Shown here in pieces: positions 1 through 64,000 of a stretch of DNA of 64,000 nt. Source of the stretch: Chthoniobacteraceae bacterium (lineage in GTDB: Bacteria > Verrucomicrobiota > Verrucomicrobiia > Chthoniobacterales > Chthoniobacteraceae); the NCBI GenBank assembly GCA_028293625.1, contig JAQGOL010000013.1, positions 1 through 64,000 on the forward strand, written 5' to 3'. How positions within the stretch are numbered: position 1 is the stretch's first letter; each line of letters starts with the position of its first letter. Below the pieces are notes generated by a model that did no database searches, was not told where the DNA came from, and saw only the letters and a program-made list of their open reading frames with translations. Made by a program: the position numbers and the translations under genes.

Positions 1-249
1 CTGCATTTTACGCCCACCAGTGCTTCATGGCTGAACATGGTTGAGCGCTTCTTCCGGGATCTTACTGTAAAGCGCCTGCGCCGTGGCGTCTTCCATAGCT
101 TGGAGGAGTTAGTAGCCGCGCTGGAGAAATACCTGGCCCTTCACAATCAAGCTCCCTCACCGTTTATCTGGACTGCCAAAGCTAACGACATCCTCATGAA
201 AGTGAAACGTGCCCGCAAAAAGCTTCCGCTACGGCAAAAAGTGCATTAA
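1..249 (+). pseudogene. IS630-family transposase, 3' end only (partial at window edge)
   Basis: The reading frame is open from base 1 to a TAA at 247-249, giving the last 82 residues of a transposase. The segment WLNMVERFFRDLTVKRLRRG, followed by LEELVAALEKYLALHNQ, is the typical C-terminal part of the DDE domain of IS630/Tc1-mariner transposases; the E of MVERFF is where the third catalytic acid of this family lies. Whether the element is intact cannot be told, because its 5' part is outside the window. No right-hand inverted repeat was recognised after the stop. The stop directly abuts the carbonic anhydrase frame, so the end of the element may have been lost or may have disrupted the neighbour's 5' end. 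Confidence 0.8.
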
Positions 250-1032
250 TTGCGACGGACTACACTGGCCCTCGGCCTTCTCGGGACGGGCCGAAGCCAG
301 TCTACCGCAACGCCAGCCCCCTCCCAGGAGGCGAGCCAGCTGGAAAACAAGCTGCGGGAGGCCGTTGAGAAAGGCGCGACGATGGAGGAAATCGCCAAAC
401 TCAAGACGCCTACGATCCGCACGCCCGAGGAGGCCATTCGGATGCTGAAAGTCGGCAACGCGCGGTTCTTTGGCGGCCACGCCCGACGCCCCGAATTGTC
501 GGCCAACGAGCGGCGCGCGCAGATCATCACCCAGACGCCCTTTGCGGTGATCCTTGGCTGCTCCGACAGCCGGGTGCCGATCGAGATCGTCTACGATCAG
601 GGCCTTGGCGAGATCTTCGCCATCCGGGTGGCGGGCGAGATCGTGGAGCCCGCCACGGCCGGGAGCATCGAGTATGCGATTGCGCATCTCAAAACCAAAC
701 TCCTTGTCGTGATGGGACATGAAGGGTGCGGCGCAGTCAAAGCCGCGATGCTGCCCGAGAAGGAACGGAATGGGGAACCGGAGAACGTGCGCTTTCTGCT
801 CGACCAGATCGTCCCCTCCGTGAGCAATCTGCCGAAAATCCGCGATGAAAAAGCGCGCATGCGCGAAGCGGTGATCGCCAATGTCCGCATGCAGGTCAAA
901 AAGGCGGGCGAGAATCCGGTGGTGAAAGCGGCGGTTGAGAAAAAGGAGCTCGCCGTTATCGGCGCCTATTACGAGATCAGCAGCGGACAGGTCGATTTTT
1001 TGGAAACCGAAGACGAATTATCAGTTAAGTAG
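250..1032 (+). CDS. Beta-class carbonic anhydrase
   Basis: Zinc enzyme interconverting CO2 and bicarbonate. The 260-residue frame carries both family signatures: GCSDSRVP (C104, D106, R108) and GHEGCGAV (H157, C160). Together these supply the Cys2-His zinc site and the Asp-Arg dyad. The N-terminus RRTTLALGLLGTG looks like a Tat-type or truncated signal sequence followed by a Ser/Ala/Pro-rich linker, which suggests an exported or membrane-tethered enzyme. The start is doubtful: the only in-frame candidate is a TTG directly after the transposase stop at 249, with no Shine-Dalgarno sequence. The original start and promoter may therefore have been replaced by the insertion element. The catalytic core is complete and typical in length. 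Confidence 0.88.
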   Translation: MRRTTLALGLLGTGRSQSTATPAPSQEASQLENKLREAVEKGATMEEIAKLKTPTIRTPEEAIRMLKVGNARFFGGHARRPELSANERRAQIITQTPFAVILGCSDSRVPIEIVYDQGLGEIFAIRVAGEIVEPATAGSIEYAIAHLKTKLLVVMGHEGCGAVKAAMLPEKERNGEPENVRFLLDQIVPSVSNLPKIRDEKARMREAVIANVRMQVKKAGENPVVKAAVEKKELAVIGAYYEISSGQVDFLETEDELSVK

Positions 1033-1214
1033 TTGGCATAAGCGGTCCCCGGAACTGTCGAATCCGCCCGTTCTTTGACAGCAGCCTGGGGAGAGTCACT
1101 GACCGGCCACTAAAAAGTGGCGCCGTAGCAGTTATGGGGGGAGGAAAGCCGCGGGTGCTGTCCACCTCAAAACCTCAGAGCAATTACGCTGCGTTTCGCC
1201 CGTTCTGCGCCGCC

Positions 1215-4106
1215 TTAAAGCCGTCCGTGCATTACCTTTCGCCGGGCCTCGACCGCTTTGCAGATGGAATGCTCCACTTCCAACCAGCCGTTCCGCTGCG
1301 GTTTGAAATCCATCACCGGGATTGCGTTCCATGTCGCGGTCTGCAGTTTTTTGAGTTCGCGCTCCAGGGCCAGGTTTTCGTTCCAGTCTTTGCGATCCAA
1401 CGGCACTACGATCAAAACGCATTTTTTTTGCCGGACCAACTCGAGCGCGGTAGGCACTTCAGTCTCTTGAATGAACCGGGAAGCGCGCGCTTGGTTTGAA
1501 TAGATCAACAGCACGATATCCGCTTCGCTGAGTTCCTTGATGATCCGGTCCTTCCACTCGTCGCCAGCGACCAACTGCTTGTCATCCCACGCCTGGATAT
1601 AACCTCGCCGACCCAGAATTGTGAGATGAGTGGAAAGTGCCAACTTCAATTTTCGTTCATCAGCATGCGCGTAACTTACAAAAAGCCGGAGGCGCGGTGG
1701 CGCTGCGGGCCCTTCCGCGTTGCGAGCCTCCACGCTTTCAACCGTGTCCAGGGTTGCAACAACCGGCAGGGCGATCCGTCGTTCCTCGGCTCCTTTACCG
1801 ACCACTATCTTGATCTCCGAATCTTTGTCCCGCTCAGCCAACCGCAATTCCTTCATCTTGATCCACTCCTGCTGCTCCATCACCGCCACTTCTTCGAGCA
1901 CGGGCACCTCTCCGTGGAGCACCGCCAAATGTGCGCGAATCATATCAAATAGACTTTGTGCGTCTTCCTGGGATGAACCAAGCACCGCCACTTCGGTCCG
2001 GCGCTCCAGGCGATCGAGTCGCAGTAGCGCCTTGTCACCACCCCATTCCAGCACTACGCCGGAGCGCCAGCGCCACTCCGGGTGTGCGGCGCTCATCTCG
2101 TGGGTACGCACGATCAATCGAGGCAGCAGAGCCGGGGGCAATGCTTCCGGGTATGAAAATCGTAACCGTCGTACTCCCGGCGCCCGAAACTCGCTAAAGG
2201 TTGCCGGCTGCACTTCGGGCAGCAATTCAGGAATCAGCCAGTGTGTAGGCTCGTTCGATTGCCCCGCTTGCGACTCCAGGGCGAAGGCCACTTCGAACTT
2301 CTCCATCAGCTCCAGCACAAAGCCATGCTTCTCTGTCGGATACGCTTCCGGCGGCAAGGCGTCCGAGAGCCGGGCTTTCTCGATCACTCCATGACAAACG
2401 TTTGACTGCGCAAACCGCAGAAGTCCATAGATGCCCTCTGTCACCCATTGCGGCTTTAAAACGCTGGTCTCCCGCAACCGATGATGATTGCGAAAATTCA
2501 GGGCAATCCCCAACCGATGCAGCGTCTCCGCCAAACTCTCCTGTTGGCGTTCCTCGGCGATTCCCATGCGCGCACAGAGCGCCTGATATCCTTTGTAATC
2601 AAAAAAGTTTTCGGGCATTCGGATCAATGCTTCCTTCACACGATGCCACCGCTTCGGCACGCCGATCCAGACGTCCGCCATCCTGTTGACCGTCTCTTCG
2701 AGCAGCACGCGCAGCGACGCGACACCGCGGCCGGTAAAGGCGTCCGTCTCCACAAATCCCACAATCTGAGGACAGCGCTCCTGGAGTCGAAACCGGTCGA
2801 CAGAGAACTTGTGATCATCATACTTGTTCAGCGCCACAATTACCGGACTGTCGCCCCCATAGCTCTGGATAAAGCGGATCCAGTAGTCTGTCTCTGTCTC
2901 CCAATTACTCTCCCGTCCTTCCAACACTAAAAGGTAGACGCAGCGTTCACTTAGGAAAATCTGATGCGTCCCATGCAGAAACTCTTGTCCCCCGAAATCC
3001 CACGCGTGCGCGGTCGCGGTTCCCTGCGTGCACCGCAACTCCAATGGCAGAACGGTGATACCTAGCGTCTCCAATTCCTCCAGGTCCGGCGTGCCACCGC
3101 GCAAGACTTTTAATAGCGAAGTCTTTCCTACCCGTCCCCGTCCCACTAATAATACCCGCACCTCCCGCATCGGTGCGACTCCCTGGGACTGCCTTGCAAA
3201 GTAAAAATCCAGAATCGCCCGCGGATTTGCTCTGGAATCTGAAGGACCAAATTGCGCCCAGGTTGGCCCCAGCAAATCCGGCGGCAATTCCAACGCGTAA
3301 TTTCCGTGCAACGTCAGCTCCCGCAATTCATTCAGATATTGCAAGCTATCCGGAAGTGCCGCGAGCGCATTTCCTTCTAAAATGAGTATTCGCAGCGCCG
3401 TGAGCTGGCCGACTTCTGCAGCCAAAACCGCAAGCCGGTTATTGCGAACGTAAAGCGCCGCCAGCACCGTGAGCTGACCGATTTCCGAAGGCAGCGCTGT
3501 GAGCTGGTTGCTATTGAGATCAAGCTCTCTCAGGGCCGTCAGTTGGCCAATCTCCGGCGGCAGCGCTGTGAGCTGGTTGCTATTGAGGTAAAGCTCCTTG
3601 AGCGCCCTAAGCTGGCCGATCTCCGCCGGCAGTGCCATTAGCTGGTTGCTGTTGAGATAGAGCCCTTTCAGTGCAGTAAGCTGACCGATTTCCGGCGTTA
3701 GCGCTGTAAGCTGGTTTCTATTGAGGTTAAGCTCCGTTAGCGCTGTAAGCCGGCCGATTTCCCCCGGCAACGCCGTAAGCCGGTTGCTGAAGAGGTTAAG
3801 CGCTGTCAGCGCCTTGAGCTGCCCGATCTCCCTTGGAAGAGCTGTCAGCTGGTTTCTTTTAATATAAAGGCCCTTTAATGCCGTAAGCTGGCCAAGCTCC
3901 GGCGGCAGCGATGTAAGCTGGTTTCGGTTGAGATCCAGCTCCGTTAGCGTCGTGAGCTGGCCGATCTCCGGCGGCAGCACGGTGAGACCGCGTTCACTCA
4001 GATCGAGTAATTTGCTGCTCTTCCCCTCCGACCGGCATTGCTCAATGGCCCGTGACGCTTCGTCGTAGGCGAGCTGCTCTTTCTGATTCATCTTCAACTT
4101 TGACAC
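1215..4106 (-). CDS. LRR-Roc-COR (ROCO) GTPase with C-terminal TIR domain
   Basis: 963-residue multidomain signalling protein. Residues ~35-265 are about ten 23-residue leucine-rich repeats of the pattern LxxLxLNxNQLTALPxEIGQ. The Roc GTPase follows, with P-loop GRGRVGKTS (322-330), DFGGQE (370-375) and NKYD (427-430). A COR-like region spans ~480-700, with a charged linker to ~800. Residues ~805-955 form a TIR_2-like domain starting LRLFVSYAHADE; E881 is a candidate NADase glutamate by position. No signal peptide or membrane segment is visible, so it is probably cytosolic. ROCO proteins dimerise through COR, and bacterial TIR domains often make signals from or degrade NAD+ in antiphage defence or cell-death pathways. 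That role is inferred here. It stands alone on the minus strand beside an IS remnant. Confidence 0.9.
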   Translation of the reverse strand: MSKLKMNQKEQLAYDEASRAIEQCRSEGKSSKLLDLSERGLTVLPPEIGQLTTLTELDLNRNQLTSLPPELGQLTALKGLYIKRNQLTALPREIGQLKALTALNLFSNRLTALPGEIGRLTALTELNLNRNQLTALTPEIGQLTALKGLYLNSNQLMALPAEIGQLRALKELYLNSNQLTALPPEIGQLTALRELDLNSNQLTALPSEIGQLTVLAALYVRNNRLAVLAAEVGQLTALRILILEGNALAALPDSLQYLNELRELTLHGNYALELPPDLLGPTWAQFGPSDSRANPRAILDFYFARQSQGVAPMREVRVLLVGRGRVGKTSLLKVLRGGTPDLEELETLGITVLPLELRCTQGTATAHAWDFGGQEFLHGTHQIFLSERCVYLLVLEGRESNWETETDYWIRFIQSYGGDSPVIVALNKYDDHKFSVDRFRLQERCPQIVGFVETDAFTGRGVASLRVLLEETVNRMADVWIGVPKRWHRVKEALIRMPENFFDYKGYQALCARMGIAEERQQESLAETLHRLGIALNFRNHHRLRETSVLKPQWVTEGIYGLLRFAQSNVCHGVIEKARLSDALPPEAYPTEKHGFVLELMEKFEVAFALESQAGQSNEPTHWLIPELLPEVQPATFSEFRAPGVRRLRFSYPEALPPALLPRLIVRTHEMSAAHPEWRWRSGVVLEWGGDKALLRLDRLERRTEVAVLGSSQEDAQSLFDMIRAHLAVLHGEVPVLEEVAVMEQQEWIKMKELRLAERDKDSEIKIVVGKGAEERRIALPVVATLDTVESVEARNAEGPAAPPRLRLFVSYAHADERKLKLALSTHLTILGRRGYIQAWDDKQLVAGDEWKDRIIKELSEADIVLLIYSNQARASRFIQETEVPTALELVRQKKCVLIVVPLDRKDWNENLALERELKKLQTATWNAIPVMDFKPQRNGWLEVEHSICKAVEARRKVMHGRL
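3310..3990 (-). repeat. Tandem ~69-bp coding repeats (leucine-rich repeats)
   Basis: About ten imperfect tandem units of 69 bp lie inside the ROCO gene, each encoding one 23-residue leucine-rich repeat. Units share near-identical stretches such as agctggttgctattgag, which implies recent unit duplication or gene conversion. Such arrays change copy number easily, which would alter the ligand-sensing surface. Confidence 0.85.
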
Positions 4107-4311
4107 AAATCATGCTGTTTGTACAGGACGGCACTTTTTGCTGAACCTCTGAAAATGCGCAAGGAAGTCTGAATCGCAGTCAGTTTAACCCACCCCTACT
4201 TCGACGTTTGGGATCGGATGTAAGGCGATGGCACCGCAAAACTCGTTATTTCCCAAAGGAATGCCCTGCTCCGCAGGTCTGCGTTGGTAACCCTTTTCTC
4301 CGGCACCATCT

Positions 4312-6303
4312 ATGTTCTCCCATCCGTTCCTTCCCCGTCTCGTTTCGCGTCCGCTCATCCTGGCCGCGGCCATCAGTTCGCTTCACGCTTTCGCGGCCGA
4401 TCCGCGTCCCATTCCACCGGCCGGGATCGCGGTGCCCGATGCCGAACGCGCGGAACTGACGGCGGGTGTGGCGGCATTGGGCCAGGAGATTGAAGCGCTC
4501 AAGGGCGTGCTCAAGCCGGAGCAGCTTGCGCTTTTGCCCGATGTGCAGGTTTTCCATAAAGCGGTCGATTGGGCATTGCGCTACGACGAGTTCTTTGAAC
4601 CCAAACAGTTCGCCTCGGCCAGGGCGCAGCTGGCTCTGGGGATGCAGCGGGCGCAGGAATTGAGGGAAGGCAAACCGTCGTGGGAATCCGCGACCGGGCT
4701 GGTGGTGCGCGGTTACGTTTCCAAGATCGATGGCTCGGTACAGCCTTACGGGCTCGTCGTGCCTGAGGCTTGGAAAGCGGGCGATCAGACGCCGCGCCGG
4801 CTCGACTTCTGGATGCATGGCCGGGGTGAGAAACTAAGCGAGCTCTCTTTTGTCGAAGACCGGTTGAAGAACAAAGGGGAGTTTGTGCCGGATGGCGCTT
4901 TTGTTCTCCATCTTTATGGCCGGTTCTGTTGCGCCAATAAATTCGCGGGCGAGGCGGATCTTTTTGAGGCGCTCGCCGATGCGCAAAAGCATTATCCGAT
5001 CAATCCGAAGCAGCTCGTCGTGCGCGGCTTCTCGATGGGCGGCGCGTCGTGCTGGCAATTTGCCACGCATCATTCGGCGACATTTGCCGCCGCGGCTCCG
5101 GGCGCCGGTTTTGGCGAGAGCAAAGAATTCCTGCATCTGGACTCGCCGGATAAAATGCCGCCTGCCTGGGAACAAACACTCTGGCGCTGGTATGATTCCA
5201 CCGTTTACGCGGCCAATCTCGTGAATTGCCCCACGGTTGCTTACTCGGGCGAGATCGACGGACAGAAACAGGCCGCCGACATCATGATCCGTTTTCTTGA
5301 AAAGGAAGGGCTCACGATCCCGCACATCATCGGGCCGCAGACGCCGCACAAGTATCACGCCGAATCAAAGCCGAAGATCGAGGAGTTCGTGACGGCGGCG
5401 GCGGTCAAGGGCAATGACCCGCTGCCCAGGCACGATCACGTGACCACTTACACGCTCATTTATCCGAACGGGCATTGGCTCGGAATTCAGGCGATGGAAA
5501 AACAGTGGGAACGCGCCGATCTCGACGCCACCTGGAGCGATGCCACCCATTTGTCGATAAAGACCAATAACGTGGCCGAATTTAATCTCCGCTCGTTCAA
5601 GCAACTCGGCGGCACCGCGGCCACCGTGGTCGACATCGATGGCGCGCAGTTGCAAGGCGCCGAGGGGTTCCGCAAGGTGGAAGGGAAATGGATGGGCGTC
5701 GAGAAGCCGACGCATCTCTCAAAACCGGGCGTTCTCGTAAAAAGCCCGGTCGTTTGCGGACCGGTCGATCACGCTTTCATGGCGAGTTTTGTCATGGTGC
5801 GTCCGACGGGCAAAGCGCTTAATGAAACGGTCGGCGGCTGGGCAAAGGCGGAACTTGATCACGCCACCAGCTTCTGGCGGCGCGTGTTCCGTGGCGACGC
5901 CCCGATCAAGGATGACTCGGCCGTGACCCCGGATGACATTGCAAACTCGAACCTCGTGCTGTGGGGCGATCCTTCAAGCAACGCGGTCCTGGCGAAGATC
6001 CTGCCCAAACTCCCCATTAAATGGGACGCGGGCAGGATCGAGTTCGGCGGCAAAACTTACGATGCGGCAAATCACGCGCCGATCCTCATTTTCCCAAACC
6101 CGCTTAACCCGGAAAAGTATGTGGTGATCAACAGCGGGGTGACATTCAGGGAAGACGCGCTCCTCAACAACGCGCAGCAGACTCCGAAGCTTCCGGATTG
6201 GGCCATTGTCGATCTGCGCACGGCACCCGGCCCGCTCACGCCGGGGTTGGTCGAGCAGGCCGGCTTCTTTGATGAGAACTGGCAGGTGACCGGCTCGAAA
6301 TAG
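4312..6303 (+). CDS. Secreted alpha/beta-hydrolase (prolyl-oligopeptidase/esterase-like), copy 1
   Basis: 663-residue protein with a signal peptide (residues ~1-29, cleavage after HAFA). The middle contains an alpha/beta-hydrolase core: an oxyanion-type HGRGE at ~169, nucleophile elbow GFSMGGAS with S241, an Asp in SGEIDGQK (D316) and His in TPHKYH (H346/H349). It resembles the S9/PHB-depolymerase esterase group. The N-terminal ~120 residues and the C-terminal ~250 residues, including WGDPSSNAVLAKILPKLP, are not domains I can name. The gene is followed after 8 bp by a homologous copy, so the two are probably cotranscribed. The substrate is unknown; an ester of plant- or polymer-derived material acting outside the cytoplasm is inferred. 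Confidence 0.75.
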   Translation: MFSHPFLPRLVSRPLILAAAISSLHAFAADPRPIPPAGIAVPDAERAELTAGVAALGQEIEALKGVLKPEQLALLPDVQVFHKAVDWALRYDEFFEPKQFASARAQLALGMQRAQELREGKPSWESATGLVVRGYVSKIDGSVQPYGLVVPEAWKAGDQTPRRLDFWMHGRGEKLSELSFVEDRLKNKGEFVPDGAFVLHLYGRFCCANKFAGEADLFEALADAQKHYPINPKQLVVRGFSMGGASCWQFATHHSATFAAAAPGAGFGESKEFLHLDSPDKMPPAWEQTLWRWYDSTVYAANLVNCPTVAYSGEIDGQKQAADIMIRFLEKEGLTIPHIIGPQTPHKYHAESKPKIEEFVTAAAVKGNDPLPRHDHVTTYTLIYPNGHWLGIQAMEKQWERADLDATWSDATHLSIKTNNVAEFNLRSFKQLGGTAATVVDIDGAQLQGAEGFRKVEGKWMGVEKPTHLSKPGVLVKSPVVCGPVDHAFMASFVMVRPTGKALNETVGGWAKAELDHATSFWRRVFRGDAPIKDDSAVTPDDIANSNLVLWGDPSSNAVLAKILPKLPIKWDAGRIEFGGKTYDAANHAPILIFPNPLNPEKYVVINSGVTFREDALLNNAQQTPKLPDWAIVDLRTAPGPLTPGLVEQAGFFDENWQVTGSK

Positions 6304-6311
6304 TTTCCGCC

Positions 6312-8285
6312 ATGAAACCGATTCTTTTTTCGGCGCTCCTGTTCGGCGTTACTTCCGTGTTTGGACAGGCGCCGGCTCCGGTCCCCTCGCCTTCCCATCA
6401 GACGCCCCCCCCGGGGATTGCAATTCCCGATGGCGACCGGCAGGAGCTGACTGAGAGCACGGCGGCGCTTGGAAAAGAAATCGCCGGGTTGCGTGGCAAT
6501 CCGGCAAATGCGGCGCTGTTGCCCGACGTGGAGATCTTTTATAAGGCTCTCCACGACGCGCTCACCTACGACGAGTTTTTTAATCTCAAACAGGTTGCCG
6601 ATGCGAAGGCGTTGCTGGCCGAGGGAATGGTACGGGCAAAAGCTTTAAGCGAAGGTAAAAGTCCGTGGACCTCGGCCACGGGACTTGTTGTTCGCGGCTA
6701 TCGCTCCAGAATCGATCAATCGGTCCAGCCTTACGGACTCATTGTCCCGGCATCGTGGAAGCCGGCCGATCAGGCGCCGCGTCCGCTCTACTCGTGGTTC
6801 CATGGAAGGAGCGAGAACCTGACTGAACTCGCGTTTCTGACTGAGCGGATGAAAAAGACCGGCGAGTTCAACCCTGAGGGCGCATTCGTTCTTCATCTTT
6901 ACGGCCGGTTTTGCAATGCGAGCAAGTTCGCCGGGGAAACCGACTTTATGGAGGCGCTCGCCGATACCCGAGCGCATTACCCAATCGATGGCGACCGGTT
7001 GGTGGCGGTTGGCTTTTCGATGGGAGGCGCTTCTGTCTGGCATATCGCCACGCATCACGCGGGACTCTTTGTTGCCGCCTCGCCGGGAGCCGGGTTTGCT
7101 GAGACGGCGCAATATAATAAAGTCTTCGCGCCCGGTAAAGAAGCGCCGCCGTGGTGGGAACAACAGCTTTGGCATCTCTACGACGCGACCGATTACGCGC
7201 AGAACCTGACCAACACGACGCTGATTGCCTACTCGGGGGAACTCGACGGGCAAAAGCAATCCGCCGACATCATGGAAAAAGCGGCGGCGGTCGAAGGTCT
7301 TACAATGGAGCGCCTGATCGGACCGCAGACGGCTCACAAGTATGAGCCGCAGACAAAAAAAGAACTCGATCGCCGCCTGGCTGAATTGGTGGTGAAAGGG
7401 CGCGAACGGCTCCCGGCCAGGGTGCGGTTCACGACTTACACGCTCCGCTACAATAAAATGAAGTGGATCGAACTCGATGGCTTGGAGCAACACTGGGAAC
7501 GCGCCCAGGTGGAGGCGGAGATCGCCGGCAAAAATAGTTTCAAGGTCACGACAAAAAACGTGTCGGCTTTTTCCATCAATCTTCCCGTTGATCAGGCGAC
7601 TTCGGACAAAGCGCATCCGATCAAAGTCGTGATCGACGCGCAGGACCTCACGACGCCGGATGCTTTGAAGCCGCACTTCCGCAAAACGGCGGGGAAATGG
7701 GCTTTGGCCAATTCCGCCCAGCCGGAAGGAATTTCAAAACACCACGGCCTGACCGGACCGATCGACGACGCATTTAATGACAGCTTTATTTTCGTGCGGC
7801 CAACCGGCAAGGCGTTGAACGAGAAAGTGGGCGGCTGGGTGAAGGGTGAGCTTGAACGGGCGATCCCGCAATGGCGCACGGTATTCAGAGGTGAAGCCCG
7901 CGTAAAAGACGACACGGCCCTCACCGAGGAGGATATAGCCAATTCGAACCTGGTGCTTTGGGGCGATCCTTCGAGCAACGCGGTGCTGGCGAAGGTGCTT
8001 TCCAAACTCCCGATCCAATGGAACGCGGAAAGGATCACCCTGGGAAAACTGAGTGTGCCGGCCGCCGACCATGCGCCGGTGATGATCTATCCCAACCCGC
8101 TTAATCCGCGGCGGTATGTGGTAATCAACAGTTCGTTCACGTTCCGGGAAGGGAGTTCACAGACCAATTCCCAACAAACCCCGAAGCTCCCTGACTGGGC
8201 GATTGTGGATCTCAATACTCCGCCCAATAAAAAAGCGCCGGGCGCGATCGTCGACGCCGGTTTCTTTAACGAGCGCTGGCAGTAA
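6312..8285 (+). CDS. Secreted alpha/beta-hydrolase (prolyl-oligopeptidase/esterase-like), copy 2
   Basis: 657-residue tandem paralogue of the preceding gene, colinear over the whole length. Shared landmarks are the signal peptide, VVRGY, QPYGL, FVLHLYGRF, nucleophile elbow GFSMGGAS (S236), SGELDGQKQSADIM, TAHKYE and WGDPSSNAVLAKVL. The pair has diverged considerably, so the duplication is not recent. The C-terminal histidine neighbourhood is HKYE here rather than HKYH, leaving one clear candidate catalytic His. Copies with different specificities toward related ester or peptide substrates are a reasonable inference, but no substrate is indicated by context. Confidence 0.75.
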   Translation: MKPILFSALLFGVTSVFGQAPAPVPSPSHQTPPPGIAIPDGDRQELTESTAALGKEIAGLRGNPANAALLPDVEIFYKALHDALTYDEFFNLKQVADAKALLAEGMVRAKALSEGKSPWTSATGLVVRGYRSRIDQSVQPYGLIVPASWKPADQAPRPLYSWFHGRSENLTELAFLTERMKKTGEFNPEGAFVLHLYGRFCNASKFAGETDFMEALADTRAHYPIDGDRLVAVGFSMGGASVWHIATHHAGLFVAASPGAGFAETAQYNKVFAPGKEAPPWWEQQLWHLYDATDYAQNLTNTTLIAYSGELDGQKQSADIMEKAAAVEGLTMERLIGPQTAHKYEPQTKKELDRRLAELVVKGRERLPARVRFTTYTLRYNKMKWIELDGLEQHWERAQVEAEIAGKNSFKVTTKNVSAFSINLPVDQATSDKAHPIKVVIDAQDLTTPDALKPHFRKTAGKWALANSAQPEGISKHHGLTGPIDDAFNDSFIFVRPTGKALNEKVGGWVKGELERAIPQWRTVFRGEARVKDDTALTEEDIANSNLVLWGDPSSNAVLAKVLSKLPIQWNAERITLGKLSVPAADHAPVMIYPNPLNPRRYVVINSSFTFREGSSQTNSQQTPKLPDWAIVDLNTPPNKKAPGAIVDAGFFNERWQ

Positions 8286-8334
8286 CAAATCGCGGATTGC
8301 GGGCCACGGCATTTTCTGATTCCTCCCAGGCAAT

Positions 8335-9144
8335 ATGTTATTCGGCATCTGCAACGAGATCTTCAAGGACTGGAAGCTGGAGGATACTTTCAATTACGCC
8401 GCCAAAGCGGGCTACGATCTGGTCGAGATCGCGCCATTTACGATCGCGAAAGATGTCAATCACATCTCCGCAGCCGAGCGTGTCACGATTCGCGAGGCGG
8501 CGGCAAGGTCCGGAATCGGGATCTCGGGCTTGCACTGGGTGCTGGTTCAGGCTGAAGGAATGTATCTTACCCATACTGATCGGGAAGTGCGCCAGCGGAC
8601 AGGCCGTTATTTTGTGGACCTTGTCGATTGCTGCGCCGATCTGGGCGGCAACCGGATCATTGTCGGTTCCCCAAAACAACGCGATCTCCTTCCCGGAGTA
8701 ACCTATGAACAGGCATGGACGTGGGCCACGGATTGTTTCCGCGACGCGGTCAGGCAGGCGGAGGATCGCGGCGTGGTGATCTGTTTTGAACCGCTTGCCC
8801 CGTCGGAAACCAATTTTGTCAACACCGCCGAGGAAGGGATCCGGTTTGCTGAACAGTTCCAGAGTCCGGCCATGTCGATCATCCTTGATGTAAAAGCGAT
8901 GTGCTCGGAACAGAAACCGATTCCGCAGATTATTCGCGAGAGCGCCGGCCGGTTTGCATACTTCCACGCCAACGACGTGAATTTAAAGGGACCAGGCTTC
9001 GGCGAGATCGACTTCCATCCAATCGCCGCCGCGCTGCGCGAGGTGCATTACGACGACGTCGTTTCGGTGGAAGTATTTAAATTTGAAGAAGGCCCGGAAG
9101 TCATTGCAACGCAGAGTATCTCCTACCTCCGGCAGGTATTCTAA
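8335..9144 (+). CDS. Sugar phosphate isomerase/epimerase (TIM barrel, xylose isomerase-like)
   Basis: 269-residue cytosolic TIM-barrel protein of the AP_endonuc_2/xylose-isomerase-like superfamily. Features include the barrel start MLFGICNEIF, GYDLVEIAPF, the metal-ligand strand VICFEPLAP with its Glu, an Asp-containing strand IILDVKAMC, FAYFHANDVN with a ligand His, and VSVEVFKFE with the C-terminal Glu. This Glu-Asp-His-Glu set is how D-tagatose/D-psicose 3-epimerase-type enzymes bind a divalent metal. The specific sugar is unknown. It lies 49 bp after the second esterase and could share its transcript. It ends at a hairpin that also terminates the opposing gene cluster. Confidence 0.82.
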   Translation: MLFGICNEIFKDWKLEDTFNYAAKAGYDLVEIAPFTIAKDVNHISAAERVTIREAAARSGIGISGLHWVLVQAEGMYLTHTDREVRQRTGRYFVDLVDCCADLGGNRIIVGSPKQRDLLPGVTYEQAWTWATDCFRDAVRQAEDRGVVICFEPLAPSETNFVNTAEEGIRFAEQFQSPAMSIILDVKAMCSEQKPIPQIIRESAGRFAYFHANDVNLKGPGFGEIDFHPIAAALREVHYDDVVSVEVFKFEEGPEVIATQSISYLRQVF

Positions 9145-9215
9145 CTTCGCCTTTTCTTAATCTTAATCTTAATCTCCTCCGTACTCAAAGATTACGATTA
9201 AGAGAAAGGCAAAGT
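9143..9215. terminator. Bidirectional terminator-like hairpin with TTAATC repeats
   Basis: The sequence after the TAA of the epimerase gene (aacttcgccttttcttaatc, from 9143) pairs with gattaagagaaaggcaaagt near 9196-9215. The loop contains two more copies of ttaatc. It lies between convergent genes and carries T- and A-rich flanks suitable for either direction. Confidence 0.65.
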
Positions 9216-9220
9216 TGGAC

Positions 9221-10309
9221 CTATCTTTGGTAGATAGGCAAAAAATGGTTCTTCACCGCCAGACTCAATATCGCCATCGAAGTCGCGTAGATCGGACCTT
9301 GTTCCCGACCGTCGCCGCCGCCTGTTTCCCAGGAACCGTTGCGCGATTGGAGCGGCAGCAGGATGTCGGAAACCACCTTGCGCCCTTCCACGGCGAACTT
9401 GCCGCCGCTCTGATACATCCCCTGCGCGTAATAATAGGTCGTGTAATAAAACCAGCGTTCCTCAGGACGCACACCTTCCTTTAAGAGCCGCTCGGCCGCT
9501 CCGCGTGCTTCCGGTGCTTCGTATTGGCCGCATACCTGCATCGCAAGGAGTCCCTCGGATGTGGTGGAAACCTCATGCCCTTTGTTCTGGTATCCAAAAC
9601 CGCCCGGACGCGGATTAAGGTTTTTGTCGGGATCCTCTTCGTACAACCGCTTGATGTATTTGATCGCCTCATCGACCGCACCATTGGAGACATCCAGCCC
9701 TGCGTTCTTTGCCGCGCGCAACGCCATCACTTGCCAGACAGTTGCCGAAAGATCGGAGGACGCATCATCTGGCGTGTAACGCCAGCCGCCGCGCGAATGC
9801 TCATTTTTCGTGACCTTCTGCGAGCGTTCAATGAGTTGAATTGCTTTGCGGCATTTCTCCCGGATAAGTTCGTCCTGGGCGGCATCGGCGCCCATCCCGA
9901 GCATTTCAGAAAGCATCAGGGTGGTGATGCCGTGGCCATACATGCGCGAATTATCGGCTTGCCCGAAATAACCATCTTTTTGCTGCAACTCAGGGCGGAG
10001 AATGAATGCGAGCCCTTTGCGCATGGTTTTGCCTTCGGGAGTTGGGTCGGCAGGCTGATGTCCCAGCGCAGCCAGAGCGAGGATCGTGAGTGAGGTCATT
10101 GCCGTCTCGTTGCGGCCTTTAATCGAGACGGAGCCGGTCTTGTCATCCTGCTGGGTCGTCAGGAATTGCGCACCGCGAAGAAGCGCTTCATCCACTTTGT
10201 CCGCCGCCGACACGGCCGTGAATGGCATGACAGCGAAGAGGAGGCATGACGGCAGCAGGCGCAACATCGTTGTCTGCTTCTTATCCCGAGTGTCGTTTAT
10301 CGCGTTCAT
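9221..10309 (-). CDS. Secreted prenyltransferase/squalene-oxidase-repeat toroid protein
   Basis: 362 residues with an N-terminal signal sequence (LRLLPSCLLFAVMPFTAVSA). A series of alpha/alpha repeats follows, resembling squalene-hopene cyclase or terpenoid-cyclase toroids (GRNETAMTSLTILALAALG, SRGGWRYTP, SDLSATVWQVMALRAAKN, PGGFGYQNKG, GREQGPIYATSMAILSL). No DXDD cyclase motif is seen, so a catalytic terpene role is unlikely. It may instead be a structural or protein-binding toroid at the envelope. The ATG overlaps the stop of the upstream giant gene (TAATG), making it the last gene of the VWA operon; M15 (10267) is an alternative start directly before the signal sequence. PVC-group genomes often place such proteins beside VWA/MoxR genes. 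Confidence 0.75.
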   Translation of the reverse strand: MNAINDTRDKKQTTMLRLLPSCLLFAVMPFTAVSAADKVDEALLRGAQFLTTQQDDKTGSVSIKGRNETAMTSLTILALAALGHQPADPTPEGKTMRKGLAFILRPELQQKDGYFGQADNSRMYGHGITTLMLSEMLGMGADAAQDELIREKCRKAIQLIERSQKVTKNEHSRGGWRYTPDDASSDLSATVWQVMALRAAKNAGLDVSNGAVDEAIKYIKRLYEEDPDKNLNPRPGGFGYQNKGHEVSTTSEGLLAMQVCGQYEAPEARGAAERLLKEGVRPEERWFYYTTYYYAQGMYQSGGKFAVEGRKVVSDILLPLQSRNGSWETGGGDGREQGPIYATSMAILSLAVKNHFLPIYQR

Positions 10310-13300
10310 TACTTTTTGGATTTCTCAGCGATCACCCGGTAATAGGTCTCGATTTGGTTGCGGTATTCCCCGGCGACCGATTCGCCCTGGCCATGACTCA
10401 GTTCCTCCGCGAGCTTTTTCGGCAACTTGCCCCAGGCATTGAGTTTGGGGGCATTGGGCAGGTCGGTAGGAAGCGCGCCGTAGGCTTTGCCGACGCCTTC
10501 CCCTTTCACGCCCGCCTTGGACTTGGCCTGATAATCACCCTGGGTTGGTTCCTCAGTGGGAGTGGTTGCGTTGGGATTGGCGCTTCTCTCAGCACGCATG
10601 GCCTGGGCTGCGGCTTGCGCCGCGGCGGCGAGGGCATTTTGAGCCTGCTGGGCGGCGGCATCAGAGGGTTGCTGGCCATTTTTCCCCTCGCCCTTGGCCT
10701 GACCTTGACCCGGTTGTTTGCCTTGGGAATCGGGGGATTGGGAATTCGGATCTGAATGAATGGCGGCATCGAGGGCATCCAGGGTGCGGGCCATCCAGAC
10801 CTGCTCCTGGGGAGTTGCCGGGGCCGATGCGAGATTGGAAGCCGGTCCCGGTTGAGCACTCCCGGGGGCCGCCGGTGGCGATCCCGGAGTTTCGCCAGCG
10901 CTGGGTGAACCCGGTGCCTGGCTATCAGCGGGTGGCTGCGCCGCCTGGGGAGCCGCGGCGGCAGATGCCGCCGAGGGTGGAGGCTGTTGTCCCGGTGCCG
11001 GAGAATTCGGCGGGCCAGCCTGCGATGCCTGCCCGCTCGGAGAGGCTGCCTGGGCTGTCGACGCGGCCTGCAGTTGGCCCAATTCAGCGGCAAGCTCCGT
11101 GTTGGCGCCATTGACTGCCGCTTCGGCTTGCGACGCCATTTGTGCCTTGCTCAATGCCTCCTGGGCATTCGGAACATCGGTTTTCGCGGTGCCCGCGATT
11201 TTCTCACCGAGCGCCTGGAGTTGTTCTCCAACCGCCATGTTTTGCAAACGCGCTTCGTGCCGGCCTGCCCGTGATACATCTTCCCCGGCTTCACCGGCTG
11301 CCTGCGCGATGGGCGCCTGCTTCTGGGCAGCTTGGGCAAGTTGCGGGTTTGGCGGCGCGGCGGCTGGCATCGGCGCAGCTGGCGCTCCGTCAGGCGGTGC
11401 AGCAGGAGCCGCGGGCGGCGTGCCCGATGGCGCTCCGGGATCGGCAGGTGATGCCGGTGGCGTTCCGGGGCTGGCGGGAGATGCGGGCGGAGTCGCGGGA
11501 TCGGCAGCGGGAGTGCCGGGGGACGCGGGCGGCGTTGCGGGATCGGCTGCTGAGGTACCGGGTGGCGCAGGGGCAGCCGGAGGCGGCTGTGCCGCTGCCA
11601 ATTTGCTGATATCCTGCGCGATCTGATTTTCCTGCTTGCTCGCCTGGCCCAGCTGTTTTTGCGCGTCCGTCAGCGTGTTTTTTGCAATCGCGCTGAGTTC
11701 CTGCTGCATGATCTGATTGGTGGAGAGCGCTTTCTCCAACTGAGCAAGGAGTTCTTCCGGCGATTTCATCGCAAGTTCCGCCATCTGCTCGGCTTTGGCG
11801 TACTGGGCGTCGAGCTGTTCTTTGACCCCGTTTGGCTGTTCGGTCTCACGCAACGCCAACCGGCTTTCCTCGGGCTTGCCGGCTTCGACATTGGCGTAAT
11901 GTTCGGAAAGCTGTTTTAACGCATCGGCCAGTTTCTGCTGATGATCGGCCGCCCCGTTGAGTGCCTCTTTCCTGGCGTTCGCTTCAGACGCATCGGCGGC
12001 TTCAAGAAGCGCCTGCTCGGCGCGGATCGGCGGATCCTTGAGCATTGCAAGGGCGTCATCGGCATCCCGCGCGCGTTCGCGTCCGGCTTTCTGGGACATT
12101 TCCTGTTGGTTCGCATCGGCGCGCAACGCGTCCTTCAGGGCTCCAACGCTTGCATTGAGCTGTTCCTGTTTGGCCAATGGCGTTTGCACATCGGCTTGTG
12201 CCTCGCCCGGCGGTTTGTCGGCAGTCTTCGCAGCTTCGGCCTCGGTTTCAGCTTTGAGTTCCTCAGCTTCCTTGGCGAGCTGCGCCATCATCTCGCTCAA
12301 TTTGGGAGTCATCTGGGCAAGCGCCTCGCGGGCTTCCTCCATCGGTTTGCGGAAAACGTCGAGAGCCAGTTGCAATCGGCCGACCAATGTTTCCACGTCC
12401 GATTGCATGGTTTTTGGAGCGCGCTGCGGATTGTAACGCTCCTTCATTTCCTTCGACACGCGTTCCGGCTCGGGCAGTTTGAATGTCTCCCAGAGGATCT
12501 TTTGCGCTTCGCCAATCAGCTTGCGGGTCGGATCATCAAACGCGATCCGGCCAAGTTCATCGGGCAGCGAGCGAAGCCGGTTTTCGAGCCGATCCCAATC
12601 GCGCGGAGAAATCGTGCGGGAACGGGGCGTATAAATTTCCCAGCGTTCAGCGGCGGAAAGCTGTTTAAGCCCATCCATCACCTCAAACAAATCGTGTCCG
12701 CCTTCCAGCAAGCGAAAACCGCGTTCCAGGGGAGTGACCTTCTCCTTGATTTTGGCGTGATCATCCTCGGAGGCGGTATCGCGCATCGCTTGAAGAGCAA
12801 GCGAGCTTGAACGCAGATCACTGACAAAATAGGTATCCGAATCGACGCGTGCTTCCTCGATGTCGCCATAGGCTTTAAGCACGCCGTTACGTTCATCCCA
12901 ACGATTCCGGGTCAACTGGGCGCGCAGGACCGGCGGCAGCTTTGCATTGGCCAGGATCTGGTCGAGATCAGCGCGAAGTTTTTCAAACTGCACGTACGCC
13001 GGTTCCACCTCTTTGCGCAGCTCAATGGTTTTGTTCAGAACCTCCCCCGCTATGTTCTTTTTAAGCTCAAAAAGGACGCGGGATGTCTCTGTGCAAATCT
13101 TTGTAAGGCGCGTGCTCGGCTCAAGCAACGCCTTGCCCGGGGCCGATGCAAGCAGCTGGTCAATCGCGCCGCGCGGTTTCTCGATCTCTTTGATCATCGA
13201 GCGAAGCCGGTCGCCGGTACCTCCGGAGACGTGTTCGCCCGCAAGCTTCATCAGGTCCTGCAAGCTGCGGATTTCCGAACTGACCACGCGGATCCGGCTG

Positions 13301-15393
13301 GCGACCTGGGCCCAACGCTCGGCATCGTCGCCGCTGTTTTGGGCGAGCACCAACAAGCGTTCCTGCTCGCGGGCAACCACCTCCATGTTTTCAACAAGGA
13401 CTTCGAGTTCCTCCGAACCGACCAACGGTTTATAGACGTCCACCGCACGGACACCGGCCTGATTGATCCGCGCCGTGGCATCGCCAAAATCGCGCACCTG
13501 ATCACGCGCCAGCGGGGAATCCGGCGTAGCGGCCGCAGCGGTCAGCGAGGCGCGCGCGGGTTCGCGGAATCCGGAATCGAGCCGTGCAAGCAGGCGGCCG
13601 AGTAGAACGAGATCGGCACTCTGGTGGCCGGGATCCGCGGCGCGCTGCGTGGCAATGAGCTGGGTCCAGGCGGGGAGAAATTTCGTGTCGAATTGTTCAA
13701 GGGCGGTGGCGGCGTTGAGAGCGGCCTGTTTGCGTTGGGGATCTGCCTCATTAAGACGGGCGAACTGTTCGCGTGCCTCGGCGCCTTGTTTTTCAAAGAG
13801 CTGGCCCGCGCTTTTCAATTCACCAAGCAGACGCAACAGCTCACGCTGCGGTTCGAGCGCCTGCAACCGTTTGGCTTCAAATCCCGCCGCCGTAATCGTG
13901 ATCTGCAAGGTGCGCGACTCGGCTTTATTCCCTTTGAGATCGACCGCCAGCAGTTTCGTGGCAACGAGATCGCCAGGCTTCACGCCTTGCTCAAACAGGT
14001 CCCAGCGGCGATTGACCGTGCTCGTCACGCCGGGGTTCTCAACCAGGGGCACTTCGCGCCATGTCCCTTCATTGATGCGAATCATCTGCGAGACCCGGCC
14101 CAGCGATTGGTCATCGGTTGCTCTTCCCCGCACATCAACAATCTCGTTCACGGGGAGGATCAGATCGTCCTTGGGCAGTTCCAGCTCGATCTGCGGGATC
14201 AGGTCGGGTTCAGCACGGATCTCGTATTCGGGACTGAACTTGTTTTCAAAACCGGTCTCCGCCGCGATGAGGTGGACCCGGTAAATTCCGGACGTCTTTA
14301 ATGGGAGCCTGGCGGTAAGCCGGCCGTCGGCGGCGGCAACCAACGGCACGGTGAATTCCTTGCGTCCCTGTTCCACGCGCAGCTCGGCCTTTTCGATCTG
14401 CTGATTGGCAGCCAGCCGCAGCTCAACTTCGCTTCCTTCCAATGCCGCGAGATCGCCGTTTTCTTCCAATACCTTTTTCGACTCTACCTTCGAGTAAACC
14501 GGATACGTATAAATCTTCTCGAAGTTGGCGATGTGCGGCCGCGACCGCGCTTCAAGCCGGTATTTCCTCGTGATCGCGTCACCTGCCCTGACCCGGTATT
14601 CCACATCTTCACGGCCGATCTGGATGGTGGCTGAAAAGCGGTCATTCTCCGCGGGACTCATCTGGAGCACCTCGTGTCCGCCGCTTTTGCTGAACACTTC
14701 AACCACGGCCTTGCTTGCACGGCCGCCGGAAACATCAATGACCAGCGGGATGGCGTCTCCGAAAGGAACCCGCATTTCGGCCGGTTTGGGTTCGACAATC
14801 GCCACCTTAAATTGGGAAACGCGATCGACATTGGCCATCGGCAAAAGAGCCCGAAGCATGAGGGTACGAAACTGAAACCCGGTGAGCGCAAACCCGGCTC
14901 CCATTGCAAAAAGCAGTATGACGGCGAACCCGACGTAACGCCTGACCAGGTTTACCGGCAGCAGCCGCGCAACGTTGAGCCCTTCCATCCGGCTGGCCAC
15001 GTCGCTTTGCACCAGGGCGCGGAACTGCTCGGAATCGACCATTTCCTTTGGAGCCGAAGTGCCAAGTTCGACGGCGGAGAGGAGATCCTCGCGCAGTTTT
15101 GGTTCGGCATGTTCGAGCAGCCGCGCGAGCCGGCGCGGTCCCGGTGCATGCGTGAGCTGGCGAAAACAGGTGCGCCACTCGGCGATGATTACGGCCAGAT
15201 AGGCGGCGGCGCTCAGCCCCAGGCGCACTTCATCCGCGAGCACGAATTTCCAGTCGATGAGCGCCACGATCATCATGGTGGCCAGCAACATCGCCACCGC
15301 CGCGCAGAGGCCGCGCAGGATGATCAGTTTTCGTCTCCGCGCAGCAAACGCGCGAAGTTTGGAAAGTATCTTCGGATCAAGGTTGGAACTCAT
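10309..15393 (-). CDS. Giant membrane-anchored coiled-coil protein (DUF4175-like)
   Basis: 1694-residue protein. Hydrophobic segments at ~24-46, ~56-72 and ~155-172 anchor the N-terminus. Beta-rich extracytoplasmic modules follow (~200-500, with YRVRAGDAITRKYRLE and DDQSLGRVSQMIRIN as in DUF4175 proteins), then ~700 residues of helical, Glu/Lys/Ala-rich, coiled-coil-prone sequence. A Pro/Ala low-complexity stretch spans ~1250-1540, with a conserved end (LPNAPKLNAWGKLPKKLAEE). Its place after two VWA membrane proteins and before the toroid protein suggests an envelope scaffold working with the MoxR/VWA machinery. No enzymatic motif was seen. The start follows a 110-bp gap after the VWA gene. 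Confidence 0.75.
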   Translation of the reverse strand: MSSNLDPKILSKLRAFAARRRKLIILRGLCAAVAMLLATMMIVALIDWKFVLADEVRLGLSAAAYLAVIIAEWRTCFRQLTHAPGPRRLARLLEHAEPKLREDLLSAVELGTSAPKEMVDSEQFRALVQSDVASRMEGLNVARLLPVNLVRRYVGFAVILLFAMGAGFALTGFQFRTLMLRALLPMANVDRVSQFKVAIVEPKPAEMRVPFGDAIPLVIDVSGGRASKAVVEVFSKSGGHEVLQMSPAENDRFSATIQIGREDVEYRVRAGDAITRKYRLEARSRPHIANFEKIYTYPVYSKVESKKVLEENGDLAALEGSEVELRLAANQQIEKAELRVEQGRKEFTVPLVAAADGRLTARLPLKTSGIYRVHLIAAETGFENKFSPEYEIRAEPDLIPQIELELPKDDLILPVNEIVDVRGRATDDQSLGRVSQMIRINEGTWREVPLVENPGVTSTVNRRWDLFEQGVKPGDLVATKLLAVDLKGNKAESRTLQITITAAGFEAKRLQALEPQRELLRLLGELKSAGQLFEKQGAEAREQFARLNEADPQRKQAALNAATALEQFDTKFLPAWTQLIATQRAADPGHQSADLVLLGRLLARLDSGFREPARASLTAAAATPDSPLARDQVRDFGDATARINQAGVRAVDVYKPLVGSEELEVLVENMEVVAREQERLLVLAQNSGDDAERWAQVASRIRVVSSEIRSLQDLMKLAGEHVSGGTGDRLRSMIKEIEKPRGAIDQLLASAPGKALLEPSTRLTKICTETSRVLFELKKNIAGEVLNKTIELRKEVEPAYVQFEKLRADLDQILANAKLPPVLRAQLTRNRWDERNGVLKAYGDIEEARVDSDTYFVSDLRSSSLALQAMRDTASEDDHAKIKEKVTPLERGFRLLEGGHDLFEVMDGLKQLSAAERWEIYTPRSRTISPRDWDRLENRLRSLPDELGRIAFDDPTRKLIGEAQKILWETFKLPEPERVSKEMKERYNPQRAPKTMQSDVETLVGRLQLALDVFRKPMEEAREALAQMTPKLSEMMAQLAKEAEELKAETEAEAAKTADKPPGEAQADVQTPLAKQEQLNASVGALKDALRADANQQEMSQKAGRERARDADDALAMLKDPPIRAEQALLEAADASEANARKEALNGAADHQQKLADALKQLSEHYANVEAGKPEESRLALRETEQPNGVKEQLDAQYAKAEQMAELAMKSPEELLAQLEKALSTNQIMQQELSAIAKNTLTDAQKQLGQASKQENQIAQDISKLAAAQPPPAAPAPPGTSAADPATPPASPGTPAADPATPPASPASPGTPPASPADPGAPSGTPPAAPAAPPDGAPAAPMPAAAPPNPQLAQAAQKQAPIAQAAGEAGEDVSRAGRHEARLQNMAVGEQLQALGEKIAGTAKTDVPNAQEALSKAQMASQAEAAVNGANTELAAELGQLQAASTAQAASPSGQASQAGPPNSPAPGQQPPPSAASAAAAPQAAQPPADSQAPGSPSAGETPGSPPAAPGSAQPGPASNLASAPATPQEQVWMARTLDALDAAIHSDPNSQSPDSQGKQPGQGQAKGEGKNGQQPSDAAAQQAQNALAAAAQAAAQAMRAERSANPNATTPTEEPTQGDYQAKSKAGVKGEGVGKAYGALPTDLPNAPKLNAWGKLPKKLAEELSHGQGESVAGEYRNQIETYYRVIAEKSKK
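11395..11585 (-). repeat. Low-complexity Pro/Ala-coding tandem repeats
   Basis: Short GC-rich degenerate repeats encode PGTPAADPATPPASP-type units inside the DUF4175-like gene. They are in-frame coding repeats that form a flexible linker, prone to length variation. Confidence 0.75.
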
Positions 15394-15502
15394 ACGATTG
15401 GAAGCTGAACGCGGCGGCGCGTTGATAGCATTCTCGTTAGCCCCGAGCCGACCAGGAAATTAGGCAGGGAATACGAGAGATGGGTGGACGGCAATGCAGC
15501 GC

Positions 15503-18262
15503 TCACAGCATGCCCACCCGCTTACGGATGATCCATTCCGCCGTGAAAAGTCCGATCAGCGGCACAAACCACCAGTAGCTTTGCCATAAAACCGTTTCCG
15601 CCTCGACGACCTTGCCTTCGCTCATCGGAGCCAGGATCTCGACAAGCGACCCGGCGTTTTCCTCACGCACATACTGGCCGCCGCTGATCATGGAAACCTG
15701 CTTCAGAAGTTCTTCATTGAGGTTCAACAAGGTCAGCTCACCGGTATCGCGGGGTTCCACCAGGAATGAGGTGCGCGCCTTGAGTTCGCTTCCCGGAATG
15801 CCGGCCGACTCGATCCCCACTTCGTAATTGCCCGGCTCGAGCTCCGCGGTTTTCCCGTGAAAAAGCCCGCCTGCATTGTCATCGGACGAAAGACGGATCG
15901 CCGCGACTTTCTTTCCATCCCGGGTAAGAATCGCATCGACGCTCGCGTTGCTGACCGGTTTGCCGGAGCCATCGCGCAAGCGGACCCGGATATCGGCTGA
16001 GTCGCCGGGTCGATAGGTCGCGGCGCCTGCATCCAGGGAAACAAATTTGTCGCGCACCGCAAACGGGAGTTCCGCGATCCAGTTGGCAATCTGGTTCCAA
16101 TAACGTACGTGAAATTCGTCGCCGACCTCAAAACGCCAGCGCCACGACTCGTCAAAAGCGTGGTAAAGCACTTTGCCGGCACCAAACGGGCGATAGACAA
16201 TCGCCGGCACCTTTTTGCCTCCCGCATCGGCGGCAAGCAATGTCTCCGAACCGGGCAACGGCACAGCGCCGGAAAACCAATGCGGCAGCTGCAGTTTGCT
16301 CCAGGTCTCTTTATTCTGCGCTTTGTCCGGGTTTAAACTGAACGGCGCCAACCCCGCGCTCCGCTCATTGAGCTCCATCTTGCCGGACCCGTCGGAAACA
16401 ACCGGCGCATCACTCCATTCCACTGGGAAAAGCGGCAGAATCGGAGTGCCGGCGTATTGTTTGAATGTGCTGCGCTGGCCATCGATGAAGACGACGGCGC
16501 CACCGCGCTTGGAAACAAAATCAGCGATCCACTGGAGTTCATCGCCCTTCCAAAGATTGCGTGGCACCTCTCCAAAAATGATCAGATCGTAGCCGGGCAA
16601 AAGAGCCGGATCATTTGGAAACTCCTCGGCATTCGCGCCGCGTGCAAAGCCGTTCTCTCCTGCTTTGCTTCCGGCAACGATCGCGTTGACTTCCCATTGT
16701 TCGTCGCGCTCAAAGAGATTGCGCAGATAACGCGATTCCCACCGTGCACGCCCGTCGATTATGAGCACTTTGCGTTTCTGGGTCACAGCTCGGAGACGCA
16801 GGCTGCCGGAATTATTGGCCGGCTCACGGTCGCCTTCAATCTGGGAGACACTGACCTTCAAATCGAGCGGCACGCCGGAAAGCTGCATCTCGCCTTTGGG
16901 CATCGCCGCCAGCTTCGACTCGGCCACTTCTTTGATTGAGAAATCAAACGGCACTTTGCGCATTTGCGTGCCGTCGCTTGTGACCTGCTGTTGCCAAAGC
17001 ACTTTGTCGCCATCCTGAATTTTCAACTCAAACGGCATCCCGGCTGGCATGTCGTCCTTCAGCAGAATCTGGCCACGGACACGGTCCTGGTAAAAAACGG
17101 AATCCGGCGCCTCAGTTCGCACAATAGCCAGATCGCGTGGTCGGAGCTGGCTGCCGAAGCCGACTGTAAAAACAGGCACCTGGCGCGCGCCGAGGACTTT
17201 GGCCATCTCACCTGGGGCCTCGCCTTCGTTATGTTGGCCGTCACTGAAAAGGATCACCGCGCCACGTTCGCCTCCGGCAAAGTCGCTGACACTGTTCTTC
17301 ACGCCGGTTGAAAGATTGGTCGTTTCGGAAATCAGCTTTGGCAGGCTAAGTGGAAGAGCCGGGTTTTTCGCGCTCGGCTGCCAGATCCTGTCGGCTTTGC
17401 CACCATCGAGCACAAGAAGCTGGACGTCGTAGTTGGTCGCGAACTTCGCCAGCATCCCCGAGGGTTCGCCTTCCAATAATAACGATTGGACCCGCTGCGC
17501 CCGGGGCATTGCATCGAACTTTTCCAACGCGCTCCGCAGCACCGAGTTTTCACCACTGGCCAGGTCGCTTCCGATTTTCTGAAACGCGTCGGCCAATTCA
17601 TCCTGCCAGCGCCGGGTCACTCCAGCCAGTTTTGTAAGCTCTTCAGCACTGCGAGTCCGGTCGTTGATCTGCTTAAACTCCCGTTCCGCCACTGCCTTGG
17701 AAGGCTCGTAAAGATCCTTATTAAATCGAGCGAGCCGATCGCCGTTATCCCCACCGCCAGCCGTGATCAGGTCGCGAGCAGCGCCGATCTTTACAAACAG
17801 ATCCGAGGCGAGCTTTTTGAAAACCGCATCATCACCGGCATCCTTTGACTTTTCGGAAAGCAACTGCGCGTCAGCGAGCGCCTCGGCCGCCTTGGGAAGT
17901 TCCATTCGGACAGCATCCGAGGGAAGCAAACGCATGCGTTGCAGAGCGAGAATCTTGCGGCCGATGCCCATGGAAGGATCGGTGAGGCCCATGCTGCGGG
18001 AACCATCGACAAAAAGGAAAAGCTTCGGAAGCTGGCCGATGATCTTGCGATGGTGCAATACCGGGCCGCTTAACATCAGGACAATCATGATGACGGCAAG
18101 CGCGCGCAAACTTGGCAAAAGCCAGCGCACCCAGCGACGTGGCGGCAGCGCATCGCGCCGATAGAGAATCCACGCGACCAAACCCAAAACGAGCGCGGCG
18201 CCCACGCCAGCCCACCATGGCCAATCGCCTGCAAACCGGAATGAAATCTGTTCGCTGCTCAT
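15503..18262 (-). CDS. VWA-domain membrane protein with GATase-like domain
   Basis: 919 residues. Two N-terminal membrane helices (~14-34 and ~48-66) precede a von Willebrand A domain whose metal site is LFVDGSRSMGLTD. A helical insertion of ~170 residues interrupts it before the domain resumes at GGERGAVILFSDGQHNEGE and VPVFTVGFGS. The next part (VLIIDGRARWESRYLRNLFE, then GGAVVFIDGQ) has the flavodoxin/class I glutamine amidotransferase-like fold typical of this family, without an obvious catalytic Cys triad. Beta-sandwich segments follow, and a final helix (SYWWFVPLIGLFTAEWII) anchors the C-terminus. The start overlaps the BatA-like gene by 4 bp (ATGA), implying translational coupling. The role is inferred: an envelope complex under MoxR control. 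Confidence 0.8.
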   Translation of the reverse strand: MSSEQISFRFAGDWPWWAGVGAALVLGLVAWILYRRDALPPRRWVRWLLPSLRALAVIMIVLMLSGPVLHHRKIIGQLPKLFLFVDGSRSMGLTDPSMGIGRKILALQRMRLLPSDAVRMELPKAAEALADAQLLSEKSKDAGDDAVFKKLASDLFVKIGAARDLITAGGGDNGDRLARFNKDLYEPSKAVAEREFKQINDRTRSAEELTKLAGVTRRWQDELADAFQKIGSDLASGENSVLRSALEKFDAMPRAQRVQSLLLEGEPSGMLAKFATNYDVQLLVLDGGKADRIWQPSAKNPALPLSLPKLISETTNLSTGVKNSVSDFAGGERGAVILFSDGQHNEGEAPGEMAKVLGARQVPVFTVGFGSQLRPRDLAIVRTEAPDSVFYQDRVRGQILLKDDMPAGMPFELKIQDGDKVLWQQQVTSDGTQMRKVPFDFSIKEVAESKLAAMPKGEMQLSGVPLDLKVSVSQIEGDREPANNSGSLRLRAVTQKRKVLIIDGRARWESRYLRNLFERDEQWEVNAIVAGSKAGENGFARGANAEEFPNDPALLPGYDLIIFGEVPRNLWKGDELQWIADFVSKRGGAVVFIDGQRSTFKQYAGTPILPLFPVEWSDAPVVSDGSGKMELNERSAGLAPFSLNPDKAQNKETWSKLQLPHWFSGAVPLPGSETLLAADAGGKKVPAIVYRPFGAGKVLYHAFDESWRWRFEVGDEFHVRYWNQIANWIAELPFAVRDKFVSLDAGAATYRPGDSADIRVRLRDGSGKPVSNASVDAILTRDGKKVAAIRLSSDDNAGGLFHGKTAELEPGNYEVGIESAGIPGSELKARTSFLVEPRDTGELTLLNLNEELLKQVSMISGGQYVREENAGSLVEILAPMSEGKVVEAETVLWQSYWWFVPLIGLFTAEWIIRKRVGML

Positions 18263-20466
18263 GACGGGTGAAGCTCTTTCGCAACGCCACTCACCATGGA
18301 TGGGGCGCGCCTGCGGCGGGGACGCGCGAACCGTTGGGCAAGGATCATCTCAAGAAAAACAAGCGCCAGAAGCGCCCAAAGCAACGGCTTCCAGAATTCA
18401 TGCCCGAAACGGCGCGCGTGATCGAGCGCCTTATATTCAGTCCCGTTGTGAACCAGCGTGATGTGATGCGCCGTGGCGAGGTCCTCGATTTCTTTCGCGC
18501 TCAGCTTTTGCAGATCCGACTCGCTGCGCGATGCATTGACCACGTAATGGATCGGTCCCCCGCCCGGTCCGGCCAGTGTATAAAGGCCGGGCCGTTCCGT
18601 CTTTCCAAACTCGATGACCCCGCGTTCGCCTTTTTTCACGATGGGCAGGTCGAGTGTGATTCCTTCGGGATTGGTGAGTGTGGCTTTTTTGCCTACCTCA
18701 GCGGGTGGAAAAAGCGCGATGACCGGTTTGCCGACATCGAGATTACGCGAGGGATAAATGGTGGAAGCCAGATAAACGACCAGACGTTGGAGGAGCGGCA
18801 CATAGGTTGAGCGTGTTGGCAGATTGCTCCAATCGCTGTCGATTGCGGTCGCACAGGAAATCACGTGGCCTTCTCCAAAAGATTTTTCAGCCAGGAACGG
18901 ATCGCCATTGGCCAGCCGCGCCAATGTGAGGACGTCGCCGCCTGATGCCGCCGGCTCCTTCATTTTAAACCAGATCCGGATCGCCGATTCTGAAAGGGTC
19001 CCGTTGCGGGAATCGTTGAAAAGTTCAAGCGCGGGATTTTCAAACCGCTGAGAAACAATGGAGACCGATGGGGAATTCGCGTCGCCGGCCAGTGCGCCGA
19101 GCGCCATTGGCAAAAGCCCTTTGCCATCCTTGAAGAGAGCGCCGTTATACCAGCCTTGATCAATCCGGTTGCCGGTAAACGCCAGCAAACCGCCGCCGTT
19201 TTTGACAAACTCTTCGAGGCCGCGCAGTTGCTGCTCATTAAGATTGCGCACATTGGCAAGGACCACGACGGCCGATTCCGCGAGCTTTTTTGAATCCAGT
19301 TCGTCGGCGCGGATAACCTTGGTGGAAATCAGATCCGCAAGCTCCACGCGGCCCGCGGTGTAAGGCTGGAGGGCCACCTCGGCGAAGTCGGTCTCCCCTT
19401 TGAGCGGATCGCTGCTCGGATCGCCGTTGACGAGGAGAACGGGCATCTTGTTACGAACCGGGATGCTGGCCAGGAAGACGTTGTCGGCCTTGAGAGGGTC
19501 GGCGTCGGCGGTGACTTCGACCACATGGGAACCGGGCGTTGTGAACGCATACGAGAAAAGGAGCTGCCCCTTTTCGTGCGGTGCGAGCGTGGGAAGCTGG
19601 GAGACGGCGCGCTCTTTGCCATCCACTTTGAAATAAACGCGCAGATCCTTGTAGTTGCCTTCCCCGTAGTTGCGCAGGTTGGCTCGAATCTGCACTTTTT
19701 GCCCAACACCGACCATGAGCCGGGAAAAGTCGAGGGATTCAATGGCGACGTTGTCTTTGACCTCCTGGCCGACGTCAAAGAAGGTGATGTTGGGCGGGAT
19801 CGGAAGTTTGCTGAGCTGTTCAAGGCTCTGCCCAAGAAGCGTATCCTCAGTGGCTTCAAAACTGACCCGTTGGAAATCGGTGAGCACCACAAGTTCCCGT
19901 GCCGATTCGTGCATCTGTCCGAAAACGCCGGCCGCGTACCGCAGCGCCGAAGGAACCGTTGCGCGCCCGTAACCGGCGGTCAGTTTCCCCAAGGCCTGGG
20001 TGATTCGGCCCGTATCGTAAGTGGGCTGATCAAGCAGGCCTGAACCGCCTTCTCCCATCAGGACGACCTGAACCTCGGAGCCGCGTTTGAGATCGGAAAC
20101 AATCCGGGTGGTTTCATCGCGGGCGAGCGAGAAATTGGAAACGCCGGTGCGGCCTGCTTCCATCGAGTAGCTGTTATCGAGCAGCACCACGGTGGAGCTT
20201 TTTGCTTCCCCCAGGAGCTTTTGCGCGCCGGTCCAGATCGGACGCGCCATCACGAGAGCCAGGATCACCGGGATCGCCGCGCGCACGATCATGAGGATGA
20301 TCTGCTCGATGCGCACCCGGCGTTGGTTGACCCGGATCACCGATTCGAGCAGGTGCATGGCGCCCCATTTGACCACCTCAAACCGGCTCTTGTGGAAGAG
20401 ATGGATGATGATCGGGATCGAAAAAGCCGCCAATCCTCCGAGCAAGGCGAAGTTAAGGAAGCTCAT
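18259..20466 (-). CDS. BatA-like VWA membrane protein
   Basis: 735 residues starting with the BatA N-terminal double-helix domain (MSFLNFALLGGLAAFSIPII, then RIEQIILMIVRAAIPVILAL). A VWA domain follows with metal site VVLLDNSYSMEAGR, then CARDB-like beta domains (IRANLRNYGEGNYKDLRV), a GATase-like region (VVVLANVRNLNEQQLRGLEE), and a C-terminal helix (WKPLLWALLALVFLEMILA). This architecture is standard for the aerotolerance (Bat) type proteins encoded after MoxR and DUF58 genes. It is 21 bp downstream of DUF58 and overlaps the next VWA gene by 4 bp. It probably lies in the cytoplasmic membrane with its VWA domain acting as a metal-dependent protein-binding module. Confidence 0.85.
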   Translation of the reverse strand: MSFLNFALLGGLAAFSIPIIIHLFHKSRFEVVKWGAMHLLESVIRVNQRRVRIEQIILMIVRAAIPVILALVMARPIWTGAQKLLGEAKSSTVVLLDNSYSMEAGRTGVSNFSLARDETTRIVSDLKRGSEVQVVLMGEGGSGLLDQPTYDTGRITQALGKLTAGYGRATVPSALRYAAGVFGQMHESARELVVLTDFQRVSFEATEDTLLGQSLEQLSKLPIPPNITFFDVGQEVKDNVAIESLDFSRLMVGVGQKVQIRANLRNYGEGNYKDLRVYFKVDGKERAVSQLPTLAPHEKGQLLFSYAFTTPGSHVVEVTADADPLKADNVFLASIPVRNKMPVLLVNGDPSSDPLKGETDFAEVALQPYTAGRVELADLISTKVIRADELDSKKLAESAVVVLANVRNLNEQQLRGLEEFVKNGGGLLAFTGNRIDQGWYNGALFKDGKGLLPMALGALAGDANSPSVSIVSQRFENPALELFNDSRNGTLSESAIRIWFKMKEPAASGGDVLTLARLANGDPFLAEKSFGEGHVISCATAIDSDWSNLPTRSTYVPLLQRLVVYLASTIYPSRNLDVGKPVIALFPPAEVGKKATLTNPEGITLDLPIVKKGERGVIEFGKTERPGLYTLAGPGGGPIHYVVNASRSESDLQKLSAKEIEDLATAHHITLVHNGTEYKALDHARRFGHEFWKPLLWALLALVFLEMILAQRFARPRRRRAPSMVSGVAKELHPS

Positions 20467-20487
20467 GAAACAAGACGCAATGCGGGT

Positions 20488-21384
20488 TCATCCGCGCTTC
20501 ATTCTCCGGCTGAGATAAGCGGCGAGGGCTTCGGCATACGGCTGGTCAGTGACAAAGGGAACCAGATCGACTTTATGCCGGCGGCAACCAAGCGTGAGGT
20601 CGTCGCGGAATTTATCCAGGTTGGCCAGATACGCCTCGCGCAACAGGGCCGGATCAAGCAGATGCTTGACGCCGTTTTGCTCCAGGCAATCGAACTGGGT
20701 CCAGTTTTTGAAAGGGAACTCGAGTTCATCGCGATCCCAAATCTGGAAGATGAGAATTTCGTGATGGGCATGCCGGAAATGAGCCAGCGCCTTGAGCAGT
20801 TTTGGCACATCGCCAAAACAATCCGAGATCACCACCAGCAAACCGCGCCGATGCAATTTTGGAACCAGATCGTGAAAAACGTCGCCCAGCTCGGTCTCGC
20901 CGCCCGGAACGCTCCGCTGCAGCTCGTCGATGAGCACATTCAAATGGCTTACTCGGGAGCGCGGCGGAATGTATTTGCGGATCTTGGTGTCGAAAGTCAC
21001 GAGGCCCACGCTGTCCTGCTGCTGAAGCATCAGGTAGGCGAGACTGGCAGCCAGCCGGGTTGCGTACTGATATTTGCTCACCGGTCCCCGCCCGTATCCC
21101 ATCGAGCCGCTCAAATCAAGCAGCAACGTGGCGCGAAGATTGGTTTCCTCCTCGTACTCGCGAATATAAAACCGGTCGCTCCGCCCGAACACGCGCCAAT
21201 CGATATGCCGGATTTCGTCCCCGGGCACATATTGGCGGTGCTGCTTAAATTCAACGCTGAATCCTTTATGCGGCGAACGATGCAATCCGGAGCAGAACCC
21301 TTCGACAACCTGCCGGGCGAATACCTGGAGATTGCCGATTTTTTGCAGATCGGCGGGAGATAAAAGATCGGCAACGTGCGCCAT
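20488..21384 (-). CDS. DUF58 domain protein (VWA-fold MoxR partner)
   Basis: 298 residues with the DUF58 signature near residues 40-75 ([39 protein letters not shown]). A VWA-like domain follows with metal-site [11 protein letters not shown] and VVISDCFGD. No membrane segment is present, so it is cytosolic or peripheral. DUF58 proteins are the constant companions of MoxR ATPases and VWA proteins, thought to help load or mature envelope or metal-dependent complexes. It follows the MoxR gene by 100 bp and precedes the BatA-like gene by 21 bp. Confidence 0.88.
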
Positions 21385-21484
21385 GAAAGAGAGCTCTTAG
21401 TGGGATGCGGCAGGCAGCCGGTGGAGGCGAAACGGGCGCGTCGCTTCGAAGCGTCGAACTGCGCCGAACGATGCAGCCGCCGTA

Positions 21485-22546
21485 TTAAAGAACGCCTTTG
21501 GATTCACCGCGCGGCACGACTTTAAGAATGCGCTCGATGATGTCATCGACGTTAATTCCCTCAGCCTCGGCGTTAAAAGTGGGCACGACGCGATGGCGAA
21601 GGACTGGCGTCGCGAGCGCTTCAATGTCGTCGATGGTGACGTGGAAACGGCCCTTTAAGACAGCGCGCACCTTTCCGGCCAGCACGAGGTTCTGGCACGC
21701 GCGAGGTCCGGCGCCCCACTCGATGAGTTCTTTGACAAACGCGGGCGCATCGGCGGATTTGGGCCGGGTATAACGGACCAGATCGAGTACGAAATCCATG
21801 ACGTGTTCGGGCACGGGCACTTTGCGCACCACTTTCTGCAACGCAATAATCTGGTCGCCGTGGATCACGGGCTTTAATTCGGCGCCGAATGTGCCGGTGG
21901 TGCGGGCAATAATCTGGCGCTCTTCCTCGCGGCTCGGATAGCCAACCTTTACGAGGAAAATAAACCGGTCGCGTTGCGCTTCGGGCAACGGATAAGTCCC
22001 TTCCTGCTCGATCGGGTTTTGGGTCGCGAGAACAAAAAACGGTTCCTCAAGGCGCATCGTCTGGCCGCCAATGGTTACCGAATGTTCCTGCATCGCTTCC
22101 AATAACGCAGCCTGCGTCTTGGGTGGAGTCCGGTTGATTTCATCCGCCAAAATCATCTGGGCAAAGATCGGTCCCTTTTGAAATACAAACCGGCGGTGTC
22201 CACTCGTGGGATCCTCCTGAATGATGTCGGTTCCCGTGATGTCCGACGGCATCAGATCCGGCGTGAACTGGATCCGGCGAAAACTGAGATCCATGCAAAG
22301 AGAAAGCGAACGGATCATTGCCGTTTTGGCCAGCCCCGGCACACCTTCCAGCAGACAGTGGCCGCCTGCCAGCACTGCGATGATGAGCTGCTCGATCACC
22401 TCCTGCTGGCCGACGATGAATTTGCCCATCTCAGCCGTGATCCGGTTGGAAGCATCCACCAAAAGCGCCGCGGCGGCCTTGTCGTCCAATGGTTCAACCT
22501 GCGCGCGGACGGGGGTCGCTTTATCAGGGGCGGTATCGGTAGGCAT
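21485..22546 (-). CDS. MoxR-family AAA+ ATPase
   Basis: 353-residue AAA+ chaperone-type ATPase. The Walker A variant GVPGLAKTA (68-76) is diagnostic for MoxR; Walker B is MILADEINR (D135, E136), followed by [14 protein letters not shown]. Sensor-type Asn lies in [20 protein letters not shown]. The MoxR-type lid domain is C-terminal. It presumably remodels or activates the VWA-domain clients encoded directly downstream. It lies 41 bp after the putative anti-sigma gene, and the whole run is on one strand, so sigma factor, MoxR and VWA genes may share a transcript. Confidence 0.92.
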
Positions 22547-22587
22547 TAAAATGGGGCGATCAACGGGAGGCTAAAAAGGCGGAATGG

Positions 22588-23133
22588 CTATTCGAACGAA
22601 ACCATCGGTCCGCTTTCTGCGGAAGAAGGCGGGGTGCAGATCGTCGGATCCGCTGGCTCAACAGCCGCAGGCAACCAGCCGCTGCTCTCTTCGGCAAAAG
22701 CGGCAATCGTAGCCAGGGGTGTTACAAAATTAATTTTCTCCGGGGTGACAGCGTCGGCGACAATCTTGGACATCTGCATGGCCACTTGTGCGACCTTGCC
22801 GGCCGGATCGTCCGTGCGCCAGAAAGCGGGATGTGTCAATGTGGATGCGGCGCAGGCAGCGATGCCGACCAAGGCTGCGGCCCGTTGCCAGATCGGGGTC
22901 GTTGGACGAAATGCCGAGACCGAATCGCGCTGTTCATCGGTAAGAATGCAGAAAGGCGCGCTTTCCGCCTCAAAACCTTCTTCGAGCATCTGGCGCAGCT
23001 CAATCATTTCATAAATGTCGTGCCGGCATTCCTCCGAGACAGCCAGCATCGACTCCATATAAAGCCGCACCTCCGGCTGAAGTTCGTTGAGGGCGTAATC
23101 CGTCAGGTCTTGGTCGCTGAGATTTCCTCTCAT
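22588..23133 (-). CDS. Putative membrane anti-sigma factor
   Basis: 181 residues. The N-terminal ~50 residues (LTDYALNELQPEVRLYMESM, then EECRHDIYEMIELRQML) resemble anti-sigma N-terminal helical domains, though the classical H-x3-C-x2-C zinc motif is absent. One hydrophobic segment at ~82-101 (WQRAAALVGIAACAASTLTH) could anchor it, leaving an ~80-residue tail on the far side. It starts 1 bp after the sigma factor stop, with GGAGC inside the sigma gene's end serving as ribosome site. The assignment as anti-sigma rests on this coupling and the N-terminal resemblance. Confidence 0.65.
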   Translation of the reverse strand: MRGNLSDQDLTDYALNELQPEVRLYMESMLAVSEECRHDIYEMIELRQMLEEGFEAESAPFCILTDEQRDSVSAFRPTTPIWQRAAALVGIAACAASTLTHPAFWRTDDPAGKVAQVAMQMSKIVADAVTPEKINFVTPLATIAAFAEESSGWLPAAVEPADPTICTPPSSAESGPMVSFE

Positions 23134-23134
23134 T

Positions 23135-23689
23135 TCATGCTGCTCCTTTTTTCAGGTAGATGATTTTTTCGTCTTTCTCGTCGCGCTCCATTTTGCCGCG
23201 CAGATTGCGCATGGCAGCATTGAGCAGAAAACCAACGTTCCCCACACTCAGGCCGGTGATATCACTGACCTCCTGATACGAGTGATGGTGATGAAAACGC
23301 AGGCGGACGACTTCTTGTTGATTCTTGGGAAGTTCTTTCACCAGCTCCATGAGCCGGGTGACACGCTCCTTGCGCTCAAGCTCCATGAGGGGAGTGAGTC
23401 CTTCGCAACGCTTTTGTTCAAACTCCTGTGCCTCAATATAAACGTAGCGATCTTCCTTTTTAAGGGATTTGAGCGCGCAATTGCGGCATACGGTAAAAAG
23501 CCATTGCGAGAGATGCCCCTCGATATTCTCCTGCTCCTGATTGTGCAGGCGCATGAACGTTTCCTGGACCACATCCCGGGCGCGTTCGATCTCACCCGTG
23601 ATGCTCATTGCATACTGCAGGAGCGGGCGCTCATAACGTTCAAGTGCGGTTTGGACCCAGGCGGCTTTGCGTTTTTGTTTTCCGAACAT
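23135..23689 (-). CDS. ECF-type RNA polymerase sigma factor
   Basis: 184 residues from ATG at 23689 (MFGKQKRKAAWVQTALERYE). This start gives the normal ECF length; the frame stays open further upstream but the extra 49 codons do not look like a sigma factor. Region 2 is YERPLLQYAMSITGEIERAR, followed by DVVQETFMRL. Region 4 is LPKNQQEVVRLRFHHHHSYQ, then EVSDITGLSVGNVGFLLNAAMRNLR. Coupling to the next gene suggests release from a membrane anti-sigma factor in response to an envelope signal. Its regulon may include the MoxR/VWA genes that follow, by inference from position. Confidence 0.9.
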   Translation of the reverse strand: MFGKQKRKAAWVQTALERYERPLLQYAMSITGEIERARDVVQETFMRLHNQEQENIEGHLSQWLFTVCRNCALKSLKKEDRYVYIEAQEFEQKRCEGLTPLMELERKERVTRLMELVKELPKNQQEVVRLRFHHHHSYQEVSDITGLSVGNVGFLLNAAMRNLRGKMERDEKDEKIIYLKKGAA

Positions 23690-23953
23690 GTGATCTAGGG
23701 GGTTAATGAAATTCAGGGGGTATGGCAGGTTCGGTTTCGTTGATAACCCAATGGCGGGGAATTTACTGAGAAGAAATTTCTCAAATGCGAAAAAAGTAAT
23801 TTTTCCATGCAAATCGTCGCTGACGACGCGCGACAAAGCGGAATTGCCGTGTAAAAGAATGCCTCTAATTTCCTTTCGTCGGCCCGATTGAACACGCTAC
23901 ACACCCCCAAAAAAGGCCGTCAGGCCTTCTTTCCCTCACCCTTTCTACTCCGC
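23690..23953. other. Divergent intergenic region between sigma factor and propeller gene
   Basis: 264 bp between two divergent genes, so promoters for both are expected here. Visible elements are an A/T-rich tract with gagaagaaatttctc (imperfect palindrome near 23769) and a small hairpin aaggcc-gtca-ggcctt at 23913-23928, shortly before the propeller gene start. No consensus sigma-70 promoter could be assigned with confidence. Confidence 0.4.
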
Positions 23954-26317
23954 ATGAAACAACGAACTCCATTCATCCTAGCGACCGTTTTTGCCATATC
24001 CGCCGTCAGCGCTTTTGCCGCCGACAAATACGCGGAAATGGATTACGGCCGCTTCCTTTCAGCCACTTACACGAACCTGGAGGGCAAGACCACACTCGAT
24101 GGCAAAGGATGTGTTACTAATAAAGGAATCGCTATCAAGCTCGGCAAAGACGCCACATCGGCGGTCCTTTTCGATACCGACCTGCTCCGGATGTCCGGCG
24201 GCTGGAATGGCGGCTGGATCAAGCTGAAAGGCGTCGCCTTTGATGGCGGCCATGGACCGAATCCCGGACCTGCAGCCGACGCGAAGATGGTTTTCCAAAC
24301 CAATCCCGCCCCGGGCTGGAGCCAGGGTGACAATTTTAAAGATCCGCGCAAGCTGCCGAGCGGACCCGGCGCCGCGACCGTGCCATTTGGTCCCATTCCC
24401 CACGAGTGGGCCAAATACAAAGGGCTTTATCTCAATGGTGACAATGTGGTCGTCAATTACACGGTCGGCACCGCCAGCGTGCTGGAACTTCCCGCCTCCG
24501 AAGAATCGGGCCTGATCAGCCGCACTTTTAATGTCAGCGGCAAAGGCTCCAATGCCGCCAATCTTCTGGTGGCCGATGCGCTTCCCGAAGCGACCGCTGA
24601 AATCAGTGCCGATGGCAAAACGATCGCCATTAACGACAACGCAAAAGCGGCCGATTCGCGTCTTTTCGTAACAGTCATCGGCGCACCCGAAGGCGCCAAA
24701 TTGGAATCCGCGGCAGGCCGTGTTTCCCTGCAGCTTCCCGTCTTTGCCGGCGGTGAAGCTTTCAAGGTGATCTACTTCAAGGGGACGGCGGCGGATGCTT
24801 CCAAGTTCGCCGATCTGGCAAAGGCTTCTGCCAAGCCCGGCAATCTGGTTGAACTGACCAAAGGTGGTGCATCGCATTGGCCTGAAGTAGTCAAAGCCAA
24901 GGGCGAACTCGGCAAGGATGAGGATGGCGCACCGTATGTGGTCGATACCATTCCGGCGCCTGTAGACAATGCCTACAAATCGTGGATGCGCTTCGGCGGC
25001 CTCGATTTTTTCAAGGATGGACGAGCAGCGCTTAGCACCCATAGCGGCGATGTCTGGATAGTTAGCGGTCTTGATGGGAAGCTTGAAAACGTTGTTTGGA
25101 AGCGATATGCGACCGGCCTTTTCCAAGCGCTCGGCCTTAAGATTGTGGACGACGAGGTTTACGTGCTTGGCCGGGATCAGATTACCCGGCTTCACGATCT
25201 CAATAGCGACGGGGAAGCGGACTTCTATGAGTGCTTCAACAACGACGTGCAGGTGACTCCCGGCTTCCACGAGTTCGCATTTGATCTTCAGACAGATCCC
25301 CAAGGCAACTTCTACTTCGCCAAAGGCGGCCCGGTGAATCCAGGCGGCAGTGGATGGGGTCCTTTGAGCGACCACAATGGCTGTATTTTCAAGATCTCCA
25401 AGGATGGCCAGAAGTTTGAAGTCTTCGCCACAGGCGTCCGCGCGCCAAACGGGATGGGTGTCGGTCCAAATGGCGAGATTACTTCAGGCGACAACCAGGG
25501 AACCTGGGTGCCGGTTGATTACATTCATTACGTCAAACAGGGCGAATTTATCGAAGTGCCCGACCTCGCGCACAAGCCCACTCCCCCCACCGAACGGCCC
25601 CAGCATCTCTGCTGGATCCCATACGACTGGGATAACTCCTGCGGCGGCCATGTTTGGAACACCAGCGAGAAATGGGGCCCGCTTAATGGCCAGCTCCTTT
25701 ATCTTTCCTACGGCAAGAGCTCGCTCTTTAATGTAATCCAGGAGCGTGTCGGCGAAGTTGCCCAGGGCGCGGTTGTTCGCTTCCCGCTGAAGTTTGATAC
25801 CGGCGTCATGCGTCCCCGGTTCAACCCAACAGACGGCCAGCTTTATCTGGCGGGCCTAAAGGGTTGGCAAACCAATGGCGCCAAGGATGCCGGGTTCCAT
25901 CGTGTGCGTTATACCGGCAAAACCGCCTGCATGCAAAACTCGATCCATATTACCGATAAGGGAATCCATATCGGGTTTACCAGCCCGCTTGATCCTCAGA
26001 CGGCTGCTGATCCGCAAAACTACTCGCTGCAACTGAGCAACTATCGCTGGACCAAGGCTTACGGTTCCCCGGAATACAAGCCGAGCAATCCCGAGGAAAA
26101 AGGCCGCGACGACATCAACATTACTTCCGTCAAGCTCGCTGCGGATGGGAAAAGTGTCCTGATTGAAGTGCCCGATCTAAAACCGGTCGATCAGTTCCGC
26201 TTGAAGATGAACATCAAAGGCGCCGATGGCCGCGATGTTCCGGCCGAAGTCGGCGGCACGATCAACGTTGTCGCTCCCGACGCCAAGCCAGGGGTCGTCT
26301 ATACCTCGCTCCGCTAA
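23954..26317 (+). CDS. Secreted DUF6797-type/PQQ-like beta-propeller protein
   Basis: 787 residues from ATG 23954, chosen because a clean signal peptide follows directly (MKQRTPFILATVFAISAVSA); a TTG at 23888 would add 22 unlikely residues. The mature N-terminal ~280 residues, starting YAEMDYGRFLSATYT, match the DUF6797 type domain. Residues ~330-640 form a soluble-dehydrogenase-like propeller (MRFGGLDFFKDGRAALSTHS, DVWIVSGLDG, GVRAPNGMGVGPNGEI). The C-terminus is Ig/CBM-like. No CXXCH motif is present. It is followed by a terminator and then by a pentahaem cytochrome gene, which suggests a periplasmic oxidation system. The substrate, perhaps a sugar or alcohol, is unknown. Confidence 0.75.
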   Translation: MKQRTPFILATVFAISAVSAFAADKYAEMDYGRFLSATYTNLEGKTTLDGKGCVTNKGIAIKLGKDATSAVLFDTDLLRMSGGWNGGWIKLKGVAFDGGHGPNPGPAADAKMVFQTNPAPGWSQGDNFKDPRKLPSGPGAATVPFGPIPHEWAKYKGLYLNGDNVVVNYTVGTASVLELPASEESGLISRTFNVSGKGSNAANLLVADALPEATAEISADGKTIAINDNAKAADSRLFVTVIGAPEGAKLESAAGRVSLQLPVFAGGEAFKVIYFKGTAADASKFADLAKASAKPGNLVELTKGGASHWPEVVKAKGELGKDEDGAPYVVDTIPAPVDNAYKSWMRFGGLDFFKDGRAALSTHSGDVWIVSGLDGKLENVVWKRYATGLFQALGLKIVDDEVYVLGRDQITRLHDLNSDGEADFYECFNNDVQVTPGFHEFAFDLQTDPQGNFYFAKGGPVNPGGSGWGPLSDHNGCIFKISKDGQKFEVFATGVRAPNGMGVGPNGEITSGDNQGTWVPVDYIHYVKQGEFIEVPDLAHKPTPPTERPQHLCWIPYDWDNSCGGHVWNTSEKWGPLNGQLLYLSYGKSSLFNVIQERVGEVAQGAVVRFPLKFDTGVMRPRFNPTDGQLYLAGLKGWQTNGAKDAGFHRVRYTGKTACMQNSIHITDKGIHIGFTSPLDPQTAADPQNYSLQLSNYRWTKAYGSPEYKPSNPEEKGRDDINITSVKLAADGKSVLIEVPDLKPVDQFRLKMNIKGADGRDVPAEVGGTINVVAPDAKPGVVYTSLR

Positions 26318-26340
26318 CCGCACGCTTCAATCCATAACCA

Positions 26341-26373
26341 AAAGGCTGCGTCCACTCGGACGCAGCCTTTTTT
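26341..26373 (+). terminator. Rho-independent terminator
   Basis: Perfect 10-bp stem ggctgcgtcc / ggacgcagcc (26344-26353 and 26358-26367) with a 4-nt loop and a following run of T residues. It is 23 bp after the propeller gene stop. Confidence 0.9.
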
Positions 26374-26558
26374 CTGCATTACTAAAAATGTCGGCCATTT
26401 TGATTAAACAGCTTGGCCTGCATCCCAACCGGCATTTTTTTAAGACTGTGAGATTTGATCATCACACTGATGCTGCTCTCTTGAGACGGGTCATTCGGAC
26501 TTGCTTCCTAAGCTTGATTCATCGGCGAAAAGCGCCGAAACCATTGAACTCTTTTTAA

Positions 26559-28637
26559 ATGCTGCCCGCCATGCGCCACTCCTACGCCGCCGTTTATCTT
26601 CTTGCGCTTGCCTCCCTGGTCCATGCGGAGGAAAAACCGTTGGCTGCCCCCGTTCTTCCGGAAGCGCCGGCAAAATCGGCACGCGGATTGACCGTGACTT
26701 TTACCGCGGCCGGGAAAACCGACACCCGTTCAGCCCGGCTGATGACGCTTTTTGTGCCAAAAGGCGAGCCCGTCACGCCGTTTCTGCCAGCTGGTCCATT
26801 CACCGCCAAGTGGGAGGGTGAGATTAATTCGTCGCTTCGGGCGCAGTATACTTTTCACGCCGAGGTGCGTGGCAGCTTCAGGTTAAGTGTCAATGGCGCG
26901 GTGTTATTGGAGACCGTGCCGGGCAACCAACTTCAAACCATCAGCAAGGCGCTGCAGCTTAACAAGGGCGCTACCAAGATTGTCGCGGAATATTCAAGTG
27001 ACGGATCAGGCGATGCGGCCATTCAGTTTAAGTGGTCCTCCAAAGAGTTCCCAATTGAGCCGGTACCGCCCACGGTCTTTACCCACGACATCAATGCAAA
27101 GGCGCTTAGGGAAGGACTCCGGCTTCGGGAAGGCCGTGAGCTTTTTGCCAGTCTACGGTGCGCGGCGTGCCATGGCGATCCGGCGCTGATCCCGCCGCGC
27201 GGCGAAGGAATGCCTGAACTGGCACACGACGCCCCTGTCTTTGATGAACTTGGCGCCAAGTATCGCGAAACCTGGCTCGCCCACTGGATCAACGATCCGC
27301 ATTCGATCCGCCCGCATTCACTGATGCCGCGGGTTTTTTCGGCAAACCCGGGCCAGGTCGATCAACGGGCCGCTGATCTCGCCGCGTTTTTTGCCTCCAC
27401 CGGCAAGGCTGACGAGACGGAAATTTCACCGGACCTCGCCCCGCTTGGCGGAGCGCTTTTTGCCAATCTAGGCTGTATCGCCTGTCATACGCCGCCGGAG
27501 TATGCCGAGAAAGACGAACACGATCGCACCCCTCTTTCGCATCTTAAAGCAAAGTGGCAGCCGCAGGCGCTTCGCAATTATCTGAAAGACCCGGCCAAGA
27601 ACTACGCATGGACGCACATGCCCAACTCGCGGCTGACCAATGACGAGGCCGAACGGCTGGCGGCATTCCTGCTCGCGGGTAATCAACGCGAGTTTCCCGC
27701 CACCCCGAAGGGAGACGCCGCGCAGGGAGCTCAATTGCTGGTTTCCAGCGGTTGCCTGAATTGTCACGCCGGCATGCCACCCACCACGCAGCCGCCGTTG
27801 GTTGCGACGCTTAAAAACAGTTGGATCAAGGGGTGCATGGCGCCGACCGCCGCCGCTCGAGGCACCGCTCCGGATTTTAATTTTACCCCCCAACAACGCG
27901 ATGCGCTCCTTGCTTTCGGTTCCACCGGATTTGGCTCTCTAAAGCAGGATACAAAAGCGGAGTTCGCCGAGCGCCAGGTCACCAACATGCGCTGCATTGC
28001 CTGCCATGCCCGCGATGGAAAAAGCAGCACCTGGGCCGAACTCGAATCCGATATGGGACCGTTGCAGGCCGCCGCGCCTGCCGAGGAGGGAGAAGGACAT
28101 CCGGTCGCCGGGACCGCCGTGCCGATGCTAACCTGGTTCGGCGAAAAACTGCAGACTCCCTGGATGGAGAACTTCATCGCAGGTAATGGCAAATACAAAC
28201 CCCGCCCGTGGATTATCGCACGGATGCCAGGGTTCCCCGCGGTATCCAAAGGAATAGCTGAAGGCCTTGCTCATCAGCACGGTTTGCCTGCCGCGCCGGA
28301 ACTTGAACTGCCTGTGGACAAAGAGAAAGCGGAGAATGGCTCCAAGCTCATCAGCGAGAATGGCGGCTTTAATTGCACGACCTGCCATGGTGTCGGAGAT
28401 CGCCCGCCGACTGCCGTGTTCGAGGCGCCTGGCATCAACCTTGCCTACTCGCCTGAGCGCCTGCGCAAAGGCTATTACCATCGCTGGGTCATGCATCCAC
28501 TCCGCATCGATCCCGAATCGAAAATGCCGCGTTTTGCCGATGACGAAGGCAAGACGCCGCTTACCGATTATTACGACGGCAACGCGCACGACCAGTTTGA
28601 AGCAATCTGGCAATACCTTCGCACTCAGAAAAAGTAA
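26559..28637 (+). CDS. Secreted pentahaem c-type cytochrome with PA14-like N-terminus
   Basis: 692 residues (ATG at 26571 is an equally good start) with a signal peptide ending near VHA. Residues ~45-160 look like a PA14 sugar-binding-type beta domain (AKWEGEINSSLRAQYTFHAE, then FRLSVNGAVLLE). Five haem-binding motifs follow: CAACH (201-205), CIACH (306-310), CLNCH (399-403), CIACH (479-483) and CTTCH (606-610), arranged as repeated cytochrome c domains with downstream Met residues as possible distal ligands (MPRV, MPNS, MPRF). It is a periplasmic or outer-membrane-facing electron carrier. It lies downstream of the propeller protein and 38 bp before a monohaem protein. Electron transfer from an oxidised carbohydrate or alcohol is inferred. 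Confidence 0.85.
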   Translation: MLPAMRHSYAAVYLLALASLVHAEEKPLAAPVLPEAPAKSARGLTVTFTAAGKTDTRSARLMTLFVPKGEPVTPFLPAGPFTAKWEGEINSSLRAQYTFHAEVRGSFRLSVNGAVLLETVPGNQLQTISKALQLNKGATKIVAEYSSDGSGDAAIQFKWSSKEFPIEPVPPTVFTHDINAKALREGLRLREGRELFASLRCAACHGDPALIPPRGEGMPELAHDAPVFDELGAKYRETWLAHWINDPHSIRPHSLMPRVFSANPGQVDQRAADLAAFFASTGKADETEISPDLAPLGGALFANLGCIACHTPPEYAEKDEHDRTPLSHLKAKWQPQALRNYLKDPAKNYAWTHMPNSRLTNDEAERLAAFLLAGNQREFPATPKGDAAQGAQLLVSSGCLNCHAGMPPTTQPPLVATLKNSWIKGCMAPTAAARGTAPDFNFTPQQRDALLAFGSTGFGSLKQDTKAEFAERQVTNMRCIACHARDGKSSTWAELESDMGPLQAAAPAEEGEGHPVAGTAVPMLTWFGEKLQTPWMENFIAGNGKYKPRPWIIARMPGFPAVSKGIAEGLAHQHGLPAAPELELPVDKEKAENGSKLISENGGFNCTTCHGVGDRPPTAVFEAPGINLAYSPERLRKGYYHRWVMHPLRIDPESKMPRFADDEGKTPLTDYYDGNAHDQFEAIWQYLRTQKK

Positions 28638-28675
28638 CGCCCATTCATTCGTCTTTGCCCGGATCCCCCTCCAGC

Positions 28676-29938
28676 GTGCGTTATCTATTCCTCCTATTCG
28701 TTGCCGCCCCGGGCGTCTTGCAAGCTGAAGACTTTCAAGGCTCCTCCCATAAACTTGAGTATGAAGAAGTGCCGATTGCTTACAGCACCCAGACGCCATC
28801 CGGACCGGTTGCAATGCTGCAAGCCAAAATCGAGAGCGGAGAGGTAAAGCTGAAATGGGACGCGGATTTTGGCTATCTGCCGGCGCTTTTGAAGGCGCTC
28901 GATGTGCCGGTCTCCTCGCAGCTCCTGGTGTTTTCGAAAACGTCGCTTCAGCGCAGCTTCATCTCGCCCAAAGTACCCCGCGCGCTTTACTTCAACGATA
29001 ACGTCTACATTGGTTATATTCCGGAAGCGCCCATGATCGAGGTGAGCGAAGTCGATCCGCGCCTTGGCGGAGTATTCTACGACCTGGAACAAACCGCCGC
29101 CTACAAACCACGCTTTGAACGCAACGCGGATTGCATGCAATGCCACGGCGGCAACCGGTCGCTCGGGATCCCCGGCCATATTATCCGTTCCATTGGCACC
29201 GATGAACGCGGCGAAATTGATAGCCAGAGCGAAGTTTCCGAGATTACCCATTGCACGCCGCTGGCCGACCGGTGGGCAGGCTGGTATGTCACGGGCCAGC
29301 ACGGCGGACAGATTCACCGTGGCAACCTCGCGGGCGCTGAAGCTTTCGAACATCAGATCCGCGAGCCGAACTACCTCGGAAATCTTTCCGATGTAAAGAA
29401 CCTGCTCGATACTTCAAATTACCTGGCGCCGACCAGCGACATCGTGGCGCATCTGGTGCTCGAGCATCAGAGCCACATGCATAATTACGTTACCCGGCTT
29501 CGTTACGAGACTGAGCTGATGATGGCGACCTACGGACATATTCGCTATCTCGACCGGCAAATCGACGCGTTCCTGCGCTACCTGCTTTTTACTGAAGAAG
29601 CACCGCTTTCCGAGCCGATCGCCGGTAACGCCGAGTTCATGCGTGATTTCACGGCCCGCGGACCGCGCGATTCGAAGGGACGTTCGCTGCGCGATTTTGA
29701 TCTTCAAACAAGGCTTTTCAAATACCCGTGCAGTTTCCTGATTTACACGGAGTCATTTGACCAGATCCCGGCGGTAATGAGTGAGCGCATCTATCAACGT
29801 CTTTGGGATATCCTCAATGGCTGGGACGCCAGGTTTGCCACTCTTCCCGAGAAGAGCCGGAACGAAGTAAAAGAGATTCTGCTGGCTACAAAAAAGGGAT
29901 TGCCCGGCTACTGGCACGCGCCGGCATCGGTCCCCTGA
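28676..29938 (+). CDS. Secreted monohaem protein of unknown function
   Basis: 420 residues from GTG 28676, which directly precedes the signal peptide (RYLFLLFVAAPGVLQA). There is no ATG; a TTG seven codons upstream is possible. One haem motif CMQCH sits at ~153-157 in FERNADCMQCHGGNRS. Other conserved-looking segments are KVPRALYFNDNVYIGYIPEA, RWAGWYVTGQHGG and a helical C-terminus with several His residues (LVLEHQSHMHNYVTRLRYE). The latter could bind further metal or haem. The gene follows the pentahaem cytochrome by 38 bp and probably belongs to the same electron-transfer unit. I cannot assign an enzymatic function. Confidence 0.7.
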   Translation: MRYLFLLFVAAPGVLQAEDFQGSSHKLEYEEVPIAYSTQTPSGPVAMLQAKIESGEVKLKWDADFGYLPALLKALDVPVSSQLLVFSKTSLQRSFISPKVPRALYFNDNVYIGYIPEAPMIEVSEVDPRLGGVFYDLEQTAAYKPRFERNADCMQCHGGNRSLGIPGHIIRSIGTDERGEIDSQSEVSEITHCTPLADRWAGWYVTGQHGGQIHRGNLAGAEAFEHQIREPNYLGNLSDVKNLLDTSNYLAPTSDIVAHLVLEHQSHMHNYVTRLRYETELMMATYGHIRYLDRQIDAFLRYLLFTEEAPLSEPIAGNAEFMRDFTARGPRDSKGRSLRDFDLQTRLFKYPCSFLIYTESFDQIPAVMSERIYQRLWDILNGWDARFATLPEKSRNEVKEILLATKKGLPGYWHAPASVP

Positions 29939-29945
29939 ATGGCCC

Positions 29946-30266
29946 CTACTGCGTGTCGAGCCGATAGAGCCAGTAAGGCTTGCCTGAGCTCCAGCGGATA
30001 ATGTGAGGCCCATTAATCACTGTCCGCCAGCCATTGGGATAATGTGTCGTCTGGGAAAGGGGCGGCCCGCTTGTGCGCTCAACGGCCTTGATCTCATACG
30101 CATCACCGAACCGGCGATAGCTTCCTTCAGCGATCCAATCCGCGATGAGGTCACCACGGTAATTGGTGACTCGAAATTGAGTGTAATGCGGCGCGGCAAC
30201 AGGAAGTGATTGGCAGGCGCTTGCCGCCAATACACCAGGGAGCAGGAGGAACCGGAAAGACTTCAC
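29946..30266 (-). CDS. Small lipoprotein, unknown function
   Basis: 106 residues. The signal sequence MKSFRFLLLPGVLAASACQS carries a lipobox (LAASAC), so the mature protein would be lipid-anchored from the Cys at ~18. The mature part is a compact beta-rich domain (THYPNGWRTVINGPHIIRWS, then YWLYRLDT). The product is not a family I can name. It converges on the monohaem gene with a 7-bp gap. Confidence 0.6.
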   Translation of the reverse strand: MKSFRFLLLPGVLAASACQSLPVAAPHYTQFRVTNYRGDLIADWIAEGSYRRFGDAYEIKAVERTSGPPLSQTTHYPNGWRTVINGPHIIRWSSGKPYWLYRLDTQ

Positions 30267-30327
30267 AACGAATGATGTCAGATGGACGGAAGGCTGACAA
30301 GGCGAACGGCGGCTTGTTGCGCGCCGT

Positions 30328-31437
30328 CTATTTCAGCGCGCACGCTGTGCGCGCAATCCAGCCGCCCCCGAGCACCTGATCGCCGCGATAGCAGACCGCG
30401 GCCTGCCCTGGCGTCACGGCGCGCTGTGGCGTATGCAAACGGACCCGGGCATGGCCATCCGCGCCCGGAGTGACCGTCGCGGCGGCGCCCGCATGCGCAT
30501 ACCGGATCTTTACCACCACCTCAAACGGCTCACTGGAGCTCTCATGCCAGAGCGTGTTATCAATTTCAAATTCCTCCACCATGAGATCCTCCGCATCGCC
30601 GACTATGACACTGCTCGTGCTTGGATCGATATCGATGACGTATTGCGGCCTTGCACTTCCACCCGGCAATCCTTTGCGCTGGCCGATCGTGAAGAGCTCA
30701 ATGCCTTCATGCTCAGCCACGCGATTGCCGAGCTTGTCAAAGATGCCGCCCGGATGGAATTCGCCTTCGCCCATATGCGATTTTAGAAACGCCTTGTAAT
30801 CATTGCCGGGAACAAAACAGATCTCCTGGCTGTCAACCTTATCCGCTGTCTTGAGCCCGAGCTGGCGCGCAATTGCACGGATCTCGGTTTTTTCCATGTC
30901 CCCAAGCGGACAAATGGCGCGCTGGAGCTGCGCCTGGCGCAGGCTGAATAGAAAATACGATTGATCCTTGCGCGGGTCGCGGCCTTTGCGGAGCACGGCG
31001 CGATCGGCATGATGCTCGATGATCGCGTAATGACCGGTGGCGATAAACTCGGCGCCGATCGCCTTGGCCTTGCCCCACAAATTGCCGAATTTCACCTTCT
31101 CATTGCACATGACACACGGGTTTGGCGTGCGGCCGGCTTTGTATTCGGTGGTGAAATAATCGATCACCATCTTTTCAAACTGATCCGCTTCATCGACGAC
31201 GTAGTGCGGAATTCCGAGCGCGTGTGCCACGCTGCGGGCATCGGCGATTGCCTGCGGGCCGCAACATTTATCTTCCGCCCGGGAGATGCAATCCTGCGGC
31301 CACACCTTCATTGTCACTCCCACCACATCATACCCTTGTTCCTTAAGAAGATATGCGGCGACGCTGGAGTCGACTCCGCCGCTCATGCCGATGACAACAC
31401 GGCGGCGGGGGGTGGTGGTAGAATTGGGATGGTTCAA
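30328..31437 (-). CDS. mnmA: tRNA-specific 2-thiouridylase MnmA
   Basis: 369 residues. It thiolates U34 of tRNAs for Glu, Gln and Lys, using ATP and a persulfide relay. Evidence: the PP-loop IGMSGGVDSS (16-25), catalytic C108 in TPNPCVMCNEKVKF, second catalytic C207 in DSQEICFVP, and the MnmA stretch ELFTIGQRKGLPGG. Length and domain order (N-type PP-ATPase, central domain, C-terminal beta barrel) are normal, so the gene is intact. Its immediate neighbours have no obvious link to tRNA modification. Confidence 0.96.
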   Translation of the reverse strand: MNHPNSTTTPRRRVVIGMSGGVDSSVAAYLLKEQGYDVVGVTMKVWPQDCISRAEDKCCGPQAIADARSVAHALGIPHYVVDEADQFEKMVIDYFTTEYKAGRTPNPCVMCNEKVKFGNLWGKAKAIGAEFIATGHYAIIEHHADRAVLRKGRDPRKDQSYFLFSLRQAQLQRAICPLGDMEKTEIRAIARQLGLKTADKVDSQEICFVPGNDYKAFLKSHMGEGEFHPGGIFDKLGNRVAEHEGIELFTIGQRKGLPGGSARPQYVIDIDPSTSSVIVGDAEDLMVEEFEIDNTLWHESSSEPFEVVVKIRYAHAGAAATVTPGADGHARVRLHTPQRAVTPGQAAVCYRGDQVLGGGWIARTACALK

Positions 31438-31555
31438 AGCGCCCGCATTTTCCTCGCGAATGCGCCGCGGCTCAACAAATTTCTTCCTGCATGCTCCGGA
31501 GCGGTTTTAGGGATCAATTCCAAACGAATTGTTTAAATGCCGGAACTGAGCGCAC

Positions 31556-32401
31556 TCAGCGATGCAACGGCGCAGAAATCCGAATCGAGCTCTCTCCTGG
31601 CAGCCAGCCCTCGGCCGATTGCAGGATGCCGCGCACTTCCTTTGGCAACGGGTCCGGCGCAAATTCCGACACCCCCTGGGTGAAAAGAAGCTCGGTTTCG
31701 CTCCGGGTCAACGATTCAGGCCGGTTTGGGTCGGTCAGGCCGTCTTCGGTAAAAAACTTCACATCCCGGATCCGGCTCATTTGTTCTCTAGCGGCGGCTG
31801 AAACAGGGAGGATATGAAAGATGACGTTCTGGTTTGTGATTTCGGCGCGGGCTGTCCAATCGTTCGAATATTTGGCACCGCTCGAGAGGCTCTTTTCAAA
31901 CAATTCGCTCCAACGGGAATCGGGTGCAGGCGCATCGGCTTGCACCGGCAGCTCAACACTCACGTTTTTAAAGCCCGGGTTGCAATTGCGGCCGCAACAC
32001 ATCCAGCGCGCCGTCCCTTCCAGTTTTACCGTCCGGCCGGGAACCAAATCCTTCGGTGGAGTGAGCATGATAGGCAATAGCTTTTCGTCGTAAAATCCTT
32101 GCGCCTTGATCTGAAACATCAGCACGCGCTCCGGAGCCGGCCACTCGATTTCGCCAGCAGTCCAACCCGGCGGCAGCTTCCACTCGATGCCTGTCGGAAT
32201 CCCGACAATCCCGGCAAATTTCCAATAACTATGATAGCCAGCCGGATGCTGAAGATGCAGTCCGACACGGAATGCATGCCCGGGTTGAATCGCCACGTTT
32301 TCCGCGACAAGTTGGACATTCAACGGATTATCGCCGGCGTTGCTGACAGCGCTCACCGCCCAACCGATGAGGATACAAAAGAGGGGGATAGACAGCTTCA
32401 T
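31556..32401 (-). CDS. Secreted DsbD alpha-domain-like protein
   Basis: 281 residues from ATG 32401 (MKLSIPLFCILIGWAVSAVS, signal peptide); ten more in-frame codons upstream are unlikely to be used. The mature protein resembles the N-terminal immunoglobulin-like domain of DsbD (HLQHPAGYHSYWKFAGIVGI, PTGIEWKLPPGW, EIEWPAPERV). It has a Cys-rich stretch MCCGRNCNPG near the middle, whereas E. coli DsbD-alpha uses two separated Cys. There are no transmembrane DsbD-beta or thioredoxin gamma domains, so it is a stand-alone periplasmic domain. It may accept electrons from an unseen membrane partner or bind copper. Confidence 0.72.
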   Translation of the reverse strand: MKLSIPLFCILIGWAVSAVSNAGDNPLNVQLVAENVAIQPGHAFRVGLHLQHPAGYHSYWKFAGIVGIPTGIEWKLPPGWTAGEIEWPAPERVLMFQIKAQGFYDEKLLPIMLTPPKDLVPGRTVKLEGTARWMCCGRNCNPGFKNVSVELPVQADAPAPDSRWSELFEKSLSSGAKYSNDWTARAEITNQNVIFHILPVSAAAREQMSRIRDVKFFTEDGLTDPNRPESLTRSETELLFTQGVSEFAPDPLPKEVRGILQSAEGWLPGESSIRISAPLHR

Positions 32402-32640
32402 GCGGGCTACTTTACTCCGCGTGGCCCCCACTTTGCCAAACCTGAAAAACAGCTAGATGATGAGTCGGTTTTTTCAATTCCCTGGCTGGTTTGAGCAGAC
32501 GGTGAAAGCATTTCCAAAGTTCGCCAGATCGCGACGCAATGATGCTCCGGGTATCCACCCGCGCCGGATAAAATCCGCTTTCCCGACAACAAATTGAAAA
32601 GAGCCCCTTGCGCACTCAAAGTAAGTGATTAACCTACGGC

Positions 32641-32814
32641 ATGAAAACCACTCCAGTAGAAGAGCCCGGCACCCGCTATACAGCATTCCGCTGTCCTGAA
32701 GACCTGCTTGAAGTAGCCAAGATCAAAGCCAAAAAAGATCGACGTTCCTTGAGCAACTATATCATCACTCTCATCGACAAAGATGTGAAGGAGAACGCGG
32801 AACCCGCTAAATAA
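32641..32814 (+). CDS. Small ribbon-helix-helix (Arc-type) DNA-binding protein
   Basis: 57-residue frame, ATG to TAA. The core TRYTAFRCPEDLLEVAKIKA followed by KKDRRSLSNYIITLIDKDVK fits the Arc/CopG ribbon-helix-helix layout: a short beta strand (RYTAFRC), helix A, a turn with RRSLSNY, and helix B. Such proteins dimerise and bind operator DNA, often as autorepressors or antitoxins. No toxin frame is seen next to it. It is followed by three hairpins and no other gene on this strand for more than 3 kb, so it is an orphan regulator in this window. Confidence 0.7.
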   Translation: MKTTPVEEPGTRYTAFRCPEDLLEVAKIKAKKDRRSLSNYIITLIDKDVKENAEPAK

Positions 32815-32828
32815 AAGCCACTGCCGTC

Positions 32829-32936
32829 GCCACTGCCCGGGGATAAAACGGGCAGTGGTTTGACAGGCGACACCAGTAAAAGCGGCCGATTGACCGCTTT
32901 TGAACTCTGAGTCGATCATCAAGGACTCGGAGTTAA
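32829..32936 (+). terminator. Three consecutive hairpins after the RHH gene
   Basis: Hairpin 1: ccactgcccg / cgggcagtgg (32830-32839, 32849-32858) followed by TTT. Hairpin 2: aaaagcgg / ccgctttt (32878-32885, 32894-32901). Hairpin 3: aactctgagtc / gactcggagtt (32903-32913, 32925-32935), with one G-U type mismatch. The first is a plausible Rho-independent terminator; the others could strengthen it or form part of a small RNA. Confidence 0.65.
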
Positions 32937-33168
32937 ATCAAGTCAGTATGCCACATAGACCGGAGATTCATGCCGGGGGAATCGAGACCAAACTGTCTAG
33001 CTGGCTAAAGCAGTGTTTGCAGCCGGTTTTCCAAGTAGACAAAAGGTATCTGTTATGTCCCGCGGTTTGGAAAAGTCGGCCTGCCTAACATGACACGGGG
33101 CGCAGACAAACGAACTTGAAAGAACGTTTGCCAAAGCTAAAGAATCTGTGAAGGCAGCATTACCTGGC
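32937..33168. other. Intergenic region without a recognisable gene
   Basis: About 230 bp between the hairpin cluster and the convergent phosphoesterase gene. Short frames here have no recognisable features or ribosome sites. I see no RNA gene or repeat. Confidence 0.5.
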
Positions 33169-34038
33169 TCAAACTGCTTTGCGTAGAATCGGCGCCGACC
33201 CGTTCCATGGATGTTTTTCGGAACTATTGGCCACAGGCTGAAAACGATGGGTCATGTGTCCGTCGCGTACGGTGCAGATCACATACCCCTTTTCGTCTGA
33301 TCCATCGTGGTTGGTGCGCCACCATGAGCAGCAGCGACCCGTCGATAATGACGCCGGTCCTTCCATGCGCTCGGTCAACCCATGCCAGTGACCACTTAAC
33401 ACCGCTTGGATGTTCCGGGTCCGCAACCGGCCAAGAAGTGCGTTTGCGTTCAAGGGACGGAGCCAGTTGCGTCCCAAGGGAAAGTGGGTGAGGACGATCA
33501 GTGGCTTTTGAGGACTGAGTTGAGGGAGGGTCCAATCGACCCAGCCAAGTGTCTGTTGCGAAATCCGGGTCCGGTAAACACGCCGGCCTTCAATGGAATC
33601 GAGCACCAAAAACTGGCAGCCGCTTTGTTCAAACCGGTAATTGGTTTGCTTGCCAAATAGCGCTTCAAACGCGCTGCGATCGCCATTTTCAGTGCAATCG
33701 TGATTGCCGATCACCGGGTAGAGTGGCATTGGCAATGGACGAAAAATTTCGCGGACCGCACCGAGTTGTTCCCGCGTTCCGGAATCGGCCAAATCGCCAT
33801 CAAGCACACAAAATGATGGCGCGGGCCTGAGTGCGCGCAGATGCGCAACGACTCGCTCAAGCCACAAACCGCACCGGGCATCCCGGTAGTGAAGGTCGCT
33901 CAAGACCACGAACGAAAAATCACCCGACGAAAGCCGTGCGGATGAAGTCCCGAAGCAATCCGGCTGCAAGCCCGCGCCCAGAAGCAGCCCGGCCGCGCCA
34001 CGTAAAAAGGCACGACGTGAATGAAGAAGTCCGGCCAT
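33169..34038 (-). CDS. Tat-exported calcineurin-like metallophosphoesterase, copy 1
   Basis: 289 residues. The N-terminus SRRAFLRGAAGLLLGAGL is a twin-arginine signal. The dinuclear-metal phosphoesterase motifs are all present: LSDLHYRD, DGDLADSG, GNHDCTE, LTHFPLG and SGHWHGLTE. It probably hydrolyses a phosphate ester in the periplasm after folding in the cytoplasm. A homologue with the same order of motifs lies at 59975-60814. The substrate is unknown; the neighbours are unrelated. Confidence 0.88.
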   Translation of the reverse strand: MAGLLHSRRAFLRGAAGLLLGAGLQPDCFGTSSARLSSGDFSFVVLSDLHYRDARCGLWLERVVAHLRALRPAPSFCVLDGDLADSGTREQLGAVREIFRPLPMPLYPVIGNHDCTENGDRSAFEALFGKQTNYRFEQSGCQFLVLDSIEGRRVYRTRISQQTLGWVDWTLPQLSPQKPLIVLTHFPLGRNWLRPLNANALLGRLRTRNIQAVLSGHWHGLTERMEGPASLSTGRCCSWWRTNHDGSDEKGYVICTVRDGHMTHRFQPVANSSEKHPWNGSAPILRKAV

Positions 34039-34086
34039 TATATCCGCTTACAAAGAAAACGGCCGGCTTGGCGAGTCCTGGATCGA

Positions 34087-34404
34087 TTATTTAAAACTTC
34101 GCGGGGCGGAACGTTTAGGTGGAAAGAGCACGGTGCGGCCCCCTGCCCTGCGGCGCATTTCATCAAAGGCAAAATCGCTCCCATCCACTTTCATTTGATG
34201 CACCATGCGCAGAAGCTCACCGAGTCTGCCCTTTGGAAAACCACCCTTTTTGACAAACCAGCCGAGGTATTCCGCAGGCAGATCGTAAAGCGGCACTCCA
34301 TACGGAGGATAATTGGCGGGACCAAACTTGCCAAAAGGCATGCGTGTCCGTTCGATGTCGGCGAGATCGGCGGCCATGTGCGCGGCGAGATCGTAAGGAA
34401 GCAT
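34087..34404 (-). CDS. DUF3820 family protein
   Basis: 105 residues from ATG 34404, preceded by a good GAGGA ribosome site; a TTG start 11 codons upstream is less likely. The centre matches DUF3820: RTRMPFGKFGPANYPPYGVP, then YDLPAEYLGWFVKKGGFPKG and LGELLRMVHQMKVDG. Members are small cytosolic proteins, sometimes annotated as putative quorum-sensing-regulated factors, of unknown biochemical role. An N-terminal extension (MLPYDLAAHMAADLADIE) is unusual but may be a helical addition. Confidence 0.78.
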   Translation of the reverse strand: MLPYDLAAHMAADLADIERTRMPFGKFGPANYPPYGVPLYDLPAEYLGWFVKKGGFPKGRLGELLRMVHQMKVDGSDFAFDEMRRRAGGRTVLFPPKRSAPRSFK

Positions 34405-34576
34405 GAGCGATCCTCTGCCGATGGCGGCTGATCTCAATTCTTAATTGAAAGAATCTCTCATCCCGGCGGGCAAGGCGGGCATTCCACCGTCGCTGCACGC
34501 CTCAGAAGAACCGTGCATAAGTTCGCTGGGGCGCCTCACAGGTCCTCCACGCCGGTGCTGGCAGGCAGAGAGAACG

Positions 34577-36241
34577 CTAAGGCTTCCCAGGGGCGAGTTC
34601 CAGGATGCGCCCCGGTAACCAGCCGATCTTCTGTTTGAAATTAATTGAACGGGTATATTCAAGAATCAGAATGCGGCCGCCGCCGATTGGCAGCAGATCA
34701 AGCGGCCGGCCCAGCGGCGCAAGGACCGAGGTGGTGCGGGCCAGCCATCCGCCATCCTTGCGCTTTTCCAAATGGGCGGAGAGCACATCAAAACCGACAT
34801 CCTCAGGCGCGGCGGGGGCGCCAAGAAGGTTGCCAAAGCGAGTGATTAAAAAACCACCGCGCAAGGGAGCAGGATACTGTTCGCCGCACCAGATGGTTCC
34901 CGCCGGGGAGGAATGCGGATCAAATGTAAAAAGCGGCTTCTCTTCCGAGCCCCCTGCCGCCGGACCGACATTGACGACGGGCAAGGTAAACTGGATCCCG
35001 GCGGGCGGCGGCGGCGTGTGTTTATAAGGAAACCCGGCTTTCACGGGCCAATCGGCGAACTGGTATGGAAAGCCGTAATGTTTGCCCACTTCAATAAGAT
35101 CCATCTCCTCGGCGGAGCTTGCATCGGGACCGTTTGCCACGGTGAAAAGATTGCCGTTGCCGTCCCAGGCAAACCCGTAGGCGTTCCGGATGCCGCGGGC
35201 GATTACTTCAAGCTGCGGTTTGGCGGCCGAGGGATCAATTCTCCAAAGGCAGGCCGTGGTATCTACTTCCGCGCCGCCAAAATAATGCGGGTCGGTGGTG
35301 GTCTCACCGCCATCGGTGCGGGAGCCGCTGCTGACATATAGTTTTCCATCCGGCCCGAATGCCATGTGACTGACCCCGTGATTAAAGCCGCCGACTCCGC
35401 GCGGATAGCTCATTGTAAACCACGGTTCGAGCTTGCGGGAATCGTCATCCCTGACCGGTCCAACAGTGCGCCAGATCACCACTTCATTTGTATAGACCGG
35501 CACATCGTTGATAAGCATCTGATTGGTCACCACCAGAAGCCGGCCCTGCGGATCGAGCGTGCAACCGAGGGCCACGTATTCGCCTCGCTTCGGATCGATA
35601 TAATCGCTTGCCTTGATAATGGGCGACATCGCTCCCTGCGTGGTGTCGACCATATAAACCGCTCCATTCTGCGCCAACGCATAAACGTGCTTATCCGAGC
35701 CATCGCCGGCCAGCCGCGTGCAAAACTCGGGCAGTTGCACCAGTTCCCGCAACGTCCAGCCGGTCGGCGCCTTGGGCAATGGTTGGAAAGCAGCGCTTTT
35801 GAGCAGGTCGGCATACGTGACAAACTGCGTTTTGCTCCGGGCCGCGCGCACCTCCTCCAAGGTAAATTCGGGAGCCTCGCCGCCCCACGAATTGCCGACA
35901 TAACTAAGTACATCGGCCACCTGCTTATCATCGAGCATTTGCGCCGGCATCACATTGGAATAATTCTGACCGTTTACACTGATCGGTCCCGACAACCCTT
36001 CGCAAAGCGCTTTGATCACCCGTTCCCGATTGGTTTTAAACCAATCCGAATTGGCCAATGGCGGATAGACAGGCGGCGCACCCTGCCCCGAGGGCTGATG
36101 ACAGAGCTGGCATTTTTCAGTGAAAATTTTCGCACCCCGTTCCAGCTGGTCGGCGGGAATGGCGGCGCGGGAGGCCGGAACGGAAATCAAACAAGCAGCC
36201 AGAAGGATGGAAGGCGAAACGAAGTGGCGGGGAGCAACCAT
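34577..36241 (-). CDS. Cytochrome c-fused soluble glucose/sorbosone dehydrogenase-like protein
   Basis: 554 residues with a signal peptide (~1-27). A cytochrome c domain follows at residues ~30-120: haem motif CQLCH (44-48) in IFTEKCQLCHQPSGQGAPPV, with a distal Met in NVMPAQML. A long propeller follows (~150-550) with VSHMAFGPDGKLYVSSGSRT, IRNAYGFAWDGNGNLFTVAN and GPDASSAEEMDLIEVGKHYG. This architecture fits a periplasmic PQQ-type sugar dehydrogenase passing electrons to its own haem. It is divergent from an unknown secreted-protein gene; the promoter region between them is 120 bp. Confidence 0.82.
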   Translation of the reverse strand: MVAPRHFVSPSILLAACLISVPASRAAIPADQLERGAKIFTEKCQLCHQPSGQGAPPVYPPLANSDWFKTNRERVIKALCEGLSGPISVNGQNYSNVMPAQMLDDKQVADVLSYVGNSWGGEAPEFTLEEVRAARSKTQFVTYADLLKSAAFQPLPKAPTGWTLRELVQLPEFCTRLAGDGSDKHVYALAQNGAVYMVDTTQGAMSPIIKASDYIDPKRGEYVALGCTLDPQGRLLVVTNQMLINDVPVYTNEVVIWRTVGPVRDDDSRKLEPWFTMSYPRGVGGFNHGVSHMAFGPDGKLYVSSGSRTDGGETTTDPHYFGGAEVDTTACLWRIDPSAAKPQLEVIARGIRNAYGFAWDGNGNLFTVANGPDASSAEEMDLIEVGKHYGFPYQFADWPVKAGFPYKHTPPPPAGIQFTLPVVNVGPAAGGSEEKPLFTFDPHSSPAGTIWCGEQYPAPLRGGFLITRFGNLLGAPAAPEDVGFDVLSAHLEKRKDGGWLARTTSVLAPLGRPLDLLPIGGGRILILEYTRSINFKQKIGWLPGRILELAPGKP

Positions 36242-36361
36242 GGCGGCAGAAAGTGCGAGGTCGTGAGGCGCGAGTCAATCCATGCCGTGGATTCACAACT
36301 TTTTGACATAACAGTTACCGGCCCCTGACACTTTTCGACAAAAAAAGATGAACATTGCGCC

Positions 36362-37639
36362 ATGAGAACGATCCCACTGCTCTTCTTCATCCTCAGCGCC
36401 ACGCAGGCGCTTTTCGCCGTGCCTCCCAATGAATTCGAGGCTCCAAAAACGGTTACCTCGGACTACGTCGCTCATGAATGGGGCACTTTCACTTCCGTTC
36501 AAGGTGCCGATGGCGTTCAACTCGATTGGAACCCGCTCAACGTCTGGGACCTCCCAAAATTCGTTTATACGCTCAACCGGCCCGGCCTTCAGCGTCGGAA
36601 CGGCGTCCTGGTGGCTGCCAAGAGTGCCATTACTTCCCGGCAACGGATGGAGACGCCCGTTATCTACTTCTACTCCAAAACGCCGCGAACCATCGATGTC
36701 GGAGTTGATTTTCCTCAAGGCACCATCACCGAATGGTATCCGCAGGCGCTCTTTCCCAATGAGCTGAATCCGATTTTGGCGAATAAATCGGTCAGTCCGC
36801 CAAAAGGATTACGCTGGATGCAGGTAAACCTCTTGCCCCCTTCAGCCACTCCGCCCGCACTTCAAAATGACGAAGCAGGCAGTCACTATTATGCCGCACG
36901 CGAAACCGACGCCTCGCTCGTCTCCATTTCAACGCGAGGCGGCCCGCGCGAGACCGAGAAATTTCTTTTTTACCGCGGGGTCGCTGGTTTTATCGCCCCA
37001 CTGACTGTGACAAGCGAGGGCGACAACGCCCAGACGTTGCATCTTAAAAACACCGGCAAAGAGGATCTCAAGAGTCTTTTTATTTATCGGGCGCATGAAG
37101 GCCGCGGCAGCGTGCTGAGCGTCGAAGCCCTCGTCGCGGGAGAAACCCGCACCGTTGCCCTCCCGCCTTCGGCCGCTGATCAACCGCTTGAGTCGCTTCG
37201 GCGCACCCTGGGAAACCAACTCCAAACCGCACTCACCAAAGCAGGCCTTTACGAGAAGGAATCCGCCGCGATGGTGCACACCTGGGACGACTCATGGCTG
37301 GGCGAATCAGGCATTCGGGTCCTCTATATTTTGCCGCGTGAGTGGACCGATCGCACCTTGCCGCTCACCCTTTCGCCCTCCCCGGGCCAGGTCGCGCGAG
37401 TCATGGTGGGCCGGGCTGAAATGATCACACCCGCCATGGAAGAAGCGCTCACCGCCGAGGTCAACCGGTTCTCCAGCGACGACGCCGAATCCCGCGCCCA
37501 GGCAATCGCCAATACGCGCAAACTCGACCTTGGCCGTTTCTCGGAATCGGTTCTTCGCCGGGTGATAACCAATTCAAAACCGACCGCCGCGTTCAGCGCA
37601 AAATCGTGGGAGCTTTTGCAGGCGACAAGTAAGAAATAA
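36362..37639 (+). CDS. Secreted protein of unknown function
   Basis: 425 residues with a signal peptide (MRTIPLLFFILSATQALFA). I do not recognise a family. Conspicuous segments are YVAHEWGTFTSVQGADGVQL near residue 37, ETPVIYFYSKTPRTIDVGVD, a beta-rich middle, VLYILPREWTDRTLPLTLSP, and a helical C-terminus with RVMVGRAEMITP. The EWGTFTSV box with nearby acidic residues looks conserved enough to be functional, but no catalytic triad or metal site is evident. It is divergent from the cytochrome-propeller gene and convergent with a PQQ-propeller gene. Confidence 0.65.
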   Translation: MRTIPLLFFILSATQALFAVPPNEFEAPKTVTSDYVAHEWGTFTSVQGADGVQLDWNPLNVWDLPKFVYTLNRPGLQRRNGVLVAAKSAITSRQRMETPVIYFYSKTPRTIDVGVDFPQGTITEWYPQALFPNELNPILANKSVSPPKGLRWMQVNLLPPSATPPALQNDEAGSHYYAARETDASLVSISTRGGPRETEKFLFYRGVAGFIAPLTVTSEGDNAQTLHLKNTGKEDLKSLFIYRAHEGRGSVLSVEALVAGETRTVALPPSAADQPLESLRRTLGNQLQTALTKAGLYEKESAAMVHTWDDSWLGESGIRVLYILPREWTDRTLPLTLSPSPGQVARVMVGRAEMITPAMEEALTAEVNRFSSDDAESRAQAIANTRKLDLGRFSESVLRRVITNSKPTAAFSAKSWELLQATSKK

Positions 37640-37679
37640 CAGCGCCTGAAACCGAGTCATCCGTGACCTCGAGCGGGTG

Positions 37680-38927
37680 TTATTCGATCCGGTAAAGATT
37701 TTTCTTGGTCCGAAGGATTAACGATTTACCGACCACCGCTGGGCTGGCCATAAAACCGTCGGCCAGTTGGTTTGAGGCCACGGTTTTGAAGGTGTCGCCA
37801 GGCTCAATGACGAGCGATTTACCCATGCAATCAAAGAGATAAATGACGCCGTCGGCATACGTCAGCGAGGCCGCGAAATCGGAGCCGACGCGTTCTTTCC
37901 AAACGATTGCGCCGGTCATCGCGTTGAGGCACGAGAGGATGCCGCTATCGTTGACCATATAAAGCCGCCCGTCGACCAGCACCGGCGAGGCTTGCGCCGG
38001 GGCGCCGGCGACTTGTTTCCACAAAATATGCGTGCTGGTTGCATCGCCTTTTGCGCCACCCACCTTGATTCCCCACATCTCCGGCTTCATGAATCCGGTT
38101 GGAATAACCATTACCTTCCCATCGGTGACAGGCAACGGCACATTGGAGAACCCCGGGTAATCAACAAACCAAAGTTCCTTTCCCGTGGCGGGATCGTAAG
38201 CATAAAGCCGTTCGGCAGCCGTCGTAATGCTTTGGGGCTGGCCGTCAATGGTTGTAATGAACGGTGTCCCGTAAGCCTTGCGCATATCTTCCGGGCGCTT
38301 CTGGAGCTTTGGAATCGCCGAGCGCTCCGTCTTCCACGCAATCTTCCCGGTCGCGGTATCAAGCGCCGCTTCAAACTGGCAATCCATTCCGTCACAGGCA
38401 ATGAGCAGTTTGTCTTTGAATAAAACCGGCGAGCCGCCCGCGCCGTTTTGAAAATCGACTTTCAACTCGCGATTCTCCCAAATCTTACTCCCGTCCTTGG
38501 TGGAAAGACACGCCGTGCCGAGCGAACCGAAATGGAGATAAACGCGGTCCCCATCTATGACCGGGGTCGGAGAAGCGTACGAATTGCGGCGATGCTTCGG
38601 CGGCACGCTCTCATTTTTAAATACCTCAATGTCGTGAACGAGTTTGCCGGTGGCGAAATCGACGCATAACGCCCGTAACGATTTGCCTTCCTCGAGCGCC
38701 GTCGTCATCCAAATCTGACCGTTTGCAACTACCGGCGACGACCAGCCTTCCCCGGGCAATGCCGTCTTCCATTTTACGTTTTCGGTCTCGCTCCAATGCC
38801 GCGGTAGCCCTTTGGCATCGGAATACCCCTGCGCGGTCGGACCGCGAAACTGTGTCCATGAATCGCCGGCGCGGAGAAGGGTCGCGGACAAAATCAGCAA
38901 TGTCAGGGCGATGGGTAAGCGTTTCAT
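37680..38927 (-). CDS. Secreted PQQ-like (WD-type) beta-propeller repeat protein
   Basis: 415 residues from ATG 38927, chosen for the signal peptide MKRLPIALTLLILSATLLRA; the frame remains open upstream without signal-like sequence. The mature protein starts GDSWTQFRGPTAQGYSDAKG and has repeated PQQ-type blades (LPGEGWSSPVVANGQIWMTT, DGSKIWENRELKV, TGKELWFVDYPG, VDGRLYMVNDSGILSCLNAM). Such proteins in Verrucomicrobiota and Planctomycetes rarely have proven cofactors; it may be a quinoprotein or a binding scaffold. No haem motif is present. Confidence 0.82.
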   Translation of the reverse strand: MKRLPIALTLLILSATLLRAGDSWTQFRGPTAQGYSDAKGLPRHWSETENVKWKTALPGEGWSSPVVANGQIWMTTALEEGKSLRALCVDFATGKLVHDIEVFKNESVPPKHRRNSYASPTPVIDGDRVYLHFGSLGTACLSTKDGSKIWENRELKVDFQNGAGGSPVLFKDKLLIACDGMDCQFEAALDTATGKIAWKTERSAIPKLQKRPEDMRKAYGTPFITTIDGQPQSITTAAERLYAYDPATGKELWFVDYPGFSNVPLPVTDGKVMVIPTGFMKPEMWGIKVGGAKGDATSTHILWKQVAGAPAQASPVLVDGRLYMVNDSGILSCLNAMTGAIVWKERVGSDFAASLTYADGVIYLFDCMGKSLVIEPGDTFKTVASNQLADGFMASPAVVGKSLILRTKKNLYRIE

Positions 38928-39068
38928 TTTTAAAATAGGCAACCTGAAGTCTTTTACAAACTCCCCGGGGCATCGCTTTCTTAGGAGGCGCAAATGAACA
39001 TGGGAAAAGGTGGATCTGCCTGATTTCACGTTCATTCGCGCCGATTCGTGGTTTGACTATGGCTCCGC

Positions 39069-39443
39069 ATGAAACCCGTCATCCTTCTACTTGTGCTCCT
39101 GACCTCGGTAAGCGACGCATCCGAGTTCGTCATCACCAAGGGAGCCGGCTTAAATGCGTTTGCGAAAATTGCCGTCGCTCCCGGTCCGCTTCGCAACAAG
39201 GAGGAGCAATTGAAGTTTGAAACGGGCATGGCATACCTCTCCGGGTACCTCGATGCCTGCCAATCCGGTCTCCAATGCGGGGCGCGTTTTCCTTTCCGAT
39301 TTCCCGCCAACCCCGCCCCCGCCAAACTGATCCTCCTGGCCTCAGTGATTCAACGTCATCTCGCCGAACATCCCGAGCAGCTTAAACTCAGCTCGCGCGA
39401 AATTCTGGAATCGGCGTTTACCAAAGCTTTCCCGGCGGAGTAA
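39069..39443 (+). CDS. Rap1a/Tai-like small secreted protein
   Basis: 124 residues with a signal peptide (MKPVILLLVLLTSVSDAS). The mature part KFETGMAYLSGYLDACQSGL, then LASVIQRHLAEHPEQLKLSS and ESAFTKAFPAE, fits the Rap1a/Tai fold layout. Key shared features are a helix with GYxxAC, and the block HLxxHPEQL...A...AFP near the end. In type VI secretion systems these proteins neutralise amidase effectors, but stand-alone homologues are widespread with no known role. No amidase effector gene lies nearby. The usual C-terminal Cys (AFPC) is replaced by AFPAE. Confidence 0.55.
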   Translation: MKPVILLLVLLTSVSDASEFVITKGAGLNAFAKIAVAPGPLRNKEEQLKFETGMAYLSGYLDACQSGLQCGARFPFRFPANPAPAKLILLASVIQRHLAEHPEQLKLSSREILESAFTKAFPAE

Positions 39444-39444
39444 A

Positions 39445-39480
39445 AAAAGGCCGTCCCCAAAATTCGAGGACGGCCTTTAA
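39445..39480. terminator. Bidirectional Rho-independent terminator
   Basis: Stem ggccgtcc / ggacggcc (39449-39456 and 39468-39475) is flanked by A-rich sequence on the left and T-rich sequence on the right. It serves both the Rap1a-like gene and the convergent Gfo/Idh gene. Confidence 0.88.
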
Positions 39481-39490
39481 AGATAACCGT

Positions 39491-40642
39491 TTAGCCAAGC
39501 TTTTTAACCGGAGTCCACTGGCCGGAGCGCGCGGAGCTCAGCACCGAGTCGCAAACGTACTGGGTTTCAAGCGCGTCGCGGAACGTCGGCGCGGCAGGCG
39601 TTCCTTCGGCGATGCCTTTAATGAAATCAGCAACCTGATGGACAAAGGTGTGCTCGTAACCGATCTGCAGGCCCGGCACCCACCAGTTGCCCATGTACGG
39701 ATGATCGGTATCGGTCACGTGAATGGATTTCCAGCCGCGTGTCTGGCTCTCTTCCCGGTAATCAAAATATTGGAGCCGTCCGAGATCATGGAGATCCCAT
39801 GCAATCGAGGCGTTCTCGCCGTTGATCTCAAAGGTGTTCTGCGCCTTGTGGCCGCGGGCATAACGGGTCGATTCAAACGTGCCAAGCGAGCCGTTGCTGA
39901 ACCGCGACAGGAATGCGCAGGCGTCGTCGATCTCCACTTTCTGCATCTGGCCGGTGAGCTGATGCATGCGTTCTTTGACAAACGTCTCCGTCATCGCGGT
40001 CACCGTGTCGATGCTGCCGTTGAGCCAAAGCGCCGTGTCGATGCAATGCGCCAGCAAATCGCCTGTCACACCGCTGCCGGCGGCCGCCGCATCCAGGCGC
40101 CAAAGACCCGCGCCGCCCTGCGGGATATCCGCGTTGATCGTCCAGTCCTGAAGAAATTTGGCGCGGTAATGGAAAACCCGGCCGAGTTTGCCTGAATCAA
40201 TAATCTGCTTTGCAAGTGTGACAGCAGGCACGCGCCGGTAGTTATACCAGACCATGTTGGCGACCCCGGCCTTCTCAATCTCGCGCACCATCTCCTCGCC
40301 TTGTGGTCCGTCGAGGGAGAGCGGCTTTTCGCACATCACCATTTTGCCGGCACGCGCCGCTGCGATGGAAATTTCCGCATGCGAATCGTTGGGGGTGCAG
40401 ATATCAATGATGTCGATATCGCTGCGTTCGATCAGTTTTTTCCAATCGGTCTCGGTCGATTCCCAGCCCCATTTGTCCGCATAAGCGGCCAGCTTGGCTT
40501 CATCGCGTCCGCACGCCGCCTTCAGCACGGGCTGATAGGGAAGATCGAAAAAATTGGACACCTTTCGGAAAGCGTTTGCATGGGTGCGCCCCATGAAACC
40601 GTATCCGACGATGCCGACGTTGAGTTGTTTCTTTGTGCTCAT
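39491..40642 (-). CDS. Gfo/Idh/MocA family oxidoreductase
   Basis: 383 residues from ATG 40642 ([20 protein letters not shown]); a longer in-frame start at 40702 would add 20 residues ahead of the Rossmann strand and is unlikely. The nucleotide site is [12 protein letters not shown], and the family signature [12 protein letters not shown] carries the Lys of [23 protein letters not shown] is also typical. These NAD(P)-dependent enzymes oxidise sugars, inositols or amino sugars. The substrate is unknown here. No export signal is present, so it is cytosolic. Confidence 0.92.
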
Positions 40643-40885
40643 TGGTTGGAGTTCTGAAGTGAGAAGGGCGGCGATTTCAACACGGAAGAGTCCGGCTGAC
40701 AACCCCCACGCATCTTAAATTCAACTCCTTCGAATTAACGACCCCGGGCCCGGCGCAGGCTGATTCAATGTCACAAGAAATTCACGCACCAGGGCTCCCA
40801 ATCCGGTGCAGCCTCAGTTACCACGGCGCCGGCATGAAATGCCGATAACTCAGACTCACCAACCAAATCCATACGCCACGCCTTT

Positions 40886-41221
40886 ATGAAAAAGCTTCAC
40901 CAATTGACTCTTCTCATCGCCGCCCTGTTCTTTGGCCTTCCTTCGCCAGCGCCGGCTAAAAAAGCGGGCAAACTGTCCAAGGACCCTGCCAAAGCCGAAC
41001 AAAAAGCCCTGCGCAAGGCGGCCGGCGTCTACGACACCAACGCCAACGGCAGCCTGGAAGGCGACGAAATCGCAGCCGTCAAAAAAGCTTTCGAAACCGA
41101 TAAAACCGGCCCGTTCAAGTCCGCGGATCTCAATGCCGACGGTCTTCTCGACGATACCGAAGTGGCAGCCCTGCATCCCAAAGTCAAAGGAGTCAAACGC
41201 GCCAAGACAAAAAAAGCGTGA
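40886..41221 (+). CDS. Small secreted EF-hand protein
   Basis: 111 residues with a signal peptide (MKKLHQLTLLIAALFFGLPS, then PAPA) and a Lys-rich mature N-terminus. Two calcium-binding loops are visible: DTNANGSLEGDE and DLNADGLLDDTE, each with acidic or Asn ligands at positions 1, 3, 5 and 12. The C-terminus is strongly basic (VKGVKRAKTKKA). It probably acts as an extracytoplasmic Ca2+-binding module that interacts with anionic surfaces or polymers. Confidence 0.8.
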   Translation: MKKLHQLTLLIAALFFGLPSPAPAKKAGKLSKDPAKAEQKALRKAAGVYDTNANGSLEGDEIAAVKKAFETDKTGPFKSADLNADGLLDDTEVAALHPKVKGVKRAKTKKA

Positions 41222-41503
41222 GCTCCATCCTCGCGGGACGCCAGTAAGCGCTTGGCGGAAACGCCGCGGGAACGCAATCGGTCCAGGTTCGCCGGGAAAC
41301 TATACCCGGGGCCATAGATGATCCGGAGATGGTCACGGCCGCGGCATTTGACGGCAGGTTGCACGTAACGGCGCCGCCCTTTTGGGATAAACTCAAACGG
41401 CTTTACAACCATTAAAGCCGGTTGCCTTTTCATCGGTAAAAGGCCAAAACCGAGTCCCCTCCCCGGCCGCTACAAGCCGCAATCCATCAAAGAACAAGCC
41501 GTC
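41222..41503. other. Intergenic region without a recognisable gene
   Basis: 282 bp between the EF-hand and epimerase genes. One frame lacking an ATG (ending ...FWDKLKRLYNH near 41415) shows no other coding support, so it is not called as a gene. No hairpin or RNA gene was recognised. Confidence 0.45.
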
Positions 41504-42373
41504 ATGAAATCTTTCGCTTTATTACTCTGCGCAATGTCCGGCACACTCATGCAGCTATCGGCTGAACCTGTGGAAAGAAGCACGCGCGACTCCGGGCCCG
41601 CGGATAAGCTCGGCTGGCATTTGGCTACCAAGGCTTACACGTTCCGGGACATAACTTTATATGAAACCGTGGAGATTACCCAGGCGCTTGGACTGAGCTA
41701 TTTTGAACTCAATCCGACCCAGAAACTAAGCAAGGAAAACCCGGTCAACACCGATCAAACGCTCCCGCCCGAACTGCGCGCGCAACTCCGCGACAAGTTC
41801 GCTCAAGCGGGAATTCGCGTGGCATGTTTTGGCGTTGTCAAATTGACGGCGGACGAGAAGGCAGATCGCAGGATATTTGAGTTCGCGAAAGAACTCGGGA
41901 TCCCAACTCTGGTTTCAGAGCCGACCGCGGATGCTTTCGACCTTCTCGACAAGCTCACGGCCGAATACGAGATCAGCGTTGCCATCCATAATCATCCAAA
42001 TCCGTCGCCTTACGCCGATCCGGAGACAGTTTTAAAGGCGATCGCCGGCCATGGAAAGCGGATCGGAGCGTGTGCTGATGTGGGACATTGGACCCGCTCC
42101 GGATTGGACACGGTGGAGTGCCTTAAGAAACTGGAAGGCCACATCATCAGCCTTCATTTTAAGGACGTTGACGAGAACAAAGCCGATGTCCCCTGGGGCA
42201 CGGGAAAAAGCAATGTGCCGGGGATGTTGCAGGAACTGCATCGGCAGAACTTCCACGGTGTTTTCTCGATGGAATACGAAAGCAAAAGCGGTCCGGGGCT
42301 GGTCGAGGAGTTGAAGGCATCAATCGCGACCTTTGACAAGGAAGCGGCAATCCTGGCCGGGAAAGCGAAGTGA
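41504..42373 (+). CDS. Exported sugar phosphate isomerase/epimerase-like TIM barrel
   Basis: 289 residues with a signal sequence (MKSFALLLCAMSGTLMQLSA), which is unusual for this family and suggests periplasmic action. Barrel elements are GWHLATKAYTFRD, YFELNPT, VACFGVVKL, VAIHNHPNPSPYADPE (His motif), IGACADVGHWTRSGLD, IISLHFKDVDE and FSMEYESK with a C-terminal Glu. These fit the metal-binding positions of xylose-isomerase-like epimerases. A soluble sugar or a sugar-acid is the likely substrate. It is the second member of this superfamily in the window, after the cytosolic one at 8335-9144. Confidence 0.82.
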   Translation: MKSFALLLCAMSGTLMQLSAEPVERSTRDSGPADKLGWHLATKAYTFRDITLYETVEITQALGLSYFELNPTQKLSKENPVNTDQTLPPELRAQLRDKFAQAGIRVACFGVVKLTADEKADRRIFEFAKELGIPTLVSEPTADAFDLLDKLTAEYEISVAIHNHPNPSPYADPETVLKAIAGHGKRIGACADVGHWTRSGLDTVECLKKLEGHIISLHFKDVDENKADVPWGTGKSNVPGMLQELHRQNFHGVFSMEYESKSGPGLVEELKASIATFDKEAAILAGKAK

Positions 42374-42403
42374 GCTGGAAAGCGCGTCAAAGAACGCTCG
42401 CTG

Positions 42404-43291
42404 CTATTTCGGTTTGCGCTTTGAAACCGCCCGGGGCGCCCGCGGTTTTTTAGGCGCGCGGACCGGCGTCTTGACGGTTTCGCCGTCGACAAAATACATG
42501 TCGATATCGCCTTTGTTTTTTGCCGCGATCTTGCCGCGATGCACGCAATCAAAGCGCTCTTTAACAAGCGCCCAGGTTGCCCCCGAGATATTGATCTTGC
42601 CCACCTCGCAGCTTGACTCCATGCGGGACGCCGTATTGACCGTGTCGCCCCAGATGTCGTAGGCGAACTTTTTGACTCCGACGATCCCAGCCACGACGGG
42701 TCCGGTATGGATGCCGATACGGATCTCGAAAAAGAGTTCGCCCTTTTCCTGTTTGGCGAGTTTGTGGCTGAGCATGTAGCGCTGGATGTCGAGACCGGCC
42801 GCCACCAGATCGCAGGCATGACTGGAATTTACCGTGGGCAATCCCCCAACACAGAGGTAGCTGTCTCCAATCGTTTTGATCTTCTCGATCGGATAACGAC
42901 CAACAATTTCATCAAACGCGCGAAAGCATTCGTCCAGCTCAGCCACGAGCGCCTGGGGCGAAAGGCGTTCGCTGATTTGGGTAAATCCTTTGAAATCGGT
43001 GAACATCACCGTCACCGGATCAAATGAGCGGGCTTGGGAACGGCCGAATCGCTTGAGCTCATCGGCTGTTTCGGCCGGAAGAATATTGAGCAACAGGTCG
43101 TCGGCCTTCTTTTTCTCGGCCGCGAGCTCGATATTCGTATCAGCAAGCTGGTTCTCCACCGCTTCGCCGTGCTCGATTGTGTTCTGGTAAAGGATATGGA
43201 CTTCTTCAAGTTCGTCTGTGAGCCGCCGGTTCTCCACGCGCAACGCGTCAAGTTCAGCAGCCAGTCGCAAAGAATCGGAAGAGAGTTCCAT
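42404..43291 (-). CDS. Class III adenylate cyclase with N-terminal coiled coil
   Basis: 295 residues from ATG 43291, preceded by GGAG at a good distance; a longer frame to 43522 would run into the divergent operon and lacks coiled-coil character. Residues ~5-75 are a heptad-rich coiled coil (RLAAELDALRVENRRLTDEL). The cyclase domain has metal Asp residues in VTVMFTDFKGFTQ and IKTIGDSYL, and the base-selecting Lys (KIKTIGD) and Asp (FAYDIWGDTVNTASRM) typical of adenylate rather than guanylate cyclases. The C-terminal ~20 residues are Lys/Arg/Pro-rich. It makes cAMP in the cytosol. Its divergent position beside the partner-switching operon suggests a functional link, which is inference. Confidence 0.9.
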   Translation of the reverse strand: MELSSDSLRLAAELDALRVENRRLTDELEEVHILYQNTIEHGEAVENQLADTNIELAAEKKKADDLLLNILPAETADELKRFGRSQARSFDPVTVMFTDFKGFTQISERLSPQALVAELDECFRAFDEIVGRYPIEKIKTIGDSYLCVGGLPTVNSSHACDLVAAGLDIQRYMLSHKLAKQEKGELFFEIRIGIHTGPVVAGIVGVKKFAYDIWGDTVNTASRMESSCEVGKINISGATWALVKERFDCVHRGKIAAKNKGDIDMYFVDGETVKTPVRAPKKPRAPRAVSKRKPK

Positions 43292-43485
43292 CAGGACTCC
43301 CGCGTACCATTCTGCTGGCGCAGGGCAAGCCAATTTGATTTCAGCGGAGTGGAAAGTGGCGTGCGGAGAGCGATCGACTGAGGAGATCGACAAAACCGGG
43401 CGGATTATCTTGAAAAAGGAGTTCCAACCCCGTTCCTTCCTCGCGTCCAGGCTACCCAAGCACCCTTCCAACAACATTTTACATA
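43292..43485. promoter_or_regulatory. Divergent promoter region, cyclase and partner-switching operon
   Basis: 194 bp between the divergent cyclase and the first switch gene. It holds the cyclase ribosome site and, near 43470-43484, an A/T-rich tract (acattttacataat) resembling a -10 element just before the operon start. No convincing -35 box or CRP-like palindrome was identified by eye. Confidence 0.4.
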
Positions 43486-44007
43486 ATGCACGCCCCTGTA
43501 CTATCAGCTCAAGCGCGGTCACTTATCGAAATGAACGTGGAAATCGGGGGGTTCGCGGCGCATTGGCGGCACTGCGATCAGATGGCGAATTATCTCTCGC
43601 GGGCTGTCAGCCTGGAACGCACCGACTCCTTTTTTTATTCGAACCTTCTTTCAACCGTACTCAACGAGCTCTTTGAGATCGTTTTCTACCAGCACCAGTC
43701 AGCCGGCCAGCTCCTCTGCTCCATCCTGCGCGATGGCCCCGTCGACCGCATCGAACTCAATATTCCCGTGGGAAAGACCCAGACGGAGTTTTATCAAAGC
43801 AGCGTGGCCGACGCGCAATCGCTGCGCGCCGGCGAGCTTTATACCCGCTCGTTGCTCGGTGAAGCGGGTGCCAGTGGCGCCGTTGGGCTGCTTGAACTTG
43901 CCTCGGATTACGGGGCGAAAATATGGGTCGATTCGTTGGACACACCCAACCAGTTGCGCCTCACCGTTGACATCAGCCTCGAAGAAAACCGTTCCCCATC
44001 CGTATGA
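43486..44007 (+). CDS. Degenerate HATPase-like switch protein (slr1658-type), ATP site lost
   Basis: 173 residues (ATG 43531 is an alternative start). It aligns with the intact switch kinase at 47545: both have WxHCxxxAxxLS near residue 27-38, NELxE in the N-box, and GLLxLxxDYGAxI at the G-box. Here the N-box reads NELFEIVF with Ile where the Mg-binding Asn should be, and the GSGLGL loop is SGAVGL. ATP binding is therefore doubtful, making it a candidate pseudokinase that could still bind its STAS partner. It overlaps the next gene by 4 bp (ATGA) and is the first gene of a five-gene operon. The name slr1658-type follows the cyanobacterial family and is tentative. Confidence 0.65.
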   Translation: MHAPVLSAQARSLIEMNVEIGGFAAHWRHCDQMANYLSRAVSLERTDSFFYSNLLSTVLNELFEIVFYQHQSAGQLLCSILRDGPVDRIELNIPVGKTQTEFYQSSVADAQSLRAGELYTRSLLGEAGASGAVGLLELASDYGAKIWVDSLDTPNQLRLTVDISLEENRSPSV

Positions 44008-45161
44008 GCTTTTCTGTTCGCTTTGACGATAATAACCAGGAAATCGTGTTCGCGGGGGTGATGCGGCCAAAAGGGGCCAGGGAGATCGCCCCGGTGCGGG
44101 AATTGGTGGAGCAAGTGGTTGTGCGGATTTCGGGCACGCTTTTTCTCAATTTCAAAAAGCTAAACAAGATCAACAATGTCGCGTTTCATGAACTGGCGGC
44201 AATCCTGACTTTAGTCTGCAAACAGCAGCCCGACCTTAAGATCCGGATCATTGTTTCAAGCGTGGTGGGCTGGGCAATGCGCAAGTTCAAAGTAATCGGC
44301 TCGATCAGCCCGAATATCCATATCGAGCAATACGACAACGATTTTTACCCCGGCCAGGGCGTGCTTGAAGATGGTGGTTTTGTGCCGATTTTACGCACCC
44401 AGACCAAGATGACATGGCGCCACGAACGCCGGATTCTTCCCCGGCATGGACTTAAGCCCGGAATGCATGTGGCCGACATCTGTTGTGGAATCGGCGATTT
44501 TGCGGTGCTGCTTCAAAAAGAATTCAAGCCGGACCGCCTCGTCGCGCTCGACCATGCCAAGGCAAGTTTGAACTACGCCCGCAAAGTGGCGGAAGACTTT
44601 GGGATTACCGATATCGAGTATATCTACGGAGACGCCTCGGCTCTTCTGCTCGATGACAACCAGTTCGATTTTGTGACCTGCCGCCACGCCTTGCAGGTCT
44701 TTAACAAACCTGAACTCATCCTGAAAGAACTCTTCCGCATCTGCAGACCGGGCGGACGGGTTTACGTTACCAACGAAAAGAACTCGCATTGCCTGGGCGA
44801 ACCGCGAGCCGATTCCATCGCGTGGACTTATAACGAAGTCGCCAGGCTTTGGGGCGATTTTGAGATGGATATCGAGCTTGGGCCAAAAAGCCGGCGGCTG
44901 CTCGATGAGGCCGGCTTTGATGACGTCCGCATGGAATCGTTCATGGTCACAAACCTCGACGGCGATCCGCAGGATTTTGCCGACATCATCCAGGCATGGG
45001 AAGACGTTTACGCCGGCAAAATGTCCGCCGAACGTGGCGACGACCAGGAATTTGTGACCCGGTTCCGGCAAGGTTTTCAGGATCACATCTACGCGGCGCT
45101 TCATCCCAAAGGCTATGCCGGATGGCCGATCTGGATCGCGTCGGCGCGCAAACCTCTATGA
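44004..45161 (+). CDS. STAS-like (slr1659-type) domain fused to SAM methyltransferase
   Basis: 385 residues. Residues ~1-110 align without gaps over much of their length with the stand-alone STAS-like protein at 48133 (VFAGVMRPKGAREIAPVREL versus [20 protein letters not shown]). The SSG phosphosite loop is replaced by NVA (KINNVAFHE), so it cannot be phosphorylated in the normal way. Residues ~135-385 are a class I SAM methyltransferase: motif I HVADICCGIGDF (155-166), motif II-type VALDHAKASL, YIYGDASALLLDD and a post-motif FDFVTCRHALQVFNKPELIL. It overlaps both neighbours by 4 bp, so it is translationally coupled. The methyl acceptor is unknown. The methyltransferase is probably an output controlled by the switch. 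Confidence 0.78.
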   Translation: MSFSVRFDDNNQEIVFAGVMRPKGAREIAPVRELVEQVVVRISGTLFLNFKKLNKINNVAFHELAAILTLVCKQQPDLKIRIIVSSVVGWAMRKFKVIGSISPNIHIEQYDNDFYPGQGVLEDGGFVPILRTQTKMTWRHERRILPRHGLKPGMHVADICCGIGDFAVLLQKEFKPDRLVALDHAKASLNYARKVAEDFGITDIEYIYGDASALLLDDNQFDFVTCRHALQVFNKPELILKELFRICRPGGRVYVTNEKNSHCLGEPRADSIAWTYNEVARLWGDFEMDIELGPKSRRLLDEAGFDDVRMESFMVTNLDGDPQDFADIIQAWEDVYAGKMSAERGDDQEFVTRFRQGFQDHIYAALHPKGYAGWPIWIASARKPL

Positions 45162-47539
45162 GCGGAGTGCATCGCCACGAGTCCGGGAAAAAGTGGTTTC
45201 GATTCGCGCCAAAAAGCTTTCGCACCAAGTTCATTCTGGTGGTCGGAGCCGCCGTGATTTTCGACCTGCTCATGAGCGGCGGCGTGGCGCTGTGGAACGT
45301 GCAACGGCTCGGCGAGGATGCTTCAACTGAACTCAAAAACGGCTTGGAAAAAGCGAGCCGCGAATACCTCGAGAATTACATCCACACCACCGGGCTCCGC
45401 GCAAACCTCCTGCTTGAACGCGTTTACTCGGAAGTAACAGCGCTCTCGGGCCCCATGCAGGCGCTGATCGATCATCCCGATGCGCAAAAGGAGATTGGGG
45501 ACGCCGCTGCCAGGATCCCGTATCTCTCGGATAAACTCTATTTTGATCCGACCGGCAAATGGGTCCAGAACGAGAAGCACGAACCCTCTGTCATCAGCGT
45601 CTGGGGTTACCTTCTTGGAGCCGATCATCAACCGCGTCCGGATGTACTGCGTGAAATCCAGGAGACGGCGGTTTTTGATCTTTTTGGGACGAGCCTGATG
45701 AGAACCGGGGCCAAAAAGCTCCAGATGTATTACATGGGCCCCAAGGATCGGCCCATCATGCGGACGACGCCGTATTCAGATCAGGCACAGACCTTCGACA
45801 AACTTTACCCCGGCCATAACGACAAAAATTTCTGGGATTTCTTTTTCCCGGGCGTTTATGAGGGGTGGCAGGAATGGATCAAAGATCCAAAGCGCTCGCA
45901 TGGAAACAGCGACGTCACCAGCACCGCGCCGTACGTCGACGCGATTACGGGCAACCTGATTGTCACGTTTTTCCATCCGCTTTGGAATAAGGAGCGAACC
46001 GATTGCGCCGGAGCGGTTGCCGTCGACATCACGCTCGAACAATTCGCCGACCTGATCAACGACGTCCGTGTCGCTGACAGTGGGTTCGGTTTTTTGAGCA
46101 TGTCGAATGGCAACGTCATCGCCATTCCGCCACAGGGAGAGAAAACCCTTGGCATTATGATAAAAAACCAGGGCGCGGGCGAAGGAGTCACAGGACTCGA
46201 CCGCAGTCTGGGAATGAGCATCTATCCGGCAGTCAAATCGCTCACGCTGCCAACGAACGACGCGGTGGCAATCCATCACGTCAAGCTCATGGCCAACGGC
46301 CAGGCTGAGCCGTATGTGATCGTCCTGCATCGCCTTTCAGAAATGAACTTCTGGGGTGGGAAAAAGATCGGAAAAGAAAACGCCACCCTCGGTTTTGTCG
46401 TGCCTGAACGGGAAATCTACGCCTCCCTCTACGCGGCCCAGGAGGACATCGCAAAAGCGACCACCCGCATCCGAAACTGGCAAATGGGATTGGTGTTCCT
46501 CAGCCTCGGCATCGTGCTTGCAGCCGTCTTTGGGATCTCAAAACGGATCACCGCCGGGATTAGTGCGCTCGCCAGCGCGGCCAGCCGGCTTGAGGAAAAA
46601 GATTATTCAGTCCGGGTGAAAATTGAAAGCGGCGATGAGATTGGCGAACTGGGAAGCGCTTTTAACCAGATGGCGGCCGAGATCGAGAATTACACAAAGA
46701 ACCTCGAAAGGCTCGTCTTTGAACGCACCGCAAAACTGGGTGCCGCAAATGCCGAGATTCAATCGTTAAACGAACGGCTCAAGGGCGAGAACTCGCGACT
46801 CGGAGCGGAATTGGATATCGCCCGGCAATTGCAGATGATGGTGCTGCCCAAAAAGAGAGAACTACAAGCCGTCCCGCGCCTTGATATCGCCGGCTATATG
46901 GAACCGGCCAATGAAGTGGGTGGCGACTATTACGATGTCCTTCAAATCGATGGGCGCGTAAAAATCGGAATCGGCGACGTCACCGGCCACGGATTGGAAA
47001 GCGGCGTGCTGATGCTCATGGTGCAATCGGTGGCGCGCACCCTCCTTGAAAGCGGGGAACAGGATCCCAAACGCTTTTTAAACGTGCTCAACAGCGTCAT
47101 TTGCAAAAACATCGAGCGCACCGGCTCGGGCAATAACCTCACGCTTTCGTTTCTCGATTACAAAGAGAACGTCGTCACGCTTGCAGGCCAGCACGAGGAA
47201 CTCATCCTCATTCGCAAAGATGGCAGCATTGAGCGGATTGACACGATCGACCTCGGATTTCCCGTCGGACTCGAATCCGAGATTGCGCAATTCATCAATA
47301 CGCGGGAACTGCCTTTTGAAACCGACGACATTATTATTCTTTATACCGACGGAATCACCGAAGCGGAAAGCCCCGCGGGTGAGCTATTCGGGATTGAACG
47401 ATTGAGTGAAAGCGCCCAACGGCATCGCGCAGGCTCAGCAGTGGAAGTGAAGCGCAATATTATTAAAGATGTGCGAGCCCACATCGATACGCAGAAGGTT
47501 CACGACGACATCACCCTCCTGGTTCTTAAACACCTTTAA
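45158..47539 (+). CDS. Cache-HAMP-PP2C (SpoIIE/RsbU-type) signalling phosphatase
   Basis: 793 residues from ATG 45158 (overlapping the previous stop by 4 bp). Membrane helix 1 spans ~22-44 and helix 2 ~443-460. A ~390-residue ectodomain of Cache type lies between them (VDAITGNLIVTFFHPLWNKE, then AGAVAVDITLEQFADLI). HAMP (~461-515) and a coiled coil precede the PP2C domain (~565-793). Metal-binding acids are all present: VGGDYYD (D590), GIGDVTGHG (D607), LYTDGITEAE (D731) and VHDDITLL (D783, D784). It should dephosphorylate the STAS antagonist encoded downstream after binding an extracellular small ligand. Layout and partners resemble the SiaA/RsbU logic. Confidence 0.9.
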   Translation: MSGVHRHESGKKWFRFAPKSFRTKFILVVGAAVIFDLLMSGGVALWNVQRLGEDASTELKNGLEKASREYLENYIHTTGLRANLLLERVYSEVTALSGPMQALIDHPDAQKEIGDAAARIPYLSDKLYFDPTGKWVQNEKHEPSVISVWGYLLGADHQPRPDVLREIQETAVFDLFGTSLMRTGAKKLQMYYMGPKDRPIMRTTPYSDQAQTFDKLYPGHNDKNFWDFFFPGVYEGWQEWIKDPKRSHGNSDVTSTAPYVDAITGNLIVTFFHPLWNKERTDCAGAVAVDITLEQFADLINDVRVADSGFGFLSMSNGNVIAIPPQGEKTLGIMIKNQGAGEGVTGLDRSLGMSIYPAVKSLTLPTNDAVAIHHVKLMANGQAEPYVIVLHRLSEMNFWGGKKIGKENATLGFVVPEREIYASLYAAQEDIAKATTRIRNWQMGLVFLSLGIVLAAVFGISKRITAGISALASAASRLEEKDYSVRVKIESGDEIGELGSAFNQMAAEIENYTKNLERLVFERTAKLGAANAEIQSLNERLKGENSRLGAELDIARQLQMMVLPKKRELQAVPRLDIAGYMEPANEVGGDYYDVLQIDGRVKIGIGDVTGHGLESGVLMLMVQSVARTLLESGEQDPKRFLNVLNSVICKNIERTGSGNNLTLSFLDYKENVVTLAGQHEELILIRKDGSIERIDTIDLGFPVGLESEIAQFINTRELPFETDDIIILYTDGITEAESPAGELFGIERLSESAQRHRAGSAVEVKRNIIKDVRAHIDTQKVHDDITLLVLKHL

Positions 47540-47544
47540 TCCCG

Positions 47545-48108
47545 ATGAAAACTTCCTTCGGCGACTCCTCGGCTTTGCCCGCTGACCTGCAACGCTCCAC
47601 CCGGATTACCTTTAATACCGATGCCCTCCAGCTCAAATGGCATCATTGCAGCAGTTCCGCCGATTTTTTGAGCCACTTCTACGAGGGGCTCTTCTCCAAC
47701 GAGGCGGATTCAGCCGACAGCAGCGATCTTGTCCACGCCATTGCCTACATGGCCAACGAGCTCATTGAAAATGCCGTCAAATTCCGCACCGACGGCAACG
47801 TGGTGATCGAATCGGGCCTGACCGAAGACGACTTTTTATTGCGCATCGACCATTCGATCTCGGCGGAGACCAGCCAGCGCTTTCAATCGCTTCTTGAAAA
47901 AATCACGGATGGCGATCCGGGAGAACTGCTGATTGAACGGCTTGAAGCCAATGCAGCCGGCGATAACGCCAATGGTTCGGGGCTAGGCTTGCTGACTTTG
48001 ATGAATGATTATGGCGCCCGGATTTCCTGGAGTTTTGAGCAACCCGGGGAATCGCCCGAAGATCCCGTGCGTGTGGAAACTGTCGCCCGGCTTGCCCTTC
48101 CCCATTAG
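47545..48108 (+). CDS. Intact HATPase-like switch kinase (slr1658/DUF6272-type)
   Basis: 187 residues, 5 bp after the phosphatase gene. It carries an N-box NELIENAVKF (N71, E72, N76) and a G-box GSGLGLLTLMNDYGA (144-158), as in RsbW/SpoIIAB-type switch kinases. By family logic it phosphorylates a Ser on the STAS antagonist (next gene) and the phosphatase reverses this. It is the functional counterpart of the degenerate copy at 43486-44007. It is soluble with no membrane segment. The family name is tentative. Confidence 0.78.
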   Translation: MKTSFGDSSALPADLQRSTRITFNTDALQLKWHHCSSSADFLSHFYEGLFSNEADSADSSDLVHAIAYMANELIENAVKFRTDGNVVIESGLTEDDFLLRIDHSISAETSQRFQSLLEKITDGDPGELLIERLEANAAGDNANGSGLGLLTLMNDYGARISWSFEQPGESPEDPVRVETVARLALPH

Positions 48109-48132
48109 TCTCCGGCCCAACACCACTTTTTT

Positions 48133-48471
48133 ATGGAAATCAAGAGTAACGAATACCGAGTTTGGAGCGAAGAAGCGATCATCCACTTTGAGGGAACGAT
48201 GCGCCTGAGCGGCACCGAAGCCTACGCGCCGATTAATGAACTCATGGATGGAGTCCTCTCCACGCACCCTTCCCTGATCATTCTTGATTTAACCAGCCTT
48301 GAGTTGCTCAACAGCTCGGGCATCAACTTGCTGGCTAAGTTCACAATCGCGGTGCGCAAACAACCCGACATCGCCATCCAGGTCAAAGGGTCCAACCGGA
48401 TTCCGTGGCAGGGCAAATCACTGCCGAACCTGAAAAAACTCCATCCCGCCCTTGAGCTGGTGATTGAGTAA
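48133..48471 (+). CDS. STAS-like anti-anti-sigma-type antagonist (slr1659-type)
   Basis: 112 residues with a STAS-like fold: [40 protein letters not shown], and [20 protein letters not shown]. The phosphorylation loop NSSG (60-63) is preserved, so the protein can be the substrate of the kinase 24 bp upstream and of the PP2C phosphatase. It is the last gene of the operon on this strand. Its target output is not encoded in an obvious way, unless it acts on the methyltransferase or on the divergent cyclase. Confidence 0.8.
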
Positions 48472-48497
48472 AAAGAAGCGCGCTTCGGGCGAGCCGA

Positions 48498-49064
48498 TTA
48501 TTTCTGATGCGCGACGGCCCGGTCCTGTGCGCCTGCCATTGCACCGGAGGCTACGCGGCAGTTGGGACAGACGGTATGCTGGAAGATAAAGTCATCTTCC
48601 GACACCCTCGTGAAATACTCCTCGATGTCATGCCACTGGCCTCGCTCGTCCTCGATGTTCTTGCATCCAAGACAGATTGGCAACCGGCCGCTGAGGCGCT
48701 GGATTTTCGCCATGGCCGCGGTGATCTGCTTGTTTAATTCGCGCTCGTGATCAAGCAGCTTGCGGATTCGAGCCACCGAATAGGCAGCCAGGAGGAAAAC
48801 GGTGAGCATCACCAATCCGCCCCACCACCCGTAAAGCGGATGGGGATACGCGCCGCCTAAGATCGCATTATCGGCAAACCAAATCGCGGCCGATGCGAAC
48901 GCAAGAATCATGGCCAGACGCGTCCCGGCGGCCCACGAGACAAAAGCGATCGGCACGATGTAAAGGATGAACACGTCCAGCTCGTCGCCGGTCACGTAAT
49001 CAAGCCAGCCAATCAGCGGGATTGCCGCGCAGGCGATAATCAATGACAGGGATGAAGTTTTCAT
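48498..49064 (-). CDS. Four-helix membrane protein with C-terminal Cys4 motif
   Basis: 188 residues. About four transmembrane helices span residues ~5-97 (LSLIIACAAIPLIGWLDYVT; VFILYIVPIAFVSWAAG; AMILAFASAAIWFADNA; GGLVMLTVFLLAAYSVARI). A short coiled coil (~98-122) is followed by LPICLGCKNIEDERGQWHDI (CLGC at 131-134) and HTVCPNC (166-169). This Cys4-type tail matches the zinc-ribbon-like end found on many PAS and receiver proteins, so it probably has a signal-output role. It is convergent with the STAS gene and may belong to the same sensory region. Confidence 0.65.
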   Translation of the reverse strand: MKTSSLSLIIACAAIPLIGWLDYVTGDELDVFILYIVPIAFVSWAAGTRLAMILAFASAAIWFADNAILGGAYPHPLYGWWGGLVMLTVFLLAAYSVARIRKLLDHERELNKQITAAMAKIQRLSGRLPICLGCKNIEDERGQWHDIEEYFTRVSEDDFIFQHTVCPNCRVASGAMAGAQDRAVAHQK

Positions 49065-49175
49065 TGTGGGTAGAACCGCCTATTTACGCCGGTTCATTTC
49101 ACCTCGCAAGGGAACGCCTCTTCTCTTGATCAGCACTGCTGGACGTAAACTTTTTAAAGATGAAAACTACCTCCC

Positions 49176-49676
49176 ATGGACTTTTCCGGAATCTGGGCGC
49201 CTTGGCGCGTTGAATATTTTAAACAAACCGGCGGCTCGGATTTTTTGCTCGATGCCGCCCACGCAATTGATGACGCCGCCCACATGGTGGTGGCGCGCGG
49301 CAAAAATGCGTTCTTAATCATGAACCGCTTTCCCTATGCGGTGGGCCACATGATGGCGGTCCCTTATCGCAAAATCGGCGAGCTTTCCGACCTGGCGGAT
49401 GGCGAAAAACTCGAGCTCTGGGACTTGGCCGAACACGCTCAGCGCCTCTTAAGGGAAGTCGTGCGCGCCCAGGGCTTCAACATTGGGCTCAACCTCGGCC
49501 GCTGCGCCGGAGCGGGCGTTGTCGATCACCTGCATCTCCATATCGTCCCCCGATGGGAAGGCGACAACAACTTCATGCCGGTCCTTGCCGACACACGTGT
49601 CTTTCCGGAGGCGCTGACGGCCCTTTACTCCAAACTGATGGAGGCGCAAAAAAACATCCCGCCACCAGTCCGATGA
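49176..49676 (+). CDS. HIT-family hydrolase/phosphorylase
   Basis: 166 residues with the histidine triad VDHLHLHIVPRW (HxHxHxx). The early segment IWAPWRVEYF and FLIMNRFPYAVGHMMAVPYR match the long-branch HIT group containing diadenosine tetraphosphate phosphorylase- or hydrolase-type enzymes. It probably hydrolyses a nucleotidyl phosphoester or phosphoramidate. The gene overlaps the next by 4 bp (ATGA), so it starts a four-gene operon in which it may remove AMP-adducts made or left by the ligase. Confidence 0.9.
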   Translation: MDFSGIWAPWRVEYFKQTGGSDFLLDAAHAIDDAAHMVVARGKNAFLIMNRFPYAVGHMMAVPYRKIGELSDLADGEKLELWDLAEHAQRLLREVVRAQGFNIGLNLGRCAGAGVVDHLHLHIVPRWEGDNNFMPVLADTRVFPEALTALYSKLMEAQKNIPPPVR

Positions 49677-50500
49677 ATTCCGAGGGGCTCAGCGAGCGCA
49701 TTCATAAAATCGCAGCCGATGCCGGCATCGGCACGATTGCGGTGGCGGTGCACGATTATCAGGACGGCACTTCGTTTGAGCTCGATGGGGAGCGCTGGCT
49801 GCATGCCGCCAGCGTCATCAAGCTCGCCGTGCTCATGGCGCTCTTTAAATCCGTCGAGCAAGGCGCCTTTCATCTCGATGATCCGCTCCATGTGCGGAAC
49901 CGGTTTAAAAGCATTGCCGACGGTTCGATTTACCATCTTGAGCCCGATCGCGACGGCGACGGTGAGTGTCATGGCCGGATTGGACGCACCTTGAAGATCG
50001 GGGAGCTGGCACGCGCCATGATCGTGCGCAGCAGCAACCTCGCCACCAATCTTCTGCTCGACCTGCTTGGAATCGAACAAATTCAGCAGACCCTGGCCTC
50101 CGCCGGCATTAAAGGAGTCAGGCTGGTCCGGGGCGTGGAAGATCTCGCGGCGTTTGATCGCGGCCTCTACAATCAAATGACGGCGCACGGTGCGGTTGAG
50201 CTGCTGCGGCTGGTCTGCGAAGGCAGCTTTCTAAACGCCGGCTCCCGCGAACAGATTCTCTCGATTTTATTCGCCCAGGAATTCAACGCCATGCTGCCGG
50301 CCAAACTGCCACGCGATGTCCGTGTGGCGCATAAAACGGGGGAGATTTCCACTCACAGCCACGATGCGGGCATCGTCTATTGCACCGGTCGAGCCCCTTA
50401 CGTGATCGCCATCTTCAGTGAAAGCGCTGCCGCCAGCGATCCGCGCTCCCGCGCCGTCGCCTTAATCTCTTCACTCATTTTCAGCCGTCTCACCGCATGA
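49673..50500 (+). CDS. Cytosolic class A beta-lactamase-fold serine hydrolase
   Basis: 275 residues from ATG 49673 (overlapping the HIT stop by 4 bp). The active-site motifs are present: S47-V-I-K50 (HAASVIKLAVL), S120-S-N122 (VRSSNLATNL), E156 in an omega-loop-like VRGVEDLAAFD, and H-K221-T-G (VAHKTGEIS). No signal peptide is present, in contrast to resistance beta-lactamases, which act outside the cytoplasm. The protein may be a cytosolic D-peptidase or amidase acting on cell-wall fragments or on products of the downstream ligase. Overlap of 4 bp with the M15 gene indicates coupling. Confidence 0.85.
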   Translation: MNSEGLSERIHKIAADAGIGTIAVAVHDYQDGTSFELDGERWLHAASVIKLAVLMALFKSVEQGAFHLDDPLHVRNRFKSIADGSIYHLEPDRDGDGECHGRIGRTLKIGELARAMIVRSSNLATNLLLDLLGIEQIQQTLASAGIKGVRLVRGVEDLAAFDRGLYNQMTAHGAVELLRLVCEGSFLNAGSREQILSILFAQEFNAMLPAKLPRDVRVAHKTGEISTHSHDAGIVYCTGRAPYVIAIFSESAAASDPRSRAVALISSLIFSRLTA

Positions 50501-51093
50501 GAGTTGTCGATGCCCTGACCCTTTCTCCCAAGCGTCGCGCTTTGCTTAAACCCGGGGAATTCCATGCCGATCCCAATGGAAACCGGCATCGGCTTCCCCG
50601 CTTTTTTTACGAGATAGAGACCTGGGCCGAGGCGAAACAAATCAAACTCACCGCGCACTTTTTCCTCTCTGAATTAATGAGCGTCGATTGCCGTGAAGCG
50701 CGCGCGATTTTCCGTCAGGCTCCTCAATATATTCCGTGCGCCGTCTCTGTGCTGGCGCGCTATCTGGAGGAGTTCAGAGCGCGGGTGGATGCGCCGGTCT
50801 GTGTCAGTGTGAATGGTGGGTACCGCTCCCCCGCCCATGCACGCAACCTGAACCGTGCCACCCCGCATCAATGGGCGGCGGCGGCCGATATCTATCGAGT
50901 CGGGGAGAACTGGCTCGATTCTCAAAAAACGATCGAGCGCTACGCAAAAATAGCCGAGAGCATCGGTCCCGAGGTGCATGTCAAACCGTTTGGACACGGC
51001 GCCGGCGAGAATGATGACCATCTCCACATCGACCTCGGTTATTTGACCCTGATTCCCGGCAATTGTAACGAAGACGAACCTCCAAACCCTTGA
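50497..51093 (+). CDS. Peptidase M15-like (D-Ala-D-Ala carboxypeptidase-type) protein
   Basis: 198 residues. The C-terminal ~100 residues hold the M15_3-type zinc site: R110 in VNGGYRSPAHARNLN, H124-x6-D131 in TPHQWAAAADIY, and H177 in DDHLHIDLGY. The N-terminal half (FFYEIETWAEAKQIKLTAHF, then YIPCAVSVLARYLEEFRA) is helical and unassigned. No signal peptide is present, so it is probably cytosolic, as is its serine-hydrolase partner. It may cleave D-amino-acid-containing peptides; the exact substrate is unknown. It overlaps the upstream gene by 4 bp. Confidence 0.82.
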   Translation: MRVVDALTLSPKRRALLKPGEFHADPNGNRHRLPRFFYEIETWAEAKQIKLTAHFFLSELMSVDCREARAIFRQAPQYIPCAVSVLARYLEEFRARVDAPVCVSVNGGYRSPAHARNLNRATPHQWAAAADIYRVGENWLDSQKTIERYAKIAESIGPEVHVKPFGHGAGENDDHLHIDLGYLTLIPGNCNEDEPPNP

Positions 51094-51103
51094 GCTTTGC
51101 AAC

Positions 51104-52303
51104 ATGACCGATCCCCGGAAAGATCCACTTGCTTCCTCCAAATCGAAGGCGCGCAAAATCACCGCGCAACCGGATCCCTGCATGGGATTGGAGGCCGAGT
51201 TCACGCTTTATGTTAACGGCCAGAAACGCGCCCCGGAAGAGGTATTCGGCAATCCGCGCCATGTCGTGCGCGCGGAGATGATCCCGCGGGCCGGGCGCTC
51301 GTGGCACCTCCCTTCCGGAGGCGCGCTTTATTTTGATACTGGTGTCATTGAAGTGGCCACCCCGATCATTGAGCTGGGACCCGGCTGCGCAGTCCGTGCC
51401 GGGCATTCGCTTTGGGAACAAATCGCTTATGTGCGAACCGAACTGGACGCATGGGAAAAAAAACAGGGAGTCGAAGTGCGTTTGGAGGGCTTCAGCGCCC
51501 ACTACAACATTTCCATCCCGGAAAACCGGGCGCTTGACGGCGCGGGCATGCATCAGCTCGCGCTGCTGCTTACTTATCTTCTTCATCCGCCGGTAATGCT
51601 CCTTACCGCCAACCGGTTGAGCACTGGCATCGGTGTCCGGCCGCGCGATGGGCGAATTGAAATCACCGCCGATTTTACGCCTTCGCCGGAAATGATGGTC
51701 GCGGCGGCATCGCTCATTGGCGGGATCGTGCGCGAAGTCGCTCTCTGGCCCGATCACGACCTTGGCGCTCTTGCCCGCAGAGGTTTCCCGGTCATTGCCG
51801 GATTCAAGCCGTGCGCCCACACCTCGCGCAAAGGGTACCTGGCGCGTTTTGACTGCTTTCCATCAAATCCTTTTACGGCCAATCCGAGCGAAACCCTCTG
51901 GCAACTTGAAGACGGCCGCCAGCTGACCATGCGCAAAATCGCCCATGAAATCGCACACCCGTTCCGTCGGGCAATCCACGCAGTGGGCGATTCGGATGCC
52001 GGCGAACACGTCTTTGCCGTGCTGAATGAACGCGCCCGGTCGTTCCTCGATTTTCCGGAACGCCCATCTCGCTACGAGGATGTTGGCCGGCAAATCGAAT
52101 GGAATCGGCGTTCGCGGAGGCGACTCCCGCACTCGCGGTACGAACGGGTGATCCACCGCGTTCTTACCCGCCAGCCAATCCGGGTCGGCTCTTTTGTTTA
52201 CCGCCCTGAACGGATGCTCGGCTGGTATGAGATCGCGTTCCGAAACGTGAAAACGGGCGACCGCCGCATCTTCACTTTGGATGAGCTGGCCACCCACGCT
52301 TAG
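51104..52303 (+). CDS. Glutamine-synthetase-fold carboxylate-amine ligase (GCS/Pup-ligase-like)
   Basis: 399 residues. Active-site elements of the COOH-NH2 ligase superfamily appear in order: GLEAEFTLY (E30, E32), SGGALYFDTGVIEVATPI (D78, E83), EGFSAHYNIS (H133, N135) and VRPRDGRIEI (R181, R184, E186). The YFDTGVIEVATP strand recalls the D-x-x-x-x-E-Y-x-T-P strand of Pup ligase, but no specific family can be named. It should activate a carboxylate with ATP and couple it to an amine, on a small molecule, peptide or protein. The N-terminal ~20 residues are basic and disordered. It is the last gene of the operon with the HIT, beta-lactamase-fold and M15 genes. Confidence 0.72.
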   Translation: MTDPRKDPLASSKSKARKITAQPDPCMGLEAEFTLYVNGQKRAPEEVFGNPRHVVRAEMIPRAGRSWHLPSGGALYFDTGVIEVATPIIELGPGCAVRAGHSLWEQIAYVRTELDAWEKKQGVEVRLEGFSAHYNISIPENRALDGAGMHQLALLLTYLLHPPVMLLTANRLSTGIGVRPRDGRIEITADFTPSPEMMVAAASLIGGIVREVALWPDHDLGALARRGFPVIAGFKPCAHTSRKGYLARFDCFPSNPFTANPSETLWQLEDGRQLTMRKIAHEIAHPFRRAIHAVGDSDAGEHVFAVLNERARSFLDFPERPSRYEDVGRQIEWNRRSRRRLPHSRYERVIHRVLTRQPIRVGSFVYRPERMLGWYEIAFRNVKTGDRRIFTLDELATHA

Positions 52304-52305
52304 AA

Positions 52306-52569
52306 CTACTCGAAGCGGCCTGTCGCCGGGTTGAATGGACGATCCTCACTCCGCGCCGCCGGCTGATTGGAATCGGTCCGCCCCTGCGTTCGGCCCGCCG
52401 CCTGTCTGGAGTGCACGGGCGCCGACTCTTCGCCCCACTCGTAGCGGCCGGTGGCCGCGTTAAAAGAGCGCCCATCGCGACCGCTTGCAAAGACATCGGG
52501 CACCTGTGTGCAAGCGCTCAAATTAAAAACGGAGACAGCCAAAAAGAAGCGGCTCATGCGGGGTGACAT
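52306..52569 (-). CDS. Small lipoprotein with two FN-x-x-TG motifs, copy A
   Basis: 87 residues. The signal sequence carries a lipobox (VSVFNLSACTQV), so it is probably lipid-anchored at Cys20. The mature part holds two copies of a short motif, RSFNAATGRYEW and RPFNPATGRFE, the second at the very end. A shared motif RVFNPQTRDFEW is found in the neighbouring lipoprotein. The start could be M5 (52557). The function is unknown; surface or peptidoglycan binding is conceivable. Confidence 0.6.
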   Translation of the reverse strand: MSPRMSRFFLAVSVFNLSACTQVPDVFASGRDGRSFNAATGRYEWGEESAPVHSRQAAGRTQGRTDSNQPAARSEDRPFNPATGRFE

Positions 52570-52640
52570 GTCCGAATGTTTTCAGTTTGGCCACCCCGGT
52601 GCAAGCGCTTCAAACCTGCTCACGACTTCCCTTTTTGCTC

Positions 52641-52901
52641 TCAATAAAATGACTGCTTCCGAGTATGGTCCGCACCGGGCGATGTCGGTGTGCCACCCGG
52701 CGCAACCCATTCAAAATCGCGGGTTTGCGGGTTAAAAACGCGTCCCGGAGAACTCCGGACCGCGCCTGAAGTCCCCATACGGCTCGCCCTCCTTTCATGG
52801 TGGCCGCTCGCATATTGGGATTCACATCCGGCAAAAACCAGCGCTCCGCTTAAAACCAGGGCGCCTACACCACTCCTCATCAATTGGGATATCCGTTTCA
52901 T
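52641..52901 (-). CDS. Small lipoprotein with FN-x-x-T motif, copy B
   Basis: 86 residues from ATG 52901 (MKRISQLMRSGVGALVLSGA), which is followed by a lipobox LVFAGC; the frame stays open upstream but encodes only implausible sequence opposite the Dabb gene. The mature part is basic and contains RVFNPQTRDFEWVAPGG, matching the motif in the other lipoprotein 71 bp downstream on the same strand. The two are divergent duplicates. Function unknown. Confidence 0.6.
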   Translation of the reverse strand: MKRISQLMRSGVGALVLSGALVFAGCESQYASGHHERRASRMGTSGAVRSSPGRVFNPQTRDFEWVAPGGTPTSPGADHTRKQSFY

Positions 52902-53000
52902 TAAAAATTCTACGGACCGAAGCCGGAAACCGGAGGTGGTGCGACCGAGATGCCAACTTTTCCTCTCGACGCGCGAGGTGCGACCCGAGAAATCTGCCCC

Positions 53001-53300
53001 ATGTTTTCGCATGTTGTTATCTTTTGGACTCTCCCCGGCAAACCTCAGGCCGCTGACGAACTCATTGCCGGGGCAGAAAAGTATTTGCGCCCCATTCCCG
53101 GTCTCCTGAGTTTTCATGTTGGCAGAATGTCGGGCAGCCCTCGCGACGTGGTTGATCAAAGTTATCAGGTGGCTTTGAATCTCCAGTTTTCCAGCAAACA
53201 GCTCCAGGATGATTACCAGATCCACCCTCTCCACCTTGAGTTCGTGGAAAAAGCGTTCAAACCGAACTGCCAGCGCGTCGTTATCTACGACTTCGAATAA
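53001..53300 (+). CDS. Dabb (stress-responsive A/B barrel) domain protein
   Basis: 99 residues from ATG 53001 (MFSHVVIFWTLPGKPQAADE). The ferredoxin-like Dabb domain is recognised by HVVIFW at the N-terminus, LRPIPGLLSFHVGRMSG in the middle, and YQIHPLHLEFVEKAFKPNCQ near the C-terminus. Such domains form dimers and act as small-molecule binding or metabolic enzymes with varied substrates. The longer in-frame start at 52950 adds unlikely residues. Confidence 0.85.
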   Translation: MFSHVVIFWTLPGKPQAADELIAGAEKYLRPIPGLLSFHVGRMSGSPRDVVDQSYQVALNLQFSSKQLQDDYQIHPLHLEFVEKAFKPNCQRVVIYDFE

Positions 53301-53330
53301 ACGCGATTCCAACCCGCCAGGTTGGAAAAC

Positions 53331-54233
53331 CTAGAGCTTCCAGAGCTTCCCCTCTACCTGCCACGAAGTAACCAGTTCACGGAGCCGTTGGGTCGCGGGC
53401 ATCTCTTCGCCCTCCTGCCACGCAAGCACCAGGGGAACCGAAACGACCGGTTTGAGAGGAATAAAGCGAAGGGTCGCGTCCGGCGTCCCGACCGATTCGG
53501 GCACGATCCCGAGGCCCGCGCCAGCTTCGACATAACTGAGCACGGTGCCGATCAGGCTCGGGGTATAAGCAATGCGTGGGGAGAACTTGGCCTGCTGGCA
53601 GCCAGCCAGGACGGCATCGTGCAGCCCTACCCCTTCCCTTCGCGCCAGCACGATGAGCGGTTCGCCAGCCAGTTGCCGCCACGAAAGAGTCGCGCGCCCC
53701 GCGAGTGGATGCGTGTTTGAAAGCACCACCCCGAGCCGCTCTTTTCTCAGGAGAAGCGTGCGCAAATCAGAAGTTCCCGTGGAGGAAACGGGCCGGGTAA
53801 AAGCAATCGAAAGCCGCCCTTTTGCCAGCATCTCCCAAACCCGTTCTGGGGTGCGTTCCTCCAGGTGGATCGAAACCAGCGGATAACGAAGCCGGTATTC
53901 CTTGAGCAATCTTCCAAGAAACGGCTGTGTCGGCGGCCCGATATAACCGATGCGCAGTTCGCCTTCCTCGCCGGCGGCCGTGCGGCGGACCCGGCGCATT
54001 GCCTCATCCCAGCGTTCAAAAAGAATGGAGGCCTCGCGCAGCAGCACGCGGCCGGCGGGCGTGAGGCTCACGCTGCGCCGATCGCGGTCGAGCAACGGAG
54101 CCCCCAGTTCGGCTTCCACTTCCTGGACGGCGCGGCTGAGCGCCGGCTGGGCGATCCGCAGTCGCTCTGCCGCGCGCGAGTAGCTGAGCTCTTCGGCCAC
54201 TGCCTGAAAGTAGCGGAGCTGCCTTAAGTCCAT
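53331..54233 (-). CDS. LysR-family transcriptional regulator
   Basis: 300 residues. The N-terminal winged helix-turn-helix is typical (MDLRQLRYFQAVAEELSYSR, AAERLRIAQPALSRAVQEVE). The C-terminal effector domain (~90-295) has the two-lobed periplasmic-binding fold, with AFTRPVSSTGTSDLRTLLL and VEAGAGLGIVPESVG. It is divergent from an ABC transporter operon and probably controls it from the shared intergenic region, where two T-N11-A type sites are visible. The inducer is unknown. Confidence 0.93.
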   Translation of the reverse strand: MDLRQLRYFQAVAEELSYSRAAERLRIAQPALSRAVQEVEAELGAPLLDRDRRSVSLTPAGRVLLREASILFERWDEAMRRVRRTAAGEEGELRIGYIGPPTQPFLGRLLKEYRLRYPLVSIHLEERTPERVWEMLAKGRLSIAFTRPVSSTGTSDLRTLLLRKERLGVVLSNTHPLAGRATLSWRQLAGEPLIVLARREGVGLHDAVLAGCQQAKFSPRIAYTPSLIGTVLSYVEAGAGLGIVPESVGTPDATLRFIPLKPVVSVPLVLAWQEGEEMPATQRLRELVTSWQVEGKLWKL

Positions 54234-54267
54234 GAACCGAAGAGGGTGGAAAATTGCATGTTCAGTG

Positions 54268-54316
54268 ATGCGCTTTGAGCATAACTGTAATAGCGAACTT
54301 GTATTTCCATTACAAG
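54268..54316. promoter_or_regulatory. Candidate LysR operator sites
   Basis: Two dyads lie between the LysR gene and the transporter: atgc-gctttga-gcat (54268-54282) and cttgta-tttccat-tacaag (54298-54316). The second fits the T-N11-A LysR box with 6-bp arms. Their location fits control of both divergent genes. Confidence 0.5.
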
Positions 54317-54371
54317 CAGCTCCCCGGTTATCAGTTGGATGACGCGATCCCCCCTCTCTCGAATTTTATAT

Positions 54372-55502
54372 ATGTCTTTCCGAAGAATTCTCACCGCCGC
54401 CTCCATGGGCCTCCTGTTTGTCATGGCGGGCTGCAACAAAAACACGGCCGGCCCAGCTGCGCAGTCCAACAAGATCCGGGTCGGTTATATCGGAATCACC
54501 TGCGAGGCGCCCATCTTTACGGCGGTCGAAAAAGGCTTTTTCAAGGAGGAAGGACTCGATGTCGAGTTGGTAAAATGTGAGTGGTCTAAATACAAAGATG
54601 TGCTGGCACTGGGCGGCTTTGACATCACGCACCACCTCATCATGTATTTTCTCAAGCCAATCGAGCAGGGCCTCGATGTGAAGTTCACCGGCGGCATCCA
54701 CACCGGCTGCCTCCGCGTGCAGGCCTCGCCCACCGGCCCCATCAAGACCGTCAAAGATCTGCGAGGCAAACGGATCGGGGTTCCAGGCATGGGAACACCA
54801 CCCTTTATTTTCGCCAACCGGGTTCTCGGCGCCAATGGCATCGATGCAAGCAAAGAGATCACATGGCGCGTTTTCCCAGCCGGCGAACTCGGGCTCGCCC
54901 TGGAAAAAGGCGAGATTGACGCCATCGCCGACTCCGAGCCGATCGGCACTCTGCTGCTCGCAGATGGCAAAGTGCGGAATATCGCCGATCAGGCAAAGGA
55001 CGCTCCGTATAAGGACGAATATTGCTGCGCGGTGATCGTGAACGGGAAGTACCTGACTAAAAACCCGCTAGCCGCTGCCGCCGCCACACGCGCTCTTCTT
55101 AAGGGAGCCAAATGGGTGGAAGCAAATCCGGCCGCCGCCGCCCGGATGTCGGTGGAAAAAAAGTATCTCGCTTCAAACCCCGAGCTTAACACCGTCGCGA
55201 TTGCCAACCTGCGTTATATCCCGAGCATTTCAGGCGCTGAGGCAGCTGTAAATTCCGCGGCGGCGGAAATGAAAATCGCCGGAATGCTCAGTCCATCGAC
55301 TGACGTGGCGGCGCTTGCCAAACGCGCATTTGTGCATCTGGACGGCGTAACCGATGAATGGCTGAAGGATCTGTATGTGGAATCTGTCCCCGGCGGACAG
55401 TTGGCGCCCGATCATGCGGCGCGTTTGGCCATTGAACTGGCGACAATGCGTGGGCCGTTCGTGGTCTCTTCCTGCTGCGCACCGGCCACCATTATCCGAT
55501 AG
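54372..55502 (+). CDS. ABC transporter substrate-binding lipoprotein (NMT1/SsuA-like)
   Basis: 376 residues from ATG 54372 (MSFRRILTAASMGLLFVMAG); the 11 extra codons upstream have no role. The lipobox LFVMAGC indicates a lipid-anchored periplasmic protein. It resembles the SsuA/TauA/THI5-type group: RVGYIGITCEAPIFTAVEKG, FFKEEGLDVELV, DLRGKRIGVPGMGTPPFIFA and GEIDAIADSEPIG. The ligand could be a sulfonate, nitrate-like anion or pyrimidine. The C-terminus ends with a Cys pair (SSCCAPATIIR), which is unusual and could bind metal. Confidence 0.85.
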   Translation: MSFRRILTAASMGLLFVMAGCNKNTAGPAAQSNKIRVGYIGITCEAPIFTAVEKGFFKEEGLDVELVKCEWSKYKDVLALGGFDITHHLIMYFLKPIEQGLDVKFTGGIHTGCLRVQASPTGPIKTVKDLRGKRIGVPGMGTPPFIFANRVLGANGIDASKEITWRVFPAGELGLALEKGEIDAIADSEPIGTLLLADGKVRNIADQAKDAPYKDEYCCAVIVNGKYLTKNPLAAAAATRALLKGAKWVEANPAAAARMSVEKKYLASNPELNTVAIANLRYIPSISGAEAAVNSAAAEMKIAGMLSPSTDVAALAKRAFVHLDGVTDEWLKDLYVESVPGGQLAPDHAARLAIELATMRGPFVVSSCCAPATIIR

Positions 55503-55504
55503 CC

Positions 55505-56536
55505 ATGTCCCAGGAACTTGCAGTTCAACCCCGGATCCCGATTTCCGCTGAACGCGAACAAATCGAACTCCCGGCTTCATCAAGAGTGCCGGCAAAAATT
55601 CTGCTGTCGGTGCCGGTCGCAATCATCCTCGCGTTGATCGTCCACTGGTTTTCCGCGAAAAATGAACCCGAAAACGAGACCCGGCTCTACAACCTGTTCC
55701 TCGGGGAGATGTTCGGCGCCTCACTCTTAATCGCTTATCTTCAACGATTTAGCGCCGGTTTGCGCGAATGGATGAAGGAAACCTGCCCGATCATCGGGGT
55801 AGCCATCCTCTTCCTCGCCATCCTGGAAATTATCACGGCGGGCCTCCGCTGGATGCCGTTGCTGCCGATGCCGTATTTCCCGAGCCCGGCCGGCGTGCTT
55901 CAAAGCATGATAAACGACCGGGAGCTCCTTTTTGACAGCACGTGGCACTCGCTCGCGTTGTTGCTTGGCGGTTATACACTCGGTGTCACGATCGGCCTGA
56001 TAACCGGGATCTGCATCGGCTGGTTTCCCCTCGCCCGTTATTGGGGCATGCCGGTTCTAAAAGTGGTCGGCCCCATTCCCGCCACCGCCTGGATTCCCCT
56101 GGCCATGATCGTTTCCCCCTCGGCCATGTTTTCCGCAATCGGCCTCATCGCGCTGGCGGTCTGGTTCCCGGTCACGATGCTCACCGCGTCGGGCATCTCC
56201 AATACACGCGCTTCTTACCTCGACGTCGCTCGAACGCTCGGTGCCAGCCGGTCCTACCTCATTTTCCGGGTCGCGATTCCCGCCGCGATGCCGAATATTT
56301 TCCTCGGCCTTTTCATGGGTCTGGGCGCCTCTTTCCTCACACTCATCGTTGCGGAAACCATCGGCGTAAAATCCGGCCTCGGCTGGTATGTGACCTGGGC
56401 TCAAGGCTGGGCCGAATACGGCAAAGTCTACGCGGCCCTGGTGATTATGGCGGCGTTTTTCTCTTCAATCATGAGTGTCCTATTCAAAGTCCGCGATCAC
56501 GTGCTGGTCTGGCAGAAAGGGGTCATCAAGTGGTAG
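55505..56536 (+). CDS. ABC transporter permease (SsuC/TauC-like) with extra N-terminal helices
   Basis: 343 residues. The C-terminal ~200 residues are a BPD_transp_1 permease domain with the EAA loop TRASYLDVARTLGASRSYLI. The N-terminal ~140 residues add about three membrane segments (ILLSVPVAIILALIVHWF, FGASLLIAYL, IIGVAILFLAILEIIT) beyond the usual SsuC size. It forms the membrane channel with the ATPase encoded next and the binding protein encoded 2 bp upstream. Confidence 0.9.
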   Translation: MSQELAVQPRIPISAEREQIELPASSRVPAKILLSVPVAIILALIVHWFSAKNEPENETRLYNLFLGEMFGASLLIAYLQRFSAGLREWMKETCPIIGVAILFLAILEIITAGLRWMPLLPMPYFPSPAGVLQSMINDRELLFDSTWHSLALLLGGYTLGVTIGLITGICIGWFPLARYWGMPVLKVVGPIPATAWIPLAMIVSPSAMFSAIGLIALAVWFPVTMLTASGISNTRASYLDVARTLGASRSYLIFRVAIPAAMPNIFLGLFMGLGASFLTLIVAETIGVKSGLGWYVTWAQGWAEYGKVYAALVIMAAFFSSIMSVLFKVRDHVLVWQKGVIKW

Positions 56537-57333
56537 CCCTCAATTCCGCGCAATCGGCCGCTGAAGGGTCAACTCTGCGAGTCGATGGCGTCAGCAAAGC
56601 ATTCCGCGGTGCCGACGGCGTTTCCACCCGCACGTTTGCCCTCGATAACGTCTCGCTCTCGGTCGCCGCCGGGGAACTCATCTCCATTGTCGGTCCAAGC
56701 GGATGCGGCAAATCGACGCTGTTGCGACTGATCGCGGGCCTCGATTCACCGAACTCCGGCGAACTGCGTGTCGGCTCGGAAGTAATCACGGCCCCCAACG
56801 CCGAGCGCGGCCTTGTTTTCCAGGACCCGAATCTTTTCCCTTGGCTGACCGTACGGCGCAATATCGAAATCGGTTTGGTCGCGCGCGGTTTGCTCCGTGA
56901 AAAGCGGCATGAAGTTGATGAATTCATGCGGTTGGTGGGACTTGAAGCGTTCGCCAATGCGTTTCCCCATCATCTTTCCGGCGGCATGGCCCAGCGCGTG
57001 GCCCTTGCGCGGGCACTGATCAATCATCCAAAACTCCTCCTCCTCGATGAGCCGCTCGGCGCCCTCGATGCCTTTACCCGGATGCGGATGCAGGATGAAG
57101 TTCTGCGCCTCTGGCGGGCGCGCCAGACCACCATGGTTCTGGTCACCCACGACATCGATGAAGCGATCTACATGAGCGATCGAATCGTCATCATGAGCCC
57201 GCGTCCCGGCCGGATTGAACGCGTGATCGTTGTCGAACTTGATCGGCCACGGCACCGCAACAGCCCGGAGTTCCTCAATCTGCGAGGCGAGATTCTTGAA
57301 CTGCTCCATTTTGCCGGCGCCGCCACGGCATAA
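56530..57333 (+). CDS. ABC transporter ATP-binding protein (SsuB-like)
   Basis: 267 residues from GTG 56530, which overlaps the permease stop and has AAAGGGG 8-10 bp upstream; a long frame to 55942 is antisense-like read-through of the permease. Motifs: Walker A VGPSGCGKSTLL, Q-loop VFQDPNLFPWL, signature LSGGMAQRVALARAL, Walker B LLLLDEPLGALD and switch His in LVTHDIDEA. It powers uptake of the same ligand as the upstream binding protein and permease. Confidence 0.94.
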   Translation: MVALNSAQSAAEGSTLRVDGVSKAFRGADGVSTRTFALDNVSLSVAAGELISIVGPSGCGKSTLLRLIAGLDSPNSGELRVGSEVITAPNAERGLVFQDPNLFPWLTVRRNIEIGLVARGLLREKRHEVDEFMRLVGLEAFANAFPHHLSGGMAQRVALARALINHPKLLLLDEPLGALDAFTRMRMQDEVLRLWRARQTTMVLVTHDIDEAIYMSDRIVIMSPRPGRIERVIVVELDRPRHRNSPEFLNLRGEILELLHFAGAATA

Positions 57334-57420
57334 ATTTTCAACGGCTGTTCCTGGGAATCCCCGATAGAAAATTCAGGCATTGAGGAACCGAAACGCACGA
57401 CGACACCGAAGTGGTGTGCA

Positions 57421-58161
57421 ATGAAAATCCTCGGCTGCCTCCCCTTCCTGACGCTGTTTTTGCAGACGTCCATGCATTCCGTCCAGGCGGCCCCCGCCAT
57501 CGAGCAACGCAACGAGTCTTTTCTTAGCGGCGGCAAAACCATCCACGTTGAGACGTTTGCGCCGGCTGGCAACGGGCGCTTTCCCGCGGTCCTTGTCTTG
57601 CACACTTCCGTCGGGACGCTCGTTGGAAAATCACAGCTCGAACTCTTTTCAAAACAGCTCGCTGCTCAGGGAAACGTGGCGTTTTTAGTGCGCTATTTCG
57701 ACCGGACGGGAACGCATTACGCCGGCGATGATAAAATCAATGAACTCGCCCCGGTCTGGATTGAAACCGTGCACGATACCGTCAGCTTTGCCGCCGCGCA
57801 CGCGAAGGTGCGGCCCGGGGCGATCGGGATCTTTGGCTACTCGCTTGGCGCTTATCTTGGCGTTGCGGAATCTTCCAACGATCCCCGCGTCAAGGCCCTC
57901 GTGGAAATCGCCGGCGGAATCCTCACCCGATACAAAGGGAAAATCGACCGGCTTCCACCGCTCCTGAGCTTGCACGGAGACGCCGACGAGCGTGTCTCGG
58001 TCAGCAACGCCTTCGAACTGCAGAAGCTGGCCAGACAACTCGGAGGCAATCCCCAGATCCATATTTACAAGGGAGAAGGCCATCGTTTATCGCCAGCCGC
58101 AGCATCGGACGCCTCGGCGCGGGCTCTCCGTTTTCTGGATTATCATTTGTCGCGTCATTGA
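57421..58161 (+). CDS. Secreted dienelactone-hydrolase-like alpha/beta-hydrolase
   Basis: 246 residues with a signal peptide (MKILGCLPFLTLFLQTSMHS, then VQAA). The catalytic triad positions are a nucleophile in GIFGYSLGAYLG (Ser), an Asp in HGDADERV and a His in YKGEGHRLSP. Dienelactone hydrolase proper uses Cys, so this is a serine-based relative with unknown substrate. It follows the ABC transporter by 87 bp and may process a related compound, which is inference. Confidence 0.85.
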   Translation: MKILGCLPFLTLFLQTSMHSVQAAPAIEQRNESFLSGGKTIHVETFAPAGNGRFPAVLVLHTSVGTLVGKSQLELFSKQLAAQGNVAFLVRYFDRTGTHYAGDDKINELAPVWIETVHDTVSFAAAHAKVRPGAIGIFGYSLGAYLGVAESSNDPRVKALVEIAGGILTRYKGKIDRLPPLLSLHGDADERVSVSNAFELQKLARQLGGNPQIHIYKGEGHRLSPAAASDASARALRFLDYHLSRH

Positions 58162-58215
58162 AGGAAAATCAGCGCCAGATCGACAACAGGGCGTTTTAAG
58201 GCTCTTATCCGGGTT

Positions 58216-59952
58216 ATGTCGTTCCGGATATTTTTTCTCCTCTCCTGCTTCGTATCCGCCCTTCATGCGGCGGAACAACCTGCCGTCATCGACTGGCAAC
58301 CATGGTCGGATTCGATTTTTGAAAAGGCAAAACGCGAGCACCGGTTCGTGATGCTCGATCTCGGCGCCGTCTGGTGCCATTGGTGCCATGTCATGGACGA
58401 GCTCACCTATCAGGATCCCAAGGTGATCGCGCTCCTTAAAAGCCGCTATATTGCTGTCCGCGTCGATCAGGATTCGCGGCCCGATCTGGCCAACCGCTAC
58501 GAGGATTACGGCTGGCCCGCGACGATTTTTTTCAATGAAGACGGGGGCGAGATTGTGAAGCGGCGCGGTTATATCCCGCCCGAACCGATGGCATCGCTCC
58601 TGCAGGCGATTATCGACGATCCGACGCCCGGACCTTCCGTTGAGCCGGAAGCGGTGGTCGTACCGGCCAAAGAGGGAGCTCTAACGGCTGAACAACGCAG
58701 CGGGATGCGCGATTTGTTTTTAAAAGCCTACGATGATGTCAATGGCGGCTGGGGCGACGTGCACAAGTATCTCAATTGGGACGCCTTGGAATATTGCCTG
58801 ACGGAAGGGATCAACGGCGACGCGGCCATGGAAAAACGCGCCAGGCAAACCCTCACGGCCGGCCTGAAACTGCTCGATCCGGTCTGGGGCGGTGTTTACC
58901 AATACTCGACCGACGGCGACTGGGATCATCCGCACTTTGAAAAGATCATGCCGTTTCAAACGGAGAACATGCGGGTATTCGCGCTCGCGGCCAGTCTTTG
59001 GAATGAACCGCGCTGGAGCGACTCGGCTCAGAAGATCCGCGGCTATCTCAAAACTTTCCTGACTTCAAAGGAAGGCGCGTTTTACACCAGCCAGGATGCT
59101 GATGTCATCCAGGGCGAACATTCCGCGGAATACTTCGCACTCAATGACGCAGCCCGCCGGGCCCGTGGCATTCCCCGTATCGACACGCATATCTATTCCC
59201 GGGAAAACGGATTGGCGATCACCGGCCTGGCCGCGTTGTATGCCACGACGGGCGATGAATCCTGCCTGGCGGAGGCAAAGCGCGCGGCGCAATGGATCCA
59301 GGCCAATCGCAAGCTCAAGGGCGGCGGCTATCGGCATGGCGAAACCGAGGGGCTGTTTATGGCCGACACATTGGCAATGGGACGCGCCTGCCTTGCCCTT
59401 TACACCGTCACGGCGGAACGCGCGTGGCTTGCCAATGCAATTGAAGCGGCTGCATTCATCGACGTGAAATTCAAATCGCCAGCTGGTTTCGCGTCCTCCA
59501 TTTCCACTTCCTCCATCACTCCTGCAAAACCGCAGGTCGATGAAAATATCGCCCTGGTCCGGTTTTCTAACATGCTCGCCAATCACACGGGTGACAAACG
59601 CTGGCGCTCCATGGCCGAACACGCGATGCGGTATCTGGCGTCCCCAGTCGTGGTTGATGCACAAGGATACGGCGTCAGCGGCATTCTCCTCGCCGACCGG
59701 GAGTTGCGCATTGAGCCGGCTCACATCACCATTGTCGGCGCCAAGGACGATCCGGCCGCGCGCGCCCTTTTTGAAGCAGCGCTTAAAATGCCCGGCAACT
59801 ACAAAAGACTCGAGTGGTGGGACTCAAAAGAAGGTCCGATGCCCAATCCCGATGTCCAATACCCTGAGCTGGCCAGAGCGGCGGCCTTTGTGTGCAAAGA
59901 TGGCGCCTGTTCAGCGCCGATCTTCCTTCCTGGAAAGCTGCTGAAAGAATAG
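58216..59952 (+). CDS. Exported DUF255 thioredoxin-like protein (YyaL/SSP411-type)
   Basis: 578 residues with a signal peptide (MSFRIFFLLSCFVSALHAAE). The thioredoxin domain (~25-140) has active-site WCHWCHVMDELTYQDP, followed by YGWPATIFFNEDGGEIVKRR. Residues ~160-560 are an (alpha/alpha)-toroid (GGWGDVHKYLNWDALEYCLT, GGVYQYSTDGDWDHPHFEKI, FYTSQDADVIQGEHSAEYFA). Cytosolic homologues lack an exporter signal, and this one is shorter than the usual ~650-700 residues. It could act on periplasmic sugars or disulfides. Confidence 0.86.
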   Translation: MSFRIFFLLSCFVSALHAAEQPAVIDWQPWSDSIFEKAKREHRFVMLDLGAVWCHWCHVMDELTYQDPKVIALLKSRYIAVRVDQDSRPDLANRYEDYGWPATIFFNEDGGEIVKRRGYIPPEPMASLLQAIIDDPTPGPSVEPEAVVVPAKEGALTAEQRSGMRDLFLKAYDDVNGGWGDVHKYLNWDALEYCLTEGINGDAAMEKRARQTLTAGLKLLDPVWGGVYQYSTDGDWDHPHFEKIMPFQTENMRVFALAASLWNEPRWSDSAQKIRGYLKTFLTSKEGAFYTSQDADVIQGEHSAEYFALNDAARRARGIPRIDTHIYSRENGLAITGLAALYATTGDESCLAEAKRAAQWIQANRKLKGGGYRHGETEGLFMADTLAMGRACLALYTVTAERAWLANAIEAAAFIDVKFKSPAGFASSISTSSITPAKPQVDENIALVRFSNMLANHTGDKRWRSMAEHAMRYLASPVVVDAQGYGVSGILLADRELRIEPAHITIVGAKDDPAARALFEAALKMPGNYKRLEWWDSKEGPMPNPDVQYPELARAAAFVCKDGACSAPIFLPGKLLKE

Positions 59953-59974
59953 TTCAGCGCGGCCGGTTTTTTTC

Positions 59975-60814
59975 TTAACCCACCGGTTTGATCCCAGGCG
60001 CTTTGACAAAAGCGTGGGAGAGCACGCCGGCCCTGGTCGCTTCGCAAACAAACCACCCTTTTAAGGGAGAGCCATCGGCGTTGTCGCGCACCCTTGAGCA
60101 ACAACGATCGGTGACAACGGACGCCTCGCCCACGAGCCGTTCACTGGCGCCATGCCAGTGTCCGCTGAAGACTCCCCGCAAATTGAGCTTCGAGAGCTTC
60201 TCAAGAAGCACGCCGGCGTTGGTGGGCCGGTATGTGACCCCTTCGCCGAGCGGGAAATGCGTGAAGACAACCGTTGGCTGCTTTTTATCGAGAAGAGCGG
60301 ACTGCTCGTCGACCCACGCAAGCGTTTCGTCAGCAATCACGGTCTGGTTATACTTCACGCCTTCTGTCGTATCGAGACCGAGAAAACGCCACCCTTCATG
60401 CTCGAACTGATAATTGAGTTTCCCGGGGAAAATTGCGTCGTAACCGGATCGGTCCTTTTGGGTCAGGTAATCGTGGTTGCCGGGCACCACATGCAGCGGC
60501 ATCTCAAGCTTGCCGAAGATATCACGGATTGCGCCAATCTGCTCAGGTGTCCCTTTGTCGCTGATGTCGCCGCAGATCAGGCAAAAGGCGGCATCTGGCG
60601 CGCTTAATTTCATGGCGGCGACGACATCGGAAAAGAAAGGCCGGCAGGCATCCTCAAGAAAATGCAGGTCATTGATTGCAAAGAACCGGAATCCTTTGCC
60701 CGAACTGCTGACCTCCTCGGAACTGGCGATTCCAGGGAGCATTAAGCCGCCGGCGAACGCCGGGACAAGGAGACGAAGCTGCTGACGGCGGGTGTAAAGG
60801 CGCGGAAAATTCAT
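59975..60814 (-). CDS. Tat-exported calcineurin-like metallophosphoesterase, copy 2
   Basis: 279 residues from ATG 60814 (MNFPRLYTRRQQLRLLVPAF), a twin-arginine signal. Motifs: INDLHFLED, CGDISDKG, PGNHDYLT, FTHFPLGEG and SGHWHGASER, so the dinuclear metal site is complete. It is a close homologue of the enzyme at 33169-34038, from which it is separated by ~26 kb. It is probably a periplasmic phosphodiesterase or phosphomonoesterase of unknown substrate. Confidence 0.9.
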   Translation of the reverse strand: MNFPRLYTRRQQLRLLVPAFAGGLMLPGIASSEEVSSSGKGFRFFAINDLHFLEDACRPFFSDVVAAMKLSAPDAAFCLICGDISDKGTPEQIGAIRDIFGKLEMPLHVVPGNHDYLTQKDRSGYDAIFPGKLNYQFEHEGWRFLGLDTTEGVKYNQTVIADETLAWVDEQSALLDKKQPTVVFTHFPLGEGVTYRPTNAGVLLEKLSKLNLRGVFSGHWHGASERLVGEASVVTDRCCSRVRDNADGSPLKGWFVCEATRAGVLSHAFVKAPGIKPVG

Positions 60815-60990
60815 GGGGAAATTGAAAACGAAGAGCACATGAGTCCCGCGCCAAAGTCGATCCGGAAGAAGGACGGCCCATGAACTCTTCGGGTGATTCC
60901 GCCGCTTTTTACGGTTCCCATCTTAAACGCAATCAGGTTTGGTTTCCGCGTGATTTCCCCCCGCAAAATCCCGCCCGTCCGTTTCCCTGC

Positions 60991-62394
60991 ATGAATTCCC
61001 TCCTGCTGCTCTGCTGCGGGATGACGATTGTGGTGGGCAGCATTCTTTGGATGCGGCTTCACGCGTTTTTAGCGCTGGTGCTCGGCGCGTATTGCGTCGC
61101 GTTGCTGACCCCGGCCGATGCTTTGCGTTGCTACGCCGAGGCGCGAGCAGCCAAGGGTGAGATCACGCTCAAAACCGCCGCGAAGTTCTCAGAGAAACCG
61201 GCTTCAACCCGCGTGGCGGAAGAGTTCGGCAAGACGTGCGCAAACCTCGGCATCCTGATTGCCATGGCGGCGATTTTAGGGGAAGCGATGCTTTTGTCGG
61301 GAGCGGCCGAGTCCATTGCCGCGAAAATGCTTCAAACGATGGGAGCGGCCCGGGCGCATTGGGCGTTTTTCACGACGTCGTTCCTACTTTGCATCCCGGT
61401 GTTTTTTGACACTGTCTTTTATCTTCTCGCTCCGCTTCTGAAGGCCGTGGCCCGAAGCACCAGGCGCGATTACCTGCTTCTGGTCATGTGCACCGTGGCG
61501 GGCGGCACGATCACCCATTCATTGGTTCCTCCCACCCCGGGCCCGCTCTTTGTGGCCGGTGAACTCGGTGTGCCAATGGGTCTCATGATCGGCATGGGCT
61601 GCCTGATTGGTATCGGCGCCGCATTGGTTGGAGTGGCATTTGCGACTTTTTCAAACCGGAAAATCACCCTCGCCATTCCGGACGAAGAACCCGCTTTTCC
61701 CGAAGATGCACCGCAACGCTCGCTGCCCAGCCTCTCGATTGCGTTGATCCCCGTGGTGCTGCCGGTTGTTCTCATCGGGCTTGAGGCAGCCCTGACGCCG
61801 ATCCTTCCCGCAACCGGGAGATTGGCCTGGGCGATTAAAACATTCGGTGAAAAAGACATGGCTCTTACCCTGGGAGCCCTCGCCGCCTTGATGACGCTTG
61901 CCTCGCAACGCGACGGAGCGGCCGCAAGCAAGGCCGTCGGCACTGCGTTAATGGGCGGGGCAACCATTCTCTTGATCATTGGCGCGGGCGGAGCCTTTGG
62001 AGGGGTGCTTCGGCAGACAGGGATTTCCGAGACGCTTGGCTCGATGCTGGCCGGGCTGCACATGCTGGCGTTGCCCGCCGTTTTTCTTATCACCATGCTG
62101 GTTCGCACCGGGCAGGGATCGGCCACGGTGGCCATGATCACCGCCGCGCCGATCGCCAAGGCATTCATCGAGAGCGGCCAATCGCACGTGCATCCGGTCT
62201 ATCTGGCCATCGCCATCGGTTGCGGCTCCAAACCGTTCTCCTGGATGAACGACGCGGGGTTCTGGATCATCACGCGCCTGAGCGGATTGCGCGAGGCGCA
62301 GACCTTGCGCACGGTTTCTCCGATGATGGCCATCCAGGGATTCGCGGGCCTTTTCCTGACCATGATCATGGCCTGGATCTTTCCGCTCCGATAA
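60991..62394 (+). CDS. GntP-family sugar-acid/proton symporter
   Basis: 467 residues from ATG 60991 (MNSLLLLCCGMTIVVGSILW). About 12 hydrophobic segments are present. GntP-type signatures include GKTCANLGILIAMAAILGEA, AFFTTSFLLCIPVFFDTVFY, GGTITHSLVPPTPGPLFVAG and GCGSKPFSWMNDAGFWIITR. These permeases import gluconate or related sugar acids with protons. The dehydratase gene begins 26 bp downstream, which supports uptake and degradation of an aldonic acid. Confidence 0.93.
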   Translation: MNSLLLLCCGMTIVVGSILWMRLHAFLALVLGAYCVALLTPADALRCYAEARAAKGEITLKTAAKFSEKPASTRVAEEFGKTCANLGILIAMAAILGEAMLLSGAAESIAAKMLQTMGAARAHWAFFTTSFLLCIPVFFDTVFYLLAPLLKAVARSTRRDYLLLVMCTVAGGTITHSLVPPTPGPLFVAGELGVPMGLMIGMGCLIGIGAALVGVAFATFSNRKITLAIPDEEPAFPEDAPQRSLPSLSIALIPVVLPVVLIGLEAALTPILPATGRLAWAIKTFGEKDMALTLGALAALMTLASQRDGAAASKAVGTALMGGATILLIIGAGGAFGGVLRQTGISETLGSMLAGLHMLALPAVFLITMLVRTGQGSATVAMITAAPIAKAFIESGQSHVHPVYLAIAIGCGSKPFSWMNDAGFWIITRLSGLREAQTLRTVSPMMAIQGFAGLFLTMIMAWIFPLR

Positions 62395-62420
62395 ACAGAG
62401 TCCCCCTTTTTCCCACCCGC

Positions 62421-64000
62421 ATGCCGACCCGTCTCACTCCCGAACAGCTCCGATCCTACCGCTGGTTCGGCCCCAATGATCTGCGCTCTTTTGGCCACCG
62501 TTCACGGGCGCGCCAAATGGGGCTTGGCCCCGAGGATTGGGAAGGCAAACCGATCATCGCCATCCTCAATACATGGAGCGAACTCAACCCGTGCCATCTT
62601 CATTTCAAGATCCTGGCCGAGCATGTCAAAAAAGGGATCCTGCAGGCGGGCGGCATGCCGGTGGAAGTGCCGCTGCTTTCGCTAAGCGAGAGCTACATGA
62701 AACCGACCACGATGCTTTATCGCAACCTCCTGGCGATGGAGACCGAGGAAGTCTTGCGGTGCCATCCCATCGACGGCGCGGTGCTGCTTGGCGCATGCGA
62801 TAAAACCACTCCCGCGCTGATCATGGGCGGCACTTCGGCGGAGATCCCGTTTATCTTTGTTCCCGGCGGACCGATGCTGCGGGGCAATTGGCGCGGTCAG
62901 ACGCTTGGCAGCGGCTCCGATGCGTGGAAGTTCTGGGACGAAAAACGCGCGGGCCGGTTGAGTGAAGAAGCGTGGTGCGAAATCGAGGACGGCATCGCGC
63001 GCTCCCATGGCCATTGCATGACCATGGGCACGGCTTCCACGATGACCGCCATTGCCGAGACCCTCGGGCTGACGGTGCCGGGCGCCTCTTCTATCCCGGC
63101 CGTCGACATGGCCCACTGGCGCATGGCGGCACAATCCGGCAGGCAAGCGGTGGAAAATGCGTGGAACGATCTGCGTCCTTCGAAAATTCTCAACGCCGAC
63201 GCTTTCCACAACGCGATCGTGGTCGACATGGCGGTAGGCGGCTCGACCAACGCCATCATTCATCTTATTGCGATGGCGGCCCGGGCCGGGATCGCGCTGC
63301 CGCTGGAGTGTTTTGATGAAATCTCGCGGACCACGCCGCGCCTGGCCGATCTGCGTCCCGCGGGCCGGTTCCTGATGGAAGACTTCTATTTCGCGGGCGG
63401 CCTGCCTGCGTTGCTGGCGCAACTCCTCGATCTGCTGCGGCCGGACACGCTTACCATCAACGGCAAAACACTCCGCGAAAACATTGGCGGCGCCGAGATT
63501 TTCAACAAAGAGGTGATCCGCACACGGGATAATCCGGTCGCGGCCGAAGCTGGCACGGCGATTTTGCGCGGCAACCTGGCGCCACGTGGAGCGGTGATCA
63601 AACATTCGGCGATGGAGCCGCGCTTTCTCAAACATACCGGGCCGGCCGTCGTTTTCTGCGATTACAACGATCTGGCAGCGCGCATTGAGGATCCGGCACT
63701 CCCTGTGACGGCCGACTCGGTGATTCTCCTTCAAAATGGCGGTCCATGCGGGGCGCCCGGGATGCCGGAGTGGGGCATGCTACCAATCCCGAAGAAACTA
63801 TTGGAACAAGGCGTGCGCGACATGCTGCGAATTTCCGATGCCCGCATGAGCGGCACCAGTTATGGCGCCTGCGTTTTGCATGTCGCACCCGAGGCGGCCA
63901 TCGGCGGACCGCTTGCCCTGGTGCGCGACGGCGACCTGATCACACTTGATGTCGAGGCGCGCCGGATCGACGTGGCGCTCACCGAGGAGGAGTTTGCCGC
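62421..64000 (+). CDS. IlvD/Edd-family sugar-acid dehydratase (partial at window edge)
   Basis: 526 residues from ATG 62421, still open at the right edge. The IlvD/Edd signatures are GKPIIAILNTWSELNPCHLH, GACDKTTPALIMGG (Fe-S Cys), SHGHCMTMGTASTM and GGPCGAPGMPEWG. The opening YRWFGPNDLRSFGHRSRARQ and the GACDKTTPALIMG box match the sugar-acid branch (L-arabinonate/xylonate-type dehydratases) better than valine-pathway IlvD. It converts an aldonic acid to a 2-keto-3-deoxy acid, using an Fe-S cluster. It follows the GntP permease in what looks like one operon. Confidence 0.88.
   Translation, partial: MPTRLTPEQLRSYRWFGPNDLRSFGHRSRARQMGLGPEDWEGKPIIAILNTWSELNPCHLHFKILAEHVKKGILQAGGMPVEVPLLSLSESYMKPTTMLYRNLLAMETEEVLRCHPIDGAVLLGACDKTTPALIMGGTSAEIPFIFVPGGPMLRGNWRGQTLGSGSDAWKFWDEKRAGRLSEEAWCEIEDGIARSHGHCMTMGTASTMTAIAETLGLTVPGASSIPAVDMAHWRMAAQSGRQAVENAWNDLRPSKILNADAFHNAIVVDMAVGGSTNAIIHLIAMAARAGIALPLECFDEISRTTPRLADLRPAGRFLMEDFYFAGGLPALLAQLLDLLRPDTLTINGKTLRENIGGAEIFNKEVIRTRDNPVAAEAGTAILRGNLAPRGAVIKHSAMEPRFLKHTGPAVVFCDYNDLAARIEDPALPVTADSVILLQNGGPCGAPGMPEWGMLPIPKKLLEQGVRDMLRISDARMSGTSYGACVLHVAPEAAIGGPLALVRDGDLITLDVEARRIDVALTEEEFA

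Follow-up and report, generated by a model that had tools for sequence, protein, structure and literature searches.

According to our analysis, the window (the whole stretch of DNA analysed here, 64,000 nucleotides) carries an operon for a putative phosphorylation-dependent switch, with a nucleotide cyclase gene divergent from it. The following features were delineated; the curated cut-off is 100 bits for NF047705 and likewise for NF047703.

42404–43522, minus strand: class III nucleotide cyclase, divergent from the operon (PF00211, 182 bits)
43070–43285, minus strand: coiled-coil stalk motif LYQNTIEHGEAVENQLADTN, common to the cyclase, eight SpoIIE neighbours at other loci and a diguanylate cyclase of genome G384
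43486–44007, plus strand: slr1658A, a slr1658-superfamily protein without ATP-site motifs (NF047703, 48 bits, below the cut-off)
44004–45161, plus strand: fusion of a slr1659/STAS-like domain with a class I SAM methyltransferase, 385 aa (ORF call, Pfam, NCBIfam, alignments and predicted structure)
45158–47539, plus strand: sensor phosphatase with a dCache-like ectodomain, HAMP and a SpoIIE/PP2C domain with metal-binding motifs (PF07228, 131 bits; PF00672; weak PF02743)
47545–48108, plus strand: slr1658B, an intact kinase-like ATPase with NELIENAVKF and GSGLGLLTL (NF047703, 167 bits, above the cut-off)
48133–48471, plus strand: slr1659B, a stand-alone STAS-like protein with the phosphosite motif LNSSGIN (NF047705, 138 bits, above the cut-off)

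Adjoining the operon, positions 48498–49064 of the minus strand encode a small membrane protein whose C-terminus carries the cysteine motif CLGCKNIEDERGQW...CPNC and for which a weak DUF4118-like match was the only one found.

The first-pass annotation had read the frame at 44004–45161 as a STAS-like domain fused to a methyltransferase, and this reading was borne out at exactly these coordinates, with both halves of the 385-residue product matched. Residues 1–110 are STAS-like, residues 111–145 form a conserved linker, and the methyltransferase extends from about residue 130–146 to residue 385. The proposed kinship of the first ~110 residues with the neighbouring stand-alone protein was recovered both by pairwise alignment (residues ~1–107 against 48133–48471, 26% identity over 94 aa, E 1e-11) and by hhalign against slr1659B profiles (probability 96.3, E 1.9e-9). 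Residues 3–106 match the slr1659 superfamily model NF047705 with 39 bits (E 6.7e-10), so that the domain is homologous to this superfamily yet lies outside the curated family. Modelled alone with AlphaFold from an input of 14 orthologues, residues 1–112 gave a pLDDT of 89 and an independent SpoIIAA-like beta-alpha fold. The closest solved structure is SiaC (Z 12.9, 111 residues aligned), with matches that include the SiaB-SiaC and SiaC-SiaD complexes, followed by RsfB (Z 12.0), RsbV (11.2) and SpoIIAA (8–10.8). Because residues 1–112 fold by themselves as a SpoIIAA/SiaC-type domain, the possibility that the N-terminus is a simple extension of the methyltransferase fold, which the first-pass annotation had left standing against its own proposal, was rejected.

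The remainder of the protein is a complete class I SAM methyltransferase, as had been claimed. PF13649 (Methyltransf_25) scores 66 bits against a cut-off of 27 and PF08241 (Methyltransf_11) 64 against 21, the Pfam match spans residues 131–260, UbiE-type models also match, and motif I, DICCGIGDF or a near variant, is present in 81/81 fusions. In the orthologue alignment, 142 of the 280 columns of this part are invariant; the enzyme is thus strongly constrained and, judged from its sequence, probably active. A lipid, quinone or small molecule had been suggested as its substrate, but our analysis gave no pointer to any class: the solved relatives are diverse, spanning peptide (LahSB), phosphoethanolamine and antibiotic methyltransferases, and no conserved downstream gene that could serve as a clue was found among ten loci, whose neighbours vary. 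Inference of the substrate from structure was abandoned, as the Foldseek matches were many unrelated methyltransferases and the model was only moderately confident in this part.

The replacement of the phosphosite by NVA, also asserted earlier, holds for the window, where the fusion has NVA vs. SSG in slr1659B, but not for the whole family. At the second position of the triad, the 81 fusions have Thr (41), Ala (32) or another hydrophobic residue (8), and with Thr in 41/81 a universal loss of the phosphosite was rejected. A conserved phosphoacceptor Ser/Thr at the start of helix 2 is, accordingly, not a feature of the fusion. Fusions with Thr at this position may still be phosphorylatable, which would run counter to the catalytically silent pair considered below.

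The stop codon of slr1658A overlaps the start of the fusion by 4 bp (ATGA, 44004–44007). In 81/81 sequences, slr1658A lacks both the N-box Asn and the SGLG turn, and its N-box position reads as NELLEVxF-type vs. NELIENAVKF in slr1658B; the protein thus falls short of the slr1658 superfamily model both in score (48 vs. 100 bits) and in ATP motifs. GHKL ATPases depend on both of these elements for Mg-ATP, so that slr1658A is likely a pseudokinase. By comparison, slr1658B combines a score above the cut-off with the ATP motifs, and an NELxEN(A/S)xKF-type N-box is kept in 80/80 sequences and SGLG in nearly all. Plasmid records label two orthologues of slr1658A (L086, 8459–8977; L087, 8450–8965) as “ubiquinone biosynthesis methyltransferase UbiE”; on these degenerate GHKL-type proteins the label is apparently a propagated annotation error.

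These data bear on a reading in which the methyltransferase is an ordinary metabolic enzyme carried along in the operon, and its N-terminal domain has lost any part in signalling and serves only for stability or dimerisation. The STAS-like part evolves fast (12/105 columns invariant, vs. 142/280 in the methyltransferase), and in the window its phosphosite is lost. However, its constant partner is the translationally coupled slr1658A, itself degenerate, and when the methyltransferase part alone was used as a query against 299 Pseudomonadota genomes, it was found inside fusions only, save for one match with 35% identity. We therefore regard a passive N-terminal domain as quite improbable.

The sensor phosphatase gene starts within the stop codon of the fusion (ATGA, 45158–45161, a 4-bp overlap), and its product scores 109 bits against the SiaA-like C-terminus model, for which the cut-off is 700. 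The motif LNSSGIN of slr1659B is kept in 80/80 sequences, and the protein combines it with a score above the NF047705 cut-off. Besides the fusion, the operon thus encodes a transmembrane phosphatase of the dCache-HAMP-SpoIIE type, a pair of slr1658-type kinase-like proteins and an slr1659 that looks phosphorylatable. Two slr1659-type genes were noted in other surroundings. On plasmid pA of Kovacikia minuta (L146, 6259–8868), a cyanobacterial slr1658/slr1659 pair is followed directly by a SulP-type transporter, a hint that slr1659 may also act on targets of another kind. On the conjugative plasmid pBMC401 of Burkholderia ambifaria (L145, 7004–7348), an slr1659-like gene stands by itself: it is surrounded by many small hypothetical genes and one labelled “abortive infection family,” and the annotation shows neither a kinase nor a phosphatase close by.

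A scan of species-representative genomes yielded 192 related loci; 80 were kept, a set picked by similarity to the fusion, and all 80 carry the fusion at full length (64–73% identity). Its occurrence beyond the window is therefore established, and a local or chance fusion or an assembly artefact was rejected on this ground. The hosts include Mesorhizobium, Sinorhizobium/Ensifer, Rhizobium, Aminobacter, Phyllobacterium, Parvibaculum, Competibacteraceae and others, and the fusion occurs on rhizobial megaplasmids, among them pSymB of Sinorhizobium meliloti 1021. The order slr1658A, fusion, SpoIIE phosphatase, slr1658B, slr1659B recurs in the 80 loci, one of which (L026) ends early at a contig end. 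In an unbiased slr1659 search, a strong slr1659 was found in 7/398 Pseudomonadota genomes, one of the seven being the genome used as centre, and 6/7 carry the fusion. In Rhizobium sp. CC-CFT758 (L088, 15397–17553), the operon is followed after ~2 kb by bcsA, a cellulose synthase gene; in none of the other loci that were checked was it seen beside the operon.

Among the relatives of the window genome the distribution is different: no fusion protein was found in other genomes among the 38 searched in its group, and no strong slr1659 in other genomes among 289 in its phylum. The flanking gene at 39491–40702 has orthologues with 82–86% identity within the genus, which argues that the contig is native, and in a quick tree the window fusion, on a long end branch, groups with the Parvibaculum/Competibacteraceae loci (SH-aLRT 98). 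As the window genome is the sole carrier among the relatives searched, has a genus-typical flanking gene and branches with these loci, horizontal acquisition is the natural reading, and the operon was probably gained in this way. GC content showed no anomaly over the operon, and the relatives' loci compared around 39491 did not reveal an insertion point.

The gene adjoining the operon is a swappable enzyme. In the window it is the cyclase at 42404–43522, which we take to be of the adenylate type, with K (EKIKTIGD) and D (YDIWGDTVN) at the substrate-specifying positions. In other loci, a SpoIIE phosphatase occupies the same place in 8, and a GGDEF-EAL protein lies nearby in 72/80, upstream where checked. 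The window cyclase and the SpoIIE neighbours have a common N-terminal coiled-coil motif, LYxxTIEHGEAVExxLAxxN. The stalk profile also matches a diguanylate cyclase with ALQTAIDHGDAIEEQLVATN (E 4.6e-7) in G384, an unrelated Pseudomonadota genome; this protein matches the SiaD model as well, and its gene immediately precedes those of slr1658, slr1659, a protein of the periplasmic-binding type and a SpoIIE sensor, in a locus without the methyltransferase fusion. The divergent stalk-bearing cyclase is likely a second output, one that was absent from the first-pass annotation.

Structural work has shown that in Pseudomonas aeruginosa the STAS-like protein SiaC binds motifs on the stalk of SiaD, and that phosphorylation of SiaC at T68 blocks this binding (PMC8457831). 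By analogy, the stalk motif may correspond in function to the stalk of SiaD, and we infer that it could serve as a portable docking stalk for slr1659. Compared with PDB sequences, the motif gave only chance coiled coils and no sequence match to the SiaD stalk. The profile did not find it in the GGDEF-EAL neighbour loci (72/80), and at these loci slr1659B must therefore work in another way. Elsewhere in the Gammaproteobacteria MAG, at G323:C10:9390-9476 (L129), a further, partial match to the stalk (E 2e-5) lies within a 443-aa frame, whose product may be another target of this switch.

The fusion's own STAS-like domain might likewise dock on the stalk of the cyclase or phosphatase, as a permanent mimic of unphosphorylated slr1659 that rivals slr1659B. 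It shares its fold with SiaC, and in 9/9 stalk-bearing loci the first residue of the fusion's triad is Asn and the second carries no hydroxyl. The equal conservation of the fusion in the 72 GGDEF-EAL loci showing no stalk motif speaks against such mimicry, which we consider very unlikely.

Taken with slightly less than even confidence, our proposal is that the locus encodes a SiaABCD-like phosphorylation-dependent partner switch that controls a cyclase and has a covalently attached methyltransferase as its second branch. The fusion and its fold, the gene order, the loss and retention of motifs, the swapped neighbour and the shared stalk motif are direct observations. For the steps of the switch, we infer the kinase and phosphatase reactions, docking, competition and a change in methyltransferase activity. 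An extracellular ligand would be sensed by the dCache-HAMP-SpoIIE protein, leading to dephosphorylation of slr1659B, which slr1658B would rephosphorylate. Unphosphorylated slr1659B would bind the coiled-coil stalk of the neighbouring cyclase and thereby activate it, in the manner of SiaC and SiaD. The duplicated pair, slr1658A and the fusion's STAS-like domain, would now be catalytically silent, with slr1658A, presumably unable to bind ATP, acting as the holder of the STAS-like domain. Competition of unphosphorylated slr1659B for slr1658A would then free or re-target the methyltransferase, which would in this way be switched by the signal. More tentatively, the methyltransferase may be the conserved direct output: fused to the STAS-like domain of the switch itself and held by a pseudokinase blind to ATP, it would work in parallel to a second-messenger enzyme that can be exchanged and that connects to the switch via the portable coiled-coil stalk.

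The main rival to this second-branch model is feedback methylation of an operon protein. The STAS-like domain would then be a constitutive targeting module that anchors the methyltransferase on slr1658A and the signalling complex, and the enzyme would methylate a pathway component (e.g., the sensor phosphatase or the cyclase) for feedback or adaptation rather than form a separate output. Among the loci examined, the fusion was never found without the other operon genes, it is kept when the enzyme neighbour is swapped, and the triad in the window, NVA, is non-phosphorylatable, all of which fit this scenario. However, the closest structures of the methyltransferase mix small-molecule methyltransferases with the peptide methyltransferase LahSB, so that a protein target is not favoured, and we judge feedback methylation to be unlikely.

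The partner-switch outputs known so far are mainly sigma factors and diguanylate cyclases (PMC8457831, PMC8256260). In the open-access literature we found nothing on a switch function of slr1658/slr1659 or on a STAS-methyltransferase fusion (subscription papers were mostly outside the scope of this search), and the fusion is annotated as “class I SAM-dependent methyltransferase,” with relatives recorded as “methyltransferase” or hypothetical. The fusion, with its conserved place in the operon, suggests that methylation is an output of such a partner switch that has gone largely undescribed. If the second-branch model is true, enzymatic methylation joins the outputs of partner switching, in a conserved operon found also in model rhizobia; a pseudokinase/pseudo-substrate pair is added to this type of regulation; and a single switch can be connected to cAMP, c-di-GMP or phosphatase enzymes through the exchange of one gene.

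Among known systems, the closest in layout is SiaABCD of P. aeruginosa, which consists of the PP2C phosphatase SiaA, the kinase SiaB, the STAS-like protein SiaC and the diguanylate cyclase SiaD. The window locus likewise has a membrane HAMP-SpoIIE/PP2C sensor, a kinase-like ATPase, a STAS-like protein and a stalk on the neighbouring cyclase. In contrast to SiaABCD, its kinase and STAS-like proteins belong to the slr1658/slr1659 families and not to SiaB/DUF1987 (slr1658B scores 14.8 bits vs. 85 for SiaB, and there is no DUF1987 match), its cyclase is of the adenylate type, a stalk-bearing diguanylate cyclase occurring only in G384, and it has an additional, duplicated pair with a methyltransferase at its end. 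In the slr1658/slr1659 superfamily (NF047703/NF047705), known from cyanobacteria and others, slr1658B and slr1659B are full members above the cut-off; these models describe small stand-alone proteins, whereas the fusion's domain is a divergent homologue below it, and the papers found assign the superfamily no function. The STAS-controlled diguanylate cyclases BgrV-BgrR of S. meliloti and HsbA-HsbD of P. aeruginosa (PMC8457831) resemble the window locus in that a partner-switch STAS protein acts on an enzyme and not on a sigma factor, but, unlike the fusion, they are separate proteins without a methyltransferase. The class I methyltransferases 3mgg, LahSB (6uak) and UbiE-like enzymes have the Rossmann core and SAM-binding motifs in common with the fusion, at ~13–22% identity in the structural matches, and those listed have no N-terminal STAS-like domain. 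Overall, the family tests place the core of the locus (sensor phosphatase, slr1658B, slr1659B and stalk cyclase) outside SiaABCD, whereas by the analogy of its anatomy it is a SiaABCD-like system.
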